Of a stretch of 64,000 nucleotides of DNA, positions 1-64,000 are shown in pieces. Numbering within the stretch: position 1 is the first letter of the stretch; every line of letters starts with the position of its first letter. Both the position numbers and the translations under genes were made by a program. The stretch comes from Caldilineales bacterium. Its GTDB lineage: Bacteria > Chloroflexota > Anaerolineae > J102. Location of the stretch: NCBI GenBank assembly GCA_019695115.1, contig JAIBAP010000011.1, forward strand, positions 1 through 64,000, given 5' to 3'. The notes under the pieces were generated by a model. That model was not told the origin of the DNA, made no database searches, and was given only the letters and a program-made list of their open reading frames with translations.

Positions 1-179
1 AGCCTACTTTGATGCCAGGTGTCGACTGCTCGGCCGAGCCGGCGTTTGCGCCCCTGCCTGGATTATGTGAGTTCCGCCTACTTTAACTCATCTCCCTCTC
101 TTCGGGAAACTTTGACGCCCACCCCACCGCCTCTCGTCTGCACCCCTCCCCCGCCCACTCCATTTGGCCCTATGTCTGG

Positions 180-1067
180 GTGGGCCTGCTCTCGCACGTC
201 TTTTGGGGCAGCTACCCGGCCCTGGCCAAACGCGCGGTAGAGGAGCTCCCCAAGTTCTCGCTGCTGCTGCTGGCCTCGACGACCACCCTGCTGGTGGGGC
301 TGGCCCTGGCGTTCTGGCGCGAACGGCTGCGCCCTCGTCAGGTCTGGGGGGTGATGCGTTCCGAGCCGGTGCTGTGGGCGCTGGCCGTCGTCGTGGCCGT
401 TCGCTCCGTCACCAACATCCTCTCGATTGCCCTGACCCGCGCCGTGTGGGTGGCGATGATCGGTCTGCTGACCCCGTTCCTGGTGGCGATGATCGGCGAC
501 TGGCTCTATGGCGAAACCGCCCCCCGTTACACCTACCGGGCGATGCTGATCTCCACCGCCGGCGCCATCCTGGTCATCGTCCCCGATTGGAGTCAGATCG
601 GGGACGGGTTCAGCCGACGCGACCTCCTGGGCCTCCTGGTGGCTGCGACCTCCAGCCTGCTGCTGGCTTTCTACATGCAGTTGGTGCGCCGCAGCCATCT
701 GCGCCAGGTCGCGCACGGGCTGATCCTGACCCAGCAAGCGCTGGCGATGTCGCTTGCCTTTGCCGTCCTGACGCTGGCGGCCAGAGAGGATTGGGGCCAA
801 TGGCGCACGGCCTCGTCTGGGGCGCTGCTGGCCGCCCTGGGTGTGATCTGGCTGGCGCAGGTGGGCGGCAATGTCTTGCAGATCTTCGCCATCGGCGGGG
901 CCGGCGCCGCTCTCATCACCAGTCTGATGGGGCTGCGACTGGTCTCGGCCCTGGTGGTGGCGGGATGGCTGCTGGGTGAAGAGCTAACTTCCCCAGGCCA
1001 GTGGCTGGGCGCGGCCATCGTCGTCGCGACGGTGACGGTGTATCTGTGGTTACAGAGCAGGCCTTGA
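180..1067 (+). CDS. EamA/DMT-family membrane transporter
   Basis: Integral membrane protein of the drug/metabolite transporter superfamily, about 295 residues with roughly ten hydrophobic segments in two EamA-type halves; substrate unknown. The visible family signature is the N-terminal GLLSHVFWGSYPALAKR segment and the C-terminal GEELTSPGQWLGAAIVV segment. The start is doubtful: GTG at 180 is the first standard start in frame, but the reading frame is open back to position 87 and the residues just before it (IWPYVWV) look like the usual beginning of this family, so an ATT codon at 162, directly after a C-rich tract, is a possible start. An ATG at 172 is out of frame. It converges with the YceI gene, with a perfect hairpin between them. 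Family call good, substrate not assignable. Confidence 0.85.
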   Translation: MGLLSHVFWGSYPALAKRAVEELPKFSLLLLASTTTLLVGLALAFWRERLRPRQVWGVMRSEPVLWALAVVVAVRSVTNILSIALTRAVWVAMIGLLTPFLVAMIGDWLYGETAPRYTYRAMLISTAGAILVIVPDWSQIGDGFSRRDLLGLLVAATSSLLLAFYMQLVRRSHLRQVAHGLILTQQALAMSLAFAVLTLAAREDWGQWRTASSGALLAALGVIWLAQVGGNVLQIFAIGGAGAALITSLMGLRLVSALVVAGWLLGEELTSPGQWLGAAIVVATVTVYLWLQSRP

Positions 1068-1088
1068 AGTCTGTGGTGCAGGCGAAAT

Positions 1089-1121
1089 ACACCTGTCAGG
1101 TCTTGCCGACCTGACAGGTGT
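1089..1121. repeat. Perfect hairpin between convergent genes
   Basis: Two 14-base arms (1089-1102 and 1108-1121) are exact reverse complements around a 5-base loop. The hairpin lies between the stop codons of the EamA and YceI genes. There is no clear T-run, so it could be a REP-like palindrome, a bidirectional terminator, or both. Confidence 0.7.
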
Positions 1122-1132
1122 GAAGGATGATG

Positions 1133-1657
1133 TCAGTTCTTTCGCGTCAGCTCGGCATCGATCTCGATCGCTACCTCGTCGCCGACCAGCCAGCCGCCGG
1201 TTTCTAGACCCACATTCCAGGTCAGGCCCCAGTCTTTGCGGTTGATCTTGGTTTTGGCGTTGAAGCCGAGGCTCTCGGCGCCCCAGGGGCTCTTGGAACG
1301 GCCGATGAACTCGACATCCAGCGGCACCTCGCGGGTCACATCGCGAATGGTGAGGTCGCCGACCAGCCGGGCGCGCTCGGCATTGATCTGCTCGACGCGC
1401 TTGCTCTGGAAGTGGAGGGTGGGGTAGACCTCGGCGTTGAGGAAATCGGCCGAGCGGAGGTGGCCGTCGCGATGTGCATCGCGCGTATCCAGGCTGGCGG
1501 CGTCGATGTCCACCTTGACGGAGGTGCGCTCCGGGTTGGCTTCGTCCAGGTCGACAGCGACGTCGAATTTGTCGAAATGACCGCGGACTTTGGCCAACAT
1601 CATGTGGCGGACAGCGAATTGAATGTGCGTGTGGGAGGCATCAGTTTGCCAGGACAT
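1133..1657 (-). CDS. YceI family protein
   Basis: YceI/lipocalin-like beta-barrel protein of 174 residues, a family known to bind polyprenoid or other long amphiphilic ligands. The full domain is present, from the N-terminal DASHTHIQFAVRHM segment through TRDAHRDGHLRSADFL to the C-terminal VGDEVAIEIDAEL. There is no signal peptide, so this copy is probably cytoplasmic, unlike E. coli YceI. The start is supported by an AGGAGC ribosome site 7 bases upstream. It lies downstream of a MarR-family gene on the same strand, and the region upstream of it carries a palindrome nearly identical to one upstream of the marR gene, suggesting control by that regulator. Confidence 0.92.
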   Translation of the reverse strand: MSWQTDASHTHIQFAVRHMMLAKVRGHFDKFDVAVDLDEANPERTSVKVDIDAASLDTRDAHRDGHLRSADFLNAEVYPTLHFQSKRVEQINAERARLVGDLTIRDVTREVPLDVEFIGRSKSPWGAESLGFNAKTKINRKDWGLTWNVGLETGGWLVGDEVAIEIDAELTRKN

Positions 1658-1744
1658 GGGAAAAGCTCCTAATGATGGGATGGGGGGAATGGTGAATGGA
1701 AGGTGTGAGAGTTGTGACGATGGAAATCAGTATGCCGGCTGAAT

Positions 1745-1759
1745 GTTAGCCAGCTAAAT
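1745..1759 (-). promoter_or_regulatory. Putative MarR operator upstream of YceI gene
   Basis: The palindrome TTAGCCAGCTAA lies 90 bases upstream of the YceI start. Its extended form GTTAGCCAGCTAAAT matches the site at 2305-2319 upstream of the neighbouring marR gene at 13 of 15 positions. The shared palindrome before both genes is seen directly; binding by the MarR protein is inferred. Confidence 0.6.
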
Positions 1760-1780
1760 GAATGGGCAAAAAAAGAGGGG

Positions 1781-2224
1781 TCAGGGATAGGGTTGTTCGC
1801 TCAGGTTTTCGGCGGCCTGCAAGAGCAGGCGGCGAAAGATGATCTTTTCCTCCACGGTCATGTGGGCAAGGAGACGGGCTTCGGCCTCTGACCAGGCGGC
1901 TTCGGTCGCTTCACGCAAGGCCCGGCCTTTGTCGGTCAGGCGGACGCGCACCGCCCGGCTGTCTTCTTCATGCGTACACTTCGTGACCAGTCCAGCCTGT
2001 TCCAGGCGTTGATACATCTTGCTGATCGTAGCCGGCTGGACGGCCAACAGTTCGGCAAGCTCGTTTTGTGTACGTCCCTCTTGCATCCAAAGCTGCTCCA
2101 TGAACATCTCCTGGCCAGGATGGAGACCCAGAGCCTCCAGCTCGTGGCCGACAGCGCGACGGTGGGCGCCGCAAAGCCGGGCGAGGAGGAAGCCGGTGGT
2201 ATGGCAGATGGGCTCGGGGGGCAT
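1781..2224 (-). CDS. MarR-family transcriptional regulator
   Basis: Winged-helix DNA-binding repressor of 147 residues. The MarR core is clear: helix-turn-helix QNELAELLAVQPATISKMYQ followed by the wing with EEDSRAVRVRLTDKGRAL. Such proteins act as dimers and usually repress their own and adjacent genes until a small ligand is bound. The putative operator TTAGYCRGCTAA occurs upstream of this gene and of the downstream YceI gene, which fits autoregulation plus control of YceI. There is no Shine-Dalgarno site; the ATG directly follows an array of nine period-7 repeats read as C-rich on the coding strand. The ligand is unknown. Confidence 0.92.
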   Translation of the reverse strand: MPPEPICHTTGFLLARLCGAHRRAVGHELEALGLHPGQEMFMEQLWMQEGRTQNELAELLAVQPATISKMYQRLEQAGLVTKCTHEEDSRAVRVRLTDKGRALREATEAAWSEAEARLLAHMTVEEKIIFRRLLLQAAENLSEQPYP

Positions 2225-2228
2225 GGGG

Positions 2229-2291
2229 GGAGATTGGGGATTGGGGATTGGGGATTGGGGATTGGAGATTGGAGATTGGAGATTGGAGATT
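2229..2291. repeat. Heptanucleotide array (GGRGATT)9 before marR
   Basis: Nine tandem 7-base units, GGGGATT or GGAGATT, begin 4 bases from the marR start codon. On the marR coding strand the array reads as AATCYCC units and merges into CCCCCC before the ATG. It lies between the putative promoter (2322-2327) and the start codon and so should be transcribed as most of the 5' leader. Confidence 0.95.
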
Positions 2292-2304
2292 GGAGAGACG
2301 ATTC

Positions 2305-2327
2305 GTTAGTCGGCTAAATAAACTATA
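2305..2327 (-). promoter_or_regulatory. marR promoter -10 with overlapping operator
   Basis: On the minus strand a TATAGT -10 element (2322-2327) is followed a few bases later by the palindrome TTAGCCGACTAA (2307-2318), the near copy of the site upstream of YceI. A repressor bound here would block initiation. The -35 element is not obvious because the metG terminator lies directly upstream. Confidence 0.55.
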
Positions 2328-2331
2328 GAAG

Positions 2332-2361
2332 AAAAAAGGCCCCGTGTAAGTGCGGGGCCTT
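2332..2361 (-). terminator. Rho-independent terminator of metG
   Basis: On the minus strand a GC-rich hairpin (arms AAGGCCCCG, 2336-2344, and CGGGGCCTT, 2353-2361) ends in a run of six T. It lies 57 bases after the metG stop codon. Confidence 0.85.
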
Positions 2362-2417
2362 CCAATTTCGGCAGTTCGCCGCTCCAGTTTGTGCGAACAC
2401 AGCAACAGGGCGCACGC

Positions 2418-4193
<1,776 letters not shown>

Positions 4194-4203
4194 GGGGGTT
4201 AGT

Positions 4204-4361
4204 GGAGATTGGTTATTGGAGATTGGGCGATGGCGTACGCGGTGGTAGGGGCGTGGTCGCCACGCCCAGGAGTGGGATTGGGGGGTAATTGGTTATTGGA
4301 GATTGGTTATTGGAGATTGGGCGATGGCGTAGGGGGCGGTAGGGGCGTGGTCGCCACGCCC
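4204..4361. repeat. 60-bp direct repeat with heptads and REP-like palindrome
   Basis: Two copies of a unit of about 60 bases (4210-4267 and 4300-4361) each hold period-7 units of the GGAGATT/GGTTATT type followed by a palindrome with arms GGGCGTGG and CCACGCCC and loop TCG (stems at 4249-4267 and 4343-4361). Further heptads fill the space between them. The same palindrome type, with one compensated base change, lies inside the first ubiD gene at 9193-9215. No gene is seen in this gap before metG. Confidence 0.85.
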
Positions 4362-4410
4362 GTTCGCATTGTTTCCGGCATGGCAGTGTTCTGCTTGTCG
4401 CCCCGCCATC

Positions 4411-4686
4411 TCAGCGACCAAAGAGGTCGGCGTGAGTGCCTGTGCGGATGAGTTGCAGTTCGTCGCTGGTGATGCGATAGATGAAAATCCAGTCAGGTTG
4501 AAGGTGGCACTCTCGGTAGCCTTTCCAGCTACCGACCAGAGGATGGTCTCGATAGCGCCCCTCCAGGCTTTGGCCGTAGACAAGCGTTTCGATCACTGCT
4601 TCCAGTTTCGACAGATCGGCGCCCTGTCGCTGCAATCGCTTCACATCGCTGCGAAAACGCGTTGTCTGGCGCAGAAGAAGCGGCAT
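4411..4686 (-). CDS. yafQ: YafQ-family mRNA interferase toxin
   Basis: RelE/YafQ-type toxin of 91 residues, a ribosome-dependent mRNA endonuclease in characterised members. The pattern FRSDVKRLQRQG, LEGRYRDHPLVGSWKGYRECHL, WIFIYRI and LIRTGTHADLF is typical, including the conserved His, Asp and terminal His-Asp-Phe. The gene starts 3 bases after the stop of the dinJ-like antitoxin gene, the usual antitoxin-first order. Confidence 0.92.
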   Translation of the reverse strand: MPLLLRQTTRFRSDVKRLQRQGADLSKLEAVIETLVYGQSLEGRYRDHPLVGSWKGYRECHLQPDWIFIYRITSDELQLIRTGTHADLFGR

Positions 4687-4689
4687 CGG

Positions 4690-4950
4690 TCAGCTTTTCC
4701 AATCGGCGAATAGGTCAGCAGTCGTGCGGAAGACTTGCCCGCCGCCGCTTTCGATCTCACGCCTGGCTTCCAGCGTCTCGGCGTTGGGTCGCCGCGTGCT
4801 GGGCTGAAACGGCAGCCCACCGGTATTGACAGTTTGCTGCAAGAACATGCGAATGGCATCAGAAGTGGACAAACCCAGAGCGGCGAAGACAGCTTCGGCC
4901 TGTTCTTTGAGTTCCGGGCTGACCCGTGATTGTACGGCCACGGTTGGCAT
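4690..4950 (-). CDS. dinJ: DinJ/RelB-family antitoxin
   Basis: Ribbon-helix-helix antitoxin of 86 residues, expected to neutralise the YafQ-like toxin encoded next and to repress the operon. The RHH region is AVQSRVSPELKEQAEAVF followed by LGLSTSDAIRMFLQQ, the DinJ pattern. I chose ATG at 4950 because it follows a strong GGGAGGAA ribosome site and matches the family N-terminus; an in-frame ATG at 5004 would add 18 unconserved residues. Confidence 0.92.
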   Translation of the reverse strand: MPTVAVQSRVSPELKEQAEAVFAALGLSTSDAIRMFLQQTVNTGGLPFQPSTRRPNAETLEARREIESGGGQVFRTTADLFADWKS

Positions 4951-4991
4951 GAAGTGTTCCTCCCATTTCGATTGAATCGTCAGGTGTTTGC

Positions 4992-5021
4992 AGTTTACAG
5001 TCATTTGCCTGCATTTTGCAA
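4992..5021 (-). promoter_or_regulatory. Candidate dinJ-yafQ promoter
   Basis: On the minus strand TTGCAA (5016-5021) and TAAACT (4992-4997) are 18 bases apart upstream of dinJ. TTTGCA-type words recur three times between 4986 and 5056, which could be antitoxin half-sites. This is pattern reading only. Confidence 0.4.
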
Positions 5022-5073
5022 ATCATCCGTCAGAGGTGCACCTCATTTGCAAGGCGTAAGACAGGGATTTGGA

Positions 5074-6603
5074 TCACTGGGGCACATAAACCGTGCGCGG
5101 GCGCACGATCATGCCGGAGAGGGTGGGCGGGGCTTCGGTCGGGCTGAGATGCCCGGCCGGGCGATAGTAGGTGGTGAGTAATTGCAGCCAGGCAGGGTCA
5201 GTCTCGAAATAGTCGCTGTCATCGGCGATGATCATTGCCGCCTCCTTGTTCCTGATCAGGGCGATGAGGTCGTCGGGCAGGGGGTCGCGGCCTTGGCGGC
5301 GGGCGTGCCACAAGGCCGAAATCTGCACCGCCGGTTCTTTTCCGGCCAGCAGGGCGTAGAACGGATGCTGGAGAACCAGCACCGGGCCATCGGCGGCGGC
5401 GATGCGGGCAATCAGGCGGTCGCCGGCGGCGCGCATGGCCGCGGTCGGCGTCAGTTGCAGGGGGAGGACGGCGCTCGTCAGGTAGCGGGCCGGGTTGAAG
5501 AAGCAAAGGCCAAGCTGCATGGCCAGCGCCGCCCCCAGTATCCAGCGGCTTCGGCGACGATGGGAGGCCGGGCGCTGCGCCAACTCCGCCCATAACAGCG
5601 CCGGGGCCAGACACAAGAGCGCATAGGCCGGCATCAGGTGATTGAGATTGCCGCCCACCGAAGTGCGGCCCAACAAGGCAACGCCCACGGCAACGGCCGT
5701 GAAGAAAAACCACGGCTGCAGGAGGAAGAAGCGCCATCCCCGCCGCCGCCAGGCCAGGAACACGGCCAGGGAAAGGAGGGCGACGAGCGCCGCCATGCTC
5801 CCTGCGAAATCCCAAACCAGGCTACGCAGAAGACGAATCAGCTGCAAATCGCTGGAGCCGCCCTGGATGGCGAAGACATAATAGCCAAAGCCGCCGCTGG
5901 TCGTTCGTTGCAGCCAGAAGAAAACCAGGCTCCCCACGCCGATCCCGGCGGCAAAGAACGGCCATGAGCGGCCGCGCCGCGCCCATAGTAGATAGCAGCT
6001 CGCGGCGATGAAGAAGAGGACACCTTGTTGTTTGCTGAAGAAGGCCGCCATGAGCGCCAGCGCGGCGGCGATGAGGCCGGCCATCGAGTCGGTGCGATAG
6101 ACGGCCAGGCTGAAGCCGGCCACCACCAGCATCAGGAAAAGCGCATCGACGCGCGCTAACTCATACCATCCTCCCACCACCCGGTTTCCCAGGAAGAACA
6201 GCACCATCACCGCCGCCGCCAGGAGGTTGCTGCGGCTCTCGCGGCGAGCGACGCCGAAAAGAATCAGGGCGGTGGCGATGGTGGCAAGGACAGACAGCGC
6301 CCGCAGAGGCCAGAACGCCGCCCCGGCCAGTCGCAACAACCACGAACCCAGCCACGGGTACAGCGGTGGATAGGCGTGGGGAACGAAGATGGCGTTGGCG
6401 GGCAAATAGGTCGACAGGCTGTGCGCCATCCGCCACGCCTGCATCAGCATCCCATCCTCGATGAAATCGAGGTCATAGGGATAGATAAGGCGCGGCCAGG
6501 AAAAGATCAGATAGGCGACGATGGCGGCCAGGGCCAGCCAACGCCCCGGCTGCCCTCGCCAACAAGTCGCCAAACGCTCGCTCATAGGCAAGGCCGCCCC
6601 CAT
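5074..6603 (-). CDS. GT-C fold membrane glycosyltransferase-like protein
   Basis: Polytopic membrane protein of 509 residues resembling the PMT/ArnT (GT39/GT83) group, which transfers sugars from polyprenyl-phosphate donors outside the membrane. The first loop carries an acidic motif, YPYDLDFIEDGMLMQAWR, at the position of the catalytic Asp/Glu of this class, followed by HAYPPLYPWLGSWLLR, and there are about ten hydrophobic helices. Acceptor and donor are unknown. It follows pgm by 12 bases on the same strand, so the two may be co-transcribed and linked through sugar-phosphate supply. ATG at 6585 is an alternative start. Confidence 0.75.
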   Translation of the reverse strand: MGAALPMSERLATCWRGQPGRWLALAAIVAYLIFSWPRLIYPYDLDFIEDGMLMQAWRMAHSLSTYLPANAIFVPHAYPPLYPWLGSWLLRLAGAAFWPLRALSVLATIATALILFGVARRESRSNLLAAAVMVLFFLGNRVVGGWYELARVDALFLMLVVAGFSLAVYRTDSMAGLIAAALALMAAFFSKQQGVLFFIAASCYLLWARRGRSWPFFAAGIGVGSLVFFWLQRTTSGGFGYYVFAIQGGSSDLQLIRLLRSLVWDFAGSMAALVALLSLAVFLAWRRRGWRFFLLQPWFFFTAVAVGVALLGRTSVGGNLNHLMPAYALLCLAPALLWAELAQRPASHRRRSRWILGAALAMQLGLCFFNPARYLTSAVLPLQLTPTAAMRAAGDRLIARIAAADGPVLVLQHPFYALLAGKEPAVQISALWHARRQGRDPLPDDLIALIRNKEAAMIIADDSDYFETDPAWLQLLTTYYRPAGHLSPTEAPPTLSGMIVRPRTVYVPQ

Positions 6604-6615
6604 GTGATGGCAAAA

Positions 6616-8262
<1,647 letters not shown>

Positions 8263-8266
8263 AGAG

Positions 8267-8322
8267 GGAGATTGGGGATTGGAGATTGGGGATTGGAGAT
8301 TGGAGATTGGGGATTGGAGATT
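8267..8322. repeat. Heptanucleotide array (GGRGATT)8 before pgm
   Basis: Eight contiguous 7-base units alternating GGAGATT and GGGGATT. The array begins four bases from the pgm ATG, read on the pgm strand as AATCYCC units. It is the same family as the arrays before marR and metG. Confidence 0.95.
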
Positions 8323-8417
8323 GGCGGGCGGAGGGATGAGTGGGTTCCTCCAGGTTGCGTGCGGCCATGAAGTATAGTTGATCGACTGAACCGACTCAAA
8401 GAGGCGTTACACCGGGC

Positions 8418-8446
8418 TTGTCAAAGTCCCAAAGGTCGTTTAGCAT
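8418..8446 (+). promoter_or_regulatory. Candidate promoter of first ubiD gene
   Basis: TTGTCA (8418-8423) and TAGCAT (8441-8446) are separated by 17 bases, upstream of the cruciform and repeat array that precede the ubiD start. Confidence 0.45.
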
Positions 8447-8451
8447 CTCAA

Positions 8452-8509
8452 GGTGTCAAGGTGCGACGCACTTGGCAAGTGCGTCGCACCTGCGGCCTGC
8501 CTTGACACC
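8452..8509. repeat. Nested double palindrome
   Basis: An inner perfect 15-base inverted repeat (8459-8473 and 8477-8491, loop GGC) lies inside an outer 10-base inverted repeat GGTGTCAAGG (8452-8461) and CCTTGACACC (8500-8509). The two stems overlap by a few bases, so they are alternative or branched structures. It sits in the leader of ubiD directly before the GCCACCT heptads. Confidence 0.85.
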
Positions 8510-8510
8510 C

Positions 8511-8545
8511 GCCACCCGCCACCTGCCACCTGCCACCTGCCACCT
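8511..8545 (+). repeat. Heptanucleotide array (GCCACCY)5 before ubiD
   Basis: One GCCACCC and four GCCACCT units in tandem, followed by GCCCCTCCCC and then the ATG at 8556. The unit differs in sequence from the GGRGATT arrays but has the same period and position. Confidence 0.95.
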
Positions 8546-8555
8546 GCCCCTCCCC

Positions 8556-10157
8556 ATGCCCTACCGCGACCTCCGTCACTTCATCGAACGCCTGGAAAAA
8601 GCCGGCGAACTCCGGCGCATCACCGCCCCGGTCGATCCGCAGCTGGAGATCACCGAGATCACCGACCGGGTGAGCAAAGGCCCGGCCGAGCAGAACAAAG
8701 CCCTGCTGTTCGAGCGCGTCAAAGGCTCGGACATGCCGGTGCTGATCAATGCCCTGGGCAACCCGCGCCGCATGGCCTGGGCGCTGGGCGTCGAGAATCT
8801 GAACGACCTGCACGACAACCTGGCCAAACTGATCGACCTCAAGCTGCCGCAAGGCTTTGGCCCTGCCCTGGGCCGCGCCGGCGATCTGGTGGGCGCACTG
8901 CGCAGTATCGGCCTCAAACCGAGCATCGTCGGCAAGGCCCCCGTGCAGGAAGTGGTCAAGACCGGCGCTGACGCCACCCTGGCCGGCCTCCCCATCCTCA
9001 CTTGCTGGCCCCACGATGGCGGCCCCTACCTCACCATGACCACCGTCATCACCCGCGACCCGGCCAACAACGTGCGCAATGTGGGCATGTACCGGGTGCA
9101 GGTGTATGACGAGCGCACGGTGGGTATGCACTGGCAATTGCACAAAGGCGGGGCCGAGCACGAGCGCGCGGCCCGCGAAACCCGCGAAACCCGTAGGGGC
9201 GAGGTCTCCTCGCCCCCCTCGCCCCCCTCATCTTCCTCGCCCCCCTCGCCCCCCTCATCTTCCTCGCCCTCCTCGCCCCCCTCGCCTTCCTCGCCCTCCT
9301 CGCCCTCCTCCTCCCTACCGGTTGCCATCAGCCTGGGCGGCGACCCGGCCGTGATGTGGTCGGGCAGCGCCCCGCTGCCTCCTGGCATCGACGAATTCCT
9401 GCTGGCCGGCTGGCTGAGGGGCAAGCCGGTGGACCTGGTGCGCTGCGTCAGCCAACCGCTGGAGGTCCCCGCTCAGGCTGAGATCGTGATCGAAGGCTAT
9501 GTCGATCCCTCCGAAAGCCGACTCGAAGGCCCCTTTGGCGACCACACCGGCTTCTACACCCCGCCCGCCCCCTATCCCGTCCTCCACATCACCGCCGTCA
9601 CCCACCGCCGGCAGCCCATCTACCCCACCACTATCGTCGGCAAACCACCGATGGAGGACTATTGGATGGGCAAGGCCACCGAGCGCCTGTTCTTGCCGCT
9701 GATGAAACTTTTTCAGGGCGAAATCGTCGACGTGAACATGCCAGCGGCGGGCGTCTTCCACAACCTCATCTTCGTCTCGATCAAAAAGCGCTTCCCCGGC
9801 CACGCCCGCAAGGTCATCAACGGGCTGTGGGGGCTGGGGCTGATGATGCTAACCAAGTGCATCGTCATCTTCGATGCCGAAGTCGATGTCCAGAACGAAG
9901 CCGAAGCTCTTTTCCACATGTTCGGCAATGTCGACTGGGGCCGTGATGTCATCATCCAGGATGGCCCCGTCGATGCCCTCGACCACGGCAGCCACCACTT
10001 CGCCTTTGGCGGCAAGATCGGCATCGACGCCACCCACAAGCTGCCCGAAGAAGGCTACACCCGCGGCTGGCCTACTCCCATCGCTATGAGCGACGAGATC
10101 AAAGAGCGGGTCGGGCGGCGGTGGTTGCAGTATGGCTTCGGCGCCGCGCCGGGTTGA
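8556..10157 (+). CDS. UbiD-family prenyl-FMN-dependent decarboxylase
   Basis: UbiD-type decarboxylase of 533 residues, in a family that acts on aromatic or unsaturated acids such as ubiquinone or menaquinone precursors and needs prenylated FMN made by UbiX. The start MPYRDLRHFIERLEKAGELR, the NNVRNVGMYRVQVYDERTVG core, SLGGDPA, and the C-terminal WGRDVIIQDGPVDALDH segment are family features. I chose ATG at 8556; the frame extends upstream through repeats only. Residues about 205-254 are an in-frame low-complexity insert rich in Ser and Pro, made of a REP-like palindrome and CT-rich repeats, where relatives have a short linker before LPVAISLGGDP. Without it the length is normal. No ubiX is in the window, so the substrate is open; a quinone pathway role is a guess. 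Confidence 0.92.
   Translation: MPYRDLRHFIERLEKAGELRRITAPVDPQLEITEITDRVSKGPAEQNKALLFERVKGSDMPVLINALGNPRRMAWALGVENLNDLHDNLAKLIDLKLPQGFGPALGRAGDLVGALRSIGLKPSIVGKAPVQEVVKTGADATLAGLPILTCWPHDGGPYLTMTTVITRDPANNVRNVGMYRVQVYDERTVGMHWQLHKGGAEHERAARETRETRRGEVSSPPSPPSSSSPPSPPSSSSPSSPPSPSSPSSPSSSLPVAISLGGDPAVMWSGSAPLPPGIDEFLLAGWLRGKPVDLVRCVSQPLEVPAQAEIVIEGYVDPSESRLEGPFGDHTGFYTPPAPYPVLHITAVTHRRQPIYPTTIVGKPPMEDYWMGKATERLFLPLMKLFQGEIVDVNMPAAGVFHNLIFVSIKKRFPGHARKVINGLWGLGLMMLTKCIVIFDAEVDVQNEAEALFHMFGNVDWGRDVIIQDGPVDALDHGSHHFAFGGKIGIDATHKLPEEGYTRGWPTPIAMSDEIKERVGRRWLQYGFGAAPG
9193..9318. repeat. REP-like palindrome and TCGCCC-rich repeat inside ubiD
   Basis: A palindrome with arms GGGCGAGG and CCTCGCCC (9197-9215) begins this tract, followed by about 100 bases of CT-rich units such as TCGCCCCC and TCATCTTCC. 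It is read in frame as a Ser/Pro-rich loop. The palindrome is the same type as those at 4245-4267 and 4339-4361. Confidence 0.9.
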
Positions 10158-10171
10158 GCGACGGCTTCGGT

Positions 10172-10477
10172 TCAGCCCTCGGCCTCGCACTGAGGACAAT
10201 GCCGGGGGTCGCTCAGCTCGATCAGGTGTCGGGCGCAGACGGCATAGACCTCGACCCGCTCGAGCAGGCCCCAACGCCGGGTGACCGTGGCTTCGAGGGC
10301 GATCTCGCGGCAGGTGGTGTTTTGTAGGAGATCGGGGACAGGGCACGAATCGCAGAGGGCGCGGCGCCAGGGCCGTGATTCCGGGTTGCGCTTGATCAGG
10401 CGACATTCCTCGTAGTCTTTGCCACGGTGGTAATCGCCGTAGAAATAGCGGCAGTTGACGGGTTTGGTGGCGGCCAT
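10172..10477 (-). CDS. Small cysteine-rich protein of unknown function
   Basis: Predicted 101-residue cytoplasmic protein. I do not recognise a named function. It has seven cysteines, several in pairs (CDSC, CPQC, CRYF and the ECRLI region), suggesting a structural metal site, and an NCRYFYGDYHRGKDYEECRL N-terminus. I chose ATG at 10477 because the upstream extension (to 10576) is a repeat-poor, unconserved-looking segment. It converges with the first ubiD gene, 14 bases apart. Confidence 0.65.
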   Translation of the reverse strand: MAATKPVNCRYFYGDYHRGKDYEECRLIKRNPESRPWRRALCDSCPVPDLLQNTTCREIALEATVTRRWGLLERVEVYAVCARHLIELSDPRHCPQCEAEG

Positions 10478-10640
10478 CAGGCGGAGAAGGAGCGGAGCAG
10501 GAGTTTGGAAGGGCGCCGCACAGGCGGAAAGGGTCAATGCTGCTGGCGGCGAAACACAGCACGACGAGAAAAGCAAGGCTTAATTCTAGCGCGTCCGGGC
10601 AGTGGCGCAGTGGCTGGCAATCCGGTTGGCAGGCGTCAGA

Positions 10641-11519
10641 TCAGATTAGCACGATGAGGACGCCGGCCAGGGTGATCAGTGCTCCGATGATCTCGTTGGC
10701 GGTCGGGATTTCGCCCAGGAGCAGGGCGCCCAGGAGGATGGCGCCGGCGACTTCGAGCATGGCGATGATGTTGGCGTAGGTGGCGTTGGTGTGGCGCAGA
10801 GCGGCGTTGTAGAGGGTATGGCCCAGGGCCAACGGCAACAACCCCAGGGCTAGCAGGCTGAGGATCGAGGCCGAGGTGTAGCCGCCGGGCGTGAAGGCCA
10901 GGGCGGCCGGGGTGGCCGTCCACAGGGCGGCGACGGCGTAGACGCTGAAGGCGTAGGTCAGCAGGCTGGTCTGATGCCGCTGCGCCCGGCCGATGACGCT
11001 ATAGAGGCCGTAGGTGATGGCCGATCCCAGGGCCAGGAGGTCGCCGATAAGCATTTCGCCGGTCATCTCCGGCTGGAACCCGGCCAGCACCGCCACCCCG
11101 ACCACCGCCGCCAACACGCCCAGCCACTGGCGCCGCGCCAGGGACTCATGCAAGAAGACGGCGGAGAAGATGGCGACGAAGATGGGGGCGGTGTAGACGA
11201 TGGAGAGGGCGTGGGCGATGGTGGTGAAGCCGATGGCAGCGGCGTAGAGGACGAAATGAAGGGCCGCAACCAGGCCAAAGCCGGCAAAACGGCCCCACTG
11301 TTGGCGCGGGAGCATCCACCGTTCGCGGCGCAGGATCATGGCCAGGCCCAGGGCAGCGGCGGCAATCGCCAGCCGCCAGAAGGTGATCTCGTAACTGGTT
11401 AGGGCGCCGGCCCAACGGATGAAAAGAGCGCTAGTGGAGAAGAAGAAGACGGCGACGCCGACGTAGAGCAGCCCGAGGCGTGAGGCGGATGGCATGGGCG
11501 GTCGGGCCAGGGAAAACAA
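10641..11519 (-). CDS. EamA/DMT-family membrane transporter
   Basis: A 292-residue protein with ten predicted transmembrane helices and two EamA halves (FFFSTSALFIRWAGALTSYE near the start, GEIPTANEIIGALITLAGV at the end). Members export or import metabolites such as amino acids; the substrate here cannot be read. It is not closely similar to the EamA protein at the left edge. A terminator hairpin of the upstream small gene lies directly before its start. Confidence 0.88.
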   Translation of the reverse strand: MFSLARPPMPSASRLGLLYVGVAVFFFSTSALFIRWAGALTSYEITFWRLAIAAAALGLAMILRRERWMLPRQQWGRFAGFGLVAALHFVLYAAAIGFTTIAHALSIVYTAPIFVAIFSAVFLHESLARRQWLGVLAAVVGVAVLAGFQPEMTGEMLIGDLLALGSAITYGLYSVIGRAQRHQTSLLTYAFSVYAVAALWTATPAALAFTPGGYTSASILSLLALGLLPLALGHTLYNAALRHTNATYANIIAMLEVAGAILLGALLLGEIPTANEIIGALITLAGVLIVLI

Positions 11520-11551
11520 AGCCGTCGCCGGTGAAAGATCACGGCGACGGC
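11511..11551 (-). terminator. Rho-independent terminator after small membrane protein gene
   Basis: A perfect 10-base stem (GCCGTCGCCG at 11521-11530 and its complement at 11542-11551) with an 11-base loop is followed on the minus strand by TTTGTTTTCC. It lies 28 bases after the stop of the small membrane protein gene and abuts the next start codon. Confidence 0.85.
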
Positions 11552-11579
11552 AAGAAGGCAGGGTGTAAGATGGATGGGA

Positions 11580-11711
11580 CTATCTGGCAAAGGCGCTGGC
11601 AAAGAGCGAGATCACCATCGTCAGGACAATGAGGATGCCGATCGCATACCAGACGGTAGTGCGCCAATCGCGCTTCTTGGTTTGGGACTTGGCGGGTGTA
11701 CGGCGGGCCAT
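11580..11711 (-). CDS. Single-pass small membrane protein, 43 residues
   Basis: Short basic N-terminus (MARRTPAKSQTKKRDWR) followed by one hydrophobic helix (VWYAIGILIVLTMVISLFA). A strong GGAGGTA ribosome site precedes the ATG at 11711 and a terminator follows the gene, which supports a real monocistronic gene. No function recognised; the shape resembles small subunits or regulators of membrane complexes. Confidence 0.75.
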   Translation of the reverse strand: MARRTPAKSQTKKRDWRTTVWYAIGILIVLTMVISLFASAFAR

Positions 11712-11839
11712 GGGGAAGATACCTCCGGAGATGCTTGCGTGAGCAAGAGTTTGAGAAAGTATTGTAGCACAAGGCGGCTGAGAAGGACGAAACCGGCGGG
11801 AATGGGTGGAGGGCGTGGGAGCGACAGACAACAAGCCCT

Positions 11840-11868
11840 TTGTTGGCTGACCCCCGGTCGGGTAGAAT
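11840..11868 (+). promoter_or_regulatory. Candidate promoter of thioredoxin-ubiD operon
   Basis: TTGTTG (11840-11845) and TAGAAT (11863-11868) are 17 bases apart, 58 bases before the thioredoxin start. Confidence 0.55.
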
Positions 11869-11926
11869 CGGCCTGGCAGGTCGCGCACCCCACCGGCCAG
11901 CCTAACCTTCAACGCGAGTGTATCCT

Positions 11927-12334
11927 ATGACCAACTTCTTGAAGAAACTGTTCGGCGGCCAACCCGCCCCATCGTCTGTCGGACAGGATGACGGCCACGG
12001 CCCCATCCACGTCGGCGACGCCGATTTCGCCCAGGTGGTGCTCGGCGCCGATTCCCTGGCCATCGTCGATCTGTGGGCGGATTGGTGCCGCCCCTGCCAC
12101 ATGCTGGCCCCCACCATCGAGCGTCTGGCCGCCGAATACGAGGGCCGGGTGCTGGTGGCCAAGCTGGATGTGGACGAAAACCAGGCTACCGCCCGTCGCT
12201 ACGGCGTCCGCAGCATCCCCACCGTCCTCTTCATCCGCGACGGCAAGGAGATCGACCGCATGGTGGGCGTGCAGCCCTACATCTCCTTTGCCAACCGCAT
12301 CAACCGGCATCTTGAGCCGGCCGGCGGGCAATGA
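11927..12334 (+). CDS. Thioredoxin-like protein
   Basis: Thioredoxin-fold disulfide oxidoreductase of 135 residues. The active site is WCRPC (about residues 54-58, the classical WCGPC with Arg for Gly), followed by the cis-proline segment SIPTVLFIRDGKE. It carries a 30-residue N-terminal extension before the fold and no signal peptide, so it is cytoplasmic. I chose ATG at 11927; a GTG nine bases upstream is possible. Its stop overlaps the ATG of the second ubiD gene by four bases, so the two are translationally coupled. Confidence 0.93.
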   Translation: MTNFLKKLFGGQPAPSSVGQDDGHGPIHVGDADFAQVVLGADSLAIVDLWADWCRPCHMLAPTIERLAAEYEGRVLVAKLDVDENQATARRYGVRSIPTVLFIRDGKEIDRMVGVQPYISFANRINRHLEPAGGQ

Positions 12335-13740
12335 ACCTGGCTGCCTTCTGCGCCGCCGCCCGCGCCCGCGGCTGGTTGATCGAGGTCGATCAGCCGGTCA
12401 GCACCGACCTGGAACTGGCCGCCGTCGCCCATGCCCTCGATGGCCGGCCGGTGCTCTTCAAAACAGTCAACAATCAACAATCAACAATCAACAATCAACG
12501 CGCCGCACCACGCACCACGGAACACGCACCACGGAACACGGAACACGCCCCCCGCGTCCTCACCGGCCTGGCCGCCGACCGCCGGCATTTTGCCCTGGCC
12601 TTGGGCTGTGAACCCGGCCAACTTCTCTTCCGCCTGGCCCAGGCCTTCGCCCAGCCGCAGCCGGCGCCGCTGGTCGAGTCCGGCCCCTGCCAGGAGGTGG
12701 TCGAGCGGCCGGGCGACCTGACTCAACTCCCCTTCCTCAAGCACTGGCCCGACGACGCCGGCCCCTACGCCACCGCCGCCATCGCCATCATCCGTGATGC
12801 GACTACCGGTTTGAACGCCTCCTTCCACCGCCTGCTGCGGCTGGACGCTCATCGTCTGGCCGCACGCATCGTCGAGCGCCGGGGCACGGACACGGCCTGG
12901 CGCAAAACCGAGGGCGATCTGCCCATCGCCATCGGCATCGGGCTGCCGCTGCATGTGCTCTTGGCCGCCAGCATGGCCCCGACGCCGGGCGTCAGCGAAC
13001 TCGACATCGCCCACGCCCTCGCCCCCACCCCCCTCGTCCGCTGCCTGACCAACGACCTGGTCATTCCTGCCGAAGCCGAATTCGTGCTCGAAGGCCGGCT
13101 GACGCACACGCTCGTGGACGAAGGCCCCTTCGTCGACCTGACCGAGACCATCGACATCGTCCGCCGGCAGCCGGTGATCGAGATCGACTGCATCACCCAC
13201 CGCCGCCACCCCATCTACCACGCCCTGCTGCCCGGCCAGCTCGAACACAAGCTGCTGATGGGCATGCCCAAGGAGCCGAGCATCTTCGCCGCCGTGAACG
13301 AAGTCGCCCGCTGCCTGAATGTGTGCATCACGCCTGGCGGCGCCTCCTGGCTGCACGCGGTGGTGCAGATCGACAAACAAGCGCCCGACGACGGCGCCAA
13401 GGCCATCCACGCCGCCTTTCGTGGGCACGGCTCGGTCAAGCATGTGGTGGTCGTGGACAAAGACATCGATCCGTTCAGTCCGGCGGAGGTGGAATGGGCC
13501 ATCGCCACCCGTTTCCAGGCGGGCCGGGCGTTGCACCTCTTCCGGGATCAGCCCTCCAGCTCGCTCGACCCCTCGGCCACGCACACGCCCGGCCAGAAAT
13601 CCCGCTCCGACAAGATGGGTCTCGACGCCACTATCTTTTGGGACACGCCGGCCGGCCCCTCGCATCCCGACCATTTCGCCCGCGTGCCGTTGCCGAAGAT
13701 CGATGTGGGGGCGTATTTGGCGGCGGAGGATGGCCGATAG
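12331..13740 (+). CDS. UbiD-family decarboxylase, second copy
   Basis: UbiD-type prenyl-FMN decarboxylase of 469 residues, distant from the copy at 8556. Family features are LKHWPDDAGPYATAAIAI, FHRLLRLD, the PIAIGIGLPLHVLLAASM segment and EFVLEGRL, with DKMGLDATI near the end. Residues about 44-73 are an in-frame insert encoded by two different heptanucleotide arrays (reads NNQQSTINNQ then TTEHAPRNTEHAPR), placed in the N-terminal domain where relatives read directly from VLF into the next strand. It is coupled to an upstream thioredoxin gene by an ATGA overlap. Substrate unknown; whether the loop affects activity is unknown. Confidence 0.85.
   Translation: MNLAAFCAAARARGWLIEVDQPVSTDLELAAVAHALDGRPVLFKTVNNQQSTINNQRAAPRTTEHAPRNTEHAPRVLTGLAADRRHFALALGCEPGQLLFRLAQAFAQPQPAPLVESGPCQEVVERPGDLTQLPFLKHWPDDAGPYATAAIAIIRDATTGLNASFHRLLRLDAHRLAARIVERRGTDTAWRKTEGDLPIAIGIGLPLHVLLAASMAPTPGVSELDIAHALAPTPLVRCLTNDLVIPAEAEFVLEGRLTHTLVDEGPFVDLTETIDIVRRQPVIEIDCITHRRHPIYHALLPGQLEHKLLMGMPKEPSIFAAVNEVARCLNVCITPGGASWLHAVVQIDKQAPDDGAKAIHAAFRGHGSVKHVVVVDKDIDPFSPAEVEWAIATRFQAGRALHLFRDQPSSSLDPSATHTPGQKSRSDKMGLDATIFWDTPAGPSHPDHFARVPLPKIDVGAYLAAEDGR
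12462..12546. repeat. Two heptanucleotide arrays inside second ubiD
   Basis: Five units of AACARTC (12462-12496) are followed after 8 bases by six units of GCACCAC or GGAACAC (12505-12546). Both arrays have period 7 but share no sequence. Three units equal 21 bases, so the array can be translated with a period of seven residues. Confidence 0.95.
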
Positions 13741-13770
13741 ACGGCGGATGATGCAGTTGTGACGGGCGCG

Positions 13771-13799
13771 TTGCAGAAATGGGGCAATCGTGGCATAGT
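13771..13799 (+). promoter_or_regulatory. Candidate promoter of the 13838 gene
   Basis: TTGCAG (13771-13776) and CATAGT (13794-13799) are 17 bases apart, 38 bases before the next start codon. Confidence 0.45.
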
Positions 13800-13837
13800 G
13801 TCAGTATCTGACTGCATTCGATTCAGGAGCCACGCAC

Positions 13838-14218
13838 ATGGAAAGACAGATCACGCTCACCCTACCCGAGGCTATTTATAAACAGGTCGAAGAAATAGCT
13901 TCGACCAGCCGCCGCCCAGTGGCCGAGATACTGGTCGATACCATCGGTGAGCGAACATCAGCCCTGTACATCGATCCCAGTCGTCCGGCCATGTTGCGCG
14001 AGAAGGCTGCTTTTTTGGCAATGCACGCGGAGCTGGCGGCAGCATACAGCGGACAATATGTGGCCATATTTGGCGGGATGGTGATCGACCACGATGCAGA
14101 TGCGCTCAGCCTGGTGCGACGCGTTCGGCGCCTCCATCCCAACGAAATCATTTTAGTGAAACGCGTCGAGGATGACCCCGACCGCGTCCTCGAGTTCCGC
14201 TCCCCACGTTTGGTGTAG
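13838..14218 (+). CDS. DUF5678-like protein with RHH-type N-terminus
   Basis: Predicted 126-residue protein. The first 50 residues (ITLTLPEAIYKQVEEIASTS and following) resemble a ribbon-helix-helix antitoxin-type domain. Residues about 65-110 read AYSGQYVAIFGGMVIDHDAD and VRRVRRLHPNEIILVKRV, which look like the DUF5678 module often found in small Chloroflexota and cyanobacterial proteins of unknown function. A GGAG site lies upstream. No partner toxin gene is adjacent. Function unknown; a DNA-binding or antitoxin role is an inference from the N-terminus. Confidence 0.72.
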   Translation: MERQITLTLPEAIYKQVEEIASTSRRPVAEILVDTIGERTSALYIDPSRPAMLREKAAFLAMHAELAAAYSGQYVAIFGGMVIDHDADALSLVRRVRRLHPNEIILVKRVEDDPDRVLEFRSPRLV

Positions 14219-14362
14219 AGTGCCAGTTCTAAGCTATATCTATAGCGCTGCCTATTCGCCATCGGCGCCGGTGATTGAGGTTGGTCTTCGTGGTCCTGCC
14301 GAAATGCTGGGGGTCTCCCTTCGTTAATCCTGGTGTGCGTGCTGCCGTACTCCCATTGATTG

Positions 14363-14398
14363 TTGCAACAACTAACCATCTATGGTAAGTTATTGCAA
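14363..14398. promoter_or_regulatory. Near-perfect 36-bp palindromic operator at AbiEi-like gene start
   Basis: Arms TTGCAACAACTAACCAT (14363-14379) and ATGGTAAGTTATTGCAA (14382-14398) match at 15 of 17 positions around a 2-base centre. The right arm ends on the first base of the ATG, so a bound protein would cover the start region and possibly a leaderless transcript. Confidence 0.8.
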
Positions 14399-15033
14399 TG
14401 GAATTCAGGGCCTTGCTTTCCCTTGTGGGTGGTGAACCCATTTTCGAGACGGCATTGTTGCTGGCCGGGCCAGCCAAGCCGGCCATTGTGCAGAAACAAT
14501 TGGTGAACTGGGTGCGGCAGGGTTCTATCTTCCAACTTCGTCGCGGCCTCTACTGCCTGGCCCCACCCTACCAAAAAACCAGGCCCCATCCCTTTCTCGT
14601 GGCCAACCGCCTGGTGCGTGGCTCTTACGTCAGCCTGCACTCGGCCCTGGCGCACTACGGTCTGATCCCCGAATACGTGGCTGTGGTGACGAGCGTCGGC
14701 GGCGGCAGACCGGGCCGCTGGCGCACACCGCTGGGCGAATTCGAAGCGCGACATGTGCGCCCCGACTTGCTGTGGGGTTACGACCTGGTGGCCGTGGCGC
14801 CCGATCAAAATGCCTTCCTGGCTCGACCCGAGAAAGCCCTGCTCGATCTGGTCTATCTCCAGCCGGGCGGAGACGATCCCGCCTATCTGCAAGAACTGCG
14901 CCTGCAAAACCTGGCCCAACTCGACCTGAATCGCCTGACCGAAGATGCCGGGCGCAGCCGCAGCCCCAAGCTGAAACGCGCAGCCCACACCATCGCCACA
15001 CTTGCCGCCGCCGAGACTTACGAAATGTTATAA
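14398..15033 (+). CDS. AbiEi-type antitoxin/transcriptional regulator, no toxin partner
   Basis: Predicted 211-residue protein resembling the AbiEi antitoxin family (type IV toxin-antitoxin): an N-terminal winged-helix segment (VQKQLVNWVRQGSIFQLRRG, then LYCLAPP) and a C-terminal domain with SYVSLHSALAHYGLIPE and ARPEKALLDLVYLQ. In characterised systems AbiEi represses its operon through inverted repeats and opposes the nucleotidyltransferase AbiEii. Here no abiEii gene follows; the next gene is thpR. A long palindrome overlapping the start codon is a likely autoregulatory site. Either it is a solitary regulator or the toxin has been lost; a nucleotidyltransferase-domain gene 1.8 kb away is of a different type. 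Confidence 0.8.
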   Translation: MEFRALLSLVGGEPIFETALLLAGPAKPAIVQKQLVNWVRQGSIFQLRRGLYCLAPPYQKTRPHPFLVANRLVRGSYVSLHSALAHYGLIPEYVAVVTSVGGGRPGRWRTPLGEFEARHVRPDLLWGYDLVAVAPDQNAFLARPEKALLDLVYLQPGGDDPAYLQELRLQNLAQLDLNRLTEDAGRSRSPKLKRAAHTIATLAAAETYEML

Positions 15034-15064
15034 CGGTCTATCACTCAGGCAGGCTCCACGACTT

Positions 15065-15154
15065 GCCACTTGCCACCTGCGATCCTTCGTTTCACTCAGA
15101 GCCTGCCCTGAACGGAGTGAAGGGACAAGCTCTGCCACCTGCCACTTGCCACTC
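15065..15154 (+). repeat. GCCACYT heptad array interrupted by another repeat, before thpR
   Basis: Units GCCACTT and GCCACCT (15065-15078) are interrupted by about 55 bases containing CCTTCG...CTGAACGGAGTGAAGG, and the array resumes with GCCACCT, GCCACTT and GCCACTC (15134-15154), then GCCTCCCC and the thpR ATG. The interrupting element contains two imperfect inverted halves and gives the peptide CPERSEG in one minus or plus frame, a hallmark of a common repeat family. Confidence 0.85.
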
Positions 15155-15162
15155 GCCTCCCC

Positions 15163-15741
15163 ATGCTCCGCCTCTTCATCTCCGCCCACCTCACTCCCGA
15201 CCTGCTGGCCGCCATCGGCGATGTGCAGGCCCGGCTCAAGCGCCAGCTCACCGGCTTGCCGCTGGCGTGGACGCGGCCCGAGGGCATCCACCTCACCCTC
15301 AAATTCCTGGGCGACACCGACCCGCGCCGGGTCGATGACATCGTCGCCGGCCTCGAGAACGCCGTCGCCTCTCACCGGCCCTTCACCATCGCCGTGGCCG
15401 GGCTGGGCTGCTTCCCCAACCTGCGCCAGCCGAACGTGATCTGGGTGGGGGTGCAGGACCCCGACCGGGCGCTACGGCGACTGGCAGCGGCGGTCGATGC
15501 CGCCACCGCCCGCCAAGGCTGGGAGGAAGAGACGCGACCCTTCAGCGGCCACCTCACCCTGGCCCGCGTCAAGCGCGAGGCGGGCCACGCCGAACGGCGG
15601 GCCATCGGAGAGCAGGTCGGCCACTTCCCTCTCCCCGACCCCCTCGGCCTCCTACCCATCGCCTCGCTTCATCTCATGCGCAGCGAGCTGAAGCCAGGCG
15701 GCTCGATCTACACCGAGTTGGCTGCTGCGCCGCTCGCATAG
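15163..15741 (+). CDS. thpR: RNA 2',3'-cyclic phosphodiesterase
   Basis: 2H-phosphoesterase of 192 residues that hydrolyses RNA 2',3'-cyclic phosphate ends (older name 2'-5' RNA ligase). Both catalytic HxTx motifs are present: HLTLKFLG near residue 43 and HLTLARVK near 129. The N-terminal LRLFISAHLTPDLLAAI and C-terminal LHLMRSELKPGGSIYTEL are typical. The start codon follows a GCCACYT heptad array and CCTCCCC rather than a ribosome site. Confidence 0.95.
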   Translation: MLRLFISAHLTPDLLAAIGDVQARLKRQLTGLPLAWTRPEGIHLTLKFLGDTDPRRVDDIVAGLENAVASHRPFTIAVAGLGCFPNLRQPNVIWVGVQDPDRALRRLAAAVDAATARQGWEEETRPFSGHLTLARVKREAGHAERRAIGEQVGHFPLPDPLGLLPIASLHLMRSELKPGGSIYTELAAAPLA

Positions 15742-15748
15742 GTCCGAC

Positions 15749-15985
15749 ATGAAATACCTCAAAATTCACACCTTGGAAAAAGGTCAGTGGTACGACCGCG
15801 ATACGATCCTTTTGCACGCCGCCTTTCAGGTCTTGACCGACTTCATCGGGCAAGAAAGACCGGGGGAGATCATCGACTGGAATAGCGACGAGATGCATCG
15901 CCACGCCTGGGACGAAATGACACAGTTGTATCGCTGGAGGCAGTTGCACCGCTTGATCGAGGTGCGGCCGTTTTTGTGGACGTAG
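15749..15985 (+). CDS. Hypothetical protein, 78 residues
   Basis: Small acidic-aromatic ORF starting 7 bases after thpR, with an N-terminal MKYLKIHTLEKGQWYDRDT and several Trp residues. I recognise no family. Tight spacing to thpR and a near-complete coding look favour a gene, but it has no clear ribosome site and could be a remnant. Confidence 0.5.
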   Translation: MKYLKIHTLEKGQWYDRDTILLHAAFQVLTDFIGQERPGEIIDWNSDEMHRHAWDEMTQLYRWRQLHRLIEVRPFLWT

Positions 15986-15991
15986 ACCCTC

Positions 15992-16021
15992 TTGCTGCGC
16001 TGTCGTGCAGACAGGTATAAT
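15992..16021 (+). promoter_or_regulatory. Candidate promoter of 16062-16729 operon
   Basis: TTGCTG (15992-15997) and TATAAT (16016-16021) are 18 bases apart, 40 bases before the start codon at 16062. Confidence 0.6.
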
Positions 16022-16061
16022 TCAGGCAGGCAACGAATAGAACCACCACCTATGGAGAGCC

Positions 16062-16379
16062 ATGCAAATGTTACAGATTCAACTTTCGAATCGCTTGGCC
16101 GACGCCTTGAATCTATTGGAGCCTGGCGTAGCCCCAAAACAACAGGTCGAACGACTGGCGGAACAAGAATTGCGCCGACGCCTGGCGCGCTATCAATTGA
16201 GTGACCGCCTCTTTCGTGAGAAATATGGCATGACCCTCGACGAGTTCGAGGCGACAGAGATGGTCAAGACGCACGGCTATTCGTTCGAAGTCGAGAATGA
16301 TCATCAAGATTGGGACCTGGCAACGGATGGCATGCGTACGGTCGCGCTGAAACTGGCCGATCTCCGGAGTGAAGCATGA
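16062..16379 (+). CDS. Hypothetical protein, first of an overlapping pair
   Basis: Predicted 105-residue soluble protein, helical and charged, with LSNRLADALNLL and an acidic middle FREKYGMTLDEFEATEMV, then ENDHQDWDLATDG. I know no named family; the layout (small acidic protein, TATAAT promoter, 4-base overlap with a basic partner gene) is what toxin-antitoxin operons look like. MLQIQL at codon 3 is an alternative start. Function not assigned. Confidence 0.6.
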   Translation: MQMLQIQLSNRLADALNLLEPGVAPKQQVERLAEQELRRRLARYQLSDRLFREKYGMTLDEFEATEMVKTHGYSFEVENDHQDWDLATDGMRTVALKLADLRSEA

Positions 16380-16729
16380 ACGCGGATGCTGTCGAGCGCG
16401 ACGTCCAGCGCGCAGCATCCAAATGGGCCTTCATCCGTCAAGTAGAAACCGTCGACAAAACCAATTTTGCGATCAAATTGCGGCTACACATCGAAACTGA
16501 CTGTTTTATCCAGGTCTACGCCAACACCCAGAAACAACTAACGAGCTACGCCTTGGTCTTCAACCGAGCACGAATTTACGGGCGTGACTGCGAAGGAGGA
16601 CGCTGGCATCGTCATCCTGCCGGTGCGCCAGACCAACATGACTTCTCTCTCGAAGGCCAGCACCCGACATCTTTGGACGAATTCCTCAAAGAAACCCAGC
16701 AAGTTCTTCAGGATCAGGGGCTATTCTGA
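16376..16729 (+). CDS. Hypothetical protein, second of an overlapping pair
   Basis: Predicted 117-residue protein whose ATG overlaps the previous stop (ATGA). It shows a beta-rich core (FAIKLRLHIETDCFIQVYAN, YALVFNRARIYGRDCEGG) and a His-rich loop WHRHPAGAPDQHD, with a helical tail. The core resembles a small family of uncharacterised proteins that bear the same HRHP...DxHD loop, but I cannot name it. The His/Asp loop could be a metal or nuclease-type site; that is speculation. Likely works with the upstream protein. Confidence 0.6.
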   Translation: MNADAVERDVQRAASKWAFIRQVETVDKTNFAIKLRLHIETDCFIQVYANTQKQLTSYALVFNRARIYGRDCEGGRWHRHPAGAPDQHDFSLEGQHPTSLDEFLKETQQVLQDQGLF

Positions 16730-16818
16730 ATCTGACACCAGAAACGATTGGAGGGTCGGACAAGGGGCGAGGGGGGGGCGAGAATGCCAAAAAGCATCTC
16801 CGCCAAACAGATCTATAC

Positions 16819-17259
16819 TCACCCCCTGCGCAGCCCAACCGGGATGACCCACGTGCAATCCGTGCGGTAAAGCCCCTGCGCCTGCCAGCGGCGAAAGACC
16901 TGCCGCCATTGGGCAAAGAGCCGCTTCCCATGCAGTGCCTTGCCATCTTTGAGCGCCTCTAACACGGTAACGTGTTTGGCAACCAGCATCTGCTCCCACT
17001 CCGCCCGTGTAAAAGTCTGCACCTGAATCGGGGCAAGCCGGGGACGCAATTGCATGAGCAGGCGAAAGCGTTCGCGTGCGCTTACCGGCATCTCGCCGCC
17101 GATCACGAGGATATCGATATCGCTGTCCCGCTGTTGAGCGTTGCGCGCCACCGAGCCAAACAGGATGATACAATCCGGGTGATAGGCATCGACGACTGCC
17201 TGGGCATACTCAGCGGCCCAAATCGGCAGTTGTTCAGCCGTCAGTAGCTGCTCTAGCAT
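16819..17259 (-). CDS. MNT-type nucleotidyltransferase domain protein
   Basis: A 146-residue protein with the minimal nucleotidyltransferase signature GSVARNAQQRDSDIDILVI (GSxxRG-like, then DxD). Proteins of this type are usually paired with HEPN proteins as toxin-antitoxin modules or act as AMP transferases. No HEPN gene is adjacent, so this is an orphan; the C-terminal 60 residues (ALKDGKALHGKRLFAQWRQV) are a tail seen in family relatives. Glycine of the GSxxRG pattern is replaced by Asn. Confidence 0.8.
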   Translation of the reverse strand: MLEQLLTAEQLPIWAAEYAQAVVDAYHPDCIILFGSVARNAQQRDSDIDILVIGGEMPVSARERFRLLMQLRPRLAPIQVQTFTRAEWEQMLVAKHVTVLEALKDGKALHGKRLFAQWRQVFRRWQAQGLYRTDCTWVIPVGLRRG

Positions 17260-17309
17260 CTCTCACACCGATCGGATGATAGCACCACCCTCCCCCCCGC
17301 AACAAACCC

Positions 17310-17381
17310 GATCCTCCCCCCTCCCTCCCTCCCTGCGTCCCTCCCTCCCTGCGTCCCTCCCTCTCCCCCTCCCCCCGCCCC
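17310..17381 (+). repeat. CT-rich tandem repeat before MetC-like gene
   Basis: A pyrimidine-only tract built on CCCTCCCTCCCTGCGT (period 16, internal period 4) ends in CCCCGCCCC directly before the ATG at 17382. A closely related tract precedes the radical SAM gene at 33115. Confidence 0.9.
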
Positions 17382-18566
17382 ATGCAAACACCCACCCGCC
17401 TCCTCCACGAAGGCGACGACCCCGAAACCCGGCTCGGCGCCGTCAACCCGCCCATCTACCACGCCTCCACCTTCACCTTCCCCACCATGCAGAGCTTCCT
17501 GGATGGCATGGCCGGGCAAAGCGAGCGTTTCGTCTACAGCCGCAACGGCAACCCCACCGTCGCCGCCCTGGAACAGAAGCTGGCCATGCTCGAAGGCGCC
17601 GAGCACGCCATCGCCGCCGCCTCGGGCATGGGCGCCATCACCGCCGCCCTCCTGGCCTCGCTCAGCGGCGGCGACCACGCCCTGGTGGTCGATAGCTGCT
17701 ACGGCCCCACCCGCCGCTTCCTGGACGAGGTCATGCGTCCCCTCGGCGTCGAAACCACCTACTACCATCCCCATGTCGATGACCTGGCCCCGCTCTGGCG
17801 GCCCAACACCCGGCTGGTCTATCTCGAATCGCCGGGCAGCCTCGGCTTCCACATCCAGGATGTGGCCGGGTTGGCCAGCCAGGCGCGGGCGCGCGGGGCC
17901 AGCACCCTCATCGACAACAGTTGGGCCACGCCCCTCTACCAGCAGCCGCACCGGCTGGGCGTCGATCTCGTCGTCCATACCGGCTCCAAATACCTGGGCG
18001 GGCATTCCGACGTGGTCATGGGCGTCGTCACCTGCGACCACGACCGCTACCCACGGCTGCGCACTGTCGCCACCCTCCTGGGCGCGACCCTCGGCCCCGC
18101 CGAAGCCTGGCTCGTCCTGCGCGCCCTGCGCACCCTGCCCCTGCGCCTGGCCCAACACCAGGCCGGCGCCCTGGCCGTGGCCCGCTGGCTGCAAGACCAG
18201 CCCCAGGTGCGCCGCGTCCTCCACCCCGGCCTGCCCGATTTCCCCCGTCATGCCCTCGCCCGCCGGCAGATGAGCGGCTGGTCGGGCCTGTTCAGCTTCG
18301 AGCTCCACCCGCCCGCCGGCCCCGCCCAACGCCATCACTTCATCGACGCCCTGCGGCTGTTCGGCATCGGCGTCAGTTGGGGCGGCTACGAAAGTCTGAT
18401 CATCCCCCTGCTGGCCCGCGACCCCGCCACCGCCGAGCGCCAGGCCCGCCTGGGCCTGAGCGACGATTGTTATCGCGTCTCTATTGGTCTGGAAGCGCCG
18501 GAGGATCTGATTGCAGACCTGGCGAGGGGGCTGGCTGCGTATGCAGGGGAGACGGGGACGACTTAG
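17382..18566 (+). CDS. Trans-sulfuration PLP enzyme, cystathionine beta-lyase-like
   Basis: Cys/Met metabolism PLP-dependent enzyme of 394 residues. The Schiff-base lysine lies in HTGSKYLGGHSD near residue 203; SRNGNPTVAALEQKLAMLEGA, ASGMGAITAALLA and the VSIGLEAPEDLIADL end are typical. The ESPGSLGF motif is the one seen in MetC-type cystathionine beta-lyases rather than gamma-synthases, so lyase activity is my preferred reading, but the family is hard to split by eye. The start follows a CT-rich tract with no ribosome site. Its last 86 bases overlap the 3' end of the convergent ATP-grasp gene. Confidence 0.9.
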   Translation: MQTPTRLLHEGDDPETRLGAVNPPIYHASTFTFPTMQSFLDGMAGQSERFVYSRNGNPTVAALEQKLAMLEGAEHAIAAASGMGAITAALLASLSGGDHALVVDSCYGPTRRFLDEVMRPLGVETTYYHPHVDDLAPLWRPNTRLVYLESPGSLGFHIQDVAGLASQARARGASTLIDNSWATPLYQQPHRLGVDLVVHTGSKYLGGHSDVVMGVVTCDHDRYPRLRTVATLLGATLGPAEAWLVLRALRTLPLRLAQHQAGALAVARWLQDQPQVRRVLHPGLPDFPRHALARRQMSGWSGLFSFELHPPAGPAQRHHFIDALRLFGIGVSWGGYESLIIPLLARDPATAERQARLGLSDDCYRVSIGLEAPEDLIADLARGLAAYAGETGTT

Positions 18567-19713
18567 CCGCAGGCGCGTGCTTGCGGGGTCCCCGGTGGGC
18601 TGTGTCGAGCAGAGTACGGGCGTATTTGCTCATCAGGCTTGCCAGCACAGTCGAGAAATCGATCTCGTGCAGCTGCAACACCTCGGTGAACGGTAGACCC
18701 AAATCAGGGCCGAAGGCTGTGTTGGGATTGGCGTCGGTAAAATAGGGCGTGCCGTCTACTTCATCGACGCGCACATCGAACTTGGCATAGTCCCGGCACC
18801 ACAGCACCTTGAAAGCTTTGCGCGCCAGACGGTTTACCCGGTCTTCTATCGCCTTATCCGCCTTCTTGTAGGAATAAGCATCGGGATGGCTATAGCTCTC
18901 GAAGCTGGTAAACCGGTATTTGGGATGGGAGGTGTAGTTGAACACTTTCTCCGCACAAAAGGCGCTGACCCGCACCCCGTCATCGAACACCACCACCGTC
19001 AGTTCGGGGCCATGAATGAAACGCTCGACGATCACCGGCATCTTGTAGGTGCGGATCAATTCGTTCGCCCTCTTCTCGGCCTCTTTGTAGCTTTCCTTGA
19101 CCGCGGCGTCGTCGATGCCCACACTCCCCCCGCTTTCGTTCAACTTGACGATGAGCGGCAGCCCCAGGTCTTCTTGAATGCGCCGACCGCGGCGCGAAAC
19201 GAACTGGAAAGGCGGGGTGGGGATGTCGTTGGCATCCAGCAATTCCTTCATCAGGTTGCGATCGTTGCCGATGACCAGCCCGCGCATCCTGGCGCCGGTA
19301 TAAGGGATATTGGCCAGTTCCAGCGCGCCGGGGATCGATGTCTGCAAACCGTCTTTGCCGCGCAGCGTATCGACCAGGTTCAGAACAAGATCCGGCTGAT
19401 CGACCAGGAGTTTTGACATAAAGTAACGATCGGCGCGATAGAGCCTGGCCTTGATATCCAACTGCGCCAGCGCCTCCACCACTTCTCGCGCCCGTTCCTC
19501 GACCTCGATCTCGGCTTGATAAGCCTCTTCGGTTGGGAACCACTCCCGACGCACATGCGAGTAGGCCACCGCCACCAGGCGCAGCGACTTCATGGCTGCC
19601 TGGTCGACGAACAAGGGTGGCTTGCGCTTGCGCCTGGCGAGACTCTTGGGCGGCTCATCCGCCACACCCTGGCCCGGCGCCTGTACAGCCAGGGCTTTTT
19701 CTAGCTCGGCCAT
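18481..19713 (-). CDS. D-Ala-D-Ala ligase-like ATP-grasp protein
   Basis: ATP-grasp enzyme of 410 residues, which joins a carboxylate and an amine using ATP. Core features: LVLNLVDTLRGKDGLQTSIP, GALELANIPYTGA, DRNLMKELLDANDIPTPPF, LIVKLNESGGSVGI, and C-terminal DVRVDEVDGTPYFTDANPNT. Substrate unknown. I place the start at ATG 19713 (a 40-residue charged extension precedes the fold; an internal ATG at 19593 is the alternative). The start overlaps the end of the uridine-kinase-like gene by 13 bases, suggesting an operon. A Pro/Ser-rich C-terminal tail overlaps the convergent MetC-like gene. Confidence 0.85.
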   Translation of the reverse strand: MAELEKALAVQAPGQGVADEPPKSLARRKRKPPLFVDQAAMKSLRLVAVAYSHVRREWFPTEEAYQAEIEVEERAREVVEALAQLDIKARLYRADRYFMSKLLVDQPDLVLNLVDTLRGKDGLQTSIPGALELANIPYTGARMRGLVIGNDRNLMKELLDANDIPTPPFQFVSRRGRRIQEDLGLPLIVKLNESGGSVGIDDAAVKESYKEAEKRANELIRTYKMPVIVERFIHGPELTVVVFDDGVRVSAFCAEKVFNYTSHPKYRFTSFESYSHPDAYSYKKADKAIEDRVNRLARKAFKVLWCRDYAKFDVRVDEVDGTPYFTDANPNTAFGPDLGLPFTEVLQLHEIDFSTVLASLMSKYARTLLDTAHRGPRKHAPAAKSSPSPLHTQPAPSPGLQSDPPALPDQ

Positions 19714-21401
19714 GGTCGGTAGTTTTCCAGGATCGACCCGCCGATGAACTCGCGCAGGATCGAATCGGAAGGGATGTGCTCGGCCGCGACGGCCTGGAAC
19801 CACTGCAGGAGCGCCCGCAGACGGCTGGCCTCGATCCGCTCCGGCGTCCCCGGCTCGATCTGCAACAGCAGCGGCTCGACCATCGGCTTGAGCACGGCCA
19901 GTTCGTAGGTCAGGGCCGAGTTGAACATCACATCGGCGTTGTCCTGGAAAGGGAAGATCCAGCGTCGCTCGCCCTGGCGAACACTCTCCCAGCGGGCGAT
20001 GGTGTCGGCGGCGGTATAGCCCCTGGTGCGGGCGTCGCGCACGATGCGCCGGATCAGGCGGGTGTCGGTGGTGGAGATGCGATTGTAGCGATCGAGATTG
20101 AGTTGCGTCAGGGCGCTGATGTAAATACGAAAACAGATCGCCGGGTCGATGTCGGGCAGGAGGGCGGGGTTCAGGCCGTGGATGCCCTCGAGGATGAGGA
20201 CATGGTGAGGGGTGATCTGGGCGGTGGGGCCAGGCCGGCGGCGGCCCTCCTTGAAGTCGAAAACCGGCAGCTGCACCTGCTCGCCGGCGATCAGCCGGTT
20301 GAGTTGCTGGTTGAGCAGGGGCAGATCGACGGCGTGGATCGACTCGAAATCGTAATTGCCGCCTTCATCGCGCGGGGTATGCTCGCGGCCCAGAAAATAA
20401 TCGTCGATGCTGATCGCCAGCGGCCGCAAGCCCACCGCCAGCAGCTGCACCGCCAACCGTCGGGCAAAGGTCGTTTTGCCTGACGACGACGGCCCGGCAA
20501 TGAGGATGATGCGGACGCGGTCGCCGCGGTCGGCGATCTGTTGGGCGATCTGGCTGATGCGTTGTTCGTGCAGAGCCTCGGTCACGAGGATGATCTCGGT
20601 CAGACGGCCGGCCTCGATGCCATCGTTCAGGCCGCCAATGTTGCGGATGCCCAGGGCGCGCAGCCAGGCGCTGTATTCGGTGAAGACATCGAAAAGCGGG
20701 GTTTGGGCGCCGGCCGGAGCGATTTCTCCCCCCGCCCCTTGCCGCGGATAGCGCAGCAGGAAGCCGCCGTCGGCCGGTTCCAGGGCGAAATGCTGCAAAT
20801 GCCCGGCGCTGGGGGCCATGAAACCGTGTAGATAGTCCCGGCTCTCCAACAGGCTGTAGACGATCAAGGTCGGTTTGCGCCGCTGCTCCAGCAAATCGAC
20901 CTTCTCGGCGTCCCCGGCCTGCCGGAACAGGTCGATAGCGGCCGGCAAGGGCATTTCCTGGCGGAGGATGGGCGCGTCGGCCGCCACCACCGCCCGCATT
21001 TCGTCCTCCAATTGCTTCAGTTCCGCGGCTGTGAAGGGCGGCCTCCCTTCCACCTGACAGTAGTAGCCGCCGCTGGTGATCGAATGCTCGACATAGACCC
21101 GCGCCTGCGGAAAGAGGCGGGCGGCGACGGCGATGAGCAGAAATGTGAGCGAGCGCCGGTAAATGCGAGCGCCGTCGGCGCTATCCAACTGCACAGCCGC
21201 CACCCGACCATCGCGCATCACCGGCCAGGAAAGCTCGGCCAGCTTGCCATCGAGGATGGCGGCGATGGCAGGGGGCCGGGCGTCTGCTTCGGCGGCGGCA
21301 ACAAAGTCGGCCAGGGGCGTGCCGATGGGGGCGGCGAAGACGCGGCCATCGGGAAACGTGAGGCGAGCGGTGAGCCGGGGGCGCGAGCGGGTGACGGTCA
21401 T
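19701..21401 (-). CDS. Uridine kinase-like protein with ThrRS-like N-terminal half
   Basis: A 566-residue nucleoside kinase of the uridine kinase/phosphoribulokinase family with a Walker A motif GPSSSGKTTFARRL near residue 303. The first 60 residues look like a TGS domain (FPDGRVFAAPIGTPLADFV) and the next 150 resemble the editing-type region of threonyl-tRNA synthetase (YVEHSITSGGYYCQV). This architecture is known in bacteria; the role of the N-terminal half is unclear. Downstream overlap with the ATP-grasp gene suggests a shared transcript. A terminator hairpin precedes its start. Confidence 0.88.
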   Translation of the reverse strand: MTVTRSRPRLTARLTFPDGRVFAAPIGTPLADFVAAAEADARPPAIAAILDGKLAELSWPVMRDGRVAAVQLDSADGARIYRRSLTFLLIAVAARLFPQARVYVEHSITSGGYYCQVEGRPPFTAAELKQLEDEMRAVVAADAPILRQEMPLPAAIDLFRQAGDAEKVDLLEQRRKPTLIVYSLLESRDYLHGFMAPSAGHLQHFALEPADGGFLLRYPRQGAGGEIAPAGAQTPLFDVFTEYSAWLRALGIRNIGGLNDGIEAGRLTEIILVTEALHEQRISQIAQQIADRGDRVRIILIAGPSSSGKTTFARRLAVQLLAVGLRPLAISIDDYFLGREHTPRDEGGNYDFESIHAVDLPLLNQQLNRLIAGEQVQLPVFDFKEGRRRPGPTAQITPHHVLILEGIHGLNPALLPDIDPAICFRIYISALTQLNLDRYNRISTTDTRLIRRIVRDARTRGYTAADTIARWESVRQGERRWIFPFQDNADVMFNSALTYELAVLKPMVEPLLLQIEPGTPERIEASRLRALLQWFQAVAAEHIPSDSILREFIGGSILENYRPWPS

Positions 21402-21413
21402 GGTCGGTCTGAA

Positions 21414-21450
21414 TGAAAAGAGACGGCCACCGCCGGAGGGCAGTGGCCGT
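21414..21450 (-). terminator. Terminator between ssb and the uridine kinase-like gene
   Basis: Arms ACGGCCAC (21423-21430) and GTGGCCGT (21443-21450) form a hairpin followed on the minus strand by CTCTTTTC. It lies about 80 bases after the ssb stop codon and immediately before the next gene. Confidence 0.75.
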
Positions 21451-21529
21451 TTTGAAGTCGTCTTGAAGTCGCGTCGAAAGACGGAGCAAACGAGAAGATG
21501 AGAGTAGCCGGGGTGAGCCTGCGGCCGGG

Positions 21530-21925
21530 CTAGAAGGGGATATCCTCTTCCATCACCGGCCCGCGCTCGCGCAAGACGCCCTCGGCCTCACTGCCCTGGC
21601 CGCCGCCGCTGAGAAAGCGGATATTCCTGGCCGTCAATTCTAGCGAGGCGCGTGGCTGGCCATCTTGGGACGTGTAGGCGCTGGCATCGATATCACCCTC
21701 GACGAAAACGAGTTTGCCTTTCGTCAAGTATTGATTGCACAACTCACCCAATTTGTCCCAGGCCGTGACGCGGAACCAGGTCGTCTTCTCTTGCTGTTGT
21801 CCGTTTTTGTCGGTCCATTTCCGGGAGGAAGCAACCGAGAAGCTGGTCACTGCCAGCCCGCTGGGGGTATATCGCATTTCTGGATCCCTACCCAAATGGC
21901 CGATAACAATAGTTTTCTGATACAT
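21530..21925 (-). CDS. ssb: Single-stranded DNA-binding protein
   Basis: OB-fold SSB of 131 residues that coats single-stranded DNA in replication and repair. MYQKTIVIGHLGRDPEMRYT, the WFRVTAWDKLGELCNQYL core, FVEGDIDASAYTSQDG and the acidic EEDIPF tail for partner docking are all present. A GGAG ribosome site precedes the ATG. The promoter has near-consensus -35/-10 elements next to a GAAC-N4-GTTC palindrome, so control by LexA is likely. Confidence 0.97.
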   Translation of the reverse strand: MYQKTIVIGHLGRDPEMRYTPSGLAVTSFSVASSRKWTDKNGQQQEKTTWFRVTAWDKLGELCNQYLTKGKLVFVEGDIDASAYTSQDGQPRASLELTARNIRFLSGGGQGSEAEGVLRERGPVMEEDIPF

Positions 21926-21993
21926 GATCTTGTCTCCTTTTCTATCCGTGAGGGCGCTTGTCGATTGAGAACAGTCGGGTCAACGATGACGGC

Positions 21994-22034
21994 AGTATAG
22001 CGCAGCCGGGCGGAAATGTCAAGAACAAATGTTC
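21994..22034 (-). promoter_or_regulatory. ssb promoter with LexA box
   Basis: On the minus strand TTGACA (22017-22022) and TATACT (21994-21999) are 17 bases apart. Directly upstream of the -35 lies GAACATTTGTTC (22023-22034), matching the GAAC-N4-GTTC SOS box used in Gram-positive bacteria and reported in Chloroflexota. Confidence 0.85.
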
Positions 22035-22050
22035 GTGTTTTCACCCCCCT

Positions 22051-22085
22051 GACTACTGCCCACTGACCACTGATTACTGCCTACT
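22051..22085. repeat. Heptanucleotide array (GNNNACT)5 at the tdh stop codon
   Basis: GACTACT, GCCCACT, GACCACT, GATTACT and GCCTACT stand in tandem. The last unit contains the tdh stop codon (complement of CTA, 22081-22083), so this array touches the 3' end of a gene rather than the 5' end. Confidence 0.9.
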
Positions 22086-23136
22086 TCCCCGGAAACATCA
22101 CCACCTTCCCGCTCTGCCCGCTCTGCATCACCCGCAGCGCCTTCTCGTACTCGTCCAGCCCGAAGCGGTGGGTGATGACCCGGTTCAGGTCGATGAGGCC
22201 GCTGGAGAGCAGGCCGCGCATCCGGTACCAGGTGGCCCATAGCTCGCGACCAACGATGCCGTGTACGGTGGCGCCCTTCAGCACGACATGATTGTTGATA
22301 TCGAACGGGATGCCCGAAGGCGCCAGGCCCAGCAAGGCCGCCTCGCCGCCAAAACGCAGCAGCCTGAAGCCGAGGTCGATGGCCTGGGGCGCGCCCGACA
22401 TCTCCAGCAGCACATCCACGCCCTCGCCGTGGGTGTCATCGAGGATGGTCTGATAGGCATTGCCCTCCGAGACATTCAGGGCCAGGTCGGCGCCCATCTC
22501 GCGGGCCATGTGCAGGCGATAGTTGGCGATGTCGGTGGCGTAGATCGCCCGCGCCCCTGCCGCCTTGGCCACCATGATCGCCATCAAACCCACCGGCCCG
22601 CAGCCTGTCACCAGCACGCGGCGGGCGGTCACATCGGCAGCGAAGGCCGTGTGCACGGCGTTGCCAAAATTCTCTTGCAGGCTGGCCACCTCCAGCGGCA
22701 TGTCGGGCGGGTTCACCCACAGATTCTCGGCCGGCATGACGATGTACTCGGCCCAGCAGCCATCGCGGTCGACGCCGATGATCTGCGTATTCTGGCACAG
22801 GTGCCCGCGCCCGGTGCGGCAGGGCGTGCAGGCATGGCAGATGATGTGGCTCTCGGCCGAAACGAAATCCCCGACCCTGACCTCGCTCACCACCTCGCCC
22901 ACCTCCACCACCTCGCCGCAAAACTCGTGCCCGACGATGACCGGCGGCCGGATGCGGCTCTGCGCCCAGGGGTCCCACTTGAAGATGTGCATGTCGGTGC
23001 CGCAGATGGAAGTGGCCGCCACCTTGATCAGCGCCTCGCGCGGCCCCGGCGCGGGGATGGGGACATCGACCATCTTCAGCCCCGGAGAGCGGTCGGGTTT
23101 GACGATTGCGCGCATGGTCTTATCGTGCTTACTCAT
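22081..23136 (-). CDS. tdh: L-threonine 3-dehydrogenase-like zinc alcohol dehydrogenase
   Basis: Zinc-dependent medium-chain dehydrogenase of 351 residues. The CGTDMHIFKWDPWAQSRI segment and GHEFCGEVVEVG are characteristic of threonine dehydrogenase, which oxidises L-threonine to 2-amino-3-ketobutyrate with NAD. Cysteine pattern CHACTPCRTGRGHLC is the structural zinc site, and VLVTGCGPVGLMAI the NAD-binding loop. No kbl partner gene lies in the window. An AF2212-like antitoxin-type gene overlaps its start by four bases. Confidence 0.88.
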   Translation of the reverse strand: MSKHDKTMRAIVKPDRSPGLKMVDVPIPAPGPREALIKVAATSICGTDMHIFKWDPWAQSRIRPPVIVGHEFCGEVVEVGEVVSEVRVGDFVSAESHIICHACTPCRTGRGHLCQNTQIIGVDRDGCWAEYIVMPAENLWVNPPDMPLEVASLQENFGNAVHTAFAADVTARRVLVTGCGPVGLMAIMVAKAAGARAIYATDIANYRLHMAREMGADLALNVSEGNAYQTILDDTHGEGVDVLLEMSGAPQAIDLGFRLLRFGGEAALLGLAPSGIPFDINNHVVLKGATVHGIVGRELWATWYRMRGLLSSGLIDLNRVITHRFGLDEYEKALRVMQSGQSGKVVMFPGK

Positions 23137-23420
23137 TGCAACCCAGCTTCCTCTTCACCGGAGTCCATATCTGCTGCTTTGAGCGCCTGGACATAGTATG
23201 GCGCCATTTCCTCGTATACGGTCTGCAAGAGTTCCGCCTGCTCGTATGAATGGTCATCATCTCCCCACTCTTTTTGGTCGGGCGACAATTGGCCACCAGC
23301 ATCGAATCCGGTGAGAAACAACACCGCCACAGGAACTGTGCCCTGGCTTGCAGTGAACTCCGGGGCTGGTTCCAAGAGGCGGATCTGGTGATTTTCGTAG
23401 ATGGCTTTGACTGCAAACAT
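23133..23420 (-). CDS. Small AF2212/DUF104-like protein
   Basis: Predicted 95-residue protein whose stop overlaps the tdh start. The N-terminus MFAVKAIYENHQIRLLEP matches the beta-hairpin start of the AF2212-like antitoxin family (DUF104), and the rest is an acidic helix. No PIN toxin gene is next to it, so an antitoxin role is only suggested; coupling to tdh is odd. It could be a solitary regulator. Confidence 0.6.
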   Translation of the reverse strand: MFAVKAIYENHQIRLLEPAPEFTASQGTVPVAVLFLTGFDAGGQLSPDQKEWGDDDHSYEQAELLQTVYEEMAPYYVQALKAADMDSGEEEAGLQ

Positions 23421-23618
23421 GGTCTCTCTCCCTGAGCATCTGCTGAAAGTATAGACCCTACGACAGTTGCGCGCAAAGCATAACCTGAGCGCAGAAATGG
23501 AGGCTCGCCACTATTCCGCCACGCAACCTTTTTCGCCCCGCCAACGTCATCATTTTTTGGGTAATTTCACTTACCCTTCTTGGGCGCATTGGGCGCCTCA
23601 TTGTCTGGGGGAGTTCCC

Positions 23619-26600
23619 ATGAGCAAGCAAGCTTCAACTTCATATCGACTTCTCGGCCTGGCGATGGCAGCCCTTCTCATCGCCACCCTTTCGCTAGCAG
23701 CCTTGCCGCCGGCCTCGCCGCCGGTCGCTGCCGAAACCCTCGGCTGGATCAGTCTGGATGGCCCGCGCGGCGGCCCGGCCCAGGCGCTGGCGCTCAGCCC
23801 CGACTTCGTCCACGACCGGGCCGTGTGGGGCGGCGGCGGCAGAGATTTCGGGCGGGCGTCGTGGGGCGGGCGGGGCATCTTCCGCTCGAACGATGGCGGC
23901 GTCCACTGGGCCTTTGCCGGCGGGCCGGTCAACGGCGCCCTCCTCGACCTGGCCCTCTCGCCCGGCTGGCCGGCGCACGGCGTGGCTGTGGCCGGGTTCT
24001 GGGCGGGGGTGTGGGTCACCACCGACGCCGGGGCCAGCTGGCAACAGACCTCCGGCATCGAAACACCCGGCAGCCCCTTCCTGATCGACGCCGTCGCCCT
24101 CAGCCCCGACTACCAACACGATTTCAGCTTCATGGCCGGCAGCGCCTATGGCGGCATCTACCGCACCACCGACGGGGGCGTCACCTGGGCGCGCACGGCC
24201 GACGCCGCCCCGGTGCGCCGTCTGAGCTGGCATCCGACCGACGCCGGCGCCGTCCTGGCCGCGGCCGCCGATGGCCTTTGGCGCAGCACCGACGCCGGCG
24301 CCACCTGGAGCCGGAGCGTCTCCGACACCCAGGTATTCGACGTCGCCTTCCAGCCGCTGCACGATGTCGCCTACGCCACCTTTGGCCAGCAAGTGCAGCG
24401 TAGCACCGACGCCGGCGCCACCTGGCAGGTCTTCGGCAACCAGGCCGACGCCTCCTACGACGCCATCGGCGTCTCGGCGGATGGGGCGGGCCTGTTCGTG
24501 GCGGCGGGGCCGGTGCTCTATCGTTACGACGCCGGCGGCTTCGCGGCCTTGCCGCCCAGCCTGGCCGGCAAACCCATCCTGCGCCTGGCCGTCTCGCCCA
24601 CCTTCGCCACTGACCACACCCTGCTGGCCGGGACGCTGGATGGCGTCTGGTTGAGCAGCGACGGCGGCATCAGCTTCAGCCTGAGCGACGGCTTCTATCC
24701 GTTGGGGGTGAATGCCCTGGCCGCCGAACCGGGCTACGATGGCAACGATGATCTCTTTGCCGCCGGCAACCAGGGCGTATGGCGGCGCGCGTCCGGCCAC
24801 TGGCGCCCCACCGGCCCCGGCATGATCAGCGTCCTGGCCGCGGGCGTCCCCGATGTGGCCGTCAGCCCGGCCTATGCCGCCGACGCCACTCTCTTCGCCA
24901 GCCGGGTCAGCGGGGTCAGCATCGGCGGCAGTCTCTACAAGTCAACCAATCGAGGCGATACCTGGGTGCTGAAGAAGAACGCCGCCTATGTCAGCCAGGT
25001 GCTGCCCTCGCCCGCCTTCGCCGCCGACCAGCGCGTCTTCATGCTGGCCGATAGCCGCGTCCACTACTCGACCGACGGCGGCGAAACCTGGGATTTCAGC
25101 CCCTACTGGCTCACCTATCCCAACGCCGCCTACCGATTCACTCTCTCGGCCACCTTCGCCGCCGACCAAACCGTGATCGCCGCCGGCTACGATCTCCACC
25201 GCTCCACCGACGCTGGCCTCACCTGGCAGACGGCCCCGGCCCCGCCGCCCATCATCCCGCCTGAGAATGGCCCCGGCTGGCAGGCCAATCGTCTGCTTGC
25301 CGCCGCGCCTGGCGTCTACTTCCTGGCCATCTATCGCTACGATGCCGACCCGCCCTATGCCCGCCACGACCAGCTTTGGCGCAGCGACGACAGCGGGCTG
25401 CACTGGGGCCGGGTGAACAACGCCCCCGACTTTGCCATTTCTTCCATTGCCACCGGGCCGAACTTTATCTCCGCTCCCACCATTTACCTGGCCACCTACG
25501 ACCCCAACACCTACGACGAGACGCCCCTGCCCTCCGACCTCTACCGCAGCACCGATGGCGGCCTCACCTGGCACAACCTGGGCGGCCTGCCTGATGGCTC
25601 GCAGATGAACACCCTCCTGGCCCCGCCCGTCCTGCCCACGGCCCTGCTTGTTGGCAGCGAGACCGGCGTCTGGCAATTGGAGACGGCTGGCGCGCCCACC
25701 GCCACACCGCCGCCCTGCACCGAACTGCTGCTCAACCGCGGCTTTGAATTCGAGGGCGGTTGGCGCATCCCCACCACCTCCTATCCCGCCCGCCGCACAA
25801 CCGAAAAACACTACCATGGCGCTTTCTCGATGCTAACCGGCATCCCCATCGCCGCCGACAACCGGCGCAGCTACAGCGATTTCAGCCAGGATGTCAGCCT
25901 GCCGGCGGCCAACAGCCTGCGCCTGCGCTTGTGGCGATGGCCGCAATCCAGCGCCAGCAGCCAGTCTCCCGCGTCCGACCAGCCTGATCTCGCCGCCATC
26001 CGCTCGGCCCAGACTCTCGACGATTTCGAGGCGGCCCTGCGCGACCTGGCCGGCGACCTGCAATACGGCATGGTGATCACCCAGCCCGACAACCGCATCC
26101 ACTACCTCTTCGCCCGCCTGGATGACCAGCGCGCCTGGATCAACGCCGAATTCGATCTACAAGCCTTTGTCGGCAAGACCGTGCGGCTGCAATTCGGAAC
26201 CTACAACGATGGCGCCGGCCCTGTCGCCGCCCAGTATTTCGACCTTCTGAGCCTGCAAGCCTGCCAGGCGACGCCAACGCCCACCCGCACGCCCACGGCC
26301 ACGCGCACCCCGGGCATCACGGCCACACCGACGGCCACCGTACCACTGCACCCCGTCCTCTGGTTGCCGATCATTCTGCGCCAGTTCGCACACGCCCGGC
26401 CCACGGTCACGCCGACCATGACGGCCACCCCGACGTCGGCGCCGACCTCGACTCCAACGCCGTCGCCCACGCCGACCCCCACCCTACCCTTTAGCTTCGA
26501 CGCCACTTATCCGCTCTATGCCCTGGCCCAGCCCACCACGCCCGCATCGCTCTACGTGCTCGATTCTCTGGGCCGGGTGCTGCGCTCCACCGACCGCGGC

Positions 26601-27377
26601 GCCAGCTGGGATGATCTTCAGGTTTCCGGCCAGATCGGCGGCCCCGGCTGGAACCTGGGCGGCGGCTTCGTCTCGCCCTACCGGTTGTGGCTGGGGACGG
26701 ACAATGGCCTGTATTACAGCGAGGACGCCGGGCAGTTCTGGAACAAAGCCACGGGGCTGGTTCCTGGTGTGGGGGTCAGCGTCGATCTCGACGATCCCAA
26801 CTCCCTCTGGACGACGGGGGTGCTGCCGGGGAACTATCGAGGCGTGATCCGCAGCACCAACGGCGGTTCGAGCTGGGAGGCGGCGGGGTTGGGGATCAAC
26901 GATTTCGGCTCGGCCGGTTACAACCTCCTCATCCACCCCGACGCCCACAACATGCTGTTCGCCATCGTCTGGGGCCGGCGAGGCGTCATCCACCTCTACC
27001 GCGGCCAATCGCCCGGCCTGTGGAGCGACATTGCCCCGCCCATCACCGGCAATCCCTTCCCGGCGCCGCCTTTGTTGGGCCTGGCCCTGCGCTCGCAAGA
27101 TGGTTCGCTCTGGGCGGGCGGTGTGAATGGCGCCCTGCTCTACACCCCCAACCCTCTGGAAATGAGCGGTGCAGCCGTCGTCTGGCAACCGGCGACCAAT
27201 TTCGGCCCCAACCACTTTGCCCAGCCCCTGGCCTGGGGCGCCGGCCCCAGCCTCTACCTCACCCTCCACCGCTACACCGGCGACCAGAGCAACGGTTACA
27301 CCCATGCCGGCGGCGCCTTCTTGCGCAGCGACGATGGGGGGCAAACGTGGCTGCAACTCACGCTTCCCAGCCCCTAA
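23619..27377 (+). CDS. Secreted BNR/sialidase-type beta-propeller protein
   Basis: Exported protein of 1252 residues. A signal peptide (RLLGLAMAALLIATLSLAALPP) is followed by repeats of the type STDAGATW or SDDGGxxW, at least ten visible, giving two or more beta-propeller domains. Around residue 710-880 is a jelly-roll-like segment beginning CTELLLNRGFEFEGGW. A Thr/Pro linker (residues about 883-955) contains LWLPIIL in its middle, then a second propeller follows. A GGGGGAG ribosome site supports the start at 23619. BNR proteins include sialidases and photosystem assembly factors; no catalytic signature is visible, so binding or stress sensing at the cell surface is possible. Stop codon lies in a hairpin. 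Confidence 0.88.
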   Translation: MSKQASTSYRLLGLAMAALLIATLSLAALPPASPPVAAETLGWISLDGPRGGPAQALALSPDFVHDRAVWGGGGRDFGRASWGGRGIFRSNDGGVHWAFAGGPVNGALLDLALSPGWPAHGVAVAGFWAGVWVTTDAGASWQQTSGIETPGSPFLIDAVALSPDYQHDFSFMAGSAYGGIYRTTDGGVTWARTADAAPVRRLSWHPTDAGAVLAAAADGLWRSTDAGATWSRSVSDTQVFDVAFQPLHDVAYATFGQQVQRSTDAGATWQVFGNQADASYDAIGVSADGAGLFVAAGPVLYRYDAGGFAALPPSLAGKPILRLAVSPTFATDHTLLAGTLDGVWLSSDGGISFSLSDGFYPLGVNALAAEPGYDGNDDLFAAGNQGVWRRASGHWRPTGPGMISVLAAGVPDVAVSPAYAADATLFASRVSGVSIGGSLYKSTNRGDTWVLKKNAAYVSQVLPSPAFAADQRVFMLADSRVHYSTDGGETWDFSPYWLTYPNAAYRFTLSATFAADQTVIAAGYDLHRSTDAGLTWQTAPAPPPIIPPENGPGWQANRLLAAAPGVYFLAIYRYDADPPYARHDQLWRSDDSGLHWGRVNNAPDFAISSIATGPNFISAPTIYLATYDPNTYDETPLPSDLYRSTDGGLTWHNLGGLPDGSQMNTLLAPPVLPTALLVGSETGVWQLETAGAPTATPPPCTELLLNRGFEFEGGWRIPTTSYPARRTTEKHYHGAFSMLTGIPIAADNRRSYSDFSQDVSLPAANSLRLRLWRWPQSSASSQSPASDQPDLAAIRSAQTLDDFEAALRDLAGDLQYGMVITQPDNRIHYLFARLDDQRAWINAEFDLQAFVGKTVRLQFGTYNDGAGPVAAQYFDLLSLQACQATPTPTRTPTATRTPGITATPTATVPLHPVLWLPIILRQFAHARPTVTPTMTATPTSAPTSTPTPSPTPTPTLPFSFDATYPLYALAQPTTPASLYVLDSLGRVLRSTDRGASWDDLQVSGQIGGPGWNLGGGFVSPYRLWLGTDNGLYYSEDAGQFWNKATGLVPGVGVSVDLDDPNSLWTTGVLPGNYRGVIRSTNGGSSWEAAGLGINDFGSAGYNLLIHPDAHNMLFAIVWGRRGVIHLYRGQSPGLWSDIAPPITGNPFPAPPLLGLALRSQDGSLWAGGVNGALLYTPNPLEMSGAAVVWQPATNFGPNHFAQPLAWGAGPSLYLTLHRYTGDQSNGYTHAGGAFLRSDDGGQTWLQLTLPSP

Positions 27378-27402
27378 AGGTTTTGCAAGCCTTCAGGGGC
27401 TG
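27368..27402. repeat. Hairpin supplying the stop codons of two convergent genes
   Basis: Arms CAGCCCCTAAAGG (27368-27380) and CCTTCAGGGGCTG (27390-27402) match at 12 of 13 positions. TAA at 27375-27377 stops the BNR gene, and TAG on the other strand (27374-27376) stops the 7TM gene, so the two coding regions overlap by four bases. Confidence 0.85.
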
Positions 27403-28090
27403 CACTCGCAGGTCGGCGCTCGCCCAGCGCATACTGGAAGCCGACGAACATAACGATCACCCCCAGCAACTCACTGAGGTAGAGCAAAGCCGGGATGCCC
27501 GCCCGCTGGAAGACGCCGCCAAAGGCCGGGAACAGGGCGCCGGCCGCGATCAGGATATTGCCCACCACCCGATTGAGCAGCACACGCTTGCGCCAAAACA
27601 GCCAGGATGAGTAGATCGCCCCACCCACGAGCAGGATCGTGCCGAAAAGATTGAAGAAGGGGGTGAGGATACGCACGCCCGGCGTGACGATGGCGTGCCC
27701 GCTCATCTCGCCGCCGAGCATCTGGCTGGGGTCGAGTTGGGCGCTGAAAACGCGCCAGGCGGCGAAAAGCGAGCCGGCCAGGAGCACGGCGAACAGAACC
27801 CAGGCCCGGCGGCGGCGCATCAACAAGAACGCCGTGCCCAGGCCCAGCCAGGCGGCAGCAAAAAAGGCGCCAAAAAGGTACCACAGTCGGAACACCAGCG
27901 GGTTCCAACCGGCGATGGCGTGGAGCATCTCCATGGCAGCGCCGCCGCCAAAGAACAAAAGGCCGATGCCCCAGAACAACGAGTGCGGTTTGCGGCCATT
28001 GCGCCAGCGCCTGAGCACCAGAAAGGCAAAGACGAAGGCGATAAGGGTCGTGGCGGCCGGCAGGATCGAAACAAGGGTGCGGGTAGTCAT
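27374..28090 (-). CDS. Seven-helix membrane protein of unknown function
   Basis: A 238-residue polytopic protein with about seven hydrophobic segments (for example LPAATTLIAFVFAFLVLR and AWVLFAVLLAGSLFAAWRVF). I do not recognise its function; it lies near the cytochrome oxidase genes but on the opposite strand. The last residues PEGLQNL are encoded by a hairpin shared with the BNR gene end. Confidence 0.7.
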   Translation of the reverse strand: MTTRTLVSILPAATTLIAFVFAFLVLRRWRNGRKPHSLFWGIGLLFFGGGAAMEMLHAIAGWNPLVFRLWYLFGAFFAAAWLGLGTAFLLMRRRRAWVLFAVLLAGSLFAAWRVFSAQLDPSQMLGGEMSGHAIVTPGVRILTPFFNLFGTILLVGGAIYSSWLFWRKRVLLNRVVGNILIAAGALFPAFGGVFQRAGIPALLYLSELLGVIVMFVGFQYALGERRPASAAPEGLQNL

Positions 28091-28120
28091 GGCAGGGGTC
28101 GCAGGCGGGCTGCGGTCGCG

Positions 28121-28255
28121 TCAGAGCCGGGTGAGAACGACGGCGAGGACGGCGATCAGAACGAGGAGCAAGAGGAAAGCGAGCGTGGCCAGGGCGATGG
28201 GGACGACGCGTTCGTAACGATCGGGTGCGCGGCGGGGAGGGCGCGAATCGGGCAT
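28121..28255 (-). CDS. Small single-pass membrane protein, 44 residues
   Basis: Basic N-terminus (MPDSRPPRRAPDRYERV) and one hydrophobic helix (VPIALATLAFLLLLVLIAVL). It lies upstream of the 7TM gene on the same strand, 30 bases apart. No family recognised. The ATG at 28255 was chosen over a longer reading because the extension is unconserved. Confidence 0.6.
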   Translation of the reverse strand: MPDSRPPRRAPDRYERVVPIALATLAFLLLLVLIAVLAVVLTRL

Positions 28256-28420
28256 AGGGGATGGCAGGGATGAAGAAACGGCGCTCAGGAAACTATGAAA
28301 AGTTATAGAAAGATTCAAGATTCTATGCCGATCTCGTTGCCGCTGTCAATTCCAGGAGCGATTGCCAGGCCTGATGATTGATAGCGGAGCAAGCACCCCC
28401 AGGTGCGGCTTGTGGCTATA

Positions 28421-28582
28421 GAACCCGCACGTTGGCGTGCTCGACTCCGCAGACGGCCTCGGACAGCAGGGACTGACAAATGAACCTGCCGTATTTCGGC
28501 AGAACCCGCACATGGGCGTGCTCGACTCCGCAGACGGCTTCGGACAGTAAGGACTGACAAATCACCTGCTGCATTTCGTAAG
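28421..28582. repeat. Two direct copies of an 81-bp unit
   Basis: Copies at 28421-28501 and 28502-28582 agree strongly over their first 62 bases (GAACCCGCAC, GGCGTGCTCGACTCCGCAGA, GGACTGACAAAT) and less at the end. The unit length is a multiple of three, so the minus strand reads a 27-residue repeat, but neither strand looks like a gene. Confidence 0.85.
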
Positions 28583-28610
28583 CCGTCTTGCCTAGAAATC
28601 TCAACGATGA

Positions 28611-28640
28611 TTAGCCGCCCTTTAAGCTGCTGTTTATAAT
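28611..28640 (+). promoter_or_regulatory. Candidate promoter of the ba3 oxidase operon
   Basis: TATAAT (28635-28640) with TTAGCC 18 bases upstream (28611-28616), 65 bases before the first gene of the oxidase operon. Confidence 0.5.
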
Positions 28641-28704
28641 AGCCCGGCCCCACCCAGGCAACCACAAATCACCGTCATCCTGCGATCCACCCGGAGTCAA
28701 TGCC

Positions 28705-28830
28705 ATGAGCAACCACCCTCCCGATGACGACTTCAACCCCATCGGTACAGTCTGGATCATGATCCTTTTCTTCTTTCTGATCATAGCCTTCTGGGGCTAT
28801 GCCTACATCGAAATGCTGTTGCGGAGCTGA
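28705..28830 (+). CDS. Cytochrome c oxidase subunit IIa-like peptide
   Basis: A 41-residue peptide reading MSNHPPDDDFNPIGTVWI, then one hydrophobic helix (MILFFFLIIAFWGYAYI) and EMLLRS. Its position directly before subunits II and I matches the tiny single-helix subunit IIa of ba3-type oxidases. It precedes the subunit II gene by 13 bases. GGAG (28692-28695) sits 9 bases upstream. I infer the function from size, helix and position. Confidence 0.75.
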   Translation: MSNHPPDDDFNPIGTVWIMILFFFLIIAFWGYAYIEMLLRS

Positions 28831-28843
28831 GGAGCCGAGACCT

Positions 28844-29323
28844 ATGCATGTCCATCGCTATGAACGAGCCTGGGCCTACTTTTCCATAGGGCTTGTATTC
28901 GTCTTCTTCCTGGCCATCGTCACCGCCGCCCTGGCCGGTGGCATTCAGGCGCCGGCGCCGGTGGGACAGGTCGACCCCAACGACCTTTCGGGCACCGATT
29001 TTGCCCGCCCGGGGCTGCGGGAACTCTCACCGGGGCACTACGAAGCCTATATCCTCGCCCAGAACTGGACCTGGACGCCGAACGAGATCCGCATCCCGGC
29101 CGGTTCCAGGCTCACCCTCTATCTCACCTCCGCCGATGTCCAGCATGGCTTCAAGGTGGAGGACACCAATCTGAATGGGATGGTGGTGCCCGGCCAGGTG
29201 ACGAAGCTGTCGCGCACCTTCAAGACGCCCGGCGAATACCTGATCGTCTGCCACGAATACTGCGGCAACAATCATCACAACATGAGCGGTAAGATCATCG
29301 TCGAAGCCGCCGCCGCTGAGTGA
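28844..29323 (+). CDS. ba3-type cytochrome c oxidase subunit II
   Basis: A 159-residue CuA-bearing subunit. One N-terminal helix (WAYFSIGLVFVFFLAIVTAAL) anchors a cupredoxin domain. The CuA motif CHEYCGNNHHNM near residue 136 has both cysteines, the glutamate and the terminal His/Met ligands; the upstream HGFKVED supplies the other His. It accepts electrons from a soluble cytochrome c and passes them to subunit I. The start at 28844 follows GAG-GAG-CC and avoids a longer frame with a Cys-rich leader. Confidence 0.94.
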   Translation: MHVHRYERAWAYFSIGLVFVFFLAIVTAALAGGIQAPAPVGQVDPNDLSGTDFARPGLRELSPGHYEAYILAQNWTWTPNEIRIPAGSRLTLYLTSADVQHGFKVEDTNLNGMVVPGQVTKLSRTFKTPGEYLIVCHEYCGNNHHNMSGKIIVEAAAAE

Positions 29324-29350
29324 TTCGGACATTCCTTGGAGAAAGCGCTC

Positions 29351-30994
<1,644 letters not shown>

Positions 30995-31030
30995 CGGTCC
31001 CCTCACCCTGGCAGGCGGCGCAACTGCACA

Positions 31031-31077
31031 AAAAGCGGGGGCGCACACAGATCAGAACTCTGTGCGCCCCCGCTTTT
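31031..31077. terminator. Bidirectional terminator with a 17-bp perfect stem
   Basis: Arms AAAAGCGGGGGCGCACA (31031-31047) and its exact complement (31061-31077) surround a 13-base loop, with T-runs on both strands. It sits between the convergent oxidase operon and the cytochrome c gene. Confidence 0.95.
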
Positions 31078-31098
31078 GCTGCGATCACAGGGCCGGTC

Positions 31099-31914
31099 TC
31101 ATTGCATCAGGCCGGATGTTTCGAGGTGGTCGTGGACGGCGGCAAAGGCGTCGGCCTGGGCCTGGGTGATGCTGCCGGCCTTGACCAGGGCCGCCAGCAT
31201 GGCTGCCTGCTGTTCCACCGGGTTGCCGGTGGCGACGGCGTTGGGGTTGGCCGTTCGGTAGGCGTCCAGCGCCTCATGCACGGCTGCGAATGTGTCGGCT
31301 TCGGACTGCGTGAGCACAGCCTCTGCCACTGCCTGGGCCAGAATCTGGCGGCGTTGTGTCGCCTCGGCCAGGGGGTCGAAGGCGGCGCCACCCAATCCCA
31401 ACCGCGGCGCCACCGTGCCTGCGCTCAACGCCCGCACGTACTGGATTGCCTGCCAGCGTTCCTCTTCGCTCAGAACCTCCTTCCACGTCGGCATGGCCGT
31501 GCCAAAAGGCGCTCCCCCCTCGCTCACCCGCCAGAAGAGATAATCCTCGCCCATCATCTGGCTGGTGTGGGCGATGGGGACAGGAGCAGGGTCGAGCGCG
31601 GCGGCGGTCGGGCCATCACCCATGCCGCCATCGCCATGACAGGTGGCGCAGTGCGTGGTATACACCGCGGCCCCGCGCGCCAGAACCTCCTCCGACGCCG
31701 CCATGGGGCTGGTCTGGCCCTTGTACGGCTCAGGGACAGGGGCGCGATGGCGCTCCATCATCCCGCTTCGCATCCCCATGCGCATCCCCATCCCGCCGGT
31801 CGTGGTGGTTGGGGTCGAATCCGAGGTGTTGGCCGGGGCCGCAGCCGGGGTCGGGGCGAGGGCGCTGCATCCGGCCAGCAGCAGCAGTAGAGTGAAGAGA
31901 ACGAGCTTTTTCAT
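31099..31914 (-). CDS. Lipoprotein cytochrome c with helical C-terminal repeats
   Basis: A 271-residue lipoprotein (lipobox LLLLAGCSAL, Cys at about residue 16) with one c-type heme motif CATCHGDG near residue 89 and an axial methionine later (MPTW). It probably donates electrons to the ba3 oxidase encoded convergently next to it. Two similar helical units end the protein (ADTFAAVHEALDAY and ADAFAAVHDHLETS), an unusual extension of unknown role. A Met-rich segment (GGMGMRMGMRSGMME) between the anchor and heme domain could bind copper or be a linker. Confidence 0.88.
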   Translation of the reverse strand: MKKLVLFTLLLLLAGCSALAPTPAAAPANTSDSTPTTTTGGMGMRMGMRSGMMERHRAPVPEPYKGQTSPMAASEEVLARGAAVYTTHCATCHGDGGMGDGPTAAALDPAPVPIAHTSQMMGEDYLFWRVSEGGAPFGTAMPTWKEVLSEEERWQAIQYVRALSAGTVAPRLGLGGAAFDPLAEATQRRQILAQAVAEAVLTQSEADTFAAVHEALDAYRTANPNAVATGNPVEQQAAMLAALVKAGSITQAQADAFAAVHDHLETSGLMQ

Positions 31915-32032
31915 GGTGATCCTTGTCATCGGGTGCAGCCTGGCTGCGAGTTGTTGCCAGACAGCATAGCACCCACGCGCCCCGATGTCTCCGACTTAAG
32001 TCGAATACAGTTGCTGCTTTCGTGATTCGAGT

Positions 32033-33115
32033 TCAGGCGATCAAATCAATCGCCACCCTGGCCACGGTGGGCGGGTGCAGCAGCATGTTGGCGTAGGTGG
32101 CGTTGGCCATCGGACAGGCGCATTCTTTCTGGTAGATGCTGCGGCGTAGGGCCTGCATCTCGGCGCTGAACCAGAGCGGGCGGATGTCGTAGCCGGTCTG
32201 ACGCAGGTTGCCCACAGGCTCGGCGCGGATGCAGCACGACCACAGGTCGCCGTTGGGGGCGATGTGGGCGCTGGCCCAACCGGCATAGCAATCGATCACC
32301 TGGCGCTGCTCGAACAGCGTGCGCCTGGCGATCTGATAGTACTGCGCCCGGAAGCCCTGCGTGAAGCGGGCGAAGCCTTTGGCCGGGGCTTTCTTCGCCT
32401 GCTCGCTGAGGAAATCGGCAATCGGCGCGTAGACCTCTGGCTGCGGGGTGATGCCCCAGCCCACCGTGTCTAGCTCGACCCGTTCTTCGGCCACCTCGGT
32501 GATATAGCTGTCGGGCTGCAGAAAACTCAGGCCATCGTAGATCTGGCGGAAACGGTGGGCGTTGAAACGGCTGATGACGGTGTGGACGGTGACGAGCAGG
32601 TTGGGATGCCTGGCCTTGAGCGCCTTCAGGCCCTGCCAGGTTGCCATCGCCCGCTCCCAGTTGCCCGGCACCCCGCGGATGTCGTCGTGCTCATCGCCCA
32701 CGCCATCGAGTGAGAGGTTGATGCCCACGTCCGTGCCCTGGCATTCGCGGCAGATGTGGTCGGCCTGGGCCAGGATCCTGTCGGTGAGCAGGCCGTTGGT
32801 GGGGATGGTGATGTAGCTGGGCCGGCAATGCCGATAACCGGCGATCACCATCTCGTCCAGGTCAGAGCGCAGAAAGGGTTCGCCGCCGGTAAAGGTGAGA
32901 TACTCGACCGAGCGCCCCAGGCTGGCGAAGACCTGGTCCCATTCCGCCACCGTCATGTCGTCGTTTGGCTTGCGCCAGATGTCGCAAGTGCGGCATTTGG
33001 AGTTGCAGCGGAAGCTGATGGAGATGACGACCGAGAATGGCAGCAGCCTGGGCCAGCCAAAACGGCGGAAACTCCAATAGGCTGGGAGACGAGGGGCGAG
33101 GGAGAGGAGGGACAT
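32033..33115 (-). CDS. Radical SAM protein
   Basis: Radical SAM enzyme of 360 residues; CNSKCRTC (about residues 37-44) holds the [4Fe-4S] cysteines and TFTGGEP follows near residue 72. The C-terminal part has further Cys ([16 protein letters not shown]), suggesting an auxiliary cluster of SPASM type. Substrate unknown; such enzymes include peptide maturases, but no precursor peptide gene is seen. The start codon follows a CT-rich repeat ending in CCCGCCCCC, and the divergent upstream region holds a perfect inverted repeat. Confidence 0.92.
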
Positions 33116-33190
33116 GGGGGCGGGAGGGGGAGAGGGGGAGAGGCAGGGACGCAGGGAGGGGGAGACGCAGGGAGGGGGAGAGGGTGGGAA
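33116..33190 (-). repeat. CT-rich repeat before radical SAM gene
   Basis: On the minus strand the tract reads CTCCCCCTCCCTGCGTC units and ends with CCCGCCCCC next to the ATG. It shares the TCCCTGCGTC core with the repeat before the MetC-like gene. Confidence 0.9.
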
Positions 33191-33222
33191 ATCATTGTAG
33201 GGTGGGGGTGGGGAGGCGTCAA

Positions 33223-33248
33223 ATTTTTATGAAGAAGATCATAAAAAT
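33223..33248. promoter_or_regulatory. Inverted repeat in divergent promoter region
   Basis: ATTTTTATGA (33223-33232) and TCATAAAAAT (33239-33248) are exact complements around six bases. It lies between divergent genes (radical SAM minus, glycosidase-like plus) and is AT-rich in a GC-rich region, typical of an operator or shared promoter. Confidence 0.55.
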
Positions 33249-33353
33249 AGGGCGGCGCCGGTTGCCGGTCGGCGTTATGCCGCCCGGCGACTTGCCGCAG
33301 CGGGGGCGCAGCCGGAGTTGTCATTTTCTGGCGGCGTCGGGGACAATGCCCCG

Positions 33354-34205
33354 ATGCGCTTGCTTCTCTCCCTGGCCGTCCTGTTCCTGGCGGCCGCCTG
33401 CATCCCGGCGCCCGCCATCGTCCCTACCGATACGGCTGCGCCCCTGCCCTTGACCGCCTCGCCCTCGGCAGAAACGCCGGCCCCATCGCCTTCCCTGGCG
33501 CCTACCCCCGTCCCCGCCCCCACCCTGGCCCCGGCCGGCTTCTGGCAGCCGCTGTTCCCCGGCGCCGAGGTTCTGACCACGGGCGACGGCCTCACCGCCA
33601 TCCGCCATCTGGCCGCGGGCGTCCGCTACAGCCATCGTTTCGAGCCAGACCCCGGCCAAGGCCGCGGGGTGGGCGGCTGGCTATCGGCCGATGGGCAGGC
33701 GCGGGCGGCGATCAATTGCGGCTTCTACCTGCAAGAAGACGCCGGCTACCGGCACATTGGCTTGTTGATGACCAATGGCGAAGGTCCCACCAGATTGCGG
33801 AGCCGCTGGGGAGGGGTGCTGATCGTCCGCGATGGCGCCGCCTTTGTGGTGCGCAACCCGCAACGCCTGCTGGCCCCCGCCACACTGGGCTTGCAGGGCT
33901 GGCCGATGCTGGTGGAAGCGCGGGCCGTCATCCCAGGATTGAACGACGAGGACAACGACCGCCGCACAGCCGCAGGCGTGGATGGGCAGGGCCGGGTGGT
34001 GTGGGTGGCGGATGCCAGGGGGAGGACGCTGGCCGACTTCGCCCACCGGCTCTTGCGGCCCGACCTGGGGTTGGTGGATGCCGTCAACCTGGACGGAGGC
34101 TCGTCCACCGGTCTGCGCTGGCGGTGGACGCCGGTCTCACCGGCCAATGGCCCCGAAAGCCTGCCCGTCCCCTGCGCCCTCCTCCTGACGCCGCTCGAAC
34201 CCTGA
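33354..34205 (+). CDS. Phosphodiester glycosidase (NAGPA-domain) lipoprotein
   Basis: Secreted lipoprotein of 283 residues: lipobox FLAAAC (Cys 16) and a Thr/Pro/Ala linker, then a NAGPA-type domain (residues about 80-280). GGWLSADGQARAAINCGFY, DRRTAAGVDGQGRVVWV and NLDGGSSTGL are the family motifs. The family cleaves GlcNAc-1-phosphodiesters, and bacterial members may act on cell-wall or exopolysaccharide links. Start at 33354 was chosen because the extension upstream is unconserved. Confidence 0.85.
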   Translation: MRLLLSLAVLFLAAACIPAPAIVPTDTAAPLPLTASPSAETPAPSPSLAPTPVPAPTLAPAGFWQPLFPGAEVLTTGDGLTAIRHLAAGVRYSHRFEPDPGQGRGVGGWLSADGQARAAINCGFYLQEDAGYRHIGLLMTNGEGPTRLRSRWGGVLIVRDGAAFVVRNPQRLLAPATLGLQGWPMLVEARAVIPGLNDEDNDRRTAAGVDGQGRVVWVADARGRTLADFAHRLLRPDLGLVDAVNLDGGSSTGLRWRWTPVSPANGPESLPVPCALLLTPLEP

Positions 34206-34243
34206 AGCGCCCGAACATCGCCGAGGTTGGCTGGCTCTGCATT

Positions 34244-34272
34244 TTGACGCAGTGCGTCATACCTGCTAGAAT
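34244..34272 (+). promoter_or_regulatory. Promoter of acyl-CoA dehydrogenase gene
   Basis: TTGACG (34244-34249) and TAGAAT (34267-34272) are 17 bases apart, about 90 bases before the start codon; the match to the sigma-70 consensus is good. Confidence 0.7.
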
Positions 34273-34361
34273 GGGGTGACCCGAACAGAACTCCGATTGG
34301 GCCGGAAGCGCCGCCGTTTCTGGCCTTGTTCCCATCCATCACCCACAGCGAGGTGTCTGCA

Positions 34362-35495
34362 ATGCTCAATTTCATGCTATCGCCCGAGCAAAAAATGTTG
34401 CGCGATCTGGCGCACGACTTTGCCGAGAACGAGATCAAGCCCGTGGCCGAGTACTACGATCGCCACGAGGAATTTGCCTGGCCGATTGTCAAGAAAGCGG
34501 TCGAAAACGGGCTGTTCAGCGTCAATATTCCCGAGCAGTACGGCGGGCCGGGTATGAGCCTGCTGGAAGAGTGTATCATGAACGAAGAGCTGGCCTGGGG
34601 CTGCTCTGGTGTTCAAACCTCGCTGATGCTCAATTCGTTGGCCGGCCTGCCCATTCTCATCGCCGGCAACGAGGCGCAGAAACAAAAGTATCTGACCCGG
34701 ATGGCGGCGGGGACGCTGGCCGCCTATTGTGTGACCGAACCGGGGGCCGGTTCGGATGTGGCCGGGATGAAGACCTATGCCGAACGCCGGGGCGATGTCT
34801 ATGTCATCAACGGCGTCAAGACCTGGATCACCAACGGCCCGGTGGCCGACATCTTCGTTGTCTTCGCCAAGACCAATCGCGAGGCTCGCTACGAGGGCAT
34901 CAGCGCCTTCATCGCCGAGCGCGCGTGGGGCGTGAAGACCGGCAAACCCCTGCCCAAGATGGGTCAGCACGCCTCCAAGACCAGCGAGGTGTTTTTCGAG
35001 GATGTGGAAGTGCCGGTCGAGAACCGCCTGGGCCCGGAAGGCTCCGGTTTCCTGACGGCGATGAAGGTCTTCGATAGCTCGCGGCCGGCCGTGTCGGCGG
35101 CGGCGGTGGGTGTGGCCCGTCGCGCCTTCGAAGAGGCCACCGCCTACGCCAAGACGCGCATGGCCTATGGCAAGCCGATCATCGCCCAGCAAGGCGTCAG
35201 CTTCATGTTGGCCGACATGGCCATGAACATCGAGGCGGGCAGGCTGCTGGCGCGACAGGCGGCCTGGCTGCTGGATAACGGCCAGCCCAACACCGCGCAG
35301 GCGGCCTATGCCAAGGCTTTCTGCGCCGATATGTGCATGAAAGTGACCACCGACGCCGTGCAGGTTTTTGGCGGCTATGGCTATAGCCAGGAATATCCGG
35401 TGGAAAAGCTGATGCGCGATGCCAAGATCTACCAGATCTACGAAGGCACCAGCCAGGTCATGCGGCATATCATCTCGCGCGAATTGGCTCGCTAG
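34362..35495 (+). CDS. Acyl-CoA dehydrogenase
   Basis: FAD-dependent dehydrogenase of 377 residues that introduces an alpha-beta double bond into an acyl-CoA, passing electrons to ETF. The order is typical: FAENEIKPVAEYYDR, NIPEQYGGPGMS, YCVTEPGAGSDVAGMKT, the FAD loop WITNGPVADIFVV, and the catalytic base Glu in IYEGTSQVMRHII near residue 360. Chain-length preference cannot be read. Start at 34362 is preceded by GCGAGGTG. No other beta-oxidation genes are near. Confidence 0.96.
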   Translation: MLNFMLSPEQKMLRDLAHDFAENEIKPVAEYYDRHEEFAWPIVKKAVENGLFSVNIPEQYGGPGMSLLEECIMNEELAWGCSGVQTSLMLNSLAGLPILIAGNEAQKQKYLTRMAAGTLAAYCVTEPGAGSDVAGMKTYAERRGDVYVINGVKTWITNGPVADIFVVFAKTNREARYEGISAFIAERAWGVKTGKPLPKMGQHASKTSEVFFEDVEVPVENRLGPEGSGFLTAMKVFDSSRPAVSAAAVGVARRAFEEATAYAKTRMAYGKPIIAQQGVSFMLADMAMNIEAGRLLARQAAWLLDNGQPNTAQAAYAKAFCADMCMKVTTDAVQVFGGYGYSQEYPVEKLMRDAKIYQIYEGTSQVMRHIISRELAR

Positions 35496-35531
35496 ACGGG
35501 CCGCCGGCGGATGGTGGCGTCGCCCCACCTG

Positions 35532-37193
35532 TTAGGGGCAAGCATCTCTGCCCTTTGCCAGCACATCCTCCAGCTCACGCAGCTTCTGGCGCAGGTCTGA
35601 GATCTTGTTCTTGAGATCGTAGCTGACCCATTTGCCCTGCGCCTGCAGGTCGTCGCGCTCGGCCTCGAGCGCCGTCAATTCCTGGCGTCGGGCCGCGTGT
35701 TCCAGGCAGTCCTCGTACAGCCGCCAGCAGAGGACGAGGGTGAGTCGATCGAGTTCAGCCTCCCGGCTCCGCTTTTCCCCCTTCAGACGCTCGATCTGGA
35801 GCGGGTACAGGCCGACGGCGGCCGTAAGGGGGTCCTCGGCCATCACCTTCTGATAGTAATCGATCCGCTGCTGGAGGCTGGCGATCCCTTCGCGCAGGCT
35901 GCCGGCAGTGCTCAGGAGGGTGGGGGTGGCGCTGTGGCGGTGGTCGTGGAGCAGGCTGTCGTCGGGCTTGGGCGGCTGAGGGCAGGGCGACGGCTCGGCT
36001 TGGGCGGCGGGATTCGGCGCCGCTTTGGGGGTGAAGATGACGCCATCATGGGCGTGCAGATGGAGCACCGGCGTGCCAAAACCGCGCCAATCCGACCCTT
36101 TGAAGTTCGTGAAACAGTCGCCGCGCGCCAACGAGACGGCGATATCGACCCGGCCCATCCAGGCGGAGGAGGTGAGCGCCCCGTAGAAACTGGCAGCGAA
36201 GCGGGCGGCGACATCGTCCCGGATCTCGTACTGCATGGCGATCACCGCCGGCATCCCGGCCATCAGCAGCGAAGGAACCATGCCCACGAAGCCGAGGCCG
36301 CTCATCCGGCCCCGCTGCTTCTGCTCCTCGCCCGCCACCTCGGCTCCCTCGCAGGCATTCAGGATCACCAGCCGCAAGTGGTCGCGCTGCGACTCGACCA
36401 CCTGCCGGATCTGCATCTGGTCGATCCACATCTCGTCTGTTTTGGCCGGGCCATCGTCCGGCAGGTCAGGGTGATTGAAGCGCAGGAGGGCGCGCGGGGG
36501 CGCACCCTCCTGGTGCTCGAACTTGCCGTGACCGATGAAGTGGAGGATGTTGAAGGGCGCAGGGCCGGGGGCGCGCAGCGCCTCGATCACGTCCTGGATG
36601 AACACCCGCCCCTTGAGCACCTCGAAGGGGATCTGGGCCTGGCTGAGAATCTCCCTGATCGCCTGCTCCTCCCCATCGGTGTCCAGGCCCGACCCGCGCG
36701 GGATGAGCGCCAGCAGCCGCGGTTTGCCTTCGATTGCCAGCGCCTTGATGGCGCCGTAGTTGAGGTTGAGCAACTGGCGGGTCAGCAGGATGCGGGCGTG
36801 CGTGGCCAGAAAGCTGCCATTCCAGAACAGGAACTCCCACGGTAGGGCGGCGATCTCGGGCGCGTGCTCGTCGATGGCCAGGCGGAGGCGCAGGAAGGTA
36901 TCCGGGTGCGGCTCCACATCCCGCAGATAGACGGCCTCGAACAGTTTCCTGACCTGCCCCTGGAAGAGGGCATCGTAGAGCGTCGTCCCGACTCCGATGA
37001 CGGTCGCTTCCTTGAGCGTGTATTCTTCCTCGCGCATCTGGTACAGGGCCTGGACGAAGTCATCCTGGCTGAGGGCGCGCCAGCCCAGCGGCTCTGGCGC
37101 GGTGGGAGTGGCGCCCTCGATCTCGGCTGTGACGAAGTAGCGCCCGGCGCCGGCCCGGAGAATGCGCAGATCAAGTTCGTGGAAGGTGGTCAT
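35532..37193 (-). CDS. CHAT-domain caspase-like protein
   Basis: A 553-residue protein with a CHAT (caspase-like) domain: catalytic His in LHFIGHGKFEH near residue 221 and Cys in VILNACEGAE near residue 281. A beta-rich N-terminal module (FHELDLRILRAGAGRYFVT) precedes it, the prefix commonly seen in stand-alone CHAT proteins. The last 140 residues are predicted coiled coil (LQQRIDYYQKVMAED and LKNKISDLRQKLREL). CHAT proteases often serve in conflict or regulated death systems, activated by a partner; no effector or sensor gene is adjacent here, so the role is open. A GAGGAG ribosome site precedes ATG 37193. Confidence 0.9.
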   Translation of the reverse strand: MTTFHELDLRILRAGAGRYFVTAEIEGATPTAPEPLGWRALSQDDFVQALYQMREEEYTLKEATVIGVGTTLYDALFQGQVRKLFEAVYLRDVEPHPDTFLRLRLAIDEHAPEIAALPWEFLFWNGSFLATHARILLTRQLLNLNYGAIKALAIEGKPRLLALIPRGSGLDTDGEEQAIREILSQAQIPFEVLKGRVFIQDVIEALRAPGPAPFNILHFIGHGKFEHQEGAPPRALLRFNHPDLPDDGPAKTDEMWIDQMQIRQVVESQRDHLRLVILNACEGAEVAGEEQKQRGRMSGLGFVGMVPSLLMAGMPAVIAMQYEIRDDVAARFAASFYGALTSSAWMGRVDIAVSLARGDCFTNFKGSDWRGFGTPVLHLHAHDGVIFTPKAAPNPAAQAEPSPCPQPPKPDDSLLHDHRHSATPTLLSTAGSLREGIASLQQRIDYYQKVMAEDPLTAAVGLYPLQIERLKGEKRSREAELDRLTLVLCWRLYEDCLEHAARRQELTALEAERDDLQAQGKWVSYDLKNKISDLRQKLRELEDVLAKGRDACP

Positions 37194-37354
37194 GGGGGAA
37201 CTCCTCGCCGTGAATCTGTTCACCACAAAGGTCGGGCGCGATGAAGAACGCGGCGCCATCGGCGCCGAAATCTGGGCGATTGTAAGCGCAAGACGGCGGG
37301 GCTGTCAACGCCATCGGCCACCCCGACGCGGCTTGCGGGCGGCTTGCAGCCGCT

Positions 37355-37383
37355 TTGACAGCGCCATCGCCACGGTTTAGAAT
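37355..37383 (+). promoter_or_regulatory. Promoter of tRNA-Arg
   Basis: TTGACA (37355-37360) and TAGAAT (37378-37383) are 17 bases apart; the tRNA begins 9 bases after the -10. Confidence 0.85.
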
Positions 37384-37392
37384 CGTTCCCAC

Positions 37393-37468
<76 letters not shown>

Positions 37469-37543
37469 GGGTGGCCGTTCGGGGCAAGGTCTTGCTAGAA
37501 TGCCGCAGCGCATGCCTTTGCGAGCGGAGGTCGAACGCGCAAA

Positions 37544-37572
37544 TTGACAAAATAAAACAAATGTTCTATGCT
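37544..37572 (+). promoter_or_regulatory. Promoter of propeller-MoaD operon
   Basis: TTGACA (37544-37549) and TATGCT (37567-37572) are 17 bases apart; GGAGGAAAAC before the ATG at 37677 is a strong ribosome site. Confidence 0.8.
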
Positions 37573-37676
37573 ACCCGCCTCACTGTTCGCCGGGCGCTCA
37601 TCCGGCTCCGGCGGTCAACAGAACCCCACACCACACACAGCCCCAGGCCAGGCGGCCTGGCGGCACGGAGGAAAAC

Positions 37677-38792
37677 ATGACAGGAGTACGCGTGTTGGTT
37701 GGCACCCGCAAGGGCGCCTTCATCCTCACATCCGACGCAAAGCGCGCCCACTGGGACATCAGCGGCCCGCATTTCGCCGGCTGGGAAATCTATCATTTCA
37801 ATGGCTCGCCCGTCGATCCGAACCGGCTGTATGCTTCGCAATCCACCAGCTGGTTCGGGCAGTTGATCCAACGCTCGGACGATGGCGGCGCCACCTGGGA
37901 GCCGGTAGGCAACGAGTTCGCCTACGAAGGCAGCCCCGGCAGCCACCTGTGGTACGACGGCAGCCAACACCCGTGGGAGTTCAAGCGCGTCTGGCGGCTG
38001 GAGCCTTCGCCAATCGACGCCGACACGGTCTATGCCGGGGTCGAGGATGCGGCCCTGTTCCGCTCGACCGACGGCGGCAAGACCTGGCAGGAGCTACCGG
38101 GGCTGCGCGAGGTCAGCGGGCATCTGTGGCAACCGGGCGCCGGCGGGATGTGTCTGCACACCATCCTGCTCGACCCGCACGACGCCCGGCGCCTGTTCGT
38201 CGCCATCTCGGCCGCGGGCGCCTTCCGCACCGACGACGGTGGGGCGACCTGGCGGCCGGTGACGAAGGGGCTGCACTCGCCTTACGAGCTGCCGGATCCA
38301 AAGGCCGAGGTCGGGCACTGCGTCCACAGCATCGCCATGCACCCCTCGCGGGCCAACGTCCTCTTCATGCAAAAGCACTGGGATGTGATGCGCAGCGACG
38401 ACGCCGGCGAGATGTGGCACGAAGTCAGCGGCAATCTGCCCAGCGACTTCGGTTTCCCCATCGCCGTCCATGCCCACGAGCCGGAGACGGTCTACGTCGT
38501 GCCGATCAAGAGCGATTCCGAGCACTACCCGCCCGATGGCAGGCTGCGCGTGTATCGCAGCCGGGCGGGCGGGAACGAGTGGGAGGCGCTGACCAACGGC
38601 CTGCCGCAGAGCAACTGCTATGTGAATGTGTTGCGCAGCGCCCTGGCCGTCGATACGCTCGATTCGTGCGGCGTCTACTTTGGCACCACCGGCGGCCAGG
38701 TCTACGCCTCGGCCGATGCGGGCGACAACTGGATGCCCATCGTCCGCGACCTGCCGGCCGTGCTCTCGGTCGCAGTGCAAACCCTGCCATGA
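37677..38792 (+). CDS. Cytoplasmic BNR-type propeller protein, sialidase-like annotation
   Basis: A 371-residue protein with repeated [16 protein letters not shown] and TDDGGATW motifs forming a beta-propeller. There is no signal peptide, so it is cytoplasmic. It is often annotated as exo-alpha-sialidase or VPS10-like, but I see no catalytic Arg triad or Asp box set that would prove hydrolysis. Its stop overlaps the ATG of a MoaD/ThiS-like gene by four bases. The conserved pair suggests a protein handled by a ubiquitin-like sulfur carrier; function unknown. Confidence 0.85.
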
Positions 38793-39085
38793 TCCGCGTC
38801 GTTCTCCCCCATCACCTGCGCACGCTGGCGAACACGGGCAAGGAAGTGACGCTCCAGGTCGAGGGGCCGGTCACACCCCGGTCGATCCTGGATGCCCTGG
38901 AAACAGCCTATCCCGTGCTGCGGGGGACGATCCGCGACCACGGCACCCTCAAACGGCGGTCGTTGCTACGCTTCTTCGCCTGCGGGCAGGATTGGTCGCA
39001 AGCGCCAGTCGATGCAGTGCTACCGGAACCGGTGGCCACGGGGGCGGAGCCGTTTATGATCGTGGGGGCGATGGCGGGAGGGTAG
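38789..39085 (+). CDS. MoaD/ThiS-like beta-grasp protein
   Basis: A 98-residue beta-grasp protein ([39 protein letters not shown]) ending in MAGG, the diglycine that receives AMP and sulfur in sulfur-carrier proteins. Such carriers serve molybdopterin or thiamin synthesis or other sulfur transfer, but no moaE or thiG gene is near. Its start overlaps the propeller gene by ATGA, so the two proteins are translationally coupled. Confidence 0.85.
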
Positions 39086-39105
39086 GCTTCTCGTAATAAG
39101 GTTTG

Positions 39106-39160
39106 CGTAGTAACGACTTTAGTCGTTCATGTGGGGAGAACGACTAAAGTCGTTACTACG
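39106..39160. repeat. 22-bp perfect inverted repeat at a convergent gene end
   Basis: Arms at 39106-39127 and 39139-39160 are exact complements with an 11-base spacer; each arm also holds an internal palindrome AACGACTTTAGTCGTT or its AAAG form. The half GTCGTTACTACGAG recurs inside the alpha-mannosidase gene at 53447-53460. Likely a REP-like element that may also stop convergent transcription. Confidence 0.9.
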
Positions 39161-39187
39161 AGGGGATGGGCGAGGCGAGTGGATGGA

Positions 39188-40513
39188 TCAGCGCGCTCGC
39201 GCCCACATCCGCTCGGCCGCGCGCCGCACCCGCGCCCGCATCGCCCCCAGATCTGCCCCCAGCACCTCGCCGTTGCGCACCCGCCACTGCCCGGCCGCCA
39301 TCACATCGCGCACGTGCGTATGATTCCGCCAGAGCACCAGTTGGTCGTACAGATTGTGTTCGGCGGCGGGAGTGGGGAAATCGGCGGCGATGACCTGCAA
39401 ATCGGCCGCCCAACCTGGCTCCAACCGTCCGACGCCCTCCAGCCCGATGGCTTTTGCCCCGCCCTCGGTGGCCAGATAGAAGACCTCGTGGGCGGGCATC
39501 AGCTGCGGGTTCAGTTGCGCCGCCTTGTGGATCAAAAACGCCCCCCGCATCACCTCGAAGAAATCGTGGATGTAGCCGTCTGAACCCAGCCCCACCGTCA
39601 CCTCGGCGGCCAGCTGCTGCGGGATGGGGGCGATGCCGCCGCCCACCTCGCAATTGCTCAGCGGCATGTGCGTGACCTTGACCCCGCGTTCGGCGATGAT
39701 CGCCCGCTCGCGTTCGGAAAGCTGCACGCACTGCGAGGCCAGCATCCCCGGCCCGGTCACGCCCAGATCGTCGTAATATTCCAACGTGCGTTTGCCGAAA
39801 TGCTGGAGGGCGTAGTTCGGTTCGTGTACACCCTCGTTGCAGTGCATGTGGGTCAGCACGCCGCGCTCGGCGCCCAGCTCGAACGCCTGGCGGATGAACT
39901 CGGCCGAGCAGGTGAAGGTGGTGTGAAAGCACATCAGCCCCTGCACCGGCCCGCCCTCGGCTTGGCAGTGGTCGACGAAACGGGCGTTTTCCAACAGGCC
40001 CAGCTGCCCGTTGGCCTTGCTCACCCGCTCGGTGGCCTCGAACGAGAGGATGCCGCGCAGACCCCGCTGCTCGACGACCTCTTTCTGGGCGAAGAGCGCA
40101 TCGGGTAGGGCGAACGGCGCCTCGAGACAGTCATAAAAGCCGGTGATGCCGCTGCGCAGCATGGCGGCGACAACCCAATCGGTGGCGGTGACGATCATCT
40201 CGTGGTCGAGCGCGTCCTCCACCAGCGGCCACCAGAACTCGGCCAGGAAGCCCCAGAAGTCGGCAGGGGCCTTGACCAGGGGGATGCCGTGGGCCAGGAC
40301 GCCGTAGAGATGGGTGTGAGCATCGACAAAGCCGGGGGCCAGGACATGGCCGGAGGCGTCGATGATCTCATCGTCAGGAAAGCTCGCCCGCAGATCGGCG
40401 TTGGCGCCGACGGCGGCGATGCGGTCTCCGAGCAGACGCACACCCCAGTCGGGTTTGGGCGCCTGGTGGGGGGTGGTGATCAGCCAGGTGGGGAGGATGA
40501 GTGTCGCTTTCAT
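39188..40513 (-). CDS. Amidohydrolase, TRZ/ATZ chlorohydrolase-like
   Basis: Metal-dependent amidohydrolase of 441 residues. The HTHLYG motif (near residue 65), MHCNEG and GLGSDG carry the expected metal ligands, with a C-terminal beta-sandwich. The group includes guanine deaminase, adenosine deaminases and cytosine deaminases. The gene follows a BMP-type binding protein gene by 20 bases, so uptake and deamination of a nucleoside or base is a reasonable guess. ATG at 40513 was chosen because the 34-residue extension is unconserved. Confidence 0.88.
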   Translation of the reverse strand: MKATLILPTWLITTPHQAPKPDWGVRLLGDRIAAVGANADLRASFPDDEIIDASGHVLAPGFVDAHTHLYGVLAHGIPLVKAPADFWGFLAEFWWPLVEDALDHEMIVTATDWVVAAMLRSGITGFYDCLEAPFALPDALFAQKEVVEQRGLRGILSFEATERVSKANGQLGLLENARFVDHCQAEGGPVQGLMCFHTTFTCSAEFIRQAFELGAERGVLTHMHCNEGVHEPNYALQHFGKRTLEYYDDLGVTGPGMLASQCVQLSERERAIIAERGVKVTHMPLSNCEVGGGIAPIPQQLAAEVTVGLGSDGYIHDFFEVMRGAFLIHKAAQLNPQLMPAHEVFYLATEGGAKAIGLEGVGRLEPGWAADLQVIAADFPTPAAEHNLYDQLVLWRNHTHVRDVMAAGQWRVRNGEVLGADLGAMRARVRRAAERMWARAR

Positions 40514-40532
40514 GGTCGAACTGGGGTCATCG

Positions 40533-41696
40533 TCAAGTCGGGCGTGGAACCGGCGTTTTGGCAGTGGCCTGGGGTGAGCGGGCGTCTGGGGGATGATAGC
40601 TGTCTTCGATGACATGGCCGCTCTCGTCGAGCAGGATTTTGCCGTCGATCAGCGCCTGGATGGCGGCATCCACCTCGGCGGCGACGGCGGCAGGCGTGCG
40701 ATCGGTATACACAAGGCCGTGGGCGTCCTCGGCAAAGCCGACGGTGTGGCTCGTCCATGTCATCTCGCCGTCCTCGATGGCGGCGACGGCAGCCAGGATG
40801 ACCTCATCGACACGCTGTTGGACGACAGCCAGCACCGGCGCGGCGGGGGGCGAGGCCGGCCGGTAACTCCAGCCGATGAGGGCGGCCCCTTCGCTCACCT
40901 CGGCCGCCCCTTCACTCACCGCCCCTGCGTCGATGCCGCCGTGGGCCAGGATCAACTCACTCCCCGACTCGTACAGATTGATGGCGGCGTCCTTCGCCCG
41001 CCCGGCGACGTCTTCTGTCGCGGCGCCGGCATAGATGACCGGCACGTTTTCGACCGCCGGATTGACCCGTTTCGCCGCCTCCTCGAAGGCGGTGAAGTCG
41101 GCGGCGCTGGCGGCGGATGCCACCGTCCCCAGCCCGCCCAAACGCCCGCTTTCCACCATCAGCCCGGCCAGGATGCCCGCCGCATAGCCCGCCTCGCCCG
41201 GCCGGAAGCTGAACGAGGCCAGGTTGCCGGGGTTCGAGGCCGTCCCGCCGATCTGGAGGAAGCGGACATCGGGATATTCCTGGGCCACAGTTGTCAGCGC
41301 CAGGCCGAATTCAGGGCCGTGACCGATGATGATGTCGAAGCCGCCCTCGGCATAGGAGCGTAGCAGATTGACCTGGTCGCCCTCGGCCACATTTTCGCGG
41401 TGGGCGATGGTCGCGCCCTGCTCTGCCAGCGCCTGCAAGCCCTCGAACGCAGCCTGGTTCCAGCCGCCGTCGCTCACCGGGCCAGAAGTGAGCAACGCAA
41501 CCGCCGGCCCAGAGACGGCGCCGGTGGAGGCCGGGGAGGGTGTGGGCAAGGGAGAGATGGCAGCTGTCGTGGGCGAGGCGACGGCGGTCGGACGGGCAGC
41601 AGTGGGGGCTGGCGTCAGCCGCGAGCCACGGCATCCCGCCAGGGCAGCCGCCAGGATGAGCACAAGCGCAAGGATGAGGAACGATTTGGGGCGCAT
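40533..41696 (-). CDS. BMP-family lipoprotein, ABC substrate-binding protein
   Basis: Secreted lipoprotein of 387 residues of the BMP/Med (PnrA) family, which binds purine nucleosides in characterised members. Lipobox AALAGCRG (Cys 22), a Thr/Pro linker, then VALLTSGPVSDGGWNQAAFE, GGFDIIIGHGPEFGLAL, VRFLQIGGTASNPGN and GYAAGILAGLMVES are typical. The ATPase and permease genes are absent from the window. Directly upstream of the amidohydrolase gene. Confidence 0.9.
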   Translation of the reverse strand: MRPKSFLILALVLILAAALAGCRGSRLTPAPTAARPTAVASPTTAAISPLPTPSPASTGAVSGPAVALLTSGPVSDGGWNQAAFEGLQALAEQGATIAHRENVAEGDQVNLLRSYAEGGFDIIIGHGPEFGLALTTVAQEYPDVRFLQIGGTASNPGNLASFSFRPGEAGYAAGILAGLMVESGRLGGLGTVASAASAADFTAFEEAAKRVNPAVENVPVIYAGAATEDVAGRAKDAAINLYESGSELILAHGGIDAGAVSEGAAEVSEGAALIGWSYRPASPPAAPVLAVVQQRVDEVILAAVAAIEDGEMTWTSHTVGFAEDAHGLVYTDRTPAAVAAEVDAAIQALIDGKILLDESGHVIEDSYHPPDARSPQATAKTPVPRPT

Positions 41697-41862
41697 AGGT
41701 TCTCCGAAGCTGTGATTATAGCAGCCGGTGGCCTGTTTTCACGACCCGGCGGGTCTTGGCATTGGCGCGGGCTGGCTGTACACTGAGACGTATGAGCCGT
41801 CGTTCCCCACACCCCTCAAGTTCGATGATTTCGACAGGCGTCTCGCACCCAGAGGACATCCC

Positions 41863-42708
41863 ATGAAGGTCAGCAAAGCCGTGATCACCGCCGCCGGACG
41901 CGACCAGCGCACCCTGCCCTTGCAGACCGTGGTCGATCGCGATGGCGTCCCCAAATCCGTTCTCCGCATCCTGGTCGAGGAAGCCCTGCGGGCCGGCATC
42001 GACGACATCGGCGTGGTCGTCTGCCCTGGCGACGAGGCCGCCTATGCCGCGGCTGTGGGTGATTGGGGGCGCCGACTGAGTTTCATCCCGCAGGTCGAGC
42101 CGCGCGGCTACGGCCATGCCATCTACTGCGCCAGAGAGTATGCAGCCGGCCGGCCTTTCCTGCACCTGGTGGGCGACCATCTGTGGGTGGGCAAGGGCGC
42201 AAAGGGCTGCGCCGAACAGGTGGTGGAGGTGGCGGAGGCGGAAAATTGCAGCGTTTCGGCGGTGCAGTCGTCGCGCGAGACCCTGCTCCGCTATCATGGC
42301 GCGGTGGGGGGGCGGCGAGTGGCGGGGCGGCAGGACCTTTATCTGGTGGAGGATGTGATCGAAAAGCCGACGCCCACCGAGGCCGAGCAGCGCCTGCTGG
42401 TGCCCGGCCTGCGGGCGGGGCACTACCTGTGCTTCTTCGGCATGCACGTGCTGACGCCCGCCGTGATGGACATCCTGGCCGGGCTGCTGGAGCAGCCGCC
42501 CGCCCCCGGCCTGTTTTCGCGCACCCTGGCTGCCCTGGCCGGGCGTGAGCGCTATTTGGCGCTGGAACGGCCCTGGCAGCGTTATGACGTCGGCGTCAAG
42601 TACGGTCTGTTCATCGCCCAACTTGCCCTGGCCCTCAGCGGCAGCGAGCGCGATGATGTGCTTTCGCACCTCCTGGAGCTGCTGGCCACCCGCGAATTGC
42701 AGAACTGA
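41863..42708 (+). CDS. GalU-like nucleotide-sugar pyrophosphorylase
   Basis: Nucleotidyltransferase of 281 residues resembling UTP-glucose-1-phosphate uridylyltransferase. The nucleotide-binding loop reads [20 protein letters not shown], a variant of AGxGTRLLP, followed by [30 protein letters not shown] and VGDHLWVG. The missing GTR in the loop and Arg-Asp-Gln instead make activity or substrate uncertain. An AGAGGACA ribosome site precedes ATG 41863. It is next to a large fused kinase/pyrophosphorylase, pointing to nucleotide-sugar supply. Confidence 0.8.
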
Positions 42709-42771
42709 GAGGAAGAGACCACTTTCATCACGAATGACACGAATAGACGAATAACACGAATCCTTCGGATT

Positions 42772-42799
42772 ACCTGTCTACCTGTCTACTTGTCTACTT
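42772..42799 (+). repeat. Octanucleotide array (ACYTGTCT)3 before the fused kinase gene
   Basis: ACCTGTCT, ACCTGTCT and ACTTGTCT stand in tandem, then ACTTTCCCCCT and the ATG at 42807. Before it, ACGAAT words recur several times (42730-42770), another short repeat. Period 8 here, unlike the period-7 arrays. Confidence 0.9.
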
Positions 42800-42806
42800 T
42801 CCCCCT

Positions 42807-45800
42807 ATGTCCGCACCGTTGATCGAGATCATCACCTCATCCGACCCTGCCATCCGCGATCGTTCGGTCGACGCGTATGGCAGGACGGCAACGTTGGGCG
42901 AACTGCTGGCCGATTGCGTCGAGCTGGAGGCATTTCGCCGCCAGAGCGACAATCTCTACGAGCGGGTGCGGGCGCTTTTCTTCCTCTACGCCATCCATCG
43001 CTTCCATCTGCCGCAGAAGGCGGGCCTGCGGCCGCTGGGGCTGGTGCCTTTCGAGGGCTACAGCTATCTACTCAGCCGCCGCTTCGAGGAGGCGATCGAG
43101 GTCTTTCTGCGCAGCCAGGAGCAGCAGGGCGCCAACGAGGCCATCTCCAGTGCCCTGGCCGCCGCCTACCATCGCCTGGGCTTCCAGACCCTGGCCGACC
43201 AGGTGCGGCGCAGCGTGCGTTCGGTGCGCGGGAACCAGTGGATGTTCCGCATCGGCCACCCCGCCGACCAGCCCCTGACCGTGCGCCCCGAACTGTTGCG
43301 CCGGCCCTCGCCCGCTTCGCCCTACCCCATCCTGCGCGAAACGACGCCCGTGCGGATGGATCTTTCGCACAGCGCCTGGAGCGATATTTTCTTTTTGGGG
43401 ATGGATTTCCCTGAAGGGGCGCGCGTCCTCAATGTTTCCATCGATTTGGGCGTGCATGGTCGCGATGCTGCGCCCCGGCCGCCGGTCGAGGCCTACTTTC
43501 GGGTCATCGACGAGCCGGTGTTGCGGCTGGCCAGCGTCGATCTGGGGGCGATGGCCGAGATCAGGAATCTGGCCGAAGTTTTCGATTTCGCCAGGGACTA
43601 TCTGGGCCTGCTCAAGGCGGCGCTGATCGCCTCTGGCCTGACCCCGCCCGGCATGGAAGGTTCGGAGCAGAGCCTGGCCGACTTGCTGGCGCAACTGGTG
43701 GGGCCAGGACGCGGGATCGAGCTGGTCAGCAATGTCAACGGCATCCCTAAAGGCTCGCGGCTGGCCGTCTCGACCAATCTGCTGGCCTGTCTGATCAGCG
43801 TCTGTATGCGCGCCACCGGGCAGGCGCGCGGGCTGGAGGGGCCGCTGGCCGAGCACGAACGCCGTCTGGCCGCGGCGCGCGCCATCCTGGGCGAATGGCT
43901 GGCCGGGTCGGGCGGCGGCTGGCAGGATTCGGGCGGGCTGTGGCCGGGGATCAAGCTCATCCAGGGGGCGCTGGCCGGCGAGGGCGACCCGGAGTTCGGG
44001 ATCAGCCGCGGACGGCTTCTGCCCACCCATCGCATCTTCACCGCCGAGGATGTCTCGCCCGACACCCGGCGGCGTTTGCAGGAAAGCCTGGTGCTGGTGC
44101 ACGGCGGCATGGCCCAGAATGTCGGCCCCATCCTGGAGATGGTGACAGAGAAATACCTGCTGCGTTCTGAAGCCGAATGGCAGGGCCGGCAAGAGGCGTG
44201 TCGTGTGCTCGATGAGGTGGTGGCCGCGCTGGAGGCGGGCGACATCCGCGCCATCGGCGGCGTCACCACCCGCAATTTCTTCGGCCCCATCCAGACCATC
44301 ATCCCCTGGGCCAGCAATCTCTACACCGAGACCCTGATCGGGGCCATGCGCGGGGCATTCGGCGCACGGTTCTGGGGCTTCTGGATGTTGGGCGGGATGT
44401 CGGGCGGGGGCATGGGTTTCATTTTCGAGCCAAACGTGCGGGCCGAGGCGCAGGCCCAGCTGGCCGCAGTGATGGCGGCGACTAAGCGTCGTTTCGAGTC
44501 GGCCCTGCCCTTTGCCATGCAGCCGGTGGTGTACGATTTTGCCATCAACGAGCGCGGCGCCTGGTGCGACCTGTTGGACGATAGCAGCCAGGAGGGCGAC
44601 CGCTTACCGCTGATGCCGCCCGGCTACTATACGATGGTGGCGCCGGGGCTGTTACGGCAGGATGGGCAGAGTTTGCCGGCCTCGCGACGGGCAGAACTGG
44701 CCCTGTTCGGGGCCGCTTGCCGCACCCGGCCCGAGCTGGCGGGGATGGTGCAGGTGTTGTTCGACCGCATGTTGCCGCGGGCGGGCCAGGCCGCGGTCAA
44801 CCGCCAGGATCTGGAGGCGATGCTGGCCGAGTTCGGTTTCGACCGCATCCAACACGAGCAGATCCGGGCCGACCTGCGGGCGGGGCGCATCGGTTTGGCC
44901 CAGAACCGGCTGCCCGCGGCCAGCGATATCCGCGATGCACAGGCGGGCGATGTCTTCGACCTGACGGAGGCGACGCTCTCTGGCGACCGTGCCGGCGCCG
45001 AACGGTGGGCGCAGCAGGGGCTGGAGATGTTGGCGAGCGGGGCCGTGGCCGTGGTCAGCTTTGCGGGCGGGGTGGGCAGCCGCTGGACGCAAGGCGCCGG
45101 GGTGGTGAAGGCGCTGCATCCTTTCTGCAAGTTGGGGGGCAGGCATCGCACTTTTATCGAGATCCATCTGGCCAAGAACCGCCGCCTGAGCCGCCTCTGT
45201 GGACGCCCCATCCCGCATGTGATCACCACCAGCTACCTGACCCATGCGCCCATCCAGGATTTCCTGGCCGCCGAGCACAACTACGGCTTCGACGGCCCCC
45301 TCATCCTCTCGCCGGGGCGGGCGGTGGGTCTGCGGCTGACGCCGATGGCCCGCGACCTGCGCTTCGCCTGGGAGGAATTGCCCCAGCAGCTGCTGGACGA
45401 ACAGGCGCAGAAGGTGCGGGCAAGCCTGCACGCGGCCTTGATCGGTTGGGCGCAGACGGCCGGCGAAGGTAGCGACTACACCGACAATCTGCCTGCCCAG
45501 TGCCTGCACCCGGTCGGGCACTGGTATGAGATCGCCAACATGCTCAAAAATGGCGTCCTCGCCCGCCTGCTGGCCGATTTCCCCACCCTGCGCTATCTGC
45601 TGGCGCACAACATCGATGCTGTCGGGGTGGATGCCAACCCGGCTGTGTTGGGCTGGGTGATGGAGCAGGGCGCGGCGCTGGTATCCGAGGTGATCGCCCG
45701 CGGGGTCGATGACCGCGGCGGCGGGCTGGCGCGGGTGGATGGCCGGCTGCGGCTGTTGGAGGGGTTGGCGATGCCGCGCGAGGAGGACGAGTTCCGCCTT

Positions 45801-46169
45801 TCCTACTACAACTCCAACACTTTCTGGCTGGACATCGACCCGCTGCTGGCGGCCTTTGGTCTGGGCCGCGCCGACCTGGCCGACGAGGACAAGGTGGCGG
45901 CGGCGATCCGGGCGACAGCCGGCCGCATGCCCACCTATGTGACGCTGAAGGAGGTCAAGAAGCGTTGGGGCTACGGGCAGGAGGATGTCTATCCGGTGGC
46001 GCAGTTCGAGAAGCTGTGGGGCGATATGACGGCGCTGCCCGAACTGGCCTGCCGCTATGTGGCGACGCCGCGGGTGCGCGGGCAGAACCTGAAGGACCCG
46101 GCCCAGCTCGATGGCTGGTTGCGCGATGGCTCGGCGGGCTTCGTAGAAGCGTTGTGCGAGTGGAACTGA
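42807..46169 (+). CDS. Fusion: fucokinase-like GHMP kinase plus UDPGP-type pyrophosphorylase
   Basis: A 1120-residue protein with three parts. Residues about 1-150 are helical. Residues about 180-620 look like a GHMP kinase of the fucokinase type: PVRMDLSHSAWSD, IPKGSRLAVSTNLL near residue 313 (degenerate ATP loop), GGGWQDSGG near 369, GGMSGGGMGFIFEP near 529. Residues about 745-1110 look like a UTP-sugar pyrophosphorylase (UDPGP family): VVSFAGGVGSRWTQGAG near 754, FIEIHLAKNRR, YSNTFWLDID-like NSNTFWLDID. The FKP enzyme of Bacteroides makes GDP-fucose with the opposite domain order, so this may be a related activating enzyme. The ATP loop change needs testing. Confidence 0.82.
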   Translation: MSAPLIEIITSSDPAIRDRSVDAYGRTATLGELLADCVELEAFRRQSDNLYERVRALFFLYAIHRFHLPQKAGLRPLGLVPFEGYSYLLSRRFEEAIEVFLRSQEQQGANEAISSALAAAYHRLGFQTLADQVRRSVRSVRGNQWMFRIGHPADQPLTVRPELLRRPSPASPYPILRETTPVRMDLSHSAWSDIFFLGMDFPEGARVLNVSIDLGVHGRDAAPRPPVEAYFRVIDEPVLRLASVDLGAMAEIRNLAEVFDFARDYLGLLKAALIASGLTPPGMEGSEQSLADLLAQLVGPGRGIELVSNVNGIPKGSRLAVSTNLLACLISVCMRATGQARGLEGPLAEHERRLAAARAILGEWLAGSGGGWQDSGGLWPGIKLIQGALAGEGDPEFGISRGRLLPTHRIFTAEDVSPDTRRRLQESLVLVHGGMAQNVGPILEMVTEKYLLRSEAEWQGRQEACRVLDEVVAALEAGDIRAIGGVTTRNFFGPIQTIIPWASNLYTETLIGAMRGAFGARFWGFWMLGGMSGGGMGFIFEPNVRAEAQAQLAAVMAATKRRFESALPFAMQPVVYDFAINERGAWCDLLDDSSQEGDRLPLMPPGYYTMVAPGLLRQDGQSLPASRRAELALFGAACRTRPELAGMVQVLFDRMLPRAGQAAVNRQDLEAMLAEFGFDRIQHEQIRADLRAGRIGLAQNRLPAASDIRDAQAGDVFDLTEATLSGDRAGAERWAQQGLEMLASGAVAVVSFAGGVGSRWTQGAGVVKALHPFCKLGGRHRTFIEIHLAKNRRLSRLCGRPIPHVITTSYLTHAPIQDFLAAEHNYGFDGPLILSPGRAVGLRLTPMARDLRFAWEELPQQLLDEQAQKVRASLHAALIGWAQTAGEGSDYTDNLPAQCLHPVGHWYEIANMLKNGVLARLLADFPTLRYLLAHNIDAVGVDANPAVLGWVMEQGAALVSEVIARGVDDRGGGLARVDGRLRLLEGLAMPREEDEFRLSYYNSNTFWLDIDPLLAAFGLGRADLADEDKVAAAIRATAGRMPTYVTLKEVKKRWGYGQEDVYPVAQFEKLWGDMTALPELACRYVATPRVRGQNLKDPAQLDGWLRDGSAGFVEALCEWN

Positions 46170-46455
46170 GGATCGGCGACGATGAGAAACCGGTGAAGCG
46201 CCTGCAAAAGTGGGGGGCAAAAGCAAGCGCGGCTACTGCATCAAACGACGGTTGCGTGTAGCTTTTTCTGGTGTAGACTCAAGTCGAGAAGTGGTCGACA
46301 GGTCGGGTATTCGTTGTCGAACCACATTTGGGGATGAGTGTCCGTTCTTACAGGTACACTGCGTGTCTGATTTCGGTGCGCCTGCCACACGAGGTGCGGA
46401 TACACCCATGCGTCAATCCCATTTCAGCTTTTTCTGTTGGCACATAGAGGACATC

Positions 46456-49400
46456 ATGTCTCGCACTACACACATCGCTTTACACCTCTTGGCTGTCTTT
46501 GGCATCGCCGCCAGCCTGATCGCCCTAGTTCCAGCGCCTCCGCTGCGCGCGGCAGCGGCATTGCCCGATGACACACCCGTGCCGGTGGTCAACGACAACG
46601 TCGAGGAGTGGACTGCCGGCCAGGGCTTGCTCTACTGGGCAAACAACTGCTTTGCCGACGAATTCAACCCCTTCGCCGAGCTGAAGCGTAAACCGTCAAG
46701 CGGTGGGCAAGAGCGAACACTGGTATCGATCAACGATTACAGCCGTTGCTGGACGTTCCAGAACCTGCTCAGTGCCGGCGATGGTCTCTATTACTACAGC
46801 GGGGCGCAGAGCCGGATCGAGCGCATGCCGCTCGCCGAGCCATTCACAGCCCAGGAAGTCAAGACCCTAAACACCAACCAGACGCCAAGCACCGGCAAAG
46901 CGCTCGTGGAAGGAGGGGACTATCTTTACTGGATTTACCCCTATGGCAAAGTCTTCCGCACCCGCAAAGACGGCACCGGCAACATCGAGACCGTCGCCGA
47001 CACGGCCTCATCGCCGATAGACGTGATGGTGGTAGGGGACACGGTTTTCTGGAGCGATAGCGCCGGAGTCTGGACGATCAGCACTGGCTGCGGCGCATTG
47101 CCGTGCACAGGCACGCAAAGCCAGTTTGTGTCCTTCGGCGCCAACACCAACGGCTTTGGTCTCCTCTATGTGTATCTTGGCACGGCGTTGGGCAGATACA
47201 ACGTCTACTGGGTGCAACGCACGACCAGCGGCAACACCTACACCTACCAGATTCGCTATCGCTCGTGTACGCAGGTCACCATCTGCACCATCGCACCGCC
47301 CAGCACGTTCTATTCCGCTACCACCAACTGGCAGATCGGCAGCCCCGTCTTCGCCAACAACAATCTTTATTGGACCGAGCGCGATATCAGCACGCCCAAC
47401 AATGCCACCGGCGATGTGAAACGAAAGGCGCGCACCGACACTTCGACGGGGGCTGATACGATTGCCTCCGGCCAGTCCGGGATCGATCCCCGTCTCTTCG
47501 TTGCCAACGGCCTGCTTTTCTTCGCACGTCGAAGTGTTGGCATCTATACGCTGGCTCTCGATGCCGCGGCCATCCTGCGCGATTTCACCGCCGATGCCCT
47601 GGAAGTGACGCAAGCGATCCAGAACCTTGCCAACGCTGCCCCACTGGCGGCAAACAAGGCTACCTATGTGCGCACCTATGGCAAGCAGATTTCGGGTCCC
47701 AGCGCCGCCAATGTCGAGGCGCGCCTGGCCGGCGTCAGGAACGGCAGCCCTCTTCCCGGCTCGCCCCTGGCGCCGATCAATGGCGTGCGCGCCTTGACGA
47801 CCGGCGGCGGATACGATCGCGCCCGGCTGAACGACGGCTGGTACTTCCAGTTACCGTCCTCTTGGACGAACGCCGGGGCGATCACCCTCAAATTCCAGGT
47901 CGATCCCCGGCTGATCCACACCGACCCCAACCGCGCCGACAATGAGCTGACCACGACGGTCAGTTTCCAGAGCCAGCCTCCGGTCTGCGTCTGGACCGTG
48001 CCCGTGCGCACACATACGCCCCTGCCTTCGACCACAGACCCCAACTTCTGGGACATGGTCGATCATTTCGACCGCCGCTGGCCGGTGCCGCAGACGTGGG
48101 TATACCGCGACACCGAGCCGGTGGAAGAGCTTCAAGTCTGCTGGGCCGGCCCTTTCCCCTATCCCTGCTTCGGGCCTTATGAGCTGGAAGATGAATGGGG
48201 CCTCACCAATGGGCCGCCTGACCGTGACAAGGTGATCGTCTCGCTATGGACGCGGGCGCTGCTGACCTTCAACCCCGATTCCTGTGACAACATCGGCGCC
48301 CCGGTGCATTTCATGGGTATGGTGCATCCCGACGCCAACAACGGCGGCGCTTCTGGCTACGCCAGCCTGCACTCCAACCAATCGTGGGTGCAGTTGCCCG
48401 GCCACACCCCCAACCCCATCCCACCGGGCTGGAATAATGTCCGGCCGGGACGGGTGATGGCGCAGGAGTTGGCCCACAACTACGGACGCAAGCATATCGA
48501 CTGCGGCAATCCGAGCGACATCGACGGCAGCTATCCCTATCCGCCCTGCCAGATCAGCAACATAGGGGCTGACCAGTACTATGGCTTCGACATCCGCACC
48601 CTGACCCCCATCCGGCCCGACCAGGCATCCGACTTTATGACCTATGGCTCGTCACAGTGGGTCAGCGACTACACCTGGCGGGCATTGATCAATGATTTCG
48701 CCGGCGCCAGTACGTCGGCCGTGCCCGCGGCTACCGAGGCTGGGAACAGCGTCTTCGTCAGCGGCTGGGTGGACGCGCAGAATAATCGCGGCAAGATCGG
48801 TTCCCTTCTGGTGATGCCCACCTCCTCGATCCCGCCTGCCACGCGCCAAGCTGCTTCATCTCAGGCGATGCCTGGTTCTACCGACGAGGCAACATTCAGG
48901 CTGCGGCTGCTCGACTCCAACGGCGCCACACTGGCCAACCGCACCTTGACTCCCATCGAGATGGACAATCACACCGCTGACGGCGAGTCGGCGCTGTTCA
49001 GCGATCTCTTCACCCAGCCCGGTGGCCAGGTGGCAACCGTTCAACTGCTTGCCGACACAACCGTCATCGATAGCTTGACGCCCGGTGTCCATCCTCCGGT
49101 CGTCGCCATTCAACAACCCACCAGCGGGGCCGTGATCGACGATTCACTTGTCGTTCAATGGACGGCAAGCGACCCTGACCCTGGCGACCACTTGCTGTAC
49201 ACGGTGCAATACAGCCACGACAGTGGCGCCACTTGGCACACCATGACCACGAACTATCCCGGCTCACCCGGCGGCGGTACGCTTACTTTGACCGACCTCG
49301 GCTCGCTTTCGGGCAGCGCGGCCAACAGAGCGCGGATTCGCGTCCTGGCCAGCGATGGTTACAACACCGGTATCGCCGTTTCTCAGCCATTTACAGTCAA

Positions 49401-50793
49401 AAATCGCCGGCCGGATGCGTTCATTATCGCTCCGGCAGCGGGAGAGACTTTCCTGGCCGGCCAGCCGGTCATGCTGCACGGGGGCGCCACAGATGCCGAA
49501 GATGGTGGCTTGAGTGATGCCGCGCTGGCATGGACCATCGACGGCAACGATGTTGGCAGCGGCAGCGATGCCACAACTGCTGGTCTGGCGCCGGGCGCGC
49601 ATACGGCTACGCTCAACGCCACCGACGCCGACAGCAACACCGGTACAGCCGAAGTCGATTTCACCGTCGCCACCCTGGGCCTGCCTCTTACCGCCTTCAT
49701 GTCGCTCGATGGCGTCTGCGACGATGGCGGTTACGCGGCGGGCGCCACTGTGCCCTTGCAGCCATACGGCGATGGCTCCCAGGCAACTGTACGGCTGGTG
49801 CGAACCGATGGCTATCTGTGGGCGTGTTTCTTTGGTCTGAAGAAGGGGGCCGTGGGAGCGTTTGCAGGTGTGCGCGCGGATGTGGATCACAGCCGCAGCG
49901 CCCAGGCGCAAGCGAGTGACTACGGTTTCTTCCTCGCTGAGGATGGCTCGGTCTTCACTTATGCCGGCAATGGCGCCGGCGGATTCACCGAGCCGGGACC
50001 CGGTGGCCTACAGGCGCAGGTGAATATCGGCGCCAACACCTGGAGCGGGGAACTGCGCATCGACAAAAACGTGCTAGGCGGTTGGGATCACCTGGTGGGG
50101 ATGATGGCCGGACACTATGCAGTCAGCGCACAAGGCAACGACTACGTATGGCCCTTCACAGGGGTGTCGAACAGACCCAGAACCTGGGCGACGACGGCGC
50201 TGGGCGATCAGCCCGTCATCAGCGCCATCACCCCCTACACCGCCACCGTCGGCGATCCTGCCTTTAGCCTGAGCGTCGAAGGCAGCGGCTTCAGCAGCGG
50301 CGCCGTGGGCCTATGGGACGGCGACGAGCTGGCGACCACGGTGGTCGACAGCAGCCATCTTACGGTGGAAGTGGCTGCAGAGAAGATAGCCAGCGCCGGG
50401 ACGGCGCAGGTGAGTGTACGTTCGCCGTCGCCAGGCGATTTCGAGTCGAACGAAGTCCCGTTCGAGATCGAAGCGCCGGCCCCTGCCATCACCAGCCTCT
50501 CGCCCAGCAGCGTGCAGGCAGGCAGCCCGACCACGACGCTGGCGGTTCATGGCAGCGGGTTTTCCGATTCCAGCCAGGTGCTGTGGAATGGCGCCCCGTT
50601 GACAACGCAGTTCGTCAGTCCGACCGAGGTCAGGGCGCAGCTGGCTGCTTCATTGCTGGCTGTTGGACAGACCGCCGGTGTGGCTGTGCGCAATCAGCTA
50701 CCGCATGAACGCATCTCGAACTCAGAGCCGTTCGAGGTGACGCCGGCTAACCAGGCCAACCAGCGCCTGTTCCTGCCGCGACTGCGGCGCTGA
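46456..50793 (+). CDS. Large secreted protein with metallopeptidase-like domain and TIG domains
   Basis: Exported protein of 1445 residues. Signal peptide (LLAVFGIAASLIALVPAPP), then a 450-residue propeller-like region (VFRTRKDGTGNIETVADTAS), a region with AQELAHNYGRKHIDCG near residue 669 that resembles the HExxHxxGxxH zinc site of secreted peptidases but with Gln in place of the first His, an Ig-like domain (PPVVAIQQPTSGAVIDDS), a PKD-like domain (RPDAFIIAPAAGETFLAGQ), a domain of unknown type, and two TIG domains (SAITPYTATVGDPAFSLSVE and ITSLSPSSVQAGSPTTTLAV). It ends in LFLPRLRR. Function unknown; surface enzyme or adhesin. Start at ATG 46456 with AGAGGAC upstream. Confidence 0.82.
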   Translation: MSRTTHIALHLLAVFGIAASLIALVPAPPLRAAAALPDDTPVPVVNDNVEEWTAGQGLLYWANNCFADEFNPFAELKRKPSSGGQERTLVSINDYSRCWTFQNLLSAGDGLYYYSGAQSRIERMPLAEPFTAQEVKTLNTNQTPSTGKALVEGGDYLYWIYPYGKVFRTRKDGTGNIETVADTASSPIDVMVVGDTVFWSDSAGVWTISTGCGALPCTGTQSQFVSFGANTNGFGLLYVYLGTALGRYNVYWVQRTTSGNTYTYQIRYRSCTQVTICTIAPPSTFYSATTNWQIGSPVFANNNLYWTERDISTPNNATGDVKRKARTDTSTGADTIASGQSGIDPRLFVANGLLFFARRSVGIYTLALDAAAILRDFTADALEVTQAIQNLANAAPLAANKATYVRTYGKQISGPSAANVEARLAGVRNGSPLPGSPLAPINGVRALTTGGGYDRARLNDGWYFQLPSSWTNAGAITLKFQVDPRLIHTDPNRADNELTTTVSFQSQPPVCVWTVPVRTHTPLPSTTDPNFWDMVDHFDRRWPVPQTWVYRDTEPVEELQVCWAGPFPYPCFGPYELEDEWGLTNGPPDRDKVIVSLWTRALLTFNPDSCDNIGAPVHFMGMVHPDANNGGASGYASLHSNQSWVQLPGHTPNPIPPGWNNVRPGRVMAQELAHNYGRKHIDCGNPSDIDGSYPYPPCQISNIGADQYYGFDIRTLTPIRPDQASDFMTYGSSQWVSDYTWRALINDFAGASTSAVPAATEAGNSVFVSGWVDAQNNRGKIGSLLVMPTSSIPPATRQAASSQAMPGSTDEATFRLRLLDSNGATLANRTLTPIEMDNHTADGESALFSDLFTQPGGQVATVQLLADTTVIDSLTPGVHPPVVAIQQPTSGAVIDDSLVVQWTASDPDPGDHLLYTVQYSHDSGATWHTMTTNYPGSPGGGTLTLTDLGSLSGSAANRARIRVLASDGYNTGIAVSQPFTVKNRRPDAFIIAPAAGETFLAGQPVMLHGGATDAEDGGLSDAALAWTIDGNDVGSGSDATTAGLAPGAHTATLNATDADSNTGTAEVDFTVATLGLPLTAFMSLDGVCDDGGYAAGATVPLQPYGDGSQATVRLVRTDGYLWACFFGLKKGAVGAFAGVRADVDHSRSAQAQASDYGFFLAEDGSVFTYAGNGAGGFTEPGPGGLQAQVNIGANTWSGELRIDKNVLGGWDHLVGMMAGHYAVSAQGNDYVWPFTGVSNRPRTWATTALGDQPVISAITPYTATVGDPAFSLSVEGSGFSSGAVGLWDGDELATTVVDSSHLTVEVAAEKIASAGTAQVSVRSPSPGDFESNEVPFEIEAPAPAITSLSPSSVQAGSPTTTLAVHGSGFSDSSQVLWNGAPLTTQFVSPTEVRAQLAASLLAVGQTAGVAVRNQLPHERISNSEPFEVTPANQANQRLFLPRLRR

Positions 50794-50862
50794 GCGGCAG
50801 AAGCCACAATGGTCTGAGAATCTGTCTGGTCTTAAGGCTTCCTTAGAATGTGACAAGACCTC

Positions 50863-50921
50863 TTGACAACGACGGCCAAATTGTCTATAGTGCGAGTAAA
50901 TCTAGACAATTCCTAGACAAT
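50863..50921 (+). promoter_or_regulatory. Promoter with repeated TAGACAAT half-sites
   Basis: TTGACA (50863-50868) and TATAGT (50886-50891) are 17 bases apart, a near-consensus promoter. TAGACAAT occurs twice in direct orientation (50903-50910 and 50914-50921) and once inverted (ATTGTCTA, 50880-50887), overlapping the -10 and start region, which suggests a regulator site. Confidence 0.75.
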
Positions 50922-52104
50922 GCTTGACCGTCCCAACGAACGACCTTCACCCTCTCCTCCTCTGCTGCAACCATCCGTGAGTCAACCCATGCAAGCCAAC
51001 ATCCATCTTGGCCGCATCTGGAATATCCCCATCGGCCTCAACTATAGCTTGTTTCTCATCTTCGCCCTGGTCACGTGGTCATTGGCGGCGGGATTGCTGC
51101 CCTCGGCCTACCCTGACCTCAGCCTCACCCTGGCGGTGGCGCTGGGCCTGGCGACCAGTGTGCTCTTCTTCGCTTCGGTGCTTGCCCACGAGTTGGGGCA
51201 CGCCTATTTCGCCCTGCGCAACCGCATCCCGGTGCGGGCGATCAATCTGTTCTTCTTCGGCGGCGTCGCCCAGATCACGCGCGAGCCGCAGAGCGCGGGG
51301 GCCGAGTTCCGCATCGCCATCGCCGGGCCGTTGGTCAGCCTGGCTCTGGCCGCCGTCTTTGGCGCCATCGCTTTGCTCGCTCCCGCCACGAACTACGTCG
51401 ATTCACCTGCCATGTGGCTGGCGCGCATCAACCTCATCCTGGCCCTCTTCAACCTGATCCCCGGTTTCCCGCTCGATGGTGGGCGCGTGCTGCGGGCCGC
51501 CATCTGGCAGATGACGGGCAACGAGATGCGGGCGACGCGGGTGGCGGCCCTGGGCGGCCAGATCACAGCCTTCTCGTTCATCGGCATCGGCGTTCTGCTG
51601 TCGCTCACCGGCAATTTCGTCAACGGGCTGTGGCTGGTCTTCATCGGCTGGTTCCTGCAGAACGCGGCCTCGAACAGCATCGCCCAGGCCGACTTGCGTA
51701 AGACGCTGGCCGGCGTCACCGCCGGCCAGGTGATGAGCCGAACCCTGGTGCGCGTTCCCAGCCAGACGCCCGTCGGCAGCCTGGTCGAGACCGAGAGTCT
51801 GGGCGCGGGCCAGCGGGCGTTCTTCGTCAGCGATGATGAAAGGGTGCGCGGCATGGTCACCCTGACCGACATCGCCCGCCTGCCCCGGCCGGCCTGGGAG
51901 ACGACGCCGGTGGAGCGGATCATGGCGCCCGCAGAACGATGGGTGCGCATCGACCCTGACACCGAGTTGCTGGCCGCCATCGAAACGATGGAGACGGCCA
52001 ATGTCAAGCAACTGCCGGTCATGGCCGAAGGACGCATCATCGGCCTTCTCTCCCGCGAGCAGGCGCTCACTTTCCTACGTCTGCGGGCGGAGGTCCCAGC
52101 CTGA
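50920..52104 (+). CDS. Site-2 protease (M50) with CBS domains
   Basis: Membrane metalloprotease of 394 residues, S2P type. Helical segments carry the zinc motif HELGH near residue 90 and [14 protein letters not shown] near 177, which supplies the third ligand; two CBS domains follow (about residues 265-390). Such proteins with CBS tails cleave membrane-anchored regulators, sometimes in response to nucleotides. The frame opens at ATG 50920, but [20 protein letters not shown] at 50989 matches the usual family start, so the true start is uncertain. A near-consensus promoter lies just upstream. Confidence 0.9.
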
Positions 52105-52120
52105 CCGGGTTCGAAGCCGC

Positions 52121-54928
52121 TCAGCCCATGGCGGGGCAGAGTTCACAGGTTACGATCTCTGCCCCGCGGCTGGGGAGGACGACCACGCCGCCGTCCTCGA
52201 CCGTAAGCGCCTCCTGCCGCTCCTCCGCCAGGTTCAGGCGATAGGCCGCCCGGAGCGGGAAAGAAGCAGTGAGGCGCATCTCCACCGACTGGCGCTCCAG
52301 GTTGTAGACGCGCACGACTAAGCCTCCACCAGCGCTCGTTCGCCGCACGGCGCTCAGGGCCAGCGTGGGCGGGTCGAGGCGGAGGAAGCTCAGGGTGTTG
52401 GGGAGAGGGCCGCGGCGGGGCCAGGGGATGGGTTTGACCTGGGCCGGGTCGTCACGGGTGATGTTCATCTCGCGCAGTTCCAGCCCCTCGTGGGTGTCGG
52501 CGCGGGCGAGGAGGAGCGGGGCGACGTAGTTGTAGGCGGGCTGGTAGACCTCATGCCAGTCTCCGCTGTGGGGCAGGATGGCGTATTCGTAGGTGTAGGG
52601 GCCGAGGCACTGGGCGCCGGGCGTGGGCACCAGGGGCCCGGCGGCGATGCGGCGGGTGAACAGGTCATCGCGGCTGAGCCAGCCCACACTGCGCAGCAGG
52701 GTCAGGGCGATCTGCGTCCCTTCCTGCTCGCGCGTGACTTCGACCGCCGGCAGGCCGCGATTGAGGACGGCCAGGCCCCGCCCTTGTCCTGAGCGTCCCA
52801 ACCTATGGTTGGGCGTCGAAGGATCGCTCACATCGGTGAAGGCGCGCTGGTGCATCAACGAGGTCGGGTCTTCGACCCAACCGGCCGCGTCGGGCAGGTC
52901 GATGTCACGCGGCATGACGGCGAAGGCGGCGTCGACCGTGCACCGCGCCGGGTTCAGCCCGGTGGGGAAGACGACGCTGAGTTTGTGGTCGTGGGCCTGG
53001 TTGTCGATGTGGGTGCTGATGTACAGGCCGGGCCGGTCGCGATAGAGTGTGACTTCGGAGACGATGGGCAGGGCCACGAGCTTGCGGGCGCGGCGCCTGC
53101 GGTCGGGGGTGAGGCCGGCGGGGATGCGCAGGACGCGCTCGATGCGGAAGGTGGCCAGGCAGGGGCCAGATGCCACGAGACTGACAGCGGCGGGCTGGCC
53201 GGAAGTGGTGAGGGTCTGGCTATGGGTGGCGGGGCAGTATGAATACTCGTCGCCGGCGTCGTCCACATCCTGGAAGTGGCCCAGGCCGCGATAGGCCTGG
53301 CCGCTGGCTTTGTCGGTCACGTCCAGGCCGCCATCGGCGGTGATGGTGAAGGCGAGGTGGCGGTTTTCGGCGCCGTCCTCGCGCACTTGCCATTCTCCAT
53401 CGGCGGCAGGGAAACGACTGAAGCCCGCAGTGAGTGCAGCGAACCTGTCGTTACTACGAGGCATACCAGGTTGCGCCCAATAGGCGCGGTAGCCGCAGGC
53501 GGGGATGTCGCCGGGGAAGGCGACGCGCAGCCGGCGTTTGCGGTTGGGCTTGAGCGTCTCCATCCAGAAGACCTGCTCATCGCTCAACACCTGATGGGGG
53601 ACGACCTGCCCCTGGCTATCGACAAGCTGGAAATTCTCGGCGGTCGGGTCGTCGAAATCGAAGTCGATGTCGCCGACGACGGTTTCCTGCCGGTCCCAGC
53701 CCAGGGGGTTGTAGACGAGCAACGGCGTGCCGCTCTGGGCGGTGAAATCGACCTGGCGGGCGAGTTGGCGCAGGCTGTCGCGCACCACGAACTGGCCGAT
53801 CTGCTCGGCCTGGCCGAAGCGATAGAGCATCTCCTCGTGCACGGCGTCGATGCCGCTGCCGTAGATGTCGTCGTGGGGGTGGTTCTTCAGCAGCCAGCGC
53901 CAGGCCGTCCACATCACATCGTCCGTGCCTTCGGGGACGTCGGCGCCGGATAGCCAGGCCAAAGCGGCCAACGGCTCCATATAGCGTTCGAACAGGGTTT
54001 CGAGGCGATGGTTGATCTGCTTGAGGTGGATGCGCGTGGCGTACACGCCCTGCAGGATCTCGGAGTAGCGGCCCCAGCGGAATTCACCCTCGAAGACGGG
54101 CAGCTCGACGCCTGAGGCGCGCACTCGCTCCAGGTGTTCGCCCAGGGTGCCGTGATAGAAGGCGGTATCCTCGATTTCGGCGTTGGCGCGGGCGATGATC
54201 TGGGGGATGGCTGGTTCGGCCTCGGCGTGGTCGATGCCGTTCATCAGCAGCCGGGCCGGGGTGTTGGACAGCGGTTGGAGCGCGGCCAGGGCCTTGCGGA
54301 TCTGCGCCAGGGCCAGGTCTGCGTCGAATTCCATCTGCGAGATATCGCCCCAGTGGATGGGATAGCCGATGTTGGAGATGTTGTGGTAGCCGTAGGGCAT
54401 CCAGATCGTGGTCACGGTCGAGCTGTCGGGCGCGCGCCACTCGAATTCTGTGCCCAGGCGCTCGCCCTCGGCCCCCAGCCCTCGCCAGAAGAAGGCATTG
54501 TCGATGCCAAAGCCGCGCAGGATCTGCGGCAATTGCCCGACATGACCGAAGCCATCCGGCACGTAACCGATCTTCATCACGCCACCGTAGTCAAGACCCA
54601 TGCGATGCCCCAGCAGCAGGTTGCGGATCAGCGCTTCGGGGCTGACCAGGAACTCGTCGGCCAGCACGTACCACGGGCCGACGCTGATCCGCCCTGCTTT
54701 GCTCAAGGCCTGCAGCTCGCCCGCCCGCTGCGGCCTCACTTCCAGATAGTCTTCCAGCACCGCCATCTGGCCGTCGAGCATGTAGAAGCGGTAGTCGGGC
54801 CGGGTGGCCAGCAGATCGAGGAGGCGGTCGACCAGGCGCACGAGCCGGATGCGGTATTCCTGAAAGGTGACGTACCAGGCGCGATCCCAATGGGTGTGGC
54901 TGACGACGGTGGCGTGGAGGGATTTCAT
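52121..54928 (-). CDS. GH38-family alpha-mannosidase
   Basis: Zinc-dependent alpha-mannosidase of 935 residues. The N-terminal catalytic domain carries SHTHWDRAW (zinc His and Asp, residues 11-18) and VPDGFGHVGQLPQIL near 123 with the nucleophile Asp. The central and C-terminal beta domains follow, ending in PLRAAYRLNLAEERQEAL. There is no signal peptide, so it acts in the cytoplasm on imported oligosaccharides. Two in-frame repeat insertions are visible, near residues 489-500 and 698-715 (see findings). It is the last gene of the minus-strand glycan locus. Confidence 0.92.
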   Translation of the reverse strand: MKSLHATVVSHTHWDRAWYVTFQEYRIRLVRLVDRLLDLLATRPDYRFYMLDGQMAVLEDYLEVRPQRAGELQALSKAGRISVGPWYVLADEFLVSPEALIRNLLLGHRMGLDYGGVMKIGYVPDGFGHVGQLPQILRGFGIDNAFFWRGLGAEGERLGTEFEWRAPDSSTVTTIWMPYGYHNISNIGYPIHWGDISQMEFDADLALAQIRKALAALQPLSNTPARLLMNGIDHAEAEPAIPQIIARANAEIEDTAFYHGTLGEHLERVRASGVELPVFEGEFRWGRYSEILQGVYATRIHLKQINHRLETLFERYMEPLAALAWLSGADVPEGTDDVMWTAWRWLLKNHPHDDIYGSGIDAVHEEMLYRFGQAEQIGQFVVRDSLRQLARQVDFTAQSGTPLLVYNPLGWDRQETVVGDIDFDFDDPTAENFQLVDSQGQVVPHQVLSDEQVFWMETLKPNRKRRLRVAFPGDIPACGYRAYWAQPGMPRSNDRFAALTAGFSRFPAADGEWQVREDGAENRHLAFTITADGGLDVTDKASGQAYRGLGHFQDVDDAGDEYSYCPATHSQTLTTSGQPAAVSLVASGPCLATFRIERVLRIPAGLTPDRRRRARKLVALPIVSEVTLYRDRPGLYISTHIDNQAHDHKLSVVFPTGLNPARCTVDAAFAVMPRDIDLPDAAGWVEDPTSLMHQRAFTDVSDPSTPNHRLGRSGQGRGLAVLNRGLPAVEVTREQEGTQIALTLLRSVGWLSRDDLFTRRIAAGPLVPTPGAQCLGPYTYEYAILPHSGDWHEVYQPAYNYVAPLLLARADTHEGLELREMNITRDDPAQVKPIPWPRRGPLPNTLSFLRLDPPTLALSAVRRTSAGGGLVVRVYNLERQSVEMRLTASFPLRAAYRLNLAEERQEALTVEDGGVVVLPSRGAEIVTCELCPAMG
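52783..52824. repeat. Repeat-derived insertion in the mannosidase gene
   Basis: CCCAACC-TAT-GGTTGGG (52797-52813) is a short hairpin flanked by CTTGTCCTGAGCG and GTCGAAGGA, words of a common repeat family. It adds about 14 residues (SDPSTPNHRLGRSGQ) between DVSD and GRGLAVLNRG, where relatives run straight on. Confidence 0.75.
53412..53460. repeat. Second repeat-derived segment in the mannosidase gene
   Basis: AACGACTGAAG (near 53413) and GTCGTTACTACGAG (53447-53460) are separated halves of the element seen as a perfect inverted repeat at 39106-39160. Both are read in frame within the central domain. Confidence 0.6.
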
Positions 54929-55008
54929 GCGTGTCTCTGTGGGGACATCGTGACTTCAATTTAGATGGCGCGTCATAACAGAGCAGTTCCTGCCTTTAGC
55001 GTTCTGGA

Positions 55009-55293
55009 CTAGACAATTGCTACCCTAAGTTTACGACCAAGTGCAAAGGCGGCTTTCTCCAGCGTCGCCAACGTGGCCGATGCGCTCTCAGGATCTAGGA
55101 GTCTATCCACGGCTGCTCGGCTCGTGTTCATGCGGCGAGCCATTTCCGCTTTCGACAACTGTTGATCCCGCATGAGTTGCTCAATCTGGAAAGCTAATAC
55201 GCGTTTGACCGCAACCGCTTCGGCTTCCGCCAGAAGGCCTTCTTCCTCGAGGAAATCGTCCAGGCTACTGCCCAAATGCTGTTCGTTCATCAT
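55009..55293 (-). CDS. higA: HigA-type antitoxin with HTH
   Basis: XRE-type helix-turn-helix antitoxin of 94 residues, SKAEMARRMNTSRAAVDRLL being the DNA-binding helices. An acidic N-terminus precedes it. It is the second gene of a toxin-first pair, typical of HigBA. Start ATG 55293 gives the family-like N-terminus; the longer frame is unconserved. Confidence 0.85.
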   Translation of the reverse strand: MMNEQHLGSSLDDFLEEEGLLAEAEAVAVKRVLAFQIEQLMRDQQLSKAEMARRMNTSRAAVDRLLDPESASATLATLEKAAFALGRKLRVAIV

Positions 55294-55300
55294 CGTGAGT

Positions 55301-55645
55301 TCATCCGCGTAAGGATTGAAATCGCTGCCTGGCCAACTGCAAATCGCTATCAGGCGTTTTCTGCGATTGCTTGATGAAGCCATGCAGCAGGACCATCGTG
55401 TCGTCATCAACAGTGAAGATGACGCGTGCGATGCGGTTGGGAAGATGCGATCGAACTTCCCACAGGCCGGCCTCGAGCTTGCGAATCAAGGGCATGCCCA
55501 AAGGCCAACCATACTGCGCCGTTTTCAGATCATCGCCAATGATCCTTCGCTCTTCTGCCGGCAGAGCCTTGAGCCAATCACGCACTGGCTCATTGCCTGC
55601 AGACGATCGATAGAAAAGCACACGCAAGCGCGCTTCATCTTCCAT
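55301..55645 (-). CDS. higB: HigB-type toxin (Gp49-like/DUF891)
   Basis: RelE-superfamily toxin of 114 residues, LRVLFYRSSAGNEPVRDWLK then GMPLIRKLEAGLWEVRSHLP, RIARVIFTVDDDTMVLLHGF and the lysine-rich FIKQSQKTPDSDLQLA. Cleaves translated mRNA in characterised members. It precedes the antitoxin gene by 7 bases and lies inside the glycan locus, splitting it. Confidence 0.88.
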   Translation of the reverse strand: MEDEARLRVLFYRSSAGNEPVRDWLKALPAEERRIIGDDLKTAQYGWPLGMPLIRKLEAGLWEVRSHLPNRIARVIFTVDDDTMVLLHGFIKQSQKTPDSDLQLARQRFQSLRG

Positions 55646-55650
55646 ATAGC

Positions 55651-55663
55651 TAGTGTATCACTA
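55651..55663. promoter_or_regulatory. Putative HigBA operator
   Basis: TAGTG-TAT-CACTA is a perfect 13-base palindrome only 5 bases upstream of the higB start codon, where HigA would be expected to bind. Confidence 0.5.
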
Positions 55664-55708
55664 TTGGTACATGAGACCCAAAACCAGCAGAGTCAGCGCG
55701 GATGGGCG

Positions 55709-56776
55709 CTACGCAATCGGGTAGCGGCCGTATTCCCGGCAGGCCCGCACCATCGCCAGGACATTCTCGACCTGGCAGTAGGCGGCGATGGAGTTGCTGC
55801 TGGAGAGGATGTAGCCGCCGCCGGGCGCGACCTGGCGGATGGTGTCGCGGGTCAGGCGCGACACCTCATCGGGCGTGCCAGCGGCGAGTTTGTCCACGTC
55901 GATGTTGCCGACCAGGGTCAGGCGCCGGCCCTGCGCCGGATCAGCGAAACGGCGTTTGAGGGCGACGATGTCCACGGCGTCCGGCTCGATGGGGTGGAGG
56001 GCGTTCATGCCCAAGGAGAGCAGGTCATCCAGCACGGCCAGGAAGTTGCCGTCGGTGTGGAAAATCCAGGGGAGGGTGATGGCCTCGGCCACGCGGCGCC
56101 AGTAGGGCATGAACAGGCTGCGAAAGGTCTGAGGCGAAATCATCAGCCCGGTCCTGAAGGCGATGTCGTCGCCTGCCCAGACGAAATCGAAGCCGAGGGC
56201 GCAGATGTGCTTGACCGCCCGGCTGTACCAATCGGTGTAGATGTCGAAGAGCGTTTCCGGCACGTAGGGGTCGTCGTAGAGGGCGTAGGCGAAGTTGTCC
56301 CAGCCCATGCTCAGCACCACCGGGTCCGAGCCGAGGTTGATGAAGCAGCCGATGGCATAGCCCAGGGGCCGATAACGGGCCAGGAAGGCGCGGGCGGGTT
56401 CGTAGATGCTGGGGTCGTCCGGGTCGGGGAGATCGACCAGCGCCAGGTCGGCGCGCTGCTTGATCATGCCGTCCACGAAGAAGGTGTTGCCATCGGACAC
56501 CCGGCCCACGAAGTAGATGCGCGGCTGGATGCTCATGCAGAAGCCGTCCAGACCGAGGGCTTGGGCCAGGTCGGCGGGGTCGTATTTGTGCCCGCCGAAG
56601 TAGGCGCAGGTGACGGGCAGCGAGCCAGACACGAAGGCCGGTTCGGGGGAGGGCGGCCGGCCGAGCAGCCGCAGGCCGAAGGCTTCGGCCACGTACAGTT
56701 CCATGAACGGCACGCGGTCGGGTATGCCGCCGTTCAGGGCGGTGAGGACGCGTTCGCGGGAGGTCATTTCGGTCAT
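55709..56776 (-). CDS. Uroporphyrinogen decarboxylase-like protein (URO-D family), copy 1
   Basis: TIM-barrel URO-D-family protein of 355 residues (SRERVLTALNGGIPDRVPFM at the start, GGGYILSSSNSIAAYCQ near the end). Not a heme enzyme by context: the locus has glycosidases and a sugar permease. In methyltransferase relatives (MtaA type) the zinc site is HxCG; here the equivalent is HTDG near residue 237, Asp replacing Cys, so methyl transfer is uncertain. Start ATG 56776 was chosen because the upstream 22 codons are repeat-derived. Confidence 0.8.
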   Translation of the reverse strand: MTEMTSRERVLTALNGGIPDRVPFMELYVAEAFGLRLLGRPPSPEPAFVSGSLPVTCAYFGGHKYDPADLAQALGLDGFCMSIQPRIYFVGRVSDGNTFFVDGMIKQRADLALVDLPDPDDPSIYEPARAFLARYRPLGYAIGCFINLGSDPVVLSMGWDNFAYALYDDPYVPETLFDIYTDWYSRAVKHICALGFDFVWAGDDIAFRTGLMISPQTFRSLFMPYWRRVAEAITLPWIFHTDGNFLAVLDDLLSLGMNALHPIEPDAVDIVALKRRFADPAQGRRLTLVGNIDVDKLAAGTPDEVSRLTRDTIRQVAPGGGYILSSSNSIAAYCQVENVLAMVRACREYGRYPIA

Positions 56777-57089
56777 AGCGCAACGTTTTGGTATTACAGC
56801 CGTAGTCAACACAAAGACACGAAGATCACAAAGAAAACACAAAGTATGATCTTTATCGCCTTCTTTGTGTGATCTTTGTGCCCTTTGAGCCTTTGTGTTT
56901 TTCTCTTTCTGATGGCAAAAAAAACAATCCGTGTTCTTCCGTGTTTATCCGTGTCCAAAACCATGCCCGGCCAGCAAGTTCACGATACTTGGGACACGGA
57001 TCGAAGCCGATTCACACGGATTTTCAACACAAAGTCATCGCTCCAATCCGTGTTCTTCCGGGTTTATCCGTGTCCAAAAACATGCCCGG
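56777..57089. other. Gene-free gap with two repeat families
   Basis: I see no gene in these 313 bases between the first URO-D gene and the GH31 gene. They contain CACAAAG-type inverted repeats (56806-56901) and two 46-bp direct copies at 56926-56971 and 57045-57090, built from TCCGTGT words and ending in CATGCCCGGC; the second copy abuts the GH31 stop codon. Confidence 0.85.
56806..56901. repeat. CACAAAG-type palindromic repeat
   Basis: Repeats of AACACAAAG and CACGAAG (56806-56844) face CTTTGTGT copies (56861-56901), forming an imperfect hairpin upstream of the URO-D gene. The same element lies upstream of the third URO-D gene at 63169-63250. Confidence 0.8.
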
Positions 57090-59504
57090 CTAGGGGACGG
57101 ACAGCAGGCGAAGGGTGGTTGGCTCGGGTCGGGAGGGAAACGATAGTTGGATGACGCCGCTCGACCCGACCTGCACCGGCAGGTCGGCGCCGGCAACCCG
57201 GAAGGCCGCGCCCGGCGCCAGGTGAAAGCGGACGATCGTTCGCCGGGCAGGGCCGCCGGCCGAGGTCAGGGTCAGGCCGGAGTCGTCGTGCGTGCAGGCG
57301 ATGTCGGTGGCGCCTTCGTCTTCGTACAGGCGATAGCTGGAGTGGCCGTGCGGGTGGATGTCGAGGATGAGCGGGTCGAGCAGGCCGGCGGGGAGGCGGT
57401 TGGCGGGTGGGATCATCGGCACGATGGCGCCGCCGCGCACGAACAACGGCAGGGTGTCCAGGGCGGCGTGTATGGCGAGGGTGGCCGGGCCAGCGGTCGG
57501 AGCGCTCGCAGCGGTCGGAGCGCTCGCAGCGCTCCGACCGCTCCAGTAGTCGATCCAGCGGCCCGCCGGCAGATAGACGCTGCGCCGGCCGCTTTCGTCG
57601 TAGATCGGGGCCGCCAACAGCCAGGGGCCGAGCATGAACTGCAGGTCTTTGTCGTAGGTGTTGGGGTCGTCGGGGAAGGCCAGGGGCATGGCCCGCAGCA
57701 CGGGCAGGCCGGTGCGGGCGGCTTCGTGGGCGCAGGAGTAGAGGTAGGGGAAGAGCTGGTAGCGCAGGCGGGCGTAGCGGCGGAAGATGGCGGTGGCCTC
57801 CTCGCCGAAGAACCACGGTTCGCGCTGCGTCTCGCCGTGGCAACGAGCGTGCGAGCAGAGCAGGCCGAACTGCGCCCAGCGGATGTAGAGTTCGGGCGAG
57901 GGATGGCCGCGGTAGCCGCCGATGTCGTTGCTCCAGAAGGGCACGCCCGACAGCCCCAGGCTGAGGCCGCCGCGCAGGGTGAAAGCCAGACTGTCCCAGG
58001 TGCAGGCCGGGTCGCCCGACCAGCAGGTGGGATAGCGCTGGCTGCCGGCGTAGCCCGACCGCCCCCATACGATCCCCGCGCCCTCGACTTCCGCCGTGAC
58101 CTCGAAGGCGACCTGGTTGTAGAGCAGGGGATAGAGATTGTGCATCTCGGCCCCGGTCATGCCGTTGGCGAAGACGGCGTCGGCGGGGATGTCCTCGCCG
58201 AAATCGGTTTTGTAAACGTCGATGCCGGTCTGCAAAGCCGCCCGCATCAGCGATTTGTACCAGGCGACCGCTTCTGGATGGGTCAGGTCGATGATGGCGA
58301 CGGGCGCGTTCCACGAAGTCTCGCGGCTGGCGACCTGCGTGACATGGCCGGGGAGCGTGGACAAGGACAGGCCGTAGTCGATGACATAGACCGAGCCATC
58401 CGGTCTGCGGGCGAAGTAGCCTTTGGCCGCTCCCGCCGCGTACAGGTCGCTCTCGACCGAGACATAGGGGTGCTGCCAGACGCTGAGCTTGAGGCCCTGC
58501 CGGTGCAAATCCTCGGCGAAGCGTTCGGGTTCGGGAAAAGCCTGGCGATCCCACGCGAAATCGGCGTACTGGCGCCAGCGCATCCACCACGGATCGACAT
58601 GGATGACATCGCCAGGGATGTCATGCTCGGTCAGCCCGGCCGCCAGGCCCCGGATGGCAGCCTCATCCCGATAGACGCCGCTGCCCGAAAGCCACAGCCC
58701 GAACGACCACCTGGGCGGGACTGGCGCCCGGCCGGTGAGGGCGGTGTAGCGCTCGAGGATGGCGGCGGGGGCGGGGCCGTGGATGAGATAGAGGTCGAGA
58801 TAGGGGCCGTCGATGGCCAGGGTGTAGGTCTCGCACGACTCTGTGCCCAGGTCGTAGGCGATGCGGCGGCCGGTGTTCAGGAACAGGCCGTAGCCACGGG
58901 TGCTGATCAACAGCGGCACGTTTTTGTAGGCGCGCTCGCCGGCCGCGCCCAACGCATCCGCCGTCCACGAGACCAGCCGCTGCCCGACCTTGTCCAGCGG
59001 CGTGAACTTCTCGCCCAGGCCGAAGATATGCTCGTCCGGCCAGAGGTGGAAGGACTCGGTCATCTGCTCGACCCGGCCCTCGTCGCCCCGCCTGAACCCC
59101 AGTGGGCGGATGAACAGCCGGTCGAGGCCATCGACGTCGAAGGGGTTCTCGCGGCAGACCACCTGCCCCTCGCGGCTGCGAAAGGAGACGCACCACGGTT
59201 CGCGCCCGATCTCAAGCGCCAGGCTCGGCCCGCGCGCGCTCAGCCCTGCGGGCGTCTCCTCCACCTCAAGTCTCACCGCCGGCCCGACCTCGCCCACCAC
59301 CAGCGGCAGGGCCGGCAGTGCGCCCCCGTCCGGCGTGCAGGTGAGGCGCCAGATTTCCGGCGATTCGGCGCTGAAGATGACGTCGATCCTGTTCCCGGCC
59401 GAGGTCTCGGCGACAGCCACCACGCGATTGCCTTCGGCGCGCCAGCCAGTCAGCCGGGTGGCAAACTCGAAGCCGGGGATGGGGTTGAGGAGGGATTTGG
59501 GCAT
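57090..59504 (-). CDS. GH31 alpha-glycosidase, alpha-xylosidase-like
   Basis: Retaining GH31 enzyme of 804 residues. The nucleophile motif VYKTDFGED (near residue 432) is the xylosidase-type KTDFGE sequence of E. coli YicI, and WSGDPACTWDSL near 498 holds the acid/base Asp. No signal peptide. An in-frame palindromic insertion sits near residues 654-676, reading SAASAPTAASAPTAGPAT where the family has a short loop. It follows the second URO-D gene by six bases. The substrate is likely an alpha-xyloside, but GH31 preferences overlap. Confidence 0.92.
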   Translation of the reverse strand: MPKSLLNPIPGFEFATRLTGWRAEGNRVVAVAETSAGNRIDVIFSAESPEIWRLTCTPDGGALPALPLVVGEVGPAVRLEVEETPAGLSARGPSLALEIGREPWCVSFRSREGQVVCRENPFDVDGLDRLFIRPLGFRRGDEGRVEQMTESFHLWPDEHIFGLGEKFTPLDKVGQRLVSWTADALGAAGERAYKNVPLLISTRGYGLFLNTGRRIAYDLGTESCETYTLAIDGPYLDLYLIHGPAPAAILERYTALTGRAPVPPRWSFGLWLSGSGVYRDEAAIRGLAAGLTEHDIPGDVIHVDPWWMRWRQYADFAWDRQAFPEPERFAEDLHRQGLKLSVWQHPYVSVESDLYAAGAAKGYFARRPDGSVYVIDYGLSLSTLPGHVTQVASRETSWNAPVAIIDLTHPEAVAWYKSLMRAALQTGIDVYKTDFGEDIPADAVFANGMTGAEMHNLYPLLYNQVAFEVTAEVEGAGIVWGRSGYAGSQRYPTCWSGDPACTWDSLAFTLRGGLSLGLSGVPFWSNDIGGYRGHPSPELYIRWAQFGLLCSHARCHGETQREPWFFGEEATAIFRRYARLRYQLFPYLYSCAHEAARTGLPVLRAMPLAFPDDPNTYDKDLQFMLGPWLLAAPIYDESGRRSVYLPAGRWIDYWSGRSAASAPTAASAPTAGPATLAIHAALDTLPLFVRGGAIVPMIPPANRLPAGLLDPLILDIHPHGHSSYRLYEDEGATDIACTHDDSGLTLTSAGGPARRTIVRFHLAPGAAFRVAGADLPVQVGSSGVIQLSFPSRPEPTTLRLLSVP
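57491..57543. repeat. 18-bp tandem and inverted repeat inside the GH31 gene
   Basis: Two copies of GCGGTCGGAGCGCTCGCA (57493-57510 and 57511-57528) are followed by the reverse complement of most of the unit (57529-57542), so arms 57510-57523 and 57529-57542 form a perfect 14-bp hairpin. Read in frame as repeated Ala-Pro-Thr segments. Confidence 0.9.
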
Positions 59505-59510
59505 GAGCGT

Positions 59511-60680
59511 CTACGAGAGCAGGCCATAAACTTCGTCCAGGTCGGTCTCCGGCCAATCGTCGTCGATCATGCCGTTGGTGACATCGACATGGATGAAAAG
59601 GCCGCGGTTCGTGGGGGCCGCAGCCCGGATCTTGCGCACATAGTCGGCCATGCCGTCGAAATGGATGTCGCGGTGCAGCCCGACGCGACAGGCCAGCACG
59701 ACCTTGCCGCCGAACCGCGCGGCCACCGGCCCGAACGGCGCTTCGCTGGCGCCGAACTCCAACCCGCGCAGATTCCGCACCCGCTCCAGGCTGGGGAACT
59801 GGTGCAGCCAGTTGCCGCAGGAGTGGATGTAGACGCCGCCGAAGGCGTCGGCCAGTTGGTTGAGATACGGCACCGAGAACTCGTCGTGGTCGCGGGCCGA
59901 GATCATCACGCATTCGTCGTTGCTGACCGAGACGCCCCAGCCGTCGGGCATCCACGGCTGGAAAAGCGCCGGCGTGAAATCCTCGTCCGCCGCCGCCCGC
60001 TGCGCTCGCACGACCGCGATCGTGAAGTCGGTGACCAGTTGCAGCAGGTGGTGGACGGCGTCGGGGTGGGTGCGCAGGGCCAGCAGGAAGTTGTTGTGGC
60101 CCATGATCAGGGCGCTGCTATCGATTGGCCCCTGGATGTCGGTCATACGGATGGGGTAGGCGCCGTGCGTTTGCTGGCGGAAGAAGCGGGTGTAGGCCAG
60201 GATGCGGCCCAACTCGCCGTCCGTGATCGCCGGCATCTTCAGGTCGTAGATGGCCTCGGGGTCGTCGCCGATGGCCGGGCGCACGGCCGGGAAGTCGCGC
60301 TCCCACCACACCACCGGGCAGCCGAAGGCGGAGGGGATGCCGACGACGCCGAGGGTGGGGCAAAGCGCCGGCACGAAATCGCCCCGCAAGGCCAGTTGGC
60401 CCCGGATTTCGGCCAGCTGCGCGGCCAGGAATTTGGCCGGGTCGGTCAGACGGTCGCGCACCGTGTCGGCGCCCTCGGTCGAGAACAAGGCCGAGCGCAC
60501 GGGTTCACCCCCGCGCAGCCGGGGGCCGGTATAGCCGATGAGGAAACCCGGCCGCTCGTCGTTCTCCAACTGCCACAGCCGCTGCAAGAACGCCCGGCTG
60601 GCCTCGATCCGCTCGACCTCCGGCCTCTGCCCTCCGACCTCTGCCCTCTGATCTCTGACCTCTGCTCTCTGGCCGCTCAT
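59511..60680 (-). CDS. URO-D-family protein, copy 2
   Basis: TIM-barrel URO-D-family protein of 389 residues with IHSCGNWLHQF near residue 285, the HxCG zinc motif of corrinoid-methyltransferase relatives (MtaA/CmuA type). The ATG at 60680 overlaps the stop of the upstream ferritin-like gene (ATGA). Residues 4-23 (QRAEVRDQRAEVGGQRPEVE) are encoded by a heptanucleotide array, so the beginning of the protein is repeat-derived. The longer reading frame to 61301 is only the frame-shifted part of the upstream gene. Confidence 0.85.
   Translation of the reverse strand: MSGQRAEVRDQRAEVGGQRPEVERIEASRAFLQRLWQLENDERPGFLIGYTGPRLRGGEPVRSALFSTEGADTVRDRLTDPAKFLAAQLAEIRGQLALRGDFVPALCPTLGVVGIPSAFGCPVVWWERDFPAVRPAIGDDPEAIYDLKMPAITDGELGRILAYTRFFRQQTHGAYPIRMTDIQGPIDSSALIMGHNNFLLALRTHPDAVHHLLQLVTDFTIAVVRAQRAAADEDFTPALFQPWMPDGWGVSVSNDECVMISARDHDEFSVPYLNQLADAFGGVYIHSCGNWLHQFPSLERVRNLRGLEFGASEAPFGPVAARFGGKVVLACRVGLHRDIHFDGMADYVRKIRAAAPTNRGLFIHVDVTNGMIDDDWPETDLDEVYGLLS
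60614..60669. repeat. Heptanucleotide array (YGNYCTC)8 inside the second URO-D gene
   Basis: Eight 7-base units of the form CGACCTC, TGCCCTC, TGATCTC and similar, beginning 8 bases from the start codon and lying wholly inside the coding region. Period 7 is the same as in the arrays before other genes. Confidence 0.95.
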
Positions 60681-61915
60681 CCCGGTGTCGCTCCGTGCTC
60701 TTGCGCCATCCGCACCTGCATCTTCACCGGCGTGTGGATCAGCAACCACTGCTCGGTGCGGGCGGCGATCTCCTCCGGCGTTTCGGTGTAGCCGTAGGTT
60801 TGCAGCATCACCGGCGTCCACTTCTTGCCCCAGCGGATGTGGTAGTTCTCGTCGCTCCAGTCGTAGCTGATGGCGGCGGCGGCCACATCGTCGTGGATGT
60901 CCTCGAAATGCTCGATGTTGCGGCGCTTCTCCGGCATCCCGTTCGGCTCGATCACGGTGGTGAGCAGGGCATATTGATCGACCGCCGGCAGGGTCATCAT
61001 CACGTTGTAGATTTGCACCACCTGCCAGATGTCTTTGACCTCGAAGCCGAGTTGTTTGATCACAAGCTGGCCGAGCTGGCTGTGCCGCACCTCGTCCCAC
61101 AGATGGCGGGCGGTGTTGTATTGGAATTCCCACGGCATCTCCGGCGTCAGCCAGAGGATCGAGCCGAGCGTCTCGGCGGCCGTCATCTCGTTCAGATAGT
61201 GCCGGAAACGCCACTCGCGATGGGCGTCGGGCTGCATCTCCCGGTCGGGTTCGACATCGGTATCGGGGTCGAAGATCGGCCAGCCCGCCTCGCGCTGGCA
61301 TTCTTTCCAGGGCAAGAGCAGGTCATGGCCCGCCGGCCGCTCAGGAACAGCAACGCCCGTTTCGGCGCCATCCGTGCCCCCCGCCGCCGCAAACACCGCC
61401 GCAATGTACGCCTCCCACCCTCCCACCCTCTCACCCTCTCTTCCTCCCCCGCTCTCCGCCTGCAAACGCGCTACCATCCCCTCCGCCCACGCCACCTGCC
61501 GCTCGTAGATCTCGGTCAGCTCTCCCAGCACCTTGACCGTAGGCCGGTCGAACACGGGATAGGTGAGGGTGGGGTGGAGGCGATAGGTCTCGAGCAGCGC
61601 CTTCTTGACGACCAGATAGACGGTGGCGAGCAGTTCGAGGGTGTTGGCGGCGCAGTCCAGCTCGCGGGCCAGGTGTCGCAGGGCTTCGGGGATGCTCTTT
61701 TCGGGGTGGTGCGCCCGCATCTCGCGCAGGCGGACGCGCAGGCGCTCGCAGGCGTCGGCGTCCTCCCAGATGTGCAGCCCGATCTCGTTCTTGACCTCCC
61801 ACTCTGGCACGCCCGGCAGCCACCCGGCCAGGGTGCGCATGACGGATTGTTCGAGGAAGGTGTAGCGTTTCAGGCGTTCGACGTTTTGGGTGAGGGAGAG
61901 GTTTTTGTCGGACAT
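60677..61915 (-). CDS. Ferritin-like (diiron-type) protein of unknown function
   Basis: Predicted 412-residue helical protein. Residues about 235-340 show a ferritin-like pattern, ETLGSILWLTPEMPWEFQYN followed by WDEVRHSQLGQL, with Glu and EVRH metal-ligand positions like those in DUF455-type and ribonucleotide-reductase-like diiron proteins. An acidic loop with a repeat-encoded insert (GGGREGERVGGWEAY) lies near residue 155-170. It is coupled by ATGA overlap to the second URO-D gene. Function unknown; an oxygenase or oxidase for the sugar pathway is my inference. Confidence 0.65.
   Translation of the reverse strand: MSDKNLSLTQNVERLKRYTFLEQSVMRTLAGWLPGVPEWEVKNEIGLHIWEDADACERLRVRLREMRAHHPEKSIPEALRHLARELDCAANTLELLATVYLVVKKALLETYRLHPTLTYPVFDRPTVKVLGELTEIYERQVAWAEGMVARLQAESGGGREGERVGGWEAYIAAVFAAAGGTDGAETGVAVPERPAGHDLLLPWKECQREAGWPIFDPDTDVEPDREMQPDAHREWRFRHYLNEMTAAETLGSILWLTPEMPWEFQYNTARHLWDEVRHSQLGQLVIKQLGFEVKDIWQVVQIYNVMMTLPAVDQYALLTTVIEPNGMPEKRRNIEHFEDIHDDVAAAAISYDWSDENYHIRWGKKWTPVMLQTYGYTETPEEIAARTEQWLLIHTPVKMQVRMAQEHGATPG
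61411..61440. repeat. Octanucleotide array inside the ferritin-like gene
   Basis: CCTCCCAC, CCTCCCAC and CCTCTCAC followed by CCTCTC form a period-8 array in the coding region; it encodes the Gly/Arg-rich loop of the protein. Confidence 0.9.
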
Positions 61916-61986
61916 TTCGAAGTCCTCGTAGAAGCAAGCCAGAAGGCCGGTTCATGACCTGGCACATCTGGCTGGTTTTCGATGAA

Positions 61987-62021
61987 CAGACCCTAAAGGT
62001 CTCGGAGACCTTTAGGGTCTG
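61987..62021. repeat. Perfect hairpin supplying the stop codon of the third URO-D gene
   Basis: Arms 61987-62003 and 62005-62021 are exact complements around one base. The minus-strand TAG within CCTTTAGGG (61993-61995) ends the gene, and the last residues PKGLRDL come from the hairpin. It is the same type as the hairpin at 27368-27402. Confidence 0.9.
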
Positions 62022-63165
62022 ATTGCGCGTATTCCTCCGCCGCCTCCATCATCGCATTGATGTTCTCGATCGGCGAGCCAGGGGCGATGTTGTTGCCATC
62101 CTGGAGGATCAGCCCGCCGTGGGGGGCCAGCTTCTCCAGCACGCGGCGCGTCTCGGCCTTCACCTGGTCGGGCGTGCCATCGGCGATAACCAGCGGGCTG
62201 ACGTTGCCCAGCAAGACCACCCGCCCGCCCATCACCTGCCCGATCAAGTCCAGATCGACCTTCCAGCCAAAGCCCTGCAACTCGTTGATCTGCAGGTCGT
62301 CGGCGAAGATGCGCAGCAGATGATTGGTCTGGCCGCACATGTGCATGCTCAGCCAGCCGTCGAAGTGGAAGCGCAGCCGCTTCTCGTAGGGCAGGACGAG
62401 GTCGCGATAGACCTGGGCCGACAGCCCGGCGGCCAGGTCATCGGTCCAGGCGAAATCCCGGTGCGGGATGCCCATCTCGGCCCAGCAGAAATCCAGCCAG
62501 GCGATGATCTTGCCGGTGACGATGTCCAGCAGCTCGTGCATGAACTCCGGCCGCTCCAGCGTGGCGGCGAAAGCCTCGGTCTGATCCATGAGGTCGCCGG
62601 CGACGCCAAAGGGCCCGTGCGAGGTGTGGGTCAGGGCGGGGTTGGCGCCGGGGTAGAAGACCGGGCCGCCCTGGAAGCGGACGGGATATTTCTCGGCCAC
62701 GGCCATCATCGCCCGGCGAAAAGCCACCTGGCGGCCGTTCAATCCGTTCTCCACCACATCGATCTGCTCCAGGCGGCGCAGGTCGGCGCCGGTCTTCACC
62801 CAGCCGGCCTTGACCCAGGGGATGTCGTCGTCGGGGAAGAAGACCTCGCAGCCCAGGGCCGAGGCCTCGGTCGTGTTCTGGAAATCCGTCCAGCCGCCCA
62901 CCCAGGCCCCGGTCGTCGCATACTGGTCGGTCTTGATGTGCTCGAACAGCCACTTCTGGCCCATGATCTGGGCGTACAGCATCGTCTCCGGGTCGGAGTA
63001 GTAATCGCGGAAGCGGACGCCGATCTGGGGCAGCAGGAAGCGGTAGTTGATCGCCGGCCACACCGGCACGCGGTCGGTCGGTTCGAAACGCTTGGCCTTG
63101 GCCACGCGCTCCTTGCGCGCCGCAATCTCCTCGATGGGGACCTGGATTTCGATGACTTCGGGCAT
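61993..63165 (-). CDS. URO-D-family protein, copy 3
   Basis: TIM-barrel URO-D-family protein of 390 residues with LSMHMCGQTNHLLRIF near residue 274, a HxCG zinc site like that of copy 2. DRVPVWPAINYRFLLPQI and PHGGLILQDGNNIAP are the other family segments. The upstream 28 codons (from 63249) are encoded by a CACAAAG repeat, so I take ATG 63165 as start. It is followed by the ferritin-like gene. Role proposed as corrinoid- or methyl-group-related, not shown. Confidence 0.85.
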   Translation of the reverse strand: MPEVIEIQVPIEEIAARKERVAKAKRFEPTDRVPVWPAINYRFLLPQIGVRFRDYYSDPETMLYAQIMGQKWLFEHIKTDQYATTGAWVGGWTDFQNTTEASALGCEVFFPDDDIPWVKAGWVKTGADLRRLEQIDVVENGLNGRQVAFRRAMMAVAEKYPVRFQGGPVFYPGANPALTHTSHGPFGVAGDLMDQTEAFAATLERPEFMHELLDIVTGKIIAWLDFCWAEMGIPHRDFAWTDDLAAGLSAQVYRDLVLPYEKRLRFHFDGWLSMHMCGQTNHLLRIFADDLQINELQGFGWKVDLDLIGQVMGGRVVLLGNVSPLVIADGTPDQVKAETRRVLEKLAPHGGLILQDGNNIAPGSPIENINAMMEAAEEYAQSDPKGLRDL

Positions 63166-63168
63166 ATC

Positions 63169-63250
63169 GTCAACACAAAGACACAAAGGACGCGAAGAAA
63201 ACACAAAGGCTTTGTGTGATCTTTGTGATCTTCGCGCCTTTGTGTTCAAC
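63169..63250. repeat. CACAAAG-type palindromic repeat upstream of the third URO-D gene
   Basis: AACACAAAG, ACACAAAG and GCGAAG words (63170-63209) face their complements (63210-63250), including TCTTCGCGCCTTTGTGTT. It lies between the permease stop and the third URO-D start codon and matches the element at 56806-56901. Confidence 0.85.
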
Positions 63251-63281
63251 GTAGTTTGGGAGCTGAGCTTGTGTCACGGCG

Positions 63282-64000
63282 TTATTTGACGGCCCCGCGG
63301 GTCAGGCCGGCGATGATCAGCCGTTGGAACAGCAAGACAAGCAAGAGCACAGGGATGATCATCGTCACCGAGAGGGCGCTCATCAGATCCCACGGCCGGC
63401 CGGCGCCCATGCTGGGGTCCACGGCCAGCTCGACCAGCCCCACGCTCAGGGTCTTGGTGGTGCGATTGGTGGCAAAGACCAGGGGATACAGCAACTCGTT
63501 CCAGGCGATGATGAAGTTGATGATCAGCATCGTGGCCAGGGCCGGCCGGATCACCGGGATGACGACGTGTCGCAGCACCTGGAACAAATTGGCGCCGTCG
63601 ATCACCGCTGCCTCCTCGATCTCGGCCGGGATCTGTTGGATGAATGGCACCATGATCCAAACGGTGAAGGGCACGATCAGGCTGGACATGAGCATGATCA
63701 TCGCCCCGCGGTCATTGACCAGATCGAGCCACTTGAGCATCTCGAACAGGGGTACGACGGTGCCGATGGCGGGCACGGCGATGGAGACGATGAAGATCAT
63801 GAAGACGATGTTGCTGCCGGGGAACTTGATCCGGGCCAAGGCGTAGGAGGCCAGAAACGAGAGCGCCACCGAAACGAAGCTGGAGCCGAGGGCGAAGATC
63901 AGCGAGTTGGTCAGATAGCGATAAAAGGGGATGGCCCCGACCATGTTGATGTAGTTCTCGAACGTGATCTGCTGCGGCAGATAACGGGGCGGGATCGAGA
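63282..64000 (-). CDS. ABC sugar transporter permease (MalG/CUT1 type), partial
   Basis: The reading frame runs off the right edge at 64000, so the N-terminus is missing. The visible part has several helices and the permease EAA motif EEAAVIDGANLFQVLRHVVI, and begins IPPRYLPQQITFENYINMVG, the typical periplasmic start of the CUT1 family. It brings a carbohydrate into the cell, probably the substrate of the GH31, GH38 and URO-D-like proteins. The ATG inside the window (63944) is not the real start. Confidence 0.9.
   Translation of the reverse strand, partial: SIPPRYLPQQITFENYINMVGAIPFYRYLTNSLIFALGSSFVSVALSFLASYALARIKFPGSNIVFMIFIVSIAVPAIGTVVPLFEMLKWLDLVNDRGAMIMLMSSLIVPFTVWIMVPFIQQIPAEIEEAAVIDGANLFQVLRHVVIPVIRPALATMLIINFIIAWNELLYPLVFATNRTTKTLSVGLVELAVDPSMGAGRPWDLMSALSVTMIIPVLLLVLLFQRLIIAGLTRGAVK

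Follow-up and report, generated by a model that had tools for sequence, protein, structure and literature searches.

The grouping, on a single strand, of sugar-import and glycosidase genes with three genes of the uroporphyrinogen decarboxylase (URO-D) superfamily and a gene for a two-domain ferritin-like protein, here termed FERR, raises the question of what these proteins do together. The window, that is the whole stretch of DNA analysed, is 64,000 bases long and comprises bases 1-64000 of contig C11 (108.5 kb) of the 5.99 Mb genome G000. Profile matches and gene calls agreed with the gene order, the single strand and the families given in an earlier note on this DNA, and the order of transcription is solute-binding protein (SBP), permease 1, permease 2, URO-D A, FERR, URO-D B, GH31, URO-D C, a HigBA-like pair and GH38, as follows:

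L021 4179-5105 and 5196-6530: permease 1 and solute-binding protein, upstream of permease 2 and just outside the window (gene calls in L021)
63282..64000, minus strand: ABC sugar permease 2 (MalG/UgpE type), Pfam BPD_transp_1 E 1e-15; the gene extends beyond the window end
61993..63165, minus strand: URO-D A (copy 3 of the earlier note), HMCG motif, PF01208 E 1e-37
60677..61915, minus strand: FERR, two-domain ferritin-like protein, diiron ligand set in the C-terminal domain
59511..60680, minus strand: URO-D B (copy 2), HSCG motif, PF01208 E 1e-15
57090..59504, minus strand: GH31 glycosidase, Glyco_hydro_31 E 3e-91
55709..56776, minus strand: URO-D C (copy 1), HTDG motif, PF01208 E 2e-21
55009..55645, minus strand: HigBA-like toxin-antitoxin pair, an insertion separating URO-D C from GH38
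52121..54928, minus strand: GH38 alpha-mannosidase-type enzyme, Glyco_hydro_38N E 1.5e-37

GH38 thus lies below position 55709, where the earlier note had placed the start of the cluster, and the gene list of that note had overlooked the toxin-antitoxin pair, which consists of a Gp49/RelE-type gene (55301-55645, PF05973 E 1e-23) and an HTH gene (55009-55410, PF13744 E 6e-7). This pair was not noted in sister loci and probably stands outside the pathway. The reported overlap of the ferritin-like gene with URO-D copy 2 was found as a shared ATGA of 4 bases, URO-D B most likely starting at the ATG at 60680, which overlaps the FERR stop. Since the intergenic gaps are -4 bases between FERR and URO-D B and 6 bases between URO-D B and GH31, these three genes are probably co-transcribed; the gap between GH31 and URO-D C is 313 bases. 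Gene calling in the operon gave no cytochrome P450. Right behind the ATGA overlap and ahead of the conserved region, the N-terminus of URO-D B (window 60590-60680) consists of short near-repeats (QRAEVRDQRAEVGGQRPEVE), and these repeats are absent from its orthologues.

A chance grouping of these genes was excluded by synteny in relatives. A phylum-level survey had found FERR relatives in 22 of 400 genomes, at first with no URO-D neighbours, and close orthologues appeared only in a class-level search, which added G434, and in a search of genome contigs with a FERR alignment, which gave 17 close loci from Anaerolineae and Aggregatilineales assemblies together with partial ones (more than 500 relatives overall). 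In the resulting 19 close loci FERR is 58-74% identical, and it is accompanied by GH38 in 16, permeases in 16, a matching solute-binding protein in 13, a GntR-sugar regulator in 13, URO-D A in 13, a second ferritin-like gene (FERR2) in six, URO-D B in four, GH31 in four and a ferredoxin in three, all of these counts being lower bounds because several contigs stop within the locus. The earlier note would have counted absence of the neighbourhood from other genomes against its own reading; at least 18 other loci carry it. The closest locus, that of G434, reads SBP-permease-permease-URO-D A-FERR-GH38 on a single strand, and gene order differs between loci, which argues for a functional rather than purely inherited linkage. 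Judged from gene content, FERR and URO-D A belong to a conserved unit together with the ABC importer, the alpha-mannosidase-type GH38 and GH31.

All three URO-D copies exceed the PF01208 gathering cut-off of 23.9 bits (A 130, B 58 and C 77 bits), and the name of this Pfam family is the one argument for regarding them as ordinary or relict uroporphyrinogen decarboxylases. Against this, the HemE equivalog model TIGR01464 (cut-off 302.95 bits) gave 32 bits for URO-D A and no match for B and C, and G434 encodes a separate true hemE in addition to its URO-D A. N-terminal RQAGR arginines are a defining feature of HemE; in URO-D A they are replaced by Ile and Phe (alignment to 4exq). Haem synthesis was therefore ruled out as the role of the copies, none of which is HemE, a possibility that the earlier note had raised against its own reading, and decarboxylation of uroporphyrinogen is an extremely improbable explanation of the locus. 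A hemE-level URO-D was also absent from G000 as a whole (best score 86 bits against the cut-off of 303), though haem-copper oxidases are encoded.

The best-scoring curated models for all three copies are of the MtaA/CmuA type, with scores far under their cut-offs: TIGR01463 (cut-off 235.4) gave 92 bits for URO-D A, 29 for B and 61 for C, and PRK06252 gave 97 bits for A and 73 for C. The zinc ligands of MtaA are a His, a Cys and a later Cys. The HMCG and HSCG motifs attributed to copies 3 and 2 were both found, HxC being present in URO-D A and B and HxD in C, and in alignment with MtaA (4ay7) the HMCG of URO-D A lies over HICG. The zinc site that these motifs had been taken to represent is however incomplete, since the later Cys motif GCGIAP reads GNNIAP in URO-D A and the third-ligand position is Asn or Ser in 13 of 13 URO-D A orthologues. 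The URO-D-superfamily methyltransferase CdmB functions without zinc (PMC13222342), so that methyl transfer by URO-D A is compatible with loss of the third ligand. Orthologues of URO-D B were identified by alignment in four loci (L092, L095, L099 and L101).

Methyl transfer of this kind calls attention to corrinoid partners. No gene for a corrinoid protein, its activator RACo or MtaB was found in the window, and no MtaB in G000, which has seven corrinoid-domain (PF02607) matches and two RACo genes. The co-occurrence with a corrinoid protein suggested as a check in the earlier note was observed in sister loci: among the 19, a corrinoid protein is present in five (L090, L091, L092, L095 and L099), where it stands beside a GntR-type regulator adjoining GH38 or FERR, RACo in three and MtaB in two. 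The run in G454 comprises GH38, GntR, a corrinoid protein, MtaB (PF12176 E 9e-158; NF040651 404 bits against a cut-off of 720), RACo, a homocysteine S-methyltransferase (PF02574) and DUF1638, followed by a URO-D on the opposite strand. The MtaB and betaine-homocysteine methyltransferase-like genes behind GH38 in this genome would suit a scheme in which the methyl group handled is an aglycone, GH38 and GH31 splitting methyl glycosides and the released methanol passing through MtaB or URO-D and the corrinoid protein to homocysteine or folate, with FERR acting elsewhere in the pathway. We consider this scheme quite unlikely: MtaB occurs in just two of the 17 carrier genomes, each time at the FERR/GH38 locus and with no other copy in those genomes, G000 lacks it, and FERR is left unexplained.

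The window locus is one site of a lineage expansion of URO-D genes, of which G000 has about 30. Against 30 such genes in 6 Mb, three within 8.3 kb are not a random occurrence (P about 1e-5), and URO-D genes are clustered at other sites of this genome too (contigs C16, C43 and C59). Most G000 copies carry HxDG and some HxCG; since HCCG in L198, L093, L089 and L103 and HTDG in a G000 relative occur within one URO-D group, the two motifs appear interchangeable among close relatives, one example of the swap at this supposed metal site being HTDG at L024 10601-11641 against HCCG at L198 8743-9789. The G000 paralogues often adjoin RbsABC- or MalFG-type sugar transporters, an FGGY kinase, a class II aldolase, L-fucose isomerases and SDRs. 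The expansion looks genome-wide and sugar-linked. About 30 paralogues, mostly HxDG and many beside sugar kinases, aldolases and isomerases, could instead be TIM-barrel sugar enzymes (lyases, epimerases or decarboxylases) with an HxC/HxD metal site rather than methyltransferases, which would also agree with the missing third zinc Cys and with a genome holding only seven PF02607 corrinoid matches. What makes this unlikely is the direct contact of URO-D and corrinoid genes. On contig C68 of G000 (L193 119-8062) an operon reads SBP-permease-permease-corrinoid protein-URO-D (HTDG)-L-fucose isomerase, the corrinoid gene lying immediately upstream of the HTDG copy, and constitutes a candidate corrinoid-linked deoxysugar pathway. 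The more distant locus L162 carries FERR-URO-D-galactokinase-corrinoid protein together with a URO-D-corrinoid fusion, and CdmB provides a superfamily methyltransferase that dispenses with zinc. RACo is also associated with URO-D number: among 61 relatives, it is present in 37 of 37 with at least four URO-D genes (at least about 28 in the richest genomes) and absent from 12 of the 24 with fewer (Fisher 1.6e-6; 1.4e-4 in genomes at least 90% complete and 7e-4 in large, complete genomes), P values that overstate independence because the genomes are related, both counts following phylogeny and genome size. By inspection of the sequence, contig C9 of G000 (L166) carries a pterin-binding methyltransferase-like gene, a corrinoid protein and an MttB-like gene consecutively.

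We then consider FERR. Its AlphaFold2 model has a pLDDT of 95, and its sequence gave no match to solved structures. The N-terminal domain resembles aldehyde-deformylating oxygenase (ADO) and R2lox (Z 15-17 over about 175 residues) and is without a comparable ligand set. As the whole-protein fold search was weighted to this domain, the C-terminal domain was given a model and a fold search of its own; it resembles ADO, MiaE, VlmB and methane monooxygenase alpha with Z 13-14, borderline for helical bundles, its best match (Z 13.9, 147 aligned residues, rmsd 2.8) being near the limit for such folds, and Foldseek returned no match for this domain at E 0.001. Because these fold scores are borderline, the case for a diiron protein rests more on the ligand set: E243, E275xxH278, E323 and E356xxH359 are invariant in 46 of 46 homologues that are 21-70% identical (mean column identity 34%). 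FERR scores 31.1 bits against DUF455 (PF04305), under the cut-off of 34.3, and FERR2 scores 35.2; a search among plasmids gave one weak DUF455 match only.

A COX1 match is present in each of the 17 carrier genomes and exceeds the cut-off in 16, so that O2 is probably available to these bacteria. A COX1-type haem-copper oxidase gene is also found in the window itself, at 29351-30994. Ferritin-like diiron proteins frequently handle O2 or peroxide, and in O2-respiring carriers FERR could be a protective rubrerythrin- or oxidase-like shield for an oxygen-sensitive corrinoid or URO-D system, having no contact with sugar. In Paenibacillus, Opitutaceae and Armatimonadota, however, homologues of FERR are found in sugar loci from whose examined flanks URO-D and corrinoid genes are absent; the common partner of FERR is thus carbohydrate catabolism, and a purely protective role seems improbable. 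In two further loci (L126 and L149) genes for a zinc alcohol dehydrogenase (ADH), an esterase and a galactokinase come after FERR. A 2Fe-2S ferredoxin gene lies after FERR2 in L088, L096 and L103; it is FERR2, not FERR, that precedes it.

The glycosidases indicate the type of glycan. GH38, whose catalytic N-terminal domain matches PF01074 (E 1.5e-37), scores 465 bits against the MngB mannosylglycerate hydrolase model (PRK09819), under the equivalog cut-off of 1138, and its family implies an alpha-mannose substrate. GH31 (catalytic domain PF01055, E 3e-91) scores 567 bits against the YicI alpha-xylosidase model NF007940, narrowly under the cut-off of 606, and is by this measure close to the YicI group. 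Algae, plants and bacteria commonly carry methyl ethers on their sugars. The N-glycans of Chlorella terminate in 3-O-methyl and 3,6-di-O-methyl mannose, which has been proposed to protect them against trimming by the mannosidases of competitors, and 6-O-methyl mannose occurs in Chlamydomonas and Porphyridium (PMC6344472). Methylated microalgal N-glycans are accordingly a reasonable candidate substrate, a guess based on enzyme families.

In our best reading these genes form a glycan-catabolic operon through which aerobic Anaerolineae would break down a methyl-etherified, mannose-rich glycan by corrinoid methyl transfer and perhaps by O2-dependent demethylation, a combination to which we assign a tentative probability of about 0.4. 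The ABC importer would take up an oligosaccharide with methyl ethers on its mannose, perhaps xylose or glucose, residues, those on mannose being expected to block exo-mannosidases. The URO-D-superfamily methyltransferases, with a corrinoid protein and RACo, would remove the methyl groups or handle their carbon, the corrinoid protein and RACo acting in trans in G000 whereas they adjoin the operon in sister genomes, and in two relatives MtaB may act as a methyltransferase instead of or alongside these. FERR, supplied by ferredoxin, would act as an O2-dependent diiron oxygenase and most likely convert the methoxy sugar to free sugar and formaldehyde, and GH38 and GH31 would complete hydrolysis after demethylation. 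From the sequences we infer methyl transfer by URO-D, O2-dependent demethylation by FERR, a methylated mannan or N-glycan as the substrate and, in G000, the use of the corrinoid protein in trans.

Several lines of evidence support this reading: the synteny in 19 loci, the corrinoid protein, RACo and MtaB adjoining GH38 in sister loci, the C68 operon in the window genome, the URO-D number tracking RACo, the FERR ligand set taken with COX1 in the carriers and the ferredoxin after FERR2, and the FERR-ADH-esterase-galactokinase loci, which resemble the setting of the P450 demethylase for 6-O-methylgalactose. The methylated mannoses at the ends of microalgal N-glycans also agree with it. Other observations count against it. 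The window holds no corrinoid, RACo or MtaB gene; the third zinc Cys is absent in URO-D A, URO-D C has HTDG and the MtaA/CmuA cut-off is not reached; FERR and URO-D A are separable, L098 having FERR and GH38 with flanks free of URO-D A and L082 having URO-D A (58%) beside GH31 and permeases without FERR; the ferredoxin follows FERR2 rather than FERR; and corrinoid Co(I) chemistry fits awkwardly with an oxygenase within one operon. The ADH is weak evidence for formaldehyde, because the ADHs of porphyran systems neither oxidise nor detoxify it (PMC10033563). The one-carbon handling of modified sugars that the earlier note had put forward thus gains from the sister-locus genes beside GH38, the C68 operon and the RACo association, whereas the methylated sugar and the diiron reaction are only what we infer and the window is without a corrinoid gene.

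With the MtaA, CmuA, CdmBCA and MtoB/MtvB O-demethylase systems, which provide a precedent for cleavage of methyl ethers or methyl halides, the locus shares the URO-D fold and, in some of its sister loci, a nearby corrinoid protein and RACo; unlike MtaA/CmuA-type systems, it is linked with ABC sugar import and with glycosidases, has no corrinoid gene in the window, and its URO-D proteins score far under the cut-off and have lost the third zinc ligand. Porphyran loci that demethylate 6-O-methyl-D-galactose contain a P450, ferredoxin, reductase, ADH, esterase and glycosidases (PMC10033563), and likewise combine a glycan locus with an O2-dependent oxidase (predicted in the case of FERR), FERR-family loci carrying, besides glycosidases, either a ferredoxin or an ADH with an esterase; here, in contrast, a diiron ferritin-like protein replaces the P450, the setting is that of mannose and GH38, and demethylation is predicted from the genes. 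FERR shares with DUF455 a weak profile match across its metal-binding domain, FERR2 being narrowly above the cut-off, and differs in falling below it, in its additional N-terminal ferritin-like domain and in its sugar-locus context. With ADO, MiaE, R2lox and toluene 4-monooxygenase it has the E/ExxH/E/ExxH ligand set and, as far as the borderline fold scores indicate, the fold in common, and unlike them it combines two bundles in tandem within a single chain, only the second having a metal site.

The literature search, whose coverage excluded most subscription journals and preprints, gave no description of URO-D proteins in glycan loci or of corrinoid demethylation of sugars, and the sole well-described bacterial route found for removing a sugar methyl ether was the P450 for one sugar. 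The cluster may let uncultured Chloroflexota use glycans whose sugars carry protective methyl groups. If the URO-D role is correct, very many misnamed uroporphyrinogen decarboxylase genes would gain a function and corrinoid methyl transfer would reach carbohydrates, beyond aromatics, amines and halides; if the FERR role is correct, a new family of diiron oxygenases would result. The broadest form of this proposal, that many URO-D-labelled genes, of which some Chloroflexota genomes have about 30, encode corrinoid-dependent sugar O-demethylases and that FERR founds a multi-phylum family of diiron sugar O-demethylases, is doubtful and would be the less expected outcome. In an Opitutaceae assembly (L125 9926-15461), a FERR homologue adjoins a cytochrome P450 and a PhyH-type dioxygenase.
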